Source: Candidatus Sumerlaeota bacterium
GTDB lineage: Bacteria > Sumerlaeota > Sumerlaeia > JAFGJS01
Direction of reading: 5' to 3'
Length of the DNA: 31,025 nucleotides
Assembly (NCBI GenBank): GCA_016928995.1
Contig: JAFGJS010000126.1
Coordinates: 1-31,025, forward strand
Numbering within the stretch: the stretch's first letter is position 1; every line of letters begins with the position of its first letter. A program made the translations under genes and the position numbers. The notes under the pieces are model-generated. The model did no database searches. It was not told the origin of the DNA and was given only the letters and a program-made list of their open reading frames with translations. Below are positions 1 to 31,025 of the stretch, in pieces.

Positions 1-250
1 GGCCTCGCTTGAAAAGGAATGGGAGTCATTTCTCGTCTCCAGATGTACTTTCGCATAACTTTGGGAGCTCCGTCAAGATGCGCCCTTGTGCATCGAAGTC
101 CGATTTTTTTACTTGCAAAATGCCCCCCTGATGTTTTAATAATTCAATCGCATAATGTCCTTATGTCTCATCGGTGAGAGATTATTGTCTGCCCTCTCAT
201 CATGATTTTTTATGCTGATTGATGCCTCAAACCTTTTTTTTACACGTGCC

Positions 251-288
251 ATAACGATTAAGACTCAAGCGCGTATCGTTATTGAGTC
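251..288. repeat. Two interleaved inverted repeats upstream of the glycosidase
   Basis: ATAACGAT (251-258) is exactly complementary to ATCGTTAT (275-282), and GACTCAA (262-268) is exactly complementary to TTGAGTC (282-288). The order is A-B-A'-B', so the two hairpins exclude one another. With no spacer between A' and B' (they share base 282), a real RNA pseudoknot looks sterically unlikely. Paired operators or alternative hairpins in a leader fit better. The function is inferred. Confidence 0.4.
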
Positions 289-298
289 AAGTTAGATC

Positions 299-312
299 TG
301 TAAGCGTTTGCA
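299..312. promoter_or_regulatory. LacI/GalR-type operator-like site
   Basis: TGTAAGCGTTTGCA fits the LacI/GalR-family (cre-like) palindrome with the central CG, with one departure from the TGWAANCGNTNWCA form. It shares TGTAAGCGTTT with a better site at 12123-12138. It sits 260 bases before the start of the secreted glycosidase gene, which fits sugar-dependent control. No regulator gene is in the window. Confidence 0.45.
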
Positions 313-573
313 TCCAGCGAATCGATTTTGTTGTTACATCGGGCAAAACGCATTTTCTGAAGAACGCATAGATAGAGATGACTCGAGATGACGTTGTGAA
401 TATAGCGGGACGCATTTCAGGAGGGAGGTTAAGCCAGCGTCCGTTTGCATGTATTGTGATTCGATCAGGCGCCATATTGTGAATCGATGTTGTGCGATGT
501 CTGTAGTGCTGTTGAGTAGCGATTGCAGGATGAGATGACAATGGCAAACAAAACCAATGAGGAGGAGTGTGTT

Positions 574-2079
574 ATGCAATCGAATGTACAAGGCATGCGG
601 ATGGCAATGCCGGTTTTATTAATCATGGCTCTTTTCGCTGTTTGCACGTATAACGCGCAGGCGCAGCTGGTTGTTTATGCGAACAGCAATTACGGCGGAA
701 CGTCCATGACCTGCGGAACGTATACGTACTACAAAGCCTCACAGCTTGGCTCGTTGAATGATGCGATCAGTTCCTTTAAGCTGACCAAGGGTTACATGGC
801 CACTCTCGCAGTGGACGAGCTCGGCACCGGCGGCAGCATTTGCTACGTCGCGCAGGACCGGGACATCACCGTTTACCAGCTGCCGTCCCTTTTGGATAAT
901 AAAGTATCATTAGTGCGTGTTTTCCCCTGGCGCACCACGCGGAAAAAAGGATGGGCCGGCGGCGGCACCGTTCCGAGCACGATGAATTGCAACTGGAATT
1001 ACGACTGGGACAACGTCGCGACCTCAACCTCAAGCATCGAATACGTCCCCATGCGCCACAACCTGAACTGGAACGCCTATGCGAATATCAACACCAAACA
1101 AGGCTCCACGCATGTGTTGTCGTTCAACGAGCCCGATTCCGCAAGCCAGGCGAACCTGACTGTGGACGCGGTGTGGACGCAGTGGCATCGCTTCGAAGAA
1201 TCCGGCTTGCGTATCTGTTCGCCTGCTCCGACCGACGGCGGATTGTCATGGCTGTATGAGTTTTTCAGCGAGCTTGGCTCGACCAGACGTTGTGATGTGG
1301 CGGCTGTTCATATGTACAAGGGCGGCTGGAACGGCTCCACGCTGAACAACTGGCTGAACGACATTCACAACCAGACGGGTCGTCCGGTGTGGGTCACGGA
1401 ATGGAACAACGGCTGCAACTGGACCTGCTGCGAACCGACGCTGTCCAGCAACGCGACAGTCATCCAGGATATGTGCACCTACATGAACAACAACAGCAGC
1501 GTGGAGCGTTACGCTGTTTACAACTGGTGCGGCACGAACCGCGAGCTGATCACCAGTGACGGCGTGATCAATCCCGCCGGCACATACTATCGGAACATGA
1601 CCGCGCCCGTGGCTTATGTTCAGGCGACCTATGCGAACGAAGGCAGCGGTTCAAGCAGCAGCGGCGGTATAACGGGAACCAACAAGCGTGTGATCAACCG
1701 TGCGAGCTCGAAGGTGCTGGATGCATTCGGCAGCACGGCCGGTTCCAATGTCGGCATTTACACCGACTACAGCAATGCCAACCAGCGTTGGACCATCGCC
1801 GCGAATGGCAGCGGCTATACCTTGCGCGAACAGCGCGCCAGCCTTGCCCTGGATACATGGAACTGGGGCACCGTTAACGGCACCAACATCGCCGTCTACA
1901 CGTACTGGGGCGGCAGTCCCCAGACCTTCCTGATTCAGAGCGTCGCCACCGGCTACTACCGGATCACTCCATCGATCGCCACCGGGCAGTGTGTCGATGC
2001 ATACGGCACATCCAGCGGCTCGAACGTCGGCACCTGGTCCTATTGGGGCGGCTCGAATCAGCAATGGTCGATTCAATAA
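574..2079 (+). CDS. Secreted beta/gamma-crystallin / GH128-like glycosidase / ricin-type lectin protein
   Basis: Predicted exported glycoside hydrolase of 501 residues. The ATG at 574 is chosen because AGGAGG lies eight bases upstream and a signal peptide follows directly (hydrophobic 12-24, then NAQAQ near 27-31); an in-frame TTG at 523 lacks such a site. Residues ~32-118 look like a beta/gamma-crystallin domain, with NYGG and the calcium-site signature NDAISS (62-67). Residues ~120-350 resemble the Asl1/GH128 glycosyl hydrolase core (endo-beta-1,3-glucanase-like): FNEPD carries the likely acid/base E186 and VTEWN the likely nucleophile E276. A Ser/Gly linker (~355-366) leads to a ricin-type beta-trefoil (~368-501) with QRW and QQW repeats, probably glycan binding. 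It stands alone, with a strong terminator behind it. The substrate is inferred from the fold and not shown. Confidence 0.85.
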   Translation: MQSNVQGMRMAMPVLLIMALFAVCTYNAQAQLVVYANSNYGGTSMTCGTYTYYKASQLGSLNDAISSFKLTKGYMATLAVDELGTGGSICYVAQDRDITVYQLPSLLDNKVSLVRVFPWRTTRKKGWAGGGTVPSTMNCNWNYDWDNVATSTSSIEYVPMRHNLNWNAYANINTKQGSTHVLSFNEPDSASQANLTVDAVWTQWHRFEESGLRICSPAPTDGGLSWLYEFFSELGSTRRCDVAAVHMYKGGWNGSTLNNWLNDIHNQTGRPVWVTEWNNGCNWTCCEPTLSSNATVIQDMCTYMNNNSSVERYAVYNWCGTNRELITSDGVINPAGTYYRNMTAPVAYVQATYANEGSGSSSSGGITGTNKRVINRASSKVLDAFGSTAGSNVGIYTDYSNANQRWTIAANGSGYTLREQRASLALDTWNWGTVNGTNIAVYTYWGGSPQTFLIQSVATGYYRITPSIATGQCVDAYGTSSGSNVGTWSYWGGSNQQWSIQ

Positions 2080-2111
2080 AAGTTTACTGTTTATAAATCT
2101 ATACTGTGTAT

Positions 2112-2146
2112 GCCTGCGCGCGAAAAGGCGCGCAGGCTTTTTCTTT
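2112..2146 (+). terminator. Rho-independent terminator
   Basis: A perfect 10-bp stem (GCCTGCGCGC at 2112-2121 with its complement at 2128-2137) closes a GAAAAG loop and is followed by TTTTTCTTTT. It lies 32 bases after the stop of the secreted glycosidase. Confidence 0.92.
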
Positions 2147-2294
2147 TCGCGGCTCGGATCATCCACCCCATGGAAGCAGAATAATGGTTGATTTTCCGAG
2201 GGCTGATGCGTATAGCAGCTGCACTCCGTTGGAATATAACTGTGTTTTGTGATGAAATGGCGATTTTCTGTTTTGGGAAGGGGACCGGATAAAA

Positions 2295-3875
2295 TTGGAT
2301 ACTTTTTCTCATTCCGATGTCATGTCAGAAAGCGGGAAGTCACGAAAGAAACAACACGACAATCCAGCCAGCGATAGCGGCGTCAGCGACGCAAATTCAT
2401 CTTCTCAATCCCAAGTGATTTCTACAGCCATCTCGTCAACCGGCGAGTGGATCACCGATAAAGCCTGGATTTCCGGCTTGTCCGGAGCGCTTGGCGTGCT
2501 GCTCTGCGGATATTGGTTTAACCGTACGAACGCATTGCAGGATGGAGTGGGCATCGCCGGTTGGAAGTTGACCCCGTTTCAGCTCGCACGTCAGCTGGAT
2601 CTGTTTCACATCGCACAGGTGGGCGTATCTCGACGGCACGACATCGATTCGATCCTTGCCGCCCTTCTCATGTGTTGCAGCGTGATGCTGATTATTGAGG
2701 GCGTCCGGCTATGGCTCTGGGACCGCCGCAATTATTTTTGCATCCATCCGGATCTGCGCGAGGGGAATTATTTAATCTTCTTCTTCAAGGTCATCGGCAA
2801 TTATCTGTTGAACCTCACCTTTCTGGGTCTGGTGATGCTGTTCTATCGTTCGGCGGGCGAATATGGCTACCTGGCGCAGAATGACTACTACCAGCCATGG
2901 TTCCGTATGCTGGAACTGGCTATAATCGCTTATGTCTGGCTGGGATTGCCCTATGTGCTTTTGACGCGCGCCGTGAAGCATTCCCCGGCCGCCGACCGCC
3001 GTGATATGAGCATGCTGCTGGTCCGGGCGGCATTATGGATCGGCGCCTGGCTTTCCGTGGTTCCGCGCTCCGCCGTCACTTTTGACGGCAAGGATAAAAA
3101 GGCCATACGCGCGCTGCTGGTGAAGCTGTTCTTCGCTCCATTGATGACGGTTTTTTTCGTCGATCACTTCCCGAATTTGGTCAATAATTTCGGCTATATC
3201 ATTGAACATCTTCCCAGGGCGATATCCAACCACGCATATTCGCATCAGCGATTTAACAGCGACTTTTTTAATATCACCATCACGTTCATTTTCTCCATCG
3301 ATGTCGCGCTGGCCTGGTGCGGATACGTGGTTTCATCGCGCTGGGTGGACAATCAGACCGCTTCCGCGGAGCCGACCATGCTCGGTTGGCTTGTCTGCGT
3401 TTGTTGCTATCCGCCGTTCCAGCAATTTTTAGGTCTTTATTACTCGCCGCCGAATGAACGAGAGATTTTGCAATTCACGAATCAATGGCTGATCACGATT
3501 TCCACAGGCATGATGCTGACCAGTTATTTGATTTATATGAGCGCGACATTATGGTTCGGCGTGCGTTTCTCCAATCTCACGAATCGAGGGATCATCCGCA
3601 AGGGACCCTATGCGCTGGTCCGTCATCCCGCTTACGCCGCCAAGAATTTCGCCTGGTGGTGCGTCATGTTTCCCGCGGTGATTTACAACGCGATGTATGC
3701 AGACACGACCCTTGAGGCGATGTCCATCGCCGCATTGCAGATCACTGGTTTGGTTTTCATGACGTGGTTCTATTATCTGCGAGCTATCACCGAGGAGCGC
3801 CATCTCAACCTCGATCCTGCGTATCAGGACTATTGCCAGCAGGTGAAATACCGGTTTATTCCCGGCGTTTTATGA
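2295..3875 (+). CDS. Polytopic membrane protein with C-terminal ICMT/PEMT-type methyltransferase domain
   Basis: A 526-residue protein with an about 50-residue polar N-terminus and many hydrophobic segments. The C-terminal ~100 residues carry the signature of the isoprenylcysteine carboxyl methyltransferase / phospholipid methyltransferase family: KGPYALVRHPAYAAKN near 434-450 and EERHL...YQDYCQQVKYRFIPG near 499-524, which bind S-adenosylmethionine in that family. Typical members have about 200 residues, so the extra ~330-residue membrane region is unusual. The TTG at 2295 has an AGGGG-like site upstream; an ATG at 2322 lacks one, so the start is uncertain. It has no operon partner: a 200-base gap follows. 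The substrate cannot be told from sequence. Confidence 0.75.
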   Translation: MDTFSHSDVMSESGKSRKKQHDNPASDSGVSDANSSSQSQVISTAISSTGEWITDKAWISGLSGALGVLLCGYWFNRTNALQDGVGIAGWKLTPFQLARQLDLFHIAQVGVSRRHDIDSILAALLMCCSVMLIIEGVRLWLWDRRNYFCIHPDLREGNYLIFFFKVIGNYLLNLTFLGLVMLFYRSAGEYGYLAQNDYYQPWFRMLELAIIAYVWLGLPYVLLTRAVKHSPAADRRDMSMLLVRAALWIGAWLSVVPRSAVTFDGKDKKAIRALLVKLFFAPLMTVFFVDHFPNLVNNFGYIIEHLPRAISNHAYSHQRFNSDFFNITITFIFSIDVALAWCGYVVSSRWVDNQTASAEPTMLGWLVCVCCYPPFQQFLGLYYSPPNEREILQFTNQWLITISTGMMLTSYLIYMSATLWFGVRFSNLTNRGIIRKGPYALVRHPAYAAKNFAWWCVMFPAVIYNAMYADTTLEAMSIAALQITGLVFMTWFYYLRAITEERHLNLDPAYQDYCQQVKYRFIPGVL

Positions 3876-3918
3876 TTTTCAAGGTGCTGGTTTTTTCTGA
3901 TTTCAGCCGGAGCCAATG

Positions 3919-3944
3919 GATTCCGGAACCCGAAACCCGGAATC
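3919..3944. repeat. Short hairpin between methyltransferase and adaptor genes
   Basis: GATTCCGG (3919-3926) pairs exactly with CCGGAATC (3937-3944) across a 10-base loop. No T-run follows on either strand, so it is not a standard terminator. It may be a weak terminator, an mRNA-stabilising hairpin or a repeat remnant. Confidence 0.35.
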
Positions 3945-4098
3945 TGTTTGAATATAAGAGCGAAACGCGCACATTCTGAACAAACTTCAATCGACACACC
4001 CCGCCACCCCTTGCGGGCAAAGACAACTTGCATTATCCTGCCGGATGTTTCACAATTCACTCTCGGACTGGCGCGGACACTATACAAGGACGGCGTTG

Positions 4099-5436
4099 AT
4101 GCGAAGCATAAACAAATTTTCCCCACGATCGATTTTAGCGATTGCGTCATTGGCGGCGGCGGCCGCATGGATGAACTGCGGCGGCGGAGCAGAAGTCGCT
4201 GTCGTGCGTCCAGTGAATGGCGAAATTCAGGAGTCGTTCACGGAACCGGCGAAAACGCGATTGGATAACGCGTGGACGATTCGGCTGCGCGTGGATGGCC
4301 GCATCGAACGGGTGGAACTGAAGCCGGGCGACGCAGTGAAACTCGGCCAGACGTTGGCGGTCATGGACACGACGCCGTTCGAACTCGCCGCGCGCGAGGC
4401 CGAGTCCGCCGTGGCCGAGTTGCAGGCGCAGCTGAAAGTGAAGGACAACAATCAACTCGAAGAGACCGCGAAAATCGAGGCGGAAGCCTCGATTCAGGCG
4501 GGCGACGAGTCGCTCAAGGCGGCGGATAAGCAGGTGGAGGCGGCGAAAGCCGTCGCCGAAAGGGCGGCCAAGGAACTGGAGCGCCTGCGCAATCTTTCTC
4601 CGGGCATGGTTTCGCAGAGCCAGCTGGACGACGCGGAGCTTTCCGCCGAGACGACGCTGATCGATCTGCGCAAACAGGAGTTTTATCGTTCGGCGTTTAA
4701 TTTCATCCAGGTGGCGATCAACCTCGGACCGCGTTTCATCGATGACTGGCTGACGCGCAAGGCGCTGGAGCGCGAGGTGATCATCGAGCAACTGACGCAG
4801 GCGCAGACGCGATTGGAGCGGGCGCGGCACGATCTGAGTTTGACGAAGCTCGAATCGCCGATTGACGGCGTTGTGCTTGAGCGCTACGAACAAGGCCCCG
4901 CTGCGCTGGCCGCCGGCACGCCGCTGCTCAGGATCGGCGATCTCGACGCGCTGGAGATCGAGGCGGAGGCGCTGACGCAGGATGCGATGCGTCTGCATCC
5001 CGGATCGCCGGTGGAGTTGCGCGCGGCGTCGCAGGCGGCGACGGTGACGGGCAAGGTGAAGCGGATCGAGCCGGCGGGCTTCACCAAGCTGTCCTCGCTG
5101 GGCGTCGAGCAACAGCGGGTGCGCGTGATCGTGGAACTGGATGAACGGCCAGAGGGGTTGGGCGTGGCGTATCACATGGAGGCGCGCTTCATCACAAGCA
5201 GCAAGCAGGGCGCGCTGATCATCCCGCGCACCGCCGCGCTGCAGGCGCCGGACGGGACGTTTTACGTGTTTGCCGTGAAAGGCGGGAAACTCGTTCGCCG
5301 CGCTGTGAAACTCGGCCTGCGCAGCGACCTGACCCTGGAAGTTCTCGAAGGCGTATCACTGGATGACATGATCCTCAAAGCCCCCGATTCCACCATGCGC
5401 CATGGCGACGCCATCAAAGTCAAAGACGGAGAATAA
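4099..5436 (+). CDS. HlyD/AcrA-family periplasmic adaptor (membrane fusion) protein
   Basis: A 445-residue efflux or secretion adaptor that would bridge an inner-membrane pump and an outer-membrane channel. The ATG at 4099 has AAGGA eight bases upstream and is followed by a signal-like segment (9-24). WMNC at 24-27 is a poor lipobox, so lipidation at C27 is possible but doubtful. Residues ~67-93 form the first half of the lipoyl domain (GRIERVELKPGDAV), ~95-265 is a long charged Ala/Glu-rich coiled-coil hairpin, then SPIDGVVLERYEQG is the second lipoyl half, followed by beta-barrel and membrane-proximal regions. No RND, ABC or MacB-like pump is adjacent, so its partner is encoded elsewhere. 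The gene is GC-rich, with a long antisense open frame that is a composition artefact. Confidence 0.88.
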   Translation: MRSINKFSPRSILAIASLAAAAAWMNCGGGAEVAVVRPVNGEIQESFTEPAKTRLDNAWTIRLRVDGRIERVELKPGDAVKLGQTLAVMDTTPFELAAREAESAVAELQAQLKVKDNNQLEETAKIEAEASIQAGDESLKAADKQVEAAKAVAERAAKELERLRNLSPGMVSQSQLDDAELSAETTLIDLRKQEFYRSAFNFIQVAINLGPRFIDDWLTRKALEREVIIEQLTQAQTRLERARHDLSLTKLESPIDGVVLERYEQGPAALAAGTPLLRIGDLDALEIEAEALTQDAMRLHPGSPVELRAASQAATVTGKVKRIEPAGFTKLSSLGVEQQRVRVIVELDERPEGLGVAYHMEARFITSSKQGALIIPRTAALQAPDGTFYVFAVKGGKLVRRAVKLGLRSDLTLEVLEGVSLDDMILKAPDSTMRHGDAIKVKDGE

Positions 5437-5476
5437 CAGCGTCGGAGCGAGATATATCCCGAATGGATCATTCGCC

Positions 5477-5980
5477 ATGTATGCCACGATTACCGGACCG
5501 ATGTCCGTCGAGGCTTTCATCGGGGGAATTGCACTATTAGCGGCGATCTTCCTCTTATGGAAAGTATTATACTGGCTGTTTCCCTCCGTTGTGCCGGCGA
5601 TTCATTTCCGGTTTGGGCATACGCGCAAGCCGCGAGTGCTGCGCAGCAAGACCATCCAGCAGAATTTCGAGGATCTCACCGGACAGAGCGGCGTCCGGCG
5701 CGAGGTGCGCGAATACGGATCGCTGGATGAAATGCCCGAAGAATTGCGCCGGAGATTTGAGCATATGCTCGAAGGGGATGAGGTGCAGAAGCCGGCGATC
5801 CAAGTGACGCATCATTCGATCCGCACAGGAGCGCCCGGGGATGTTTCCGATGCGCCGTTTGAGGCATCGCTGGAATCAGCCTCGGCGGAGCAGATCGAGA
5901 TCGTGATCAATGGTAAAAGGCATATCTATAACAGCATCGCGGAGGTTCCAGAGGAATTCCGGCGGATGTTGTTTCGATAA
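5477..5980 (+). CDS. Small membrane-anchored protein with a duplicated YxSxxExPEExRR motif
   Basis: About 167 residues from ATG 5477; an in-frame ATG at 5402 would overlap the previous gene and one at 5501 is also possible. No clear ribosome binding site decides the start. Residues ~12-40 form one long hydrophobic segment and the rest is predicted soluble. Two similar stretches, EYGSLDEMPEELRRRFEHML (~79-98) and IYNSIAEVPEEFRRMLFR (~150-167), look like an internal duplication of a short helical motif. I recall similar motifs in uncharacterised bacterial proteins but know no function. It follows the adaptor gene closely and may be co-transcribed with it. It is convergent with the next gene, only eight bases away. 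Confidence 0.65.
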   Translation: MYATITGPMSVEAFIGGIALLAAIFLLWKVLYWLFPSVVPAIHFRFGHTRKPRVLRSKTIQQNFEDLTGQSGVRREVREYGSLDEMPEELRRRFEHMLEGDEVQKPAIQVTHHSIRTGAPGDVSDAPFEASLESASAEQIEIVINGKRHIYNSIAEVPEEFRRMLFR

Positions 5981-5988
5981 GATTCGGT

Positions 5989-6987
5989 TCAGCGCAAGGC
6001 GATGGGGGAGAGGCGGCCGAGGAGCAGGCTGGTGATTTGGGTGGGATCGAAACTTCCCAGCGGATTGATCGACTCGCCCGAACGGCGCAGTTGAATCTGC
6101 ACGCCGTTTTCATTGATGTCTTCATTCCAGCCCGCCGTGCCGATCGTGTCGCCGCGCCGGATCGGCTGGCCGGATTTCACGTCGATTTGCGCGAGAAAGG
6201 CATAGTGCGTCGTCAGGTCGTTGATGTGGCTCAGGATGACCAGCTTGCCGAATCCGGGCACCTGGCCAATGAATTCCACCGTGCCGTCTTCCAGGGCGTG
6301 GATCGCCTCGCCTGGCCGTGTGATCAGGTTGACGCCGGGATGCGCCTCCAGCGGCGGCGGGGCGGGCAATCTGTTCAGATCCAGTTCCGGCGCCTGCGTC
6401 AGCATCGCAGGATCAACGCCCAGTTCATCGGCCTGCGCCAGGAGATCCGCCAAACGGTTGATTTTTTGATTCCATGTGGCATCATTGTCCGCCGTCAGTT
6501 CGGCCAGGTTCCGGCGCGCGACGCTGCAGACGGCGTTCATGCGCTGGCGTTCCGCCAATCCGGACAGCATGGCGGATTGCGCTGCGTTGCGCAGGTAAAT
6601 CTGGTCCGCGCGGGCGATGGGCCGCATGCCGCGCTGCTGTGTGCGCAGGCTGACGTACAGGTCGCGCAATGCCAGTTCGGCTTTCTGTTCGGCGTTGCGG
6701 CGTTGCGTTTGAGCCCGGTCCAGCCGTTTCTGCGCTGTTTCGGCTAATTGGGAGTAAAATCCAGCGTCGCCGGAGGCTGAATAATCTTCCGGGATGTTGG
6801 ACGTATTGATCACTCCGGGCATTGCTATCCCGGTTTGCATCGCTTCCTGTTCGCTTCCGCGCGTTTCAATGGTCTGTTCCAGCCGCGCCTCGTTCAACGG
6901 AGCGGCGGTCAGCCATGCGGCGGCGGCGACAAAGATCGCCGTCAATCGAGCAATGTGATAGGCGTTATGTTTAGTTGTACAGAACAT
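5989..6987 (-). CDS. EnvC-like protein with degenerate LytM/M23 domain
   Basis: A 332-residue exported protein. The N-terminal signal-like segment is at ~13-29. A Gln/Arg/Ala-rich helical region, probably partly coiled coil, spans ~78-190, and a LytM/M23 fold follows at ~214-311 (GEAIHALEDGTVEFIG, GFGKLVILSH, GQPIRRGDTIGTAGW). In active M23 peptidases zinc is held by the H-x-x-x-D and H-x-H motifs. Here H216 remains but the Asp is N220, the HLH pair reads Q297-I-Q299, and the YAHL histidine is F264. It is therefore very likely not a peptidase. EnvC and NlpD are known cases where such domains activate amidases, so an activator of peptidoglycan amidases in the periplasm is the best guess. The ribosome binding site is weak. 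Confidence 0.8.
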   Translation of the reverse strand: MFCTTKHNAYHIARLTAIFVAAAAWLTAAPLNEARLEQTIETRGSEQEAMQTGIAMPGVINTSNIPEDYSASGDAGFYSQLAETAQKRLDRAQTQRRNAEQKAELALRDLYVSLRTQQRGMRPIARADQIYLRNAAQSAMLSGLAERQRMNAVCSVARRNLAELTADNDATWNQKINRLADLLAQADELGVDPAMLTQAPELDLNRLPAPPPLEAHPGVNLITRPGEAIHALEDGTVEFIGQVPGFGKLVILSHINDLTTHYAFLAQIDVKSGQPIRRGDTIGTAGWNEDINENGVQIQLRRSGESINPLGSFDPTQITSLLLGRLSPIALR

Positions 6988-7260
6988 GCAATTAAAAGTT
7001 CCTGCTCCTGGTTCTCATGGGGACAGATTCGCTCATTGTCCCAGACTTCATTTTTCAGTGCAACAAAAATGTCGCGGTCATATCTCAGGCGCAGGAATGT
7101 GCGTTGGTCATGCTTGTAAAAAGAACTGTTTTTCGTGCGCGATCTTTATTATATATCGTCCTTATGGCGTATCAGCATGAGATTGGAAGCGAAAAAGAGC
7201 GGGGGCCGTCTGTGATCATATTAGAATTTCGGCGTGGTATGGGAGCTCTTCGCTTTGGTT

Positions 7261-7590
7261 TTAGGCGACTTTTGTATCCTTTGATTCTGGTTTGCTGGCT
7301 TTGGATTGCGTATCTTTCGACGTGCTTTTTGTCTCGCCAGCCGGGGTTTCGGATTGGGCGCCGGTTTTTTTTGAGTCGTTGGAGGGCGTGCTTGTAGCGC
7401 TGTTGGGATTGGATTTATAGTCTGTGATGTAGAAACCGGAGCCTTTGAAAATCAGGCCGGTTCCCGCGCTCAGCAACCGGACGACCGGTCCCTTGCATTC
7501 CGGGCATTCCTTTATTGGATCATCGGTCATGCGTTGGAACATCTCGAATTCATGACCGCATTGTTCACATCGGTAGTCGTAATGAGGCAC
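7261..7590 (-). CDS. FmdB-family zinc-ribbon protein
   Basis: A 109-residue protein starting at GTG 7590. This start is chosen because AGAGGA lies seven bases upstream and because FmdB-type proteins begin with M/V-P-x-Y-x-Y. The zinc ribbon uses C8, C11, C29 and C32 (CEQC and CPEC), and FKGSGFYITDY at ~50-60 is the family signature. The last ~45 residues are a Ser/Thr/Lys-rich, low-complexity and probably disordered tail. FmdB proteins are called putative regulators after the formamidase/acetamidase locus, but their action is not settled. It is a single gene. Confidence 0.88.
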   Translation of the reverse strand: MPHYDYRCEQCGHEFEMFQRMTDDPIKECPECKGPVVRLLSAGTGLIFKGSGFYITDYKSNPNSATSTPSNDSKKTGAQSETPAGETKSTSKDTQSKASKPESKDTKVA

Positions 7591-7723
7591 CGCTTTTCCT
7601 CTCTGGCGGGGTGATGGCGATCGGTTCCGGGTTTGGGCGATCCGCCTTTGACTCAAACCATCTTCTCCCAAAAACGGCGATGAATTTCGCGTTTTGGACT
7701 CTTTTTAAGTCATTGATGCTATT

Positions 7724-7752
7724 ATTTTCGCGTATTCGGCCAATACTGTCAA
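7724..7752 (-). promoter_or_regulatory. Candidate promoter for the FmdB-type gene
   Basis: On the minus strand TTGACA (7747-7752) is followed after 17 bases by GAAAAT (7724-7729), a perfect -35 and a 4/6 -10. The spacer contains an imperfect palindrome of the form GTATT-GGCCG-AATAC, which could be an operator. It lies about 135 bases before the GTG start of the zinc-ribbon gene. Confidence 0.45.
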
Positions 7753-7805
7753 TTTTAAAAATGCAGACTCTGGATCATGGCGAGGAATGACAATTATCTG
7801 GAGCA

Positions 7806-7836
7806 TAAAAAAGTGGCGCACTATAATGCGCCACTT
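7806..7836 (-). terminator. Rho-independent terminator after the sugar isomerase gene
   Basis: A perfect 10-bp stem (7811-7820 with 7827-7836) closes a six-base loop. Read on the minus strand, the hairpin runs into a T-tract, and it lies about 45 bases past the stop of the isomerase gene. Confidence 0.8.
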
Positions 7837-7882
7837 TCTTGTGCGATTAATGGTGTAAGGTCTTTTTTATGAGTTTTTGCCA

Positions 7883-8794
7883 TTATTCAGCCAGGCGGAT
7901 CTCTTGCTGGATCGACCGGACCATTTTCATCAGGCGGCGGCCGTACTCCTGATAAATCTCAATGCGTTTTTCTTCGCTGCTTGAACGTCCGGTTTCATCA
8001 TGAAACACCGTGCCCAGGTGCGGTTCGATGGAAATGCCGCCATCGTAGCCGTTTTGCAGCAGATCGGTCAGGATGCGCCGCACGTCGCCATCCCCCTCGC
8101 CCGGCCAGCGATATTCTGGATTGGGTCTTTGGCCGGAACCATCCCATTCCTTGCGCATAATGGCGTCCTTAATGTGGATATAGACGACATGCTCCTTGAC
8201 GTCCTGGTAGAATTCCCAGGCGGATTGCCAGGGATAAGGCTTGGATTTGGAGTAATCGAGATTGAAAACCGGGTTGCCGGTGTCAAAGACCAGTTTGAGT
8301 CCGGGCACGTTTTCCAGCAGGCGCAAGGTGTGCGCGGAGCTCATCCCGCCATAGTTCATGCAATTCTCATGCACGGGCTGCAGCCCTTCGGCGAGGAACA
8401 GATCGGTTATTTTGCGCATGCGGGCGAAGCGCTCCTCTTCCATTTGGTCTTCCGGTCCGCGATCCTTGAGCAGGGCGTAGCTCATCACGCGGACCAGCTT
8501 TGTGCCGAGACGTTTCATGCGCGGGATGGCCCGTTCGACCTCCGCCATGTGGGGTTCGAGCGGATCGGTGACCTGCTTGGCCCAGTTGAAGATAGCTGAG
8601 CCGAAACAATTTATGTTCACATTGGCGGCCTCGAGCTGACTCACGATCTGCTCGAATTCATCATCGGGGATATCATGCAGGTTGCCGCTGCCCGTCACGC
8701 GCGCTTCGATGTTGCTCCAGCCCAGGTCGAGCGTCGCCTGTATCTGTTTCTCCACCACGGGTGAGGCTTCATCGGCAAATCCAGTGAAATACAT
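7883..8794 (-). CDS. Sugar phosphate isomerase/epimerase-type TIM barrel protein
   Basis: A 303-residue cytoplasmic protein of the xylose-isomerase-like / AP endonuclease 2 superfamily. The divalent-metal ligands are placed as in the family: E143 (PVHENC), D171 (LVFDTGN), H207 (YIHIKD) and E257 (SIEPHLG). AAAGGAGC upstream of the ATG supports the start. It lies 91 bases downstream of a Gfo/Idh/MocA dehydrogenase on the same strand. Such pairs commonly act together on inositols or oxidised or rare sugars, through 3-keto intermediates in several known cases. The exact substrate is not readable from sequence. A terminator follows. Confidence 0.88.
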   Translation of the reverse strand: MYFTGFADEASPVVEKQIQATLDLGWSNIEARVTGSGNLHDIPDDEFEQIVSQLEAANVNINCFGSAIFNWAKQVTDPLEPHMAEVERAIPRMKRLGTKLVRVMSYALLKDRGPEDQMEEERFARMRKITDLFLAEGLQPVHENCMNYGGMSSAHTLRLLENVPGLKLVFDTGNPVFNLDYSKSKPYPWQSAWEFYQDVKEHVVYIHIKDAIMRKEWDGSGQRPNPEYRWPGEGDGDVRRILTDLLQNGYDGGISIEPHLGTVFHDETGRSSSEEKRIEIYQEYGRRLMKMVRSIQQEIRLAE

Positions 8795-8885
8795 AAGAGG
8801 CGCTCCTTTGAGAGTGTTCGGAGTATAGAGTTTTAAAGATCAGATGGTCAATGATCTCATATCACTGCATTTCGAATCGGCAGCA

Positions 8886-10055
8886 TTAGAATGATGAGCT
8901 CATGTCGTCGCCTTCGGCTTTTTTCTTCAAGGACGCTTTTTTGAAGGTGGAGCCGGCGATCAGTTTTTTGAGCTGCCGTTCGTAGGCCTTGCCGTCCATC
9001 GGCAATTTCACGCCTTTGCCGGTCAGCGAGCTGAGCAACATGGCGTTGCCTAGTTCGACGGAATGGATGCCGTCTGTGGCTTGAGCGATGAGCGGCGCGC
9101 CGTCGAGGATCGCCGCGGTGAAGTTCCGCAGAATGCCATGATGCTGCTCGCCGCTGCCGCTGGCGGGGAGTTTGATCTCCCAGACCGGCGGTTTGGAGAA
9201 CGCGCGTGGATCGGTCTTGCTGAATTCGAACATCGGCTGTTCGTTGCGGTAGAACATCACCCGGTCGCCTTCGACCAGAATCTTGCCCTTGTCGCCGCAG
9301 ATTTCGAGCCGGTTCGTGCCGGGCGCCTCGCCGGTGGAGGTGATGAACACGCCGGTGGCGCCGTTGGGGTATTTCAGGTACGCCGTGACTTCATCTTCCA
9401 CTTCGATGTTGTGGCGTTTGCCCATGTCGCAGAAGCCGTGCACTTCGCAGGGCGAGCCGCACAGCCACCAGATCAGGTCGAGTTGATGCGGGCATTGGTT
9501 CAGCAGCACGCCGCCGCCCTCGCCGGCCCATGTGGCGCGCCAGCCGCCGCTGGCGTAGTAGGATTCCGTGCGGAACCAGTCGGTGATGATCCAATTCACG
9601 CGGGTGAACTGGCCCAGTTCGCCGTCCTCGATCATTTTTTTGATCTTCTGATATTTCGGATCGGTGCGTTGGTTGAACATTGCGGCGAAAAGCTGTTTGC
9701 GTTTTTTGCTTTTTTTATAGGCGGCGATCAGTTTTTCGCAGTCGGCTTTATGCACGGAGATCGGCTTTTCGACCAGCACGTGCAGGCCTTGCTGCAGGGC
9801 GTCGATGCCGATAGTAGTATGTCCGTAGTGCGGCGTGGCGATCAGCACGGCGTCCACCTCGCCGGAACGGATCAGCTCGCCGCTTTTGTTGAATTGCTTC
9901 ACGTCCTTCGCATCGTTGAATTTGGCCAGCCGCTCCGGATCGATGTCGCAGATCGCGCTGAGTGTGCAGCGCGCGATTTTGCCTTCCAGAACGCTGCGCG
10001 CATGGAAATGGCCCATGCTGCCGACGCCGATGATGCCCAATCGCACTGTTTTCAT
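8886..10055 (-). CDS. Gfo/Idh/MocA-family NAD(P)-dependent oxidoreductase
   Basis: A 389-residue dehydrogenase. I start it at ATG 10055, with GGGGGAG seven bases upstream. A longer in-frame start at 10127 would only add a non-conserved stretch before the Rossmann core. GIIGVGSMG (7-15) is the nucleotide-binding loop, EKPISVHKADCEKL is the family's EKP motif, and the CPHQLDLIWWLCG region carries the H-x-x-D residues used in catalysis in this family. The C-terminal tail is Lys-rich. It is probably co-transcribed with the downstream isomerase, which suggests a catabolic sugar or inositol route. The family is too broad to name the substrate. Confidence 0.9.
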   Translation of the reverse strand: MKTVRLGIIGVGSMGHFHARSVLEGKIARCTLSAICDIDPERLAKFNDAKDVKQFNKSGELIRSGEVDAVLIATPHYGHTTIGIDALQQGLHVLVEKPISVHKADCEKLIAAYKKSKKRKQLFAAMFNQRTDPKYQKIKKMIEDGELGQFTRVNWIITDWFRTESYYASGGWRATWAGEGGGVLLNQCPHQLDLIWWLCGSPCEVHGFCDMGKRHNIEVEDEVTAYLKYPNGATGVFITSTGEAPGTNRLEICGDKGKILVEGDRVMFYRNEQPMFEFSKTDPRAFSKPPVWEIKLPASGSGEQHHGILRNFTAAILDGAPLIAQATDGIHSVELGNAMLLSSLTGKGVKLPMDGKAYERQLKKLIAGSTFKKASLKKKAEGDDMSSSF

Positions 10056-10271
10056 TCGAAGACTCCCCCAGGTGATATTGAAACTGCCGATAGTGAATAT
10101 CAGCATTGAAAACGATTTCATGACCAACTGAGAATGAATGCAAGGATTTCCTGAAAAAAATGCATTCTTAAGCGGCGCTTCAGTATGGACTAAAGAAAAG
10201 GCGGGAAATGATGATACTCCGCGTTTTTTCCTTTACCCGGACAATTCTCACGCCTTAAGGTTGCCCGTGAA

Positions 10272-10311
10272 ATTAACATTTTCTTAACTCCTCTTCATTG
10301 TTTCTTAAACA
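10272..10311 (+). promoter_or_regulatory. Pho-box-like array of four 7-bp repeats at 11-bp spacing
   Basis: Four 7-base units separated by exactly four bases each: ATTAACA (10272-10278), CTTAACT (10283-10289), TTCATTG (10294-10300) and TTAAACA (10305-10311). The 7+4 layout is that of PhoB/PhoP boxes, where each unit is one helical turn from the next. The first two units share TTAAC; the third is poor. It lies 41 bases before the Na/Pi cotransporter start, which makes phosphate-starvation control a natural reading. The unit sequence is not the E. coli CTGTCAT word, so the assignment is inferred from architecture and context. Confidence 0.55.
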
Positions 10312-10352
10312 GAGCGATGGGCTGACGGGCGAGGTTTGGGGCGGATTCATCT

Positions 10353-12011
10353 ATGACTCTTGCGCTTTTCTTTCAGATCTTATGCGAGGTTGTCGGTGGA
10401 CTTGGCATTTTCCTTTTAGGCATGAAAAATATGTCGGAGGGGATGCAAGCCGTGGCCGGCGAAAAACTGCGGCGTATGATCGGCTCGGTGACCAACAACC
10501 GGCTGCTTGGCTGTGGTGTGGGCACTGGAGTCACGGCCACGATCCAGTCGAGTTCGATCACCACGGTGATGGTGGTGGGCATGGTGAACGCGGGGATCAT
10601 GACGTTGTCGCAGGCGATTCCCGTGGTGATGGGAGCGAATATCGGCACGACGATTACTGGTTGGCTGATCACGCTGCCCATCGCGCATTATGGTTTGCCC
10701 GTGCTGGGCGTCTCCGCCTTTTTCTACCTCTTCAGCAAAAGCGACCGCATGCGCTTCATTTCCATGTTCATCATGGGATTGGGCATGGTGTTCTTCGGCC
10801 TGGTGCTGATGAAGGAAGGTTTCAAACCGCTGCGCGGACTGGAGTCCTTTCAAGTGTGGTTCCAGCGCTTTGAGCCTGGGATGTATCCCTTTGGCGCGTG
10901 GAAATGCATTCTGGTCGGCGCTGTTCTGACCGCCGTCGTGCAGTCTTCATCAGCGACGATCGGCATCACGATGGCGCTGGCAGCTGAGGGGATCATCTCC
11001 TTTGAAACCGCTGCGGCGCTGGTGCTGGGCGAGAACATTGGCACGACGATTACGGCTTACCTGGCTTCGTTGGGAGCTTCGACCAACGCCAAGCGCACGT
11101 CCTATGCGCATATTATCTTCAATGTCCTCGGTGTGCTTTGGATTTCCGCGCTGTTTCCGTATTACATCCGGTTCATCCCGCATCTGATTGGATTCTTTTC
11201 GCCCGGTTCAATGGCGAATATGAAAGCCGAAATCGCCGCGGTGCACACTTGTTTCAATGTGGTCAATGTGATTTTATTTCTGCCTTTCGTGTCGTATCTG
11301 GCGCGTTTTCTGATGTGGCTGGCGCCGGAGAAATCCAAGGAGAAACCGCATCTGGCCTTGCTGGATGTCCGGCTGCTTGAAACGCCGTCGATCGCGATTG
11401 AACAATCGCACAAGGCGATCCTGCGGATGGGCGACTCGGTGGATAAGATGATGCGGCACCTGCGAGGATATCTGACGAAGGAGAAAGACAAGGATCGGGC
11501 GATCAAGCGGATTTTTCAGCGCGAGGAAGAGCTCGATGTCATGCAGAAGGAAATCGTCGAATTCCTCAGCGGCGTGCTGGCGGGGAACGTCCCGCACAGC
11601 GTGATGAACGACGGCCGGCGGCAGCTGCGTTTGGCGGATGAATATGAATCGCTGAGCGATTATGTGCGCAATATCCTGAAGATGATGATGAAAATCGAGA
11701 AAATGGAGCAGGAAATCTCCGAGGATGGCATCCAGTGGCTGGTTGATTTGCACGACGCCGTGGCGGATTATGTGCAGTATATCAACAAAATGACGGCAGG
11801 GATGAGTCCGGATATGATCAGCAAGGCCCGCAGCCAGGGCGACTCGGTGGTGGCGCAGGTGAAACAATGCCGCCGGCGGCACCTGGAGCGTGTCGGCACG
11901 TCCCAGACCACGCCGCTGAAGAGTCTGATTATCACGGATATCTTGAACGCCTACCGCCGGATCCGCGATCATGCTTTCAACATCGCCGAATCCGTTGCGG
12001 GAGAAAAGTAA
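10353..12011 (+). CDS. Na+/phosphate cotransporter with C-terminal PhoU-like domain
   Basis: A 552-residue inner-membrane transporter of the Na/Pi-cotransporter (PNaS/NptA) family. It has the inverted-repeat signature of the family: QSSS at 65-68 with GANIGTT at 94-100, and QSSSAT at 197-202 with GENIGTT at 226-232. These loops form the substrate path. Residues ~350-552 are helical and charged, resembling the PhoU-like regulatory domain often fused to bacterial members. The start at 10353 has a GGGGCGG-like site eight bases upstream. It is a single gene behind a candidate Pho box, and no obvious terminator follows. Confidence 0.93.
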   Translation: MTLALFFQILCEVVGGLGIFLLGMKNMSEGMQAVAGEKLRRMIGSVTNNRLLGCGVGTGVTATIQSSSITTVMVVGMVNAGIMTLSQAIPVVMGANIGTTITGWLITLPIAHYGLPVLGVSAFFYLFSKSDRMRFISMFIMGLGMVFFGLVLMKEGFKPLRGLESFQVWFQRFEPGMYPFGAWKCILVGAVLTAVVQSSSATIGITMALAAEGIISFETAAALVLGENIGTTITAYLASLGASTNAKRTSYAHIIFNVLGVLWISALFPYYIRFIPHLIGFFSPGSMANMKAEIAAVHTCFNVVNVILFLPFVSYLARFLMWLAPEKSKEKPHLALLDVRLLETPSIAIEQSHKAILRMGDSVDKMMRHLRGYLTKEKDKDRAIKRIFQREEELDVMQKEIVEFLSGVLAGNVPHSVMNDGRRQLRLADEYESLSDYVRNILKMMMKIEKMEQEISEDGIQWLVDLHDAVADYVQYINKMTAGMSPDMISKARSQGDSVVAQVKQCRRRHLERVGTSQTTPLKSLIITDILNAYRRIRDHAFNIAESVAGEK

Positions 12012-12122
12012 TTCGTATCATCGCCGTTGCTCAACCGGTCAATCTGCGTAGTACAAATCAACAATTAATAAATTAAGCAGTTTTACGAATGAAAAGCGAC
12101 GGGGAAGATCTTGCCTCAGGAG

Positions 12123-12138
12123 ATGTAAGCGTTTACAT
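12123..12138. promoter_or_regulatory. LacI/GalR-type (cre-like) operator
   Basis: ATGTAAGCGTTTACAT is a near-perfect 16-bp palindrome with a central CG and matches the TGWAANCGNTNWCA pattern of LacI/GalR-family sites at every position. It lies 43 bases upstream of the -35 element at 12182. It is the best copy in the window; a second is at 299-312. Confidence 0.65.
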
Positions 12139-12181
12139 GCCAGTATATCTGCATGATCTTTGCCTTGATTTGACTTCAGTC

Positions 12182-12210
12182 TTGACACGGCGACGGGAAT
12201 TCCCGTATAT
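12182..12210 (+). promoter_or_regulatory. Sigma-70-type promoter upstream of the GH57-like gene and ftsY
   Basis: TTGACA (12182-12187) is a perfect -35. After 17 bases comes GTATAT (12205-12210), or TATATG after 18. The spacer holds the palindrome GGGAATTCCC. Transcription would start near 12217, giving a leader of roughly 280 bases. Confidence 0.6.
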
Positions 12211-12497
12211 GTGTTTATGATATGGTTTGGCGTGATGACCGCCAGCATGCCTTTTGGGCGATTTCAACTGCAAAGCTGGCGGAATCCTATCTATTTTGTT
12301 GCGGAAAGCCGCATGGGCGCATTGATGAGAGTCCGAAAAAACGACATGATCAACGAAAACTCCCTATTTTGCGTGCGAAATCCGCAGTTCAAGCCACAGT
12401 TCGCCAACTCGTAATGAATGCTGAAATCGAGTTGAGAATCGCCTACAGCCAGCGCATCGCAGGCGGTGGGAATAAATTTTCGCTCGCAGGAACATGA

Positions 12498-14555
12498 ATG
12501 AATTACTTGCATCCTCTTTTTCATGGACATGCCTATCAAGTTGGTTCGCGCATCGATATCGAACGCATGCTGCCTCCGTCGCTTGCGGATGAAGATTGCG
12601 ATCTGTTGATCGACGACTTTTCGGAGCCGCTCCGGTTTATGGAGCGCATTGCGCCAGTTTCCACGCAGATCGGCGCGGAGCGCATCCGCGCCCGCAACTG
12701 GACGGAGCTGATGATCAAGTCGTTCCGTGTGCTCAGCCGCATCTTCACGCACGTGACGCTTTCCATCCAGCAGACGATCCAGGTGAATTTCGGTCAGCGC
12801 GGCATGGTGCCGTTTCTCTCCATCGACTTCGACGCCGACGCCTTGCATCGCATCATCGAAATGGACTACGACACCAGCGAGAACACGTATGGGCGGCTGA
12901 TGGAGCTATACAGCAAAGGCGTGCTTTCGCCGGTCGTGTCGATCCCGTTTCATGTGATCCTGCCGTTGCTGAAGGACGAGTTTTATACGCGCATGATGGT
13001 GCGCATTGCGCTGGATTTTTATTGGCCGATCCTGGTGCAATATCACAAATTCATCCGCAAGGTGCATAACGAGAAGGGTTTCATCGTGCCGCTGTGGCTG
13101 CCGGAAGGGGGCTATAGCGAGGAAATCCTGAAGATCATTGTGGATGAGATGCAGGAGAAAGCCAAGACGGAGCGCACGGGCACGCCGCATTTGCTGCTGC
13201 TGCTGGATAATTTTCAGTGCGACGACGAGGAAAACGACATCCTGATGAAGTCGTGGAACGTCGTCAAATACGGCTCGGGCAAATCCGATTTTTGCTCGGT
13301 GGTTTTCCGCGACCGGAACTTCAGCGACTGGGTGACGCACAGCAAGCCGTCGGTGAAGAAATTGCTCGACCGCACCATCGCCAAGGTGGATTCGGATCTG
13401 AATGCGCACGAGGTGGATTACAGCTGGGCGCATTTTGAGGACATCCATGCGCTGTGTTACAGCCAGCAGGCGGCGCGCAACTTCGAGCAGAAGATCATCA
13501 AACTGACGGAATTGGGCTATATGCCGGTGGCGCCGGACATCTATATCCGCCGCAAGCTCGTGGGCAAGTTCGGCCGCGCCAAGCACGAGCCGCGCAAGGT
13601 GCAGCTGCATAACAATTCGTCGTGGGGCGATTGGCACCGGGGCAACATGAGCCTGGGGCGCTGGGTTGGACTGATGGACTCCAATGCGGACACGCCGCTG
13701 GTGGACGAGAATCGCCCGTTTTTCCGCCATACGGAGAAGGGTCAGATCGAGGAGGCGGGTTCTCAGGGCTGGAAGATCGGCCTGAGCAAGACGATCGAGG
13801 AACTGACCCATTTTGTCATGGGCGACCATAAAAAACTGAACGGCGGCATGCTTGGCGTTCTGGCGCAGCTTTCCGGCGCGAAGAAGAAAGACGTGCAGAA
13901 AAACGTCGAGGCGTTCATCCTGCGCTATTGCCGCACGATCTGGCGCGAGCATTATCTGTATCATGGCGAGGGCGAGGCGGACTTGAACCTGGTTGTGTAC
14001 GCCGAGGAGACGCTGTGCGCCGGTGCGGACACAGAATTGACCGAAGAAGAGGTTCTAATCGCCGGGACGGCGGCGCAGGCGTTCTACTTCTGCATGCGCG
14101 CGCACAAGTCGTTCGGTCTGCATTGGGAGAATCTGGATCAGCGCGCGGCGTATCAAATCGTGACGATGATCTCGCTGGCGATGGTCAACGCCGCGTACGT
14201 CTATCAATGGTTGGGGCAAAAAGACAAGGTCGCCGAGGTCGAGCAGAAATACGAAGAGTGCCTGATTGGCTTCCAGAACGCCTACGAGCGCCTGTCGCTG
14301 GCGAATTATGGCGTGAAAAAGGAAGAATGGGCCGACGCGATCAAGTCGTTCGTCAAAGAGTGCGACATGAACCTGGTCGAGCGCGCCTCGCGCCGCATCG
14401 CCGCGCGGCACTTGCGTCCGCTTGGATTCACCAAGCAATTCCCCAAACAGGACGAAAACCTGACCACGAATGTCGGGCATATCTGGTCCAGCGAATTTGA
14501 TCACTCGAACTTCAACTGGGACAACATTCTGTTCTGCGGCGTCGAGGAAGAGTAA
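12498..14555 (+). CDS. GH57-like glycoside hydrolase-related protein
   Basis: A 685-residue protein with no signal peptide, so presumably cytoplasmic. The N-terminal half recalls glycoside hydrolase family 57 (alpha-amylases, 4-alpha-glucanotransferases, branching enzymes). FHVILPLL (151-158) resembles the family's HPILPLL segment. PLWLPEGGYS (198-207) resembles the nucleophile motif and puts the candidate nucleophile at E203. VVFRDRNFSDWV (268-279) resembles the acid/base region, with D272 as candidate. The C-terminal half (~400-685) is helical and I do not recognise it. The gene ends six bases before ftsY, so the two are likely co-transcribed and translationally linked. The match is remote, so activity is uncertain. 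A catalytic role in glycogen metabolism is possible but not shown. Confidence 0.6.
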   Translation: MNYLHPLFHGHAYQVGSRIDIERMLPPSLADEDCDLLIDDFSEPLRFMERIAPVSTQIGAERIRARNWTELMIKSFRVLSRIFTHVTLSIQQTIQVNFGQRGMVPFLSIDFDADALHRIIEMDYDTSENTYGRLMELYSKGVLSPVVSIPFHVILPLLKDEFYTRMMVRIALDFYWPILVQYHKFIRKVHNEKGFIVPLWLPEGGYSEEILKIIVDEMQEKAKTERTGTPHLLLLLDNFQCDDEENDILMKSWNVVKYGSGKSDFCSVVFRDRNFSDWVTHSKPSVKKLLDRTIAKVDSDLNAHEVDYSWAHFEDIHALCYSQQAARNFEQKIIKLTELGYMPVAPDIYIRRKLVGKFGRAKHEPRKVQLHNNSSWGDWHRGNMSLGRWVGLMDSNADTPLVDENRPFFRHTEKGQIEEAGSQGWKIGLSKTIEELTHFVMGDHKKLNGGMLGVLAQLSGAKKKDVQKNVEAFILRYCRTIWREHYLYHGEGEADLNLVVYAEETLCAGADTELTEEEVLIAGTAAQAFYFCMRAHKSFGLHWENLDQRAAYQIVTMISLAMVNAAYVYQWLGQKDKVAEVEQKYEECLIGFQNAYERLSLANYGVKKEEWADAIKSFVKECDMNLVERASRRIAARHLRPLGFTKQFPKQDENLTTNVGHIWSSEFDHSNFNWDNILFCGVEEE

Positions 14556-14561
14556 TCCAAC

Positions 14562-15488
14562 ATGGCTGAGGAAAAAAACGGCTTGCTCTCCAAGCTTTCG
14601 CAAAAACTATTCAAACCGAAAACCGTGGTTCGCGAAGTCCGCCGACTGGCCGGCCTCAAGAGCAAGGTGGACGCCGATTTCCTCGACGAGATGGAAGACA
14701 TCCTGATCCACGGCGACGTGGGCGTGGAGACCACGCAGAAGATCATTGAGTTTATCCGGAAAGACCCTCGCACGCATAAGGAAACCGATCCGCATATCAT
14801 CGTCGATCTGATGTACGACGCGATGTTCGAGATTTTTCAGCAGGACGAGCGCAAACTCGCCTTCGGTCCGCAGAAGCCCTACGTTGTGCTCGTCGTCGGC
14901 GTGAACGGCACGGGCAAGACCACGACCATCGGCAAAATGGCGTTGGAACTGACCAATCAGGGCAAGGAAGTGTTGCTGATCGCCGCGGACACCTTTCGCG
15001 CAGCGGCCGTGGAGCAGCTCGGCATCTGGGCCAATCGCACCGGCTGCGGTCTGGTCATGCGGCCGGAAGGCTCCGATCCCGCGTCGGTCTGTTACGATGG
15101 CCTGACCTGCGCTGACGCGAAGTACGCCGATGTGATCCTGATCGACACCGCCGGGCGGCTGCACACCAAGATCGACCTGATGGAAGAGCTGAAGAAGATC
15201 GACCGCGTGATCAAGAAGGTCATGCCCGGCGCGCCGCACGAGACGCTGCTCGTGCTCGACGCCACGACCGGTCAGAACGCGATCAACCAGGCGAAGATTT
15301 TCAACGAAGCCGTGAACGTGACCGGCATCGTGATGACCAAGTACGACGGCACGGCGAAAGGCGGGATCATCGTCGCCGTGCGCGACATCTTCAAGATTCC
15401 CATCCTCAAAGTCGGCGTCGGCGAAGGCGCCGAAGACCTCCGCGACTTCGAACCCCAGGAATTCGTCGACGCGCTCTTCGCCGAATGA
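14562..15488 (+). CDS. ftsY: Signal recognition particle receptor FtsY
   Basis: A 308-residue SRP-type GTPase that docks ribosome-SRP complexes at the inner membrane. The helical N domain is at ~1-95 and the G domain follows: P-loop GVNGTGKTT (113-121, with T where Ala is usual), the insertion-box motif AADTFRAAA, the G3 motif LIDTAGRLH, and TKYDGTAKGG near the end. It lacks the long acidic A domain of the E. coli protein, as many bacterial FtsY do. Its ribosome binding site (GGAAGAG) lies inside the end of the preceding GH57-like gene. The following gene is convergent. Confidence 0.97.
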   Translation: MAEEKNGLLSKLSQKLFKPKTVVREVRRLAGLKSKVDADFLDEMEDILIHGDVGVETTQKIIEFIRKDPRTHKETDPHIIVDLMYDAMFEIFQQDERKLAFGPQKPYVVLVVGVNGTGKTTTIGKMALELTNQGKEVLLIAADTFRAAAVEQLGIWANRTGCGLVMRPEGSDPASVCYDGLTCADAKYADVILIDTAGRLHTKIDLMEELKKIDRVIKKVMPGAPHETLLVLDATTGQNAINQAKIFNEAVNVTGIVMTKYDGTAKGGIIVAVRDIFKIPILKVGVGEGAEDLRDFEPQEFVDALFAE

Positions 15489-15555
15489 CGCTTCATTTAC
15501 GGCAGATTAATCTTTATCCATTGTAGATGAAGTATGATAGGTGGCTGATGAATTT

Positions 15556-16242
15556 TCATTCGGGCTTTTCAATAAAGCGAAGGAATTGTTTTCCCATATC
15601 CGTTGTGTGACTTGCCAATACTCTGCTACCGGTCATTTGTGCATCCATATCATCGGTATCAGATAAGCCTCGTTGATATAGGTCTCGCGCCAATTGATCA
15701 TAGAAACTTTTTCTGTCCTTGAGGTCAGGACATTTCATTCCAACGATAGCAGATAATGCACAGCCCACCTGCCTGTGAATTTCATGAGGGCTTTGGGGAT
15801 CATGAAGTAGATTTAACAGTTGTAGATGCCATTCTGTCAGTTCATCGATCCAGCGAATGAACATTTGCTGCAGCGCTTCATCGGGTGTTTGATTAAGGGC
15901 GGCATTTTCGATTGCATTGCGTAAGGCTTCCCGTTTTTTCTGATTTGAGGTGCGGATTGCCGCCTGGCTGGCATTCATAAGCAAATCGATAAATTCCTCA
16001 TTCTGTCGCAACTCATCAAGATCGACCTTCTTTTCTTCTTCCAGTTTCTTCAACATATCACCGACGTTCTGCATCCACTCATTCCGACGTTTTTCTATTG
16101 GCGGCGTGATTAACGCTGTGAAAAGTTCTATGGCTGCTTGCCCCCCTAATGCGCCAATAACAGATCGGACAATTGCATGAGCCTTGTCGCCCGTTGTGCT
16201 TTTCGGCGCATTCAAATCTTTGTCTTTGATTTCGTCGCTCAT
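15556..16242 (-). CDS. Uncharacterised helical protein
   Basis: A 228-residue protein of unknown function. I start it at ATG 16242 because GGAG lies ten bases upstream; the longer frame to 16449 reads through sequence that does not look coding. Near residues 25-57 there is a Gly/Ala-rich hydrophobic stretch followed by ITPPIEKRRNEWM. A strongly charged Lys/Glu helical segment (~65-85) and a helix-rich remainder follow (EALRNAIENAAL, IDELTEWHLQLLNLLHDP). I recall this layout in scattered uncharacterised bacterial proteins but know no assigned role. It is less GC-rich than its neighbours and lies beside a repeat-rich gap, which may indicate acquisition by transfer. Confidence 0.65.
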   Translation of the reverse strand: MSDEIKDKDLNAPKSTTGDKAHAIVRSVIGALGGQAAIELFTALITPPIEKRRNEWMQNVGDMLKKLEEEKKVDLDELRQNEEFIDLLMNASQAAIRTSNQKKREALRNAIENAALNQTPDEALQQMFIRWIDELTEWHLQLLNLLHDPQSPHEIHRQVGCALSAIVGMKCPDLKDRKSFYDQLARDLYQRGLSDTDDMDAQMTGSRVLASHTTDMGKQFLRFIEKPE

Positions 16243-16528
16243 GTTTAGGTAGCTCCATTGCACTCGATTATTGCCATTGTAACCATTGTTCGTACCAGCA
16301 GTAGTTGTATCGAGTTTTACGGTGTTCCTGCGAGCCATCGTTGCAGGTTTGATCAGCATTGGCTTGAAGCAGAGCATAACGAGGCACTGCATGTAAAAAG
16401 AATAAACCGCATGGAAAGCGGTGGCTTTCAAGCGCTGAGAATACAGCACGGATGTTGCGCGCTTGCGTTTTTTGAAGTGCAGGGAAACAGTCCTGGCACG
16501 TGTTTAGCGTTCGATGCGGCAGCGGCGT

Positions 16529-16724
16529 GCCTTGGAGTGCGCAGGCCATGCCTGCGCCTTGTCTTGCAACGAGGAACTTTCGACGTTCCAGTTTACGTAC
16601 GGATGTTGCGGCGGCTTGCCGCCGCGCCGGCAGCGTCCGGGTTCCAATTTCCACGCTCTTGAACTCCGGGCGCGGGGCAAGCCCCGCTCGGAAAGGCGGC
16701 GGCATGGCCGCCGCACTCCAAGGC
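16529..16724. repeat. 196-bp palindromic element with 13-bp terminal inverted repeats
   Basis: GCCTTGGAGTGCG (16529-16541) recurs exactly inverted at 16712-16724. Between and overlapping these ends are four near-perfect palindromes with tiny loops: GCGCAGGC/GCCTGCGC (16539-16557), GCGGCGGC/GCCGCCGC (16608-16625), GCGGGGC/GCCCCGC (16672-16687) and GCGGCGGC/GCCGCCGC (16696-16714). There is no coding capacity. It resembles a non-autonomous MITE- or REP-like element. I recall similar GGAGTGCGGCGGC words in Verrucomicrobiota and Kiritimatiellota genomes. Confidence 0.65.
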
Positions 16725-16863
16725 GCGGACATGCGTAACAACAGTTATTTATTTAGTGGGCACGTCAACCAGGGCGTTTGCCTTGGGTTACGATGTCATA
16801 CCCCATTCGGAGCGGACAATGCCGCCGATTGTTTTGTTTCGCAGAGTGGATGTAAGAAGTGTG

Positions 16864-16882
16864 CACGGGCGTCTCGTCCGTG
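16864..16882. repeat. Short palindrome CACGGGCG/CGTCCGTG
   Basis: Eight-base arms with one mismatch (a G-U pair in RNA) around a TCT loop. It has the same design as the palindromes at 16539-16714 and may belong to the same repeat family. Confidence 0.4.
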
Positions 16883-17083
16883 ATTGATCGAAGAAGAGAA
16901 ACTATGGATTTTCCCGAGATGCGCAAGGGTAAGATGCCCATGCTACGACTCAAGAGCCCCTGTTTACATACGCTTTCAAACAGTTTATTGATTTTAGATT
17001 TTTGTTGCAGCTTGCGGAACGCTGATTGATAAAGGGCGCAATGTGTGGTGCATGGTTGACTTTTGCATATTGGAGACTGACGG

Positions 17084-18424
17084 GTGAACTTGGCGCAAGA
17101 GCTGGATCGGGAAGGGCGAAAGGACTCCCTCCTTGAAAATGAAGCCGGCAGTTTCGTGTGGCGGAGCGGATGGAAGTGGGTGACGTTTTTTCTCGCGATC
17201 ACGTTGCTGACGACGCTGCACGACTGGCGTTTTTCCAGCGATCCGGAGGCTTGGAAGATTCGTGGGGATTTGACGAATTATACGCTGGCCGCGGCGAAGG
17301 TCGAGGCGGCGGGCGGCAATCCATATGACACCGGTGAATTGGAAGGGCGGCGTTACAAGTACCTGCCGCTAAATCTGATGGCGGTGGCTCCATTGCGTTT
17401 CATGCCGGTTCCGCTGGCGCAAGGGATGTGGATCGGATTGAATGTGACGTTGCTGCTGTTGGCGTTGCAGGCGCATCAAGAGCTGTTTGGCCGGCGTTTT
17501 GGTCGCGGCGCGTGGATCTTCATGCTGCTGATTTGCGGACGGCTGATCTGGGATAATATTAATCTGGGGCAGTGGAATCTGCCGGTGTACAACGTGACGG
17601 TGATCGGTTTGTGGCTGACGCTGGCGCGACGGCGGACGTGGCCGGGGGCGTTGGTTCTGGGGCTGGGCGTGTTGAAATTCATGCCGGTGTTTTTCACGGT
17701 GTACTTTCTAGCCAAGCGGCAATGGAAGGCGGCTGGAGCGCTGGCGCTGGCGGTCATTTTCTGGGTGGTCATCGCGCCGACGCTCTGGTTCGGGCCGGCG
17801 CGGCATCTGGACTTGCTCAATAAGTGGCTTGATCAGGGTTCCTCACGGTTAGAGAGCATGGTGTCGAATAAGGTGCTGGTGGGGCATTCGTTATTCACCG
17901 CGACGCAGTCATATCTGAATCCAGAAATCATCGTCAAATACGGTCATAATCAAGCCCGGACGATCGCAGTAGCACATTTGTCGCGCGAGCAGGCCAAGCT
18001 TGCGGCTGGCGTGCTTTGCGGATTGATCGTGGCGCTGACGCTGGCGCTGTATTGGCGGGCGGGGAGCGATGTCTCGCCGGGGCCGGCATTGCTGACGGAG
18101 TTGGGGATGATGTTCATGCTGCTGTTGATTTGCTCGCCGCAGGCGCGGATGGCGCATTTGATTACGACGGTCACGGCGGCGTTGGCGCTAGGCGGCGTGT
18201 GGATTATGCCGCGTCAATCGCTCGCGATGCGCAGGACGGCGTGCGGCGTGCTGGCCGCAGCGTTGTTGATGATCGTCTTGACATCCAGTTTTTTTGAAAA
18301 AATGATTCCTCATGCCCTGCTCGATCTGCTTCCCTGGCTGAGTCTGCCGACGCTGATGATTGTCACGTTTCACGTTGCGTTATGCGGTATTCGCTGGAAA
18401 TGGATGCAGGAGGAAGAGGGCTAA
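17084..18424 (+). CDS. GT87-like (DUF2029) membrane glycosyltransferase
   Basis: A 446-residue polytopic membrane protein. The GTG at 17084 is chosen because GGAGA lies seven bases upstream. A cytoplasmic stretch of ~30 residues is followed by the first membrane segment. A periplasmic loop holds the early acidic residues and GNPYDTGELEGRRYKYLPLNL (split here as GNPYDT then YKYLPLNL, ~88-108). This GNPY...YxPL pattern is typical of the GT87/DUF2029 group, whose known members (PimE type) move mannose from polyprenyl-phosphate-mannose to a lipid or glycan acceptor. About ten further hydrophobic segments follow. The acceptor and sugar are unknown. It is convergent with the next gene and its tail is 48 bases away. 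Confidence 0.8.
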   Translation: MNLAQELDREGRKDSLLENEAGSFVWRSGWKWVTFFLAITLLTTLHDWRFSSDPEAWKIRGDLTNYTLAAAKVEAAGGNPYDTGELEGRRYKYLPLNLMAVAPLRFMPVPLAQGMWIGLNVTLLLLALQAHQELFGRRFGRGAWIFMLLICGRLIWDNINLGQWNLPVYNVTVIGLWLTLARRRTWPGALVLGLGVLKFMPVFFTVYFLAKRQWKAAGALALAVIFWVVIAPTLWFGPARHLDLLNKWLDQGSSRLESMVSNKVLVGHSLFTATQSYLNPEIIVKYGHNQARTIAVAHLSREQAKLAAGVLCGLIVALTLALYWRAGSDVSPGPALLTELGMMFMLLLICSPQARMAHLITTVTAALALGGVWIMPRQSLAMRRTACGVLAAALLMIVLTSSFFEKMIPHALLDLLPWLSLPTLMIVTFHVALCGIRWKWMQEEEG

Positions 18425-18472
18425 GCCGCAACGTAAATCCGCGTTTCTTCTACCGCGTTTCTCATTAGTTTT

Positions 18473-20599
18473 TTATTCAACCTGTCTTTCGCTGACACGA
18501 TTTTGGGCTTCCTGGCAGTCGCGGTATGCGCCAAAGTCGAACTGAGCGCGTAGAGCCTTTTCATAGGCGCCGGCGGCCAGTTGGAGCTCGCCTTGCGCTT
18601 CGTAAATCGCGCCGAGATGATAAAGCAGTTCGGGAGATTCGTAACGCGCTTTTTCCATCGCCTGCTTTTGAACCTGCAGCGCGCGTTCATGTTCACCGTT
18701 GCGGTATAGCGCCCAAGCCAGCGTATCGAGATTGACGTCGTCGGCGAACAGTGCGACGGAATTTTCCGCCGTTCGGACGGCTTCGCCGGAATGCAGACCG
18801 GTTTCGGCCAGGAACCATGCGAGTAGGTTCATGCTGCGCCATGAACCGCCAGGCGTGGCGCAGGGACGCAAATAGTCATTGAGAAAGTTATCGGCGATGT
18901 TGTTCGCCAGTTCCTTTTCGCCGAGCTTTTGCAGGCAAATGACATAATCGAGGGTGTGCTGGAAAAACAAGGCGCCGTCAGCGGGGGCGCCTCCGCCATA
19001 GGCGCGGTTGTAGGCGAGTTCAAGCAGCGGTCGAGCCTTTTCGTAGCGGGACATGCGCATGTGGCAGACGCCTTGATGGCGCCAGTAATCCGCCCAATCG
19101 TCGCTGGCGAGCGAGGCGGTTGCCGTGGCGCTGGCGTCCTGCGCCTGGGCGTAAAACTCCAGCGCGCGTTCGTAATCGCAGAAAGCCTCATAGACGCGCC
19201 CCTCGCAGTAGAGCGGCCATTGTTCGCGGCCGAATTGACGTTCGATTTCCATCGAGATGGTCAGCGCCTTTTCACGATTGACCGTGGGGGGCAGGAGGTA
19301 GAGATCAAGCAGCGCTTCATAATACATGCGTTCACGCGGCTGGCGCTGGATCGCATCGTGCGCGAATTTTTCCGCCGCCTGCGGGCAGTTGAGCATACCG
19401 AGCAGTTGCACGATTTCACGCGTCATGGCTGGATCCGACGCAGGTCCGAGTTTGAGCGCTTGCGTCAAAGTTTGCGAAGCCGCTCCGTCTTCATCGGCGA
19501 GCAGGAGGGCGTAAGCTTGCTTGGCCGCTGTGAAGCGGATTTGCGCCTGGATTGCGTCAGGATTCATTTGGTGTTGCTGGCGGGAGAGCAGATTGAATCC
19601 AATGGATGCCGTGCCGCTGGTTTTTTGATCCTGACGCAAGGCCTCGAGATCGATTTCGCCCAGGGCTTCCTGCATTGCGGCGTAGCGCGTCAGCGCAGGC
19701 TTGATCTGACCACGGTCGATGAACGCTGAAGCCAGCAGATGATAAAACCGGGCGTTCGTGACAGGGTCTTTGGCGTGTTTTTCCAACAAGGGAATCAACT
19801 GTAAAGCCTGGTCGCGGCCAAGATAGTATTGCACGCGCCGCATGTCCATCAGCGGATTGGGCAGCAGAGAGAGCCATATGCCGATGGTGAAGAGAATCGA
19901 CACGGCGATCAGCATCGTGTTGCGGAAACGGCGGATCTCATCGCGCCGTTCGCCGTCATCGATCGCCTGGAGCCATCCGCCGGAGAGGAAGTACATGCCA
20001 ACGCTGAACGCCGCGATCAGGCCGCCGTGGTAGAATTGCAGGCTGGGATCCGGATCATAGAGCGTGAAGGCGAAGTAAAGCGCGAAGTACGTCAGCCAGA
20101 CGACGAAGGCGGGGTGGCGCAGGAAGCCGCCGAATCCACCCAGCAGTTGGATGTGCAGCAAGGCATACAGCGCTCCAGCGGCCCAAACGGGGGCGGTGGC
20201 GCCGCAATAAACGGCGTCGAGCGGCAGCTGGATGCTCGCGAACATCCCGCCGGCCAGGCCGCCGGCGAAATACACGGCGAACGTGCGCGCAATGCCTATG
20301 CGGAGCTCGAGCGGCAGCACGAAAAGCAGAACGCCGGTCAGGTTGATCAGCAGAAATACGAACCGCTGATGGATGAACATGTGGGTGATCAGCCGCAAAC
20401 CCTCGCCTTCGCCGAGAAGCAGCCCCTGCAGCGCGCCCCAGCGTAAAGCCGTTTCGCCGGACAGGCTTTGATTCAAGCCGTCCGGCGAGGCGAGCGAGAA
20501 AAAGAGAATCGTCTGACTCAGCAGCAAGGCCAGTGTGAGCAGCGGCTGCCGGGGACGTCGTTGCGGCGCGATGGCGCCTGAATTGGATTCGTTTTCCAT
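18473..20599 (-). CDS. Rhomboid-like membrane protein with TPR C-terminus, probably not a protease
   Basis: A 708-residue protein. The first ~210 residues form a rhomboid core: THMFIHQRFVFLLIN (72-86) keeps the conserved His/Asn loop and FYHGGLIAA (189-197) keeps the catalytic His191. The catalytic-serine motif GxSG instead reads GATAP (133-137), with Thr135 at the Ser position and no following Gly. A last membrane segment at ~230-252 leads to ~450 residues of helical repeats with TPR-like spacing (LADEDGAASQTLTQALKL, YEKARPLLELAYNRAY, LLYHLGAIYEAQGELQLAA). The start is 17 bases after the KDPG aldolase stop on the same strand, so both probably share a transcript. Rhomboid-TPR fusions are known in bacteria, where the repeats may present partners. 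Confidence 0.82.
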   Translation of the reverse strand: MENESNSGAIAPQRRPRQPLLTLALLLSQTILFFSLASPDGLNQSLSGETALRWGALQGLLLGEGEGLRLITHMFIHQRFVFLLINLTGVLLFVLPLELRIGIARTFAVYFAGGLAGGMFASIQLPLDAVYCGATAPVWAAGALYALLHIQLLGGFGGFLRHPAFVVWLTYFALYFAFTLYDPDPSLQFYHGGLIAAFSVGMYFLSGGWLQAIDDGERRDEIRRFRNTMLIAVSILFTIGIWLSLLPNPLMDMRRVQYYLGRDQALQLIPLLEKHAKDPVTNARFYHLLASAFIDRGQIKPALTRYAAMQEALGEIDLEALRQDQKTSGTASIGFNLLSRQQHQMNPDAIQAQIRFTAAKQAYALLLADEDGAASQTLTQALKLGPASDPAMTREIVQLLGMLNCPQAAEKFAHDAIQRQPRERMYYEALLDLYLLPPTVNREKALTISMEIERQFGREQWPLYCEGRVYEAFCDYERALEFYAQAQDASATATASLASDDWADYWRHQGVCHMRMSRYEKARPLLELAYNRAYGGGAPADGALFFQHTLDYVICLQKLGEKELANNIADNFLNDYLRPCATPGGSWRSMNLLAWFLAETGLHSGEAVRTAENSVALFADDVNLDTLAWALYRNGEHERALQVQKQAMEKARYESPELLYHLGAIYEAQGELQLAAGAYEKALRAQFDFGAYRDCQEAQNRVSERQVE

Positions 20600-20616
20600 G
20601 ACTTCAGCGCATCGTT

Positions 20617-21264
20617 TTACTTTTGCAGCGGAACCTCGGCGGCGAGCGCCATCGCTTCCTTGGTCAAGCGCGTAATTTCATCGAAGCGGCGTTCGTCGAT
20701 CATGTGAGTCGGCGACATCCAGCTGCCGCCGCAGGCCACGGTGCGCGGCCAAGCCAGGTAATCCTTCACGTTGTCGGCGTTGATGCCGCCGCTCGGGATG
20801 AAGCGAAGCTTGCTATACGGCGCGGCGACTGTTTTCAGCACCTTGAGTCCACCATAGGCTTCGGCGGGAAAGTACTTGAGCGTTTGCAGGCCGAACGACA
20901 TGGCGTGTTCGATGTCCGTGGGAGTGGCCACGCCGGGATAAATCGGCACGCCGATTTCGAGAGCCTTTTCCACTACGCGCGGATTAAAGCCGGGCGTGAC
21001 GATGAATTTGGCTCCGGCATCGGCGGCTTGCCGCACTTGATCGGGCGTAAGCACCGTCCCGGCGCCGATCAGCACATCGGGCATAGCCTCGGACGCGCGG
21101 CTGATCGCCTCGGCCGCCGCGGCTGTGCGGAAGGTGAACTCCGCGCAGGGCAATCCGCCGGCCTTCAGAGCGCCGGCCACGTCCACAGCCAGGCTCGCGT
21201 CATTGATTGTCACCACCGGCACGATGCGGCAAGCCTTGATTTTATCCAGTGTTTCCGTTGACAT
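20617..21264 (-). CDS. eda: 2-dehydro-3-deoxy-phosphogluconate (KDPG/KHG) aldolase
   Basis: A 215-residue class I aldolase that cleaves KDPG to pyruvate and glyceraldehyde 3-phosphate (Entner-Doudoroff) or acts on related keto-acids. The key parts are present: AEFTFRT (41-47) with the acid/base E42 and phosphate/substrate R46, GAGTVLTP (68-74), TPGFNP (90-95), TLKYFPAEAYGG (128-139) with the Schiff-base lysine K130, and PSGGI for phosphate binding. A GGAGGAAG ribosome site precedes the ATG. No edd gene is adjacent, so it may act on products of uronate or other sugar acid catabolism. It is the first gene of a probable pair with the rhomboid-like gene. Confidence 0.93.
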   Translation of the reverse strand: MSTETLDKIKACRIVPVVTINDASLAVDVAGALKAGGLPCAEFTFRTAAAAEAISRASEAMPDVLIGAGTVLTPDQVRQAADAGAKFIVTPGFNPRVVEKALEIGVPIYPGVATPTDIEHAMSFGLQTLKYFPAEAYGGLKVLKTVAAPYSKLRFIPSGGINADNVKDYLAWPRTVACGGSWMSPTHMIDERRFDEITRLTKEAMALAAEVPLQK

Positions 21265-21296
21265 GCAATTCTTCCTCCAGGGTGGTCTTTTTTTTT

Positions 21297-21424
21297 ACCA
21301 CGAAGACACGAAGGCGCAAAGATTGATTGAATCCTGGATCTTCGCTTTGATTCAGCGTGCTTCAATATCATCTAGATTAATGGCGCTCAATGAAAAAGGC
21401 TTTGTGCCTTTGCTCCTTCGCGGT
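21297..21424. repeat. Dispersed inverted-repeat element, copy A
   Basis: The left arm at 21297-21321 begins ACCACGAAGACACGAAGG. The right arm at 21400-21424, inverted, matches it at 19 of 25 positions. There is no gene between. A related left arm at 26335-26359 matches copy A at 22 of 25 positions. I recall this 'accacgaagacacgaagg' word in many environmental genomes as an intergenic repeat. It fills the gap between the glycosyltransferase and aldolase genes. Confidence 0.7.
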
Positions 21425-21446
21425 GAAATAAATATGATTGCTTTGT

Positions 21447-22793
21447 TCAAAGCAACTTATACTTTTTGAAATGCTTGACGTAACTCATCGCCAGATTGTT
21501 GTCCGGTCCGGCCCAGCGGGCTTTGGGGCGCTCATGTGGCGGCGGCAGGTCCGGCGTCGGTTCGGGTTTGCCGCACCATTCCAGCAGCGGCGTGAGCAGT
21601 CGCTCCGGCGCCAGTTCCTCCTCGATCCACGCTTTGGCCGTCAGCGCCCGGGCCTGTGCGCCGCCTGGATCGACGATGTGGCGTGTGATGGCATTGGCCA
21701 GCGATTCGGGGTCGCGCGGTTCAATCTCCGTGAGCAGGCCTTCTTCCTCCATCTTGCGGGTGATTTCGCTTAATGCGGTGCTGATCACCGGCAGCCCGGC
21801 CAGCGCCCATTCCTGCACCCGGTTGCGATAACCGAACATCGCTTCGTAACTGGGGGCGTCGAGGTTGATCGCCGCGTCGCTTTCCGCGTAGTAGTCCGGG
21901 ATTTCACTATTCTGCACCCACCCCACAAAGTGGCAGCGGTCGCGAAACTCGAAATGATCGATGCGCTCCATGAAGCGCTGGAACGTGAGCTCGTCATGCC
22001 CTTCGATCTTGCCGCCGGTGGAGACGTAATGGAAATGCGGATGCTTGCGCATGGCCAGTTCCAGACCGCCTAATAGCGTGTCCACGTCGGTCCATGTGTT
22101 ATAGCCGCCGGTCCAGAGCAGGACAAAATCACGCTCTCCACAGAGGCGCCCGCGGATGACTTTTTTGCTCGAAGGGGTGAAGTCGCGTTCAATGTTGACC
22201 GGCGGAATATCCTGCACGATGTCGAGATAAGCCGTGCGCCGGTTGAGCCGTCCGGCGGCGCCAAGTTCGCCGACCATCAACTGCTTTTGCGCCAGGGAGC
22301 AGGATGAGAACCGGTCGCCGAACATTAGCGAGGGGAGCATTTCATTCCAGGCTTTCTGCACGGCGTCGTCGCTGTCGTAAACGGCGGCCTGCATCTGGCG
22401 CTCGATCATCGGCGGTCCGTTGAAGTCCAGCCAAACAGGAATCGGCAGATGGGCTTGCGCCAGGCTGCGGTTCATCAGGTCTGTGGTGCTGACGGCGCAA
22501 TGAAAGCCCAGGCGGTCATGAAGTTTGCGCAGGGCTTTGATGTTCTGAGTGACGTCGAAATGAAGGCGCTCAAAGGCGAGTGTGCCGGTGTGATGCGGTC
22601 CAGCGGCGTCCATCGGTTCCGGCAGGGGCGCTTCCTCTTCGATGCCGCCGAAATCAGTCGTGGCGCAGGTCACACGGTGGCCGGCGCAGGCGATGTTCCA
22701 GGCGAAGGACCATGTCCGCAATCCCGGAGCATAGAGGCGCTTGCATTCCTGCGCGGGCAACGGCCCGATTCCCAGCATCAACACATTCGACAT
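21447..22793 (-). CDS. GT-B-fold glycosyltransferase (GT4-like)
   Basis: A 448-residue cytoplasmic protein with a two-domain GT-B layout. The N-terminal domain opens with VLMLGIGPLPAQ and includes a VWLDFNGPP turn. The C-terminal domain has FVLLWTGGYNTWTDVDTLL, CHFVGWVQNSEIPDYYAESDAAINL and RVQEWALAGLPVISTALSEI, the usual nucleotide-sugar-binding region of GT4-type enzymes. It is divergent from larB. The donor and acceptor are unknown. The ribosome site is weak (AGGG). The two-glycosyltransferase neighbourhood (with the GT87-like gene) suggests cell-surface glycan work, but they are not in one operon. Confidence 0.8.
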   Translation of the reverse strand: MSNVLMLGIGPLPAQECKRLYAPGLRTWSFAWNIACAGHRVTCATTDFGGIEEEAPLPEPMDAAGPHHTGTLAFERLHFDVTQNIKALRKLHDRLGFHCAVSTTDLMNRSLAQAHLPIPVWLDFNGPPMIERQMQAAVYDSDDAVQKAWNEMLPSLMFGDRFSSCSLAQKQLMVGELGAAGRLNRRTAYLDIVQDIPPVNIERDFTPSSKKVIRGRLCGERDFVLLWTGGYNTWTDVDTLLGGLELAMRKHPHFHYVSTGGKIEGHDELTFQRFMERIDHFEFRDRCHFVGWVQNSEIPDYYAESDAAINLDAPSYEAMFGYRNRVQEWALAGLPVISTALSEITRKMEEEGLLTEIEPRDPESLANAITRHIVDPGGAQARALTAKAWIEEELAPERLLTPLLEWCGKPEPTPDLPPPHERPKARWAGPDNNLAMSYVKHFKKYKLL

Positions 22794-22967
22794 GCCCTGT
22801 TTCTCTTTCTTTGTACGTATTCAACAACGTTTCCGCCGATCCGCTCGCAGGAAAAACACCATCGGCATGAGGCGCCGGATTTGCAACGAAAAATCGCCGC
22901 GATCCATTTTTGTTGCGCGCGGGAGGCGGTTGTCAGCAGAATGACATCGAGTCCCGGAGGCATGATT

Positions 22968-23717
22968 ATGCGACAAGATGAACTGAAGGCGTTGCTGCAG
23001 GCGGTGGCCAGCGGGAAATTGAACAGCGATACGGCGCTGGAGCGGCTGAGCGGGCAGTTTGTGGACGATTTGGGCGACGTTTGCGTGGACCTGGGGCGCG
23101 AACGGCGTTGCGGCATGTCCGAGGCCGTTTTTTGCCAGGGCAAGACGCCGAAGCAGATCGTGGCCGTGATGCGCTCGCTGGACCGCGCGGGTCAGAATAT
23201 TCTCGGCACGCGTTGCGATGCGGAAACGGCGCGGGCCGTGCGGCGGTCGATTAAAGGGCTCAAGCATCACGCCGAGGCGCGCATTTTGATCAAAATGAAC
23301 AAGGCTCCTCAGCCGCGCAAGGGGCGGCTGCTGGTTTGCTGCGCGGGCGCAAGCGATTTGCCGGTGGCGGAGGAGGCGGCGCTGACGGCGGAGTTTCTGG
23401 GCTGCAAAACGACGCGGGCGTACGACGTGGGCGTGGCGGGGTTGCATCGCCTGACGCGGCGGCTGGATGATTTGCGCAATGCGGACGTGATCGTTTGCTG
23501 CGCCGGGATGGAAGGCGCGCTGCCCAGCGTCGTGGCGGGCTTGGTCGATTGCCCGGTGATCGCCGTGCCGACCAGCGTGGGCTACGGCGCGTCGTTCGGC
23601 GGGATCGCGGCTCTGCTGGCGATGCTCAATTCCTGCGCCTCGGGCGTGTCCGTGGTGAATATCGGCAACGGTTTTGGCGCGTCGGTCTTCGCCGATGCGA
23701 TTTTGCGGCGATTGTGA
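22968..23717 (+). CDS. larB: LarB, nickel-pincer cofactor biosynthesis carboxylase
   Basis: A 249-residue PurE-like enzyme. LarB carboxylates and hydrolyses nicotinic acid adenine dinucleotide in the first step of the nickel-pincer cofactor pathway used by lactate racemase and relatives. The start at 22968 fits GGAGG seven bases upstream; ATG 22962 is too close to it. Family motifs are present: DLGRERRCGMSEAVFCQGK (41-59), CAGASDLPVAEEA (125-137) and PTSVGYGASFGG (201-212). NIGNGFGA (231-238) has Gly where I expect Asp (NIDNGFGA). larC, larE and larA are not in the window, so the rest of the pathway must be elsewhere or absent. A terminator overlaps the convergent kinase end. Confidence 0.9.
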   Translation: MRQDELKALLQAVASGKLNSDTALERLSGQFVDDLGDVCVDLGRERRCGMSEAVFCQGKTPKQIVAVMRSLDRAGQNILGTRCDAETARAVRRSIKGLKHHAEARILIKMNKAPQPRKGRLLVCCAGASDLPVAEEAALTAEFLGCKTTRAYDVGVAGLHRLTRRLDDLRNADVIVCCAGMEGALPSVVAGLVDCPVIAVPTSVGYGASFGGIAALLAMLNSCASGVSVVNIGNGFGASVFADAILRRL

Positions 23718-23719
23718 GG

Positions 23720-23746
23720 ACATCGCTAGTTATGGCGATGTTTTTT
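23720..23746 (+). terminator. Rho-independent terminator after larB
   Basis: ACATCGC (23720-23726) pairs exactly with GCGATGT (23735-23741) across an eight-base loop and runs into six T residues. The right arm and loop lie over the last codons of the convergent kinase gene, which stops at 23730-23732. Confidence 0.75.
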
Positions 23747-26147
23747 CGAGATACCATCCGACGACGACGACTTTCCAGTGCGCCTCGTCGTTAAGTTTGA
23801 TTGTGTTCCAAGAAGCGATTTTGTGTATGATCTCGCTCGCCCAACCATCCCTGAAATAGGAATACTCGCCGGTGCCGTGAGGAAGATCGTTCATCTGGTT
23901 TGCGATCCGCCGCAGCTCGGGAAATTGTTCAAAAAATGGATCGGTGAAGATATTCAGATGGTGGCTTTTTCCATTGCTGTCGTAGATGATCATGCCGTCG
24001 GTCTGCAAGCACCACAGCTGATAGTTGTCCTTCAGTTTTCCGGCGTCCAGGTTGGAGCTGATGTAGATCTGCGGATTCAGCGCAACAAACAGATGACCCA
24101 TGATCTTGCCGTTTTCCAACAAGGGGTGCACCGCCACGGCGCAGGGCCGTTCGTCAAAGAGCATCGCTGCCGCGCCGATTTCCGGCTGGCTGGTTAAGGC
24201 CAGGTTTTGCATCGCCGGCAGCCCGCGGATGTTTTTATTCAGCCAATTGTGGCTCAGGCTATTATCTTCTAGGCTCTCCGCTGCGATCAATATTCCGTCC
24301 GCGCCGATCACTCCCGCCGCGGCCAGCCCGGCTTGCGTTTCCAGCAGCTCTCTGAGCGGCTGTTTGAATTTTGACGTATCGATCAGATCGGCGTCGGATA
24401 GCCGGTCCGCCGTTTGCGCCAGTCCGGCTTGCAAGGCCTGCACCTTGGATGTCAGGCTTTGTTGATACTCATAGGAATATTGGGAACTGCTCACCGCCTT
24501 CGTCATAATGTCACTCAACGCTCGTTGAGCCAGGACAAGCGCCGCCTGAGATTCCTCATGCGCTTTGTTCAGTCTCTTTTTTTCAATCGTTAATTCGTTG
24601 TGCGCTAATTCCAGTTTTCGCTTTTCCCAGTTCGCCTCCACTCCATAGTGCAGGGAGAATACTGCGCCGACGATGATCGCCAGCAGTGTCAGCGCCAGTC
24701 CTGAGAGCAAGGCTTTGTTGCGCTGCACGAAGCGCTGGAAGAGCTCGCACCGCGAATACGCATAAACGCTCACCGTGCGGCCGTCGAGATAGGCTTGAAG
24801 CTGTCGAGCCATTTCTCCGGCGTCCTTGAAGCGATCATCTTGATTTTTGCTCATGGCCGTGAAGCAGATCGCGGAAAGCTCCGGCGAAATGCCCTGGCAG
24901 ATGTCCGTGGCTTGCGGCGGCGGTTGCGTGCTCGCGGCCTGGGCCATGATCTGATGCACGTTTTCGCCGGTATAAGGCAATTGCCCCGTCAGTATTTCGA
25001 AGAGCATGACGCCCAGCGCGTAAACGTCGGTGCGCGCGCTGACTTCGCCGAATTTGGAGTCGATTTGCTCCGGGGCCATGTAGGAAGGCGTGCCCATGAT
25101 TTCACCTTCCAGCGTCAGATTCAGTTTAGATCCATCGCCCAGCATCATCGTGCCCTGATCCGGCGCGTCGTCGTCCCGGTTTAAATCCCGCTGACCGATG
25201 TATTTCGCCAGCCCCCAGTCGAGGATCAGATTCTCGCCGTATTTGCCAATGATCACGTTCGCTGGTTTCAGGTCGCGGTGAATCACGCCTTTGTGATGGG
25301 CGTAGGCCATGGCTTCGCAGACGTCGGTCATCGGCCGCAGCAATTTCAGGCGTTGTTGCAGGCGCGTCTCCGGCTTCGGCTCCTGCAACGTGTCTTGCAG
25401 CGCTTGCTCCATGGATTGGCCGCGCACATATTTCATGACATAATAGAAATTTCCGTCAGGCTTCAGTCCGAGCTCATAGACTGGCACAATGCCGGGATGC
25501 TCCAACTGACCCGTGATCCGCGCTTCATTCAGGAAGCGCGCCAGCAGTCGTGAGCTTTTGCCGTTCTGGATGCGCCGCTCCAGGATCTCCTTGATCGCCA
25601 CTTCGCGCCCGAGGCTGCGGTCGCGTCCGAGGATCACTCGTCCCAGGCCGCCCTGGCCGATCTGCCCGTGCGCAGTGTATTGCCCGGTGTAATGGCGAGC
25701 GGATGTCTTGCCGTTTCCATTGCCATCCTGGGATGAGGAGATTTCTTCCAATTCCTCGAAGACGCGCTGGCCATCGAGTTCCGTGGATTCCACGGATATT
25801 GTTTCGGCTTGCGCGGAGCTGTCTCCGGCGCTTTTGCCATTGCCGTTATCGTCGTTTTGCTCCAACTGGCCGTAGACGCTGTCGCTCAGCTTGGAGCCTT
25901 CCATTTTGAAAAAACTGATGATCGAGGATTGCGTCAGGATTTGCCGGGCGCTGTCGTACTGGCGTTTGGAGATATAGCCCAGTTCCACCATCAGCATGCC
26001 GGGATCGTGGCCGGGGCTGCGTTTCCATGCTTCGATCACCTCGTCGAATTGTTTATCGTTGATCAGATGCAAATCCACGGCGATTTGACAGATGATGGCG
26101 CGTTGCGCCAGGGAATCCCGGGTTGCCTTATCTTTGATTGTTTTCAT
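23730..26147 (-). CDS. Transmembrane Ser/Thr protein kinase with C-terminal Cache-like sensor
   Basis: An 805-residue Hanks-type kinase. I start it at ATG 26147, with AGGATG just upstream. Residues ~1-85 form a small helical domain (LHLINDKQFDEVIEAW, LGYISKRQYDSARQIL) like those before kinases in related bacteria. A Gly/Asn-rich linker (98-150) follows. The kinase core spans ~155-455: glycine loop GQGGLGRV (164-171), K186, HRDLKPAN (290-297) with D292, DWG (310-312) in place of DFG, and GTPSYMAPEQ (352-361). One membrane segment (~479-500) and a charged coiled coil (~507-550) lead to a ~250-residue extracytoplasmic domain resembling a double-Cache sensor. The catalytic residues are complete, so it is likely active. 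Ligand and targets are unknown. Confidence 0.9.
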   Translation of the reverse strand: MKTIKDKATRDSLAQRAIICQIAVDLHLINDKQFDEVIEAWKRSPGHDPGMLMVELGYISKRQYDSARQILTQSSIISFFKMEGSKLSDSVYGQLEQNDDNGNGKSAGDSSAQAETISVESTELDGQRVFEELEEISSSQDGNGNGKTSARHYTGQYTAHGQIGQGGLGRVILGRDRSLGREVAIKEILERRIQNGKSSRLLARFLNEARITGQLEHPGIVPVYELGLKPDGNFYYVMKYVRGQSMEQALQDTLQEPKPETRLQQRLKLLRPMTDVCEAMAYAHHKGVIHRDLKPANVIIGKYGENLILDWGLAKYIGQRDLNRDDDAPDQGTMMLGDGSKLNLTLEGEIMGTPSYMAPEQIDSKFGEVSARTDVYALGVMLFEILTGQLPYTGENVHQIMAQAASTQPPPQATDICQGISPELSAICFTAMSKNQDDRFKDAGEMARQLQAYLDGRTVSVYAYSRCELFQRFVQRNKALLSGLALTLLAIIVGAVFSLHYGVEANWEKRKLELAHNELTIEKKRLNKAHEESQAALVLAQRALSDIMTKAVSSSQYSYEYQQSLTSKVQALQAGLAQTADRLSDADLIDTSKFKQPLRELLETQAGLAAAGVIGADGILIAAESLEDNSLSHNWLNKNIRGLPAMQNLALTSQPEIGAAAMLFDERPCAVAVHPLLENGKIMGHLFVALNPQIYISSNLDAGKLKDNYQLWCLQTDGMIIYDSNGKSHHLNIFTDPFFEQFPELRRIANQMNDLPHGTGEYSYFRDGWASEIIHKIASWNTIKLNDEAHWKVVVVGWYLEKTSP

Positions 26148-26334
26148 CGAAAACATCCTGTGAAACGTTGTTATGCATGGAGAATCACAGCGGAAAGCGC
26201 CTGATGGCGCGGTTTCCACCCAAACGGCATAGACAGAATCTCTTTGCTTATCGGCAGCCTGAGAAAATTGATGAGGATGAATGTCGGCGCAGGGATCAGG
26301 CGCCGCGTTGGTTTATAGCAATCCCGATATAATC

Positions 26335-26420
26335 ACCACAAAGACACGAAGGCATAAAGAATAGAATTTATAAGCCATGTAAAAACAATCCTTTATTCTC
26401 TGTGTGCTCCGTGTGCCACG
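26335..26420. repeat. Dispersed inverted-repeat element, copy B
   Basis: The left arm starts ACCACAAAGACACGAAGG (26335-26352) and matches copy A at 22 of 25 positions. The right part (about 26391-26420) contains CTCTGTGTGCTCCGTGTG, a diverged inverted counterpart. It lies in the 319-base gap between the kinase and lipoprotein genes, where I see no gene. Confidence 0.6.
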
Positions 26421-26466
26421 AAAGATGCATTGAGAAGACCGGACCAGAGGTTATGCTGGTGGATGG

Positions 26467-27165
26467 TTATTGGATTTTAATGCCGTGGAGCTCGATGTCG
26501 TCAAATTGCCCCGCGTCGTCGAACGAGCCGATACCGATGCGGCCGGCGAGAAAGGTTTTGTCTTGCGCTTCCATGACCGGCGTTTCCATGTCGTCGAAAT
26601 AGGCCCTTATCGCGCCGCTGGCCGTGTCGCGTTCGAGCTTGAGGGTATGCCACACCCCGTCTTTCCAGGGAGAGCCGTCGCGGTCTTTTTTTACAGTGAT
26701 TCTCTTGCGCGGCGCGCCGTTGACGATGAAAATCTGATTCGCTCGCGGATCCATGTCGCGGCTGAAATGAACGTAATAAAAATGCGAAGGATCCTGCCCG
26801 CCAAAGAACAGGCAAATGTCGCGGTGCGGCGGATACGACAGACAGACGCTTCGTACTTTCAGGGTCAGGGTGAAATCGCTCAGTTCCATGTCCTTGATCC
26901 AGGCGATGCTGAACGGGCTGCGCACCGGCGGTTCGTAATCGCACTGGCGCTCGAGAGAGAAACTGGCGTTCTTTCCTTCACGTATAATTTTCCAGGCTTG
27001 AGCGTCGGTCGTTTCCCATTGCAGTTTGGGATGCTCAAAATCCTCACGGATGGATACTGTCTCCGCGTCGTTTTTTTCTTCGGTTAACGCCATCCGTCCC
27101 ACGCAGGACATCATGAATATGGCTGTGCAGGGCAACATGAATAAAATTAATACTGTTTGTTTCAT
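26467..27165 (-). CDS. Putative lipoprotein with DUF1080/LamG-like beta-sandwich domain
   Basis: A 232-residue exported protein. I start it at ATG 27165 because AGGAAG lies close upstream and a signal sequence follows at once. MMSC at 18-21 is a permissive lipobox, so lipid attachment at C21 is likely but not certain. The rest is beta-rich (FTLTLKVRSVCLSYPP, YYVHFSRDMDP, WHTLKLERDTASGAIRAYFDD, GRIGIGSFDDAGQFDDIEL) and resembles the DUF1080 / concanavalin-like fold found in 3-keto-glycoside hydrolases and in LamG lectins. No catalytic residues can be assigned. It is upstream of the kinase on the same strand but separated by a repeat. Confidence 0.75.
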   Translation of the reverse strand: MKQTVLILFMLPCTAIFMMSCVGRMALTEEKNDAETVSIREDFEHPKLQWETTDAQAWKIIREGKNASFSLERQCDYEPPVRSPFSIAWIKDMELSDFTLTLKVRSVCLSYPPHRDICLFFGGQDPSHFYYVHFSRDMDPRANQIFIVNGAPRKRITVKKDRDGSPWKDGVWHTLKLERDTASGAIRAYFDDMETPVMEAQDKTFLAGRIGIGSFDDAGQFDDIELHGIKIQ

Positions 27166-27249
27166 TTGGCCCTTCCTGGTATTCAAATCAGGTTTCATCA
27201 GTATCGCCCATGAAGAGCGGTTTTACGCAAGCGATATCCGCCAATTTCG

Positions 27250-27271
27250 TGCTAAGTTTAGCATATTAGCA
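27250..27271. promoter_or_regulatory. Operator-like TTAGCA palindrome with an extra half-site
   Basis: TGCTAA (27250-27255) and TTAGCA (27258-27263) form a perfect palindrome around GT. A second TTAGCA (27266-27271) follows eight bases after the first. The layout suggests a regulator-binding site between divergent genes; the regulator is unknown. Confidence 0.4.
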
Positions 27272-27445
27272 GGAGTGAAAATCAGTATAAATATTTATCA
27301 TTAGACATCTCTTGCCTATTCCCGATAGAAATCTGCCGTACTATTAATTTTTCTTATTCACCCAATTTCGGCCATGGATGAACTGCAATACTGAACCGTG
27401 GTTTTTTCTGGAATCAAACGCCATCGCGCCTTTATTGGGGATAGT

Positions 27446-27581
27446 TCATTGAAAATAAATGAATTATCTATCAATGATGGATGAACGCCGCTCCCGGAGA
27501 ATCGTAATCATTTCATGCGGATAGCGTCCGGGAGCTCGCTAAAAATTGAAAACACATTGCATTTGATGATCTTAACATCAA
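27446..27581 (+). promoter_or_regulatory. Inverted-repeat-rich leader upstream of gdhA
   Basis: There are three inverted repeats. TCATTGA (27446-27452) pairs with TCAATGA (27471-27477). GCTCCCGGA (27490-27498) pairs with TCCGGGAGC (27527-27535) across 28 bases. TTGATG (27563-27568) pairs with CATCAA (27576-27581). They end 20 bases before the GGAGG site of gdhA. They could be operators or a structured 5' leader. I do not recognise a known riboswitch. Confidence 0.45.
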
Positions 27582-27590
27582 GCAAGGTGA

Positions 27591-28955
<1,365 letters not shown>

Positions 28956-29019
28956 GCGCAGGTTGATCAAATGGATTTTTGCCGGGGCGCTGTCCGGTCA
29001 ACGAATCCTGCTGGCGCTG

Positions 29020-29060
29020 ATCCGCGCCGCGACATAAAAGCTGCGGCGCGGATTTGTTAT
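29020..29060 (+). terminator. Rho-independent terminator after gdhA
   Basis: A perfect 11-bp stem (ATCCGCGCCGC, 29020-29030, with its complement at 29043-29053) across 12 bases, followed by TTGTTATTT. It lies 65 bases after the gdhA stop. Confidence 0.82.
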
Positions 29061-29202
29061 TTGACGAAGCCGGCGCGCTTGCAGGATAATCTCCGACTGA
29101 TTCGTGATTGAATCTTCCGGCCCTTTTATCTTGAATCCCGGATTTGTATTGATGACAATCAGACTTCAGCGGTCTGTCCAACGACTTTTTGGAGCATCGC
29201 CC

Positions 29203-30738
29203 ATGCATCGCAGGAGCAGAAGCGTCCTTCTCTCGTTTATTTTTCCGGCTATGCTGGCATTGACGCCGGCATCGGCTCAAGTAGCTGATTTCGATGCGTC
29301 CGCATATAAGTATCACATGGATATCGAGATTTCCGGTTATCGCGGTCAGGAAGCTTTGACTGATTTCCCGCTGCTGGTTCGGTTTGGCAACCATATCCGG
29401 GATTTCCGTTACGATAGTTTTGAGTTGATCAACGGCGGCGATTTGCGTTTTACCGCCCCTGATGGGAAGATGCTGCTCGAGCATGAAGTGGACCAGTGGG
29501 ACGTTGGCGGCGTTTCGCTGGTTTGGGTCAAAGTGCCGTTGATTGTCGGTGATTTTTCCCGCATCACGGCGCACTGGGGCAACCGGTTGGCCAATCGCGA
29601 CCGGAGAGCGAGCACTACAAACGATGTCTGGTCCTCGCATTATGAGTTTGTGTATCACTTCAGCGACGGCTTGCTGGATTCGACGCCGCATCGGCGCAAC
29701 GCGGTCGCGCAAAACTCTCCCCCAAGCGACAAAGGACTGGTCGGCGAGACGCTGAGTTTCAATCCAGAAAGACGCCATTCGCTTCACATTAAAAAAGATG
29801 ATTTTCGCGGGATTGGGGGGGGCTCTCCCCGCACGTTTTCGGCGTGGATTTATGTAGAGAAAGTCGATAACGAGGTCGGCAACGCCATCATCAGCTGGGG
29901 GGCGAATCGTGAGCGTGGCGAGCGGTTCGAAATTAGTCTGGAGCCTAGCGGAGCCAATCGTGGATCGATGCATGTGGAGGTTAATGACGGCTTTACGCTG
30001 GCGTATCGATCCTTGCTGGATCAATCATGGCATCATATCGCCATTGTCTGCCCTTCTGAGGACATCACCAAGGTTCAGCACTATGTGGATGGAGAGCTGA
30101 TACCCAACGAGACGCCCTCGCGCACGGATATCAGGACCAATATCGAATCGAAAGATTGCAGTGATCTTCTGATCGGGGCGTCGATTGAGCTGAATCGCTC
30201 GAATGCGCGTTTTTACAGCGGATTGCTGGATGAAGTCCGGCTTGAATCCGTTGCGCGCAGCGCCGAGTGGGTGAAGGCGTGCTATGAAAGCCAGCTGCCG
30301 TTCACTCCATTTTATCGATTTGGCACGATTGAGGGACATATTGCAGTCGAAACCGAGGTTGAGTCGCCGAAGATTTATTGGGAATCAACCCTTGGCAAAG
30401 GATTGGATTTATCGGGTCAAAACAATAAACTGGTCATGGTGTATATTTATCGGGATGACGTGAAATCGTGCGAGGACTTCGAGCAGAATATTCTGACGGA
30501 TCCGGAGGTCAGCCGTCTGCTCTTTCAAAGTTATTATTGCGTTAAGATGGAATTGGCGAAGGCCAGGGAGAATCGAACGATCAAGGAAACTGACGCCAAA
30601 CTCTGGCTGATGCCGACCATTCTGCTGGGAAAAGGCGCGAAAGACGGAAACACTTTTTCGGTCAAGGACACCATCGAAGGCGAGGTGGATCGGGATAATT
30701 TCCTTCGCCGGTTGAAGCGCGCCGATGTGATTTTTTAA
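29203..30738 (+). CDS. Secreted DUF2341-LamG protein with thioredoxin-like C-terminus
   Basis: A 511-residue exported protein. ATG 29203 has GGAG eight bases upstream and is followed by a clear signal peptide ending PASAQ (~22-26); the in-frame start at 29104 would bury it. Residues ~33-130 match DUF2341 (ALTDFPLLVRF, GDLRFTAPDGKMLLEHEVDQWD, LVWVKVPL, ITAHWGN). Residues ~190-355 form a LamG/concanavalin-like sandwich (TFSAWIYVEK, WHHIAIVC, YVDGEL, LLDEVRLESVARS). Residues ~405-511 look like a thioredoxin fold: VMVYIYRDDVKSCEDFEQNIL, where only the second CxxC cysteine (C423) is kept, and LMPTILLG with the cis-proline position P471. DUF2341-LamG pairs are common in surface proteins; the thioredoxin-like end is unusual. 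The role is unknown, perhaps glycan or partner binding. Confidence 0.8.
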   Translation: MHRRSRSVLLSFIFPAMLALTPASAQVADFDASAYKYHMDIEISGYRGQEALTDFPLLVRFGNHIRDFRYDSFELINGGDLRFTAPDGKMLLEHEVDQWDVGGVSLVWVKVPLIVGDFSRITAHWGNRLANRDRRASTTNDVWSSHYEFVYHFSDGLLDSTPHRRNAVAQNSPPSDKGLVGETLSFNPERRHSLHIKKDDFRGIGGGSPRTFSAWIYVEKVDNEVGNAIISWGANRERGERFEISLEPSGANRGSMHVEVNDGFTLAYRSLLDQSWHHIAIVCPSEDITKVQHYVDGELIPNETPSRTDIRTNIESKDCSDLLIGASIELNRSNARFYSGLLDEVRLESVARSAEWVKACYESQLPFTPFYRFGTIEGHIAVETEVESPKIYWESTLGKGLDLSGQNNKLVMVYIYRDDVKSCEDFEQNILTDPEVSRLLFQSYYCVKMELAKARENRTIKETDAKLWLMPTILLGKGAKDGNTFSVKDTIEGEVDRDNFLRRLKRADVIF

Positions 30739-30778
30739 TGGCGCCGCTGATGGCGTGATAAACATTTACGCGGCATAC

Positions 30779-30824
30779 AGCCCTGGACGGCCCGATTTCC
30801 GTCCGGGGCTTTTGCATCTTTTTT
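30779..30824 (+). terminator. Rho-independent terminator after the DUF2341 gene
   Basis: A 12-bp stem (30779-30790 with 30799-30810, one G-U pair) around an eight-base loop, followed by TTTGCATCTTTTTT. It separates this gene from the convergent partial gene at the window end. Confidence 0.82.
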
Positions 30825-30836
30825 ACTTACGCGATC

Positions 30837-31025
30837 TTATTCCGGCTCCGCGGCCAATTCCTCGTCCGCGATGCGCTGGCGCGCGTCGCCATCCGGCTCC
30901 GGCGCGGGCGTCGAGGCTAACAGCTGGTCGATTTCGCGTTTGGTTTCGATCAACGCCTCGTCGGACAGCTCGACTTCGTTGATTTCAACCAGTTCGCCGT
31001 TGCGCGTGTTTTCAAACACAAGCAC
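30837..31025 (-). CDS. C-terminal end of an acidic protein (partial, start outside window)
   Basis: The last 62 codons of a frame running off the right edge; the true start is not in the window. The visible part is Glu/Asp-rich (VEINEVELSDEALIETKREIDQLL, shown here only to L20 as VEINEVELSDEALIETKREI) with a Pro/Ala/Glu tail and ends in TAA. I recognise no domain. Composition and the terminator just past its stop on the opposing gene make it a plausible real gene. Confidence 0.5.
   Translation of the reverse strand: MLVFENTRNGELVEINEVELSDEALIETKREIDQLLASTPAPEPDGDARQRIADEELAAEPE

Follow-up and report, generated by a model that had tools for sequence, protein, structure and literature searches.

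A candidate Pho box with a TTAAC-type word before a Na/Pi cotransporter gene in an uncultured Sumerlaeota lineage

Introduction

Tandem repeats with a spacing of about 11 bp are common among the binding sites of OmpR-family regulators. In Bacillus subtilis the PhoP box is built from TT(A/C/T)ACA repeats at 11-bp spacing, the word being TTAACA. The established form of the Pho box is an 11-nt direct repeat with 7 conserved and 4 less conserved positions (PMC4415409), and within the PhoB family the word varies with the DNA contacts of the regulator (PMC4415409; PMC3973317). The E. coli PhoB box consists of CTGTCAT repeats, i.e. 11-nt direct units in a 7+4 layout, and the PhoP box of Streptomyces of 11-nt direct repeats of GTTCACC (PMC4415409). 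The cyanobacterial PhoB, SphR, recognizes CTTAACCT repeats with a TTAAC core and a period of 8+3 = 11 bp; these boxes stand before pstS, sphX and phoA (PMC1906773).

Here we analysed a window, i.e. the whole stretch of 31,025 nucleotides, from a Candidatus Sumerlaeota bacterium (contig C12 of a 161-contig, 4.55-Mb genome). It carries a tandem array with TTAAC cores in front of nptA. In a limited body of literature accessible without subscription no description of a Pho-box word was found for this lineage, nor for Kiritimatiellota, Lentisphaerota or Planctomycetota. The array is most likely an operator of an already known kind, a Pho box, with a different word in a lineage for which no description was found. 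It would thus supply a Pho-box word for an uncultured lineage and, through it, for the other three phyla.

Results and discussion

The array before nptA

The array spans 10272-10311 on the plus strand. Unit 1 (ATTAACA, 10272..10278) and unit 2 (CTTAACT, 10283..10289) are 11 bp apart and have exact TTAAC cores. TTCATTG (10294..10300), the third unit, is in register and degenerate, with mismatches at three of five core positions. Unit 4 (TTAAACA, 10305..10311) is 22 bp from unit 2 and has a single core mismatch. A spacer of 41 bases (10312-10352) separates it from the ATG at 10353, the start of the presumed target gene nptA (10353..12011, plus strand). By its domains the ORF encodes a Na/Pi cotransporter (PF02690, Na_Pi_cotrans, E 7.6e-62) with a C-terminal PhoU domain (PF01895, E 2.4e-11). 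Two or more direct repeats of roughly 7 bp, set 11 bp apart, thus precede a phosphate gene. The initial annotation had listed the four words in exact 11-bp register and the 41-base gap to a phosphate transporter, and both were confirmed in full. It had also counted four units. This held for units 1 and 2, which are exact, and for unit 4, but not for unit 3: the array is three units plus one degenerate slot. Probably, unit 3 is a weak or empty slot, and unit 4 may overlap the -10 region instead of serving in the Pho box.

The 11-nt direct units in a 7+4 layout are as in E. coli; the word differs, TGTCA being TAACA here, and Arg201 of E. coli PhoB is Ser in the PhoB of this genome. An E. coli-type CTGTCAT word was not found upstream of its phoB, pstS and nptA, where the best TGTCAC pair had 4/12 mismatches and the best TTAACA pair 1. 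The Streptomyces box shares the 11-nt direct repeats and has a different word. B. subtilis shares both the TTAACA word and the 11-bp spacing, the regulator being that of a Firmicute. Judged by its letters, the word of the nptA array is nearest to that of SphR, which has the same core and period. Individual SphR sites, for instance TTTAACCAaacCTTTACTAgggCTTAACCT, closely resemble those seen here. SphR belongs to another phylum and, despite its CTTAACCT word, reportedly retains the contact residues of E. coli PhoB (PMC1906773).

Like arrays in the same genome

In one run contig C157 carries phoB, phoR, pstS, pstC, pstA, pstB and phoU. The encoded PhoB has an OmpR/PhoB effector domain and matches E. 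coli PhoB (1GXP) with an E of 1e-22. Two promoters of this cluster have three units on an 11-bp grid. That of phoB, located between an apparent tRNA gene and the phoB start codon, reads ATTAACG cttt CTTTATC tctt CTTTATA, that of pstS ATTAATG gaat CCTTATA ttct CTTTACA. The genome possesses PhoB/PhoR and further Pho genes bearing like boxes. Between pstS and pstC (L150:10028-10165) lies a G+C-rich palindromic stretch, possibly a processing or attenuation hairpin or a REP-like element.

Other phosphate genes were without such arrays. No convincing box was seen upstream of the second nptA (contig C3), either by inspection or with a profile derived from other genomes; the second Na/Pi cotransporter with a PhoU domain, L151:3771-5558, directly follows an apparent recO and has no Pho box. 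Two alkaline-phosphatase-like (phoA-like) genes also had no convincing box upstream, and PhoD is absent from the genome. Just past the stop codon of a phoA-like gene the pair TCTAACA tatc CTTAACA is present at exact 11-bp spacing (G000:C32:12350; L011:1501). No same-strand ORF of at least 80 aa follows it in the stretch read, and it could serve a small or non-coding gene as its Pho box.

Conservation in relatives

The class comprises 39 genomes, the family of the present genome standing alone in it. In 52 pstS/phoB upstream regions of the class, own genome left out, 8 exact YTAAC pairs were counted at 11 bp compared with a mean of 0.03 at each other spacing from 6 to 45; allowing one mismatch, the figures were 20 and 1.35. 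For example, the pstS array of G006 reads TCTAACC gaat TCTAACA atcc CCTAGTC gtcc TCTAGTC and that of G014 TCTAACA gttt CCTAACA tctg CCTGCTT ggat CCTAGCC. We then inspected 80 nptA orthologues from named genomes of Planctomycetota, Kiritimatiellota, Lentisphaerota and Verrucomicrobia, again leaving out the own genome. Exact YTAAC pairs at 11 bp numbered 17 here, compared with a mean of 0.08 per other spacing, and additional maxima appeared at 22 and 33. When all 5-mers before the nptA orthologues were tallied, CTAAC recurred at 11 bp more often than any other (11 loci).

Word and spacing are thus kept before orthologous Pho genes, i.e. phoB and pstS in the class and nptA in other phyla. The comparison of related promoters that had been proposed at the outset bears out the 11-bp YTAAC excess before all three genes, with one exception: L041, the nearest nptA orthologue identified (60% identity), lacks an 11-bp pair upstream. 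Because L041 has no pair, and neither the phoA-like genes nor the second nptA of the own genome have a convincing box, regulon membership varies by gene. In one Kiritimatiellia and one Lentisphaerales MAG the nptA array (L076, L082) and the phoB array (L243, L253) are identical in sequence but lie on opposite strands. There, nptA and phoB appear to be divergent neighbours with one common Pho box of at least four units.

Proposed action of the array

Four features are observed directly: the units, the register in which they stand, a cognate phoBR-pst-phoU cluster whose phoB and pstS bear like arrays, and the recurrence of word and spacing before phosphate genes of relatives. They support the initial suggestion of a Pho box whose word departs from that of E. 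coli. That it is the Pho box of an unstudied lineage stands in so far as the word is not that of E. coli; the word itself has a precedent in the close cyanobacterial SphR word. We consider it quite likely, on the strength of these sequence features, that the own phosphorylated PhoB uses 10272-10311 as a Pho box, binding there under phosphate limitation and raising nptA transcription. Binding at this array, activation and phosphate as the signal are predicted steps. The kinase PhoR would phosphorylate PhoB when phosphate is limiting. Phospho-PhoB would then bind head-to-tail on tandem 11-bp units with the consensus (A/C)TTAAC(A/T) N4, occupying units 1-2 together with unit 4. Bound PhoB would recruit RNA polymerase, and transcription of the Na/Pi cotransporter gene would go up.

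PhoB might also repress or fine-tune nptA from the same Pho box and turn a low-affinity carrier off, leaving uptake to Pst when phosphate is scarce. Such an action would be a variant of the Pho-box explanation rather than an alternative to it and its probability overlaps with the one given above; by itself we consider it unlikely. NptA-type carriers often are the low-affinity partner of Pst, and this speaks for it. So does the failure to find a -10 element at activator spacing: over all sites there was no peak at a fixed distance after the array and none was clear for nptA; on inspection, some genomes had a plausible -10 element about 10 bp past the last unit before pstS/phoB, without an overall peak. 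Against repression stands the layout, which resembles the pstS/phoB arrays that PhoB activates in known systems, a likeness that does not distinguish the sign of regulation here.

Chance and specificity

Could the array be a chance AT-rich promoter stretch in a G+C-rich genome, i.e. two TTAAC words which happen to be 11 bp apart and serve no regulator? When 10129-10352 was shuffled with its dinucleotides preserved, 6/5000 shuffles contained an exact 11-bp YTAAC pair and 1/5000 three of four units as good as those before nptA. These figures are optimistic as the word was taken from the same sequence. The counts of spacing in relatives and a profile from foreign genomes share this bias only in part. 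The profile was built from nine sites of other genomes, the own genome being excluded; these sites were chosen by YTAAC/TTWAY-type matching and are independent of the own genome, not of the word. Among about 428,000 positions of the own genome it ranked the pair before nptA within the top 7.0e-6, the phoB triplet likewise within the top 7.0e-6 and the pstS triplet within the top 4.7e-6; the best profile length was two units for nptA and three for the other two genes. In the short upstream regions of nptA, phoB and pstS, scores this high would arise by chance with a probability of 0.002-0.003 each. These figures are conservative because the background consisted of own-genome stretches enriched for TTAAC-like matches.

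Bare consensus scans of the own genome with TTAAC-N6-TTAAC or with three TTWAY units were not specific, most matches being AT-rich and unrelated to phosphate. Exact TTAAC-N6-TTAAC occurs at three places in the 4.55 Mb, the nptA array among them. The three-unit TTWAY scan had phoB among 3 perfect and pstS among 20 near-perfect matches. As a test, the genome-wide scan suggested in the initial annotation therefore fails, and it does so through too little information in the word rather than by evidence against the box. A match on contig C5 was considered as a fourth site and rejected as it lies within an ORF on the opposite strand. Scanning the own genome with a three-unit sequence profile recovered phoB and pstS and nothing else; both were training sites, their E values exceeded 1, and nptA was missed, probably because unit 3 is poor.

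The scattered consensus matches, the poor unit 3 and the closest nptA orthologue without a pair speak for a chance arrangement. The rarity in shuffles, the rank given by the foreign-trained profile and the like arrangements before the own phoB/pstS and before nptA orthologues of other phyla speak against it, and we regard coincidence as improbable. It is highly improbable that the array is a tandem target of some other OmpR-family regulator encoded in the genome: further Trans_reg_C regulators are present (contigs C128, C49) and such spacing is common in the family, but the same word precedes the own phoB and pstS, whose expected regulator is PhoB, and phoB, pstS and nptA across relatives.

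Box dialects and the recognition helix of PhoB

If the array is a PhoB-operated Pho box, its word is one of several in the class. E. coli-like TTGTCAC/CTGTCAC arrays occur in families f5 and f13 (four units before pstS in G019), the word CTAACA in f2, f7, f8, f9 and f10, and TTAACA or TTTATA in f1 (the own family), f4, f6 and f12. The recognition helix of PhoB reads DTH(I/V)KRLRQK in the TGTCAC group, DV(H/Q)IV(G/S/A)LR(K/R)K in the CTAACA group and DVH(I/V)(R/N)(S/A)(V/I/L)RKK in the TTAACA group. The difference resides in residues 200-201 of the E. coli PhoB numbering (H198 begins HIRRLRK). Pontiella sulfatireligans F21, a relative in culture, has QIVGLRK in the helix of its PhoB. In the E. 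coli complex Arg201 forms a specific hydrogen bond to guanine (PMC3973317). It is structurally sensible that Arg201 is lost where an adenine has replaced the guanine of TGTCA.

Tentatively, we propose that residues 200-201 set the dialect, with Lys/Arg-Arg for TGTCAC, Val-Gly/Ser/Ala for CTAACA and Arg/Asn/Gln-Ser/Ala for TTAACA. Regulator and operators would have switched together inside this one class, and this pair of residues alone might predict the box of unstudied phyla. Arg201 would pair with the guanine of TGTCAC. In the first set of genomes, at two mismatches or fewer, KR helices went with TGTCAC in 8 cases and with nothing else, R/N/Q[SA] with TTAACA in 8 and V[GSA] with CTAACA in 15; ties and no-calls are excluded from these counts and the threshold was chosen after the following test of 32 genomes. 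In the present window it was reached in 1/168 word-by-segment tests.

For the test the helix-word prediction was written down beforehand and 32 further genomes were scored by a pre-set rule of 3 mismatches. The R-type genomes gave 5 CTAACA, 2 TGTCAC, 1 TTAACA and 2 without a call, contrary to the prediction. Several of these calls were near-identical (e.g. CCGATCACGCCACAAACAT) and resembled coding sequence of the upstream gene, probably phoU. At 2 mismatches few calls were left: V-type genomes had 2 CTAACA and 2 ties, R-type genomes 1 TTAACA and 1 TGTCAC. A PhoB tree calculated with the helix columns removed, poorly supported at its base, could be explained with just two word changes and two helix changes, and therefore the many genomes represent few events. 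Further, the contact residues reported for SphR together with its CTTAACCT word would count against a one-residue rule. Because of the few tree events, the outcome in the 32 genomes and the SphR report we hold the link as a hypothesis. If true, the phosphate regulons of many uncultured phyla would be predictable from the PhoB sequence, and the class would be a natural experiment in which a global regulator and its operators changed specificity together. In a MAG labelled Nitrospinaceae OFTM379 (L104/G088) the best PhoB shares 64% identity with the own PhoB and clusters with it and with G005, far from the place expected by the label; misbinned contigs or a transfer may be the reason.

Other observations

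At G000:C25:25477 (L157) ATTTACTCACG is repeated at 11 bp beside an apparent DnaA ORF (MPINIVRRKG... IWQKALELFRPQVDPKNFETWLKPTQF), perhaps as an origin element. Identical copies of TCAACGGGCTGTTAAC at four places of the genome (contigs C49, C61, C68 and C103) are a sign of a dispersed repeat. Within the window, 23730-26219 encodes a large protein that has a Ser/Thr kinase domain and weakly matches a Cache domain.
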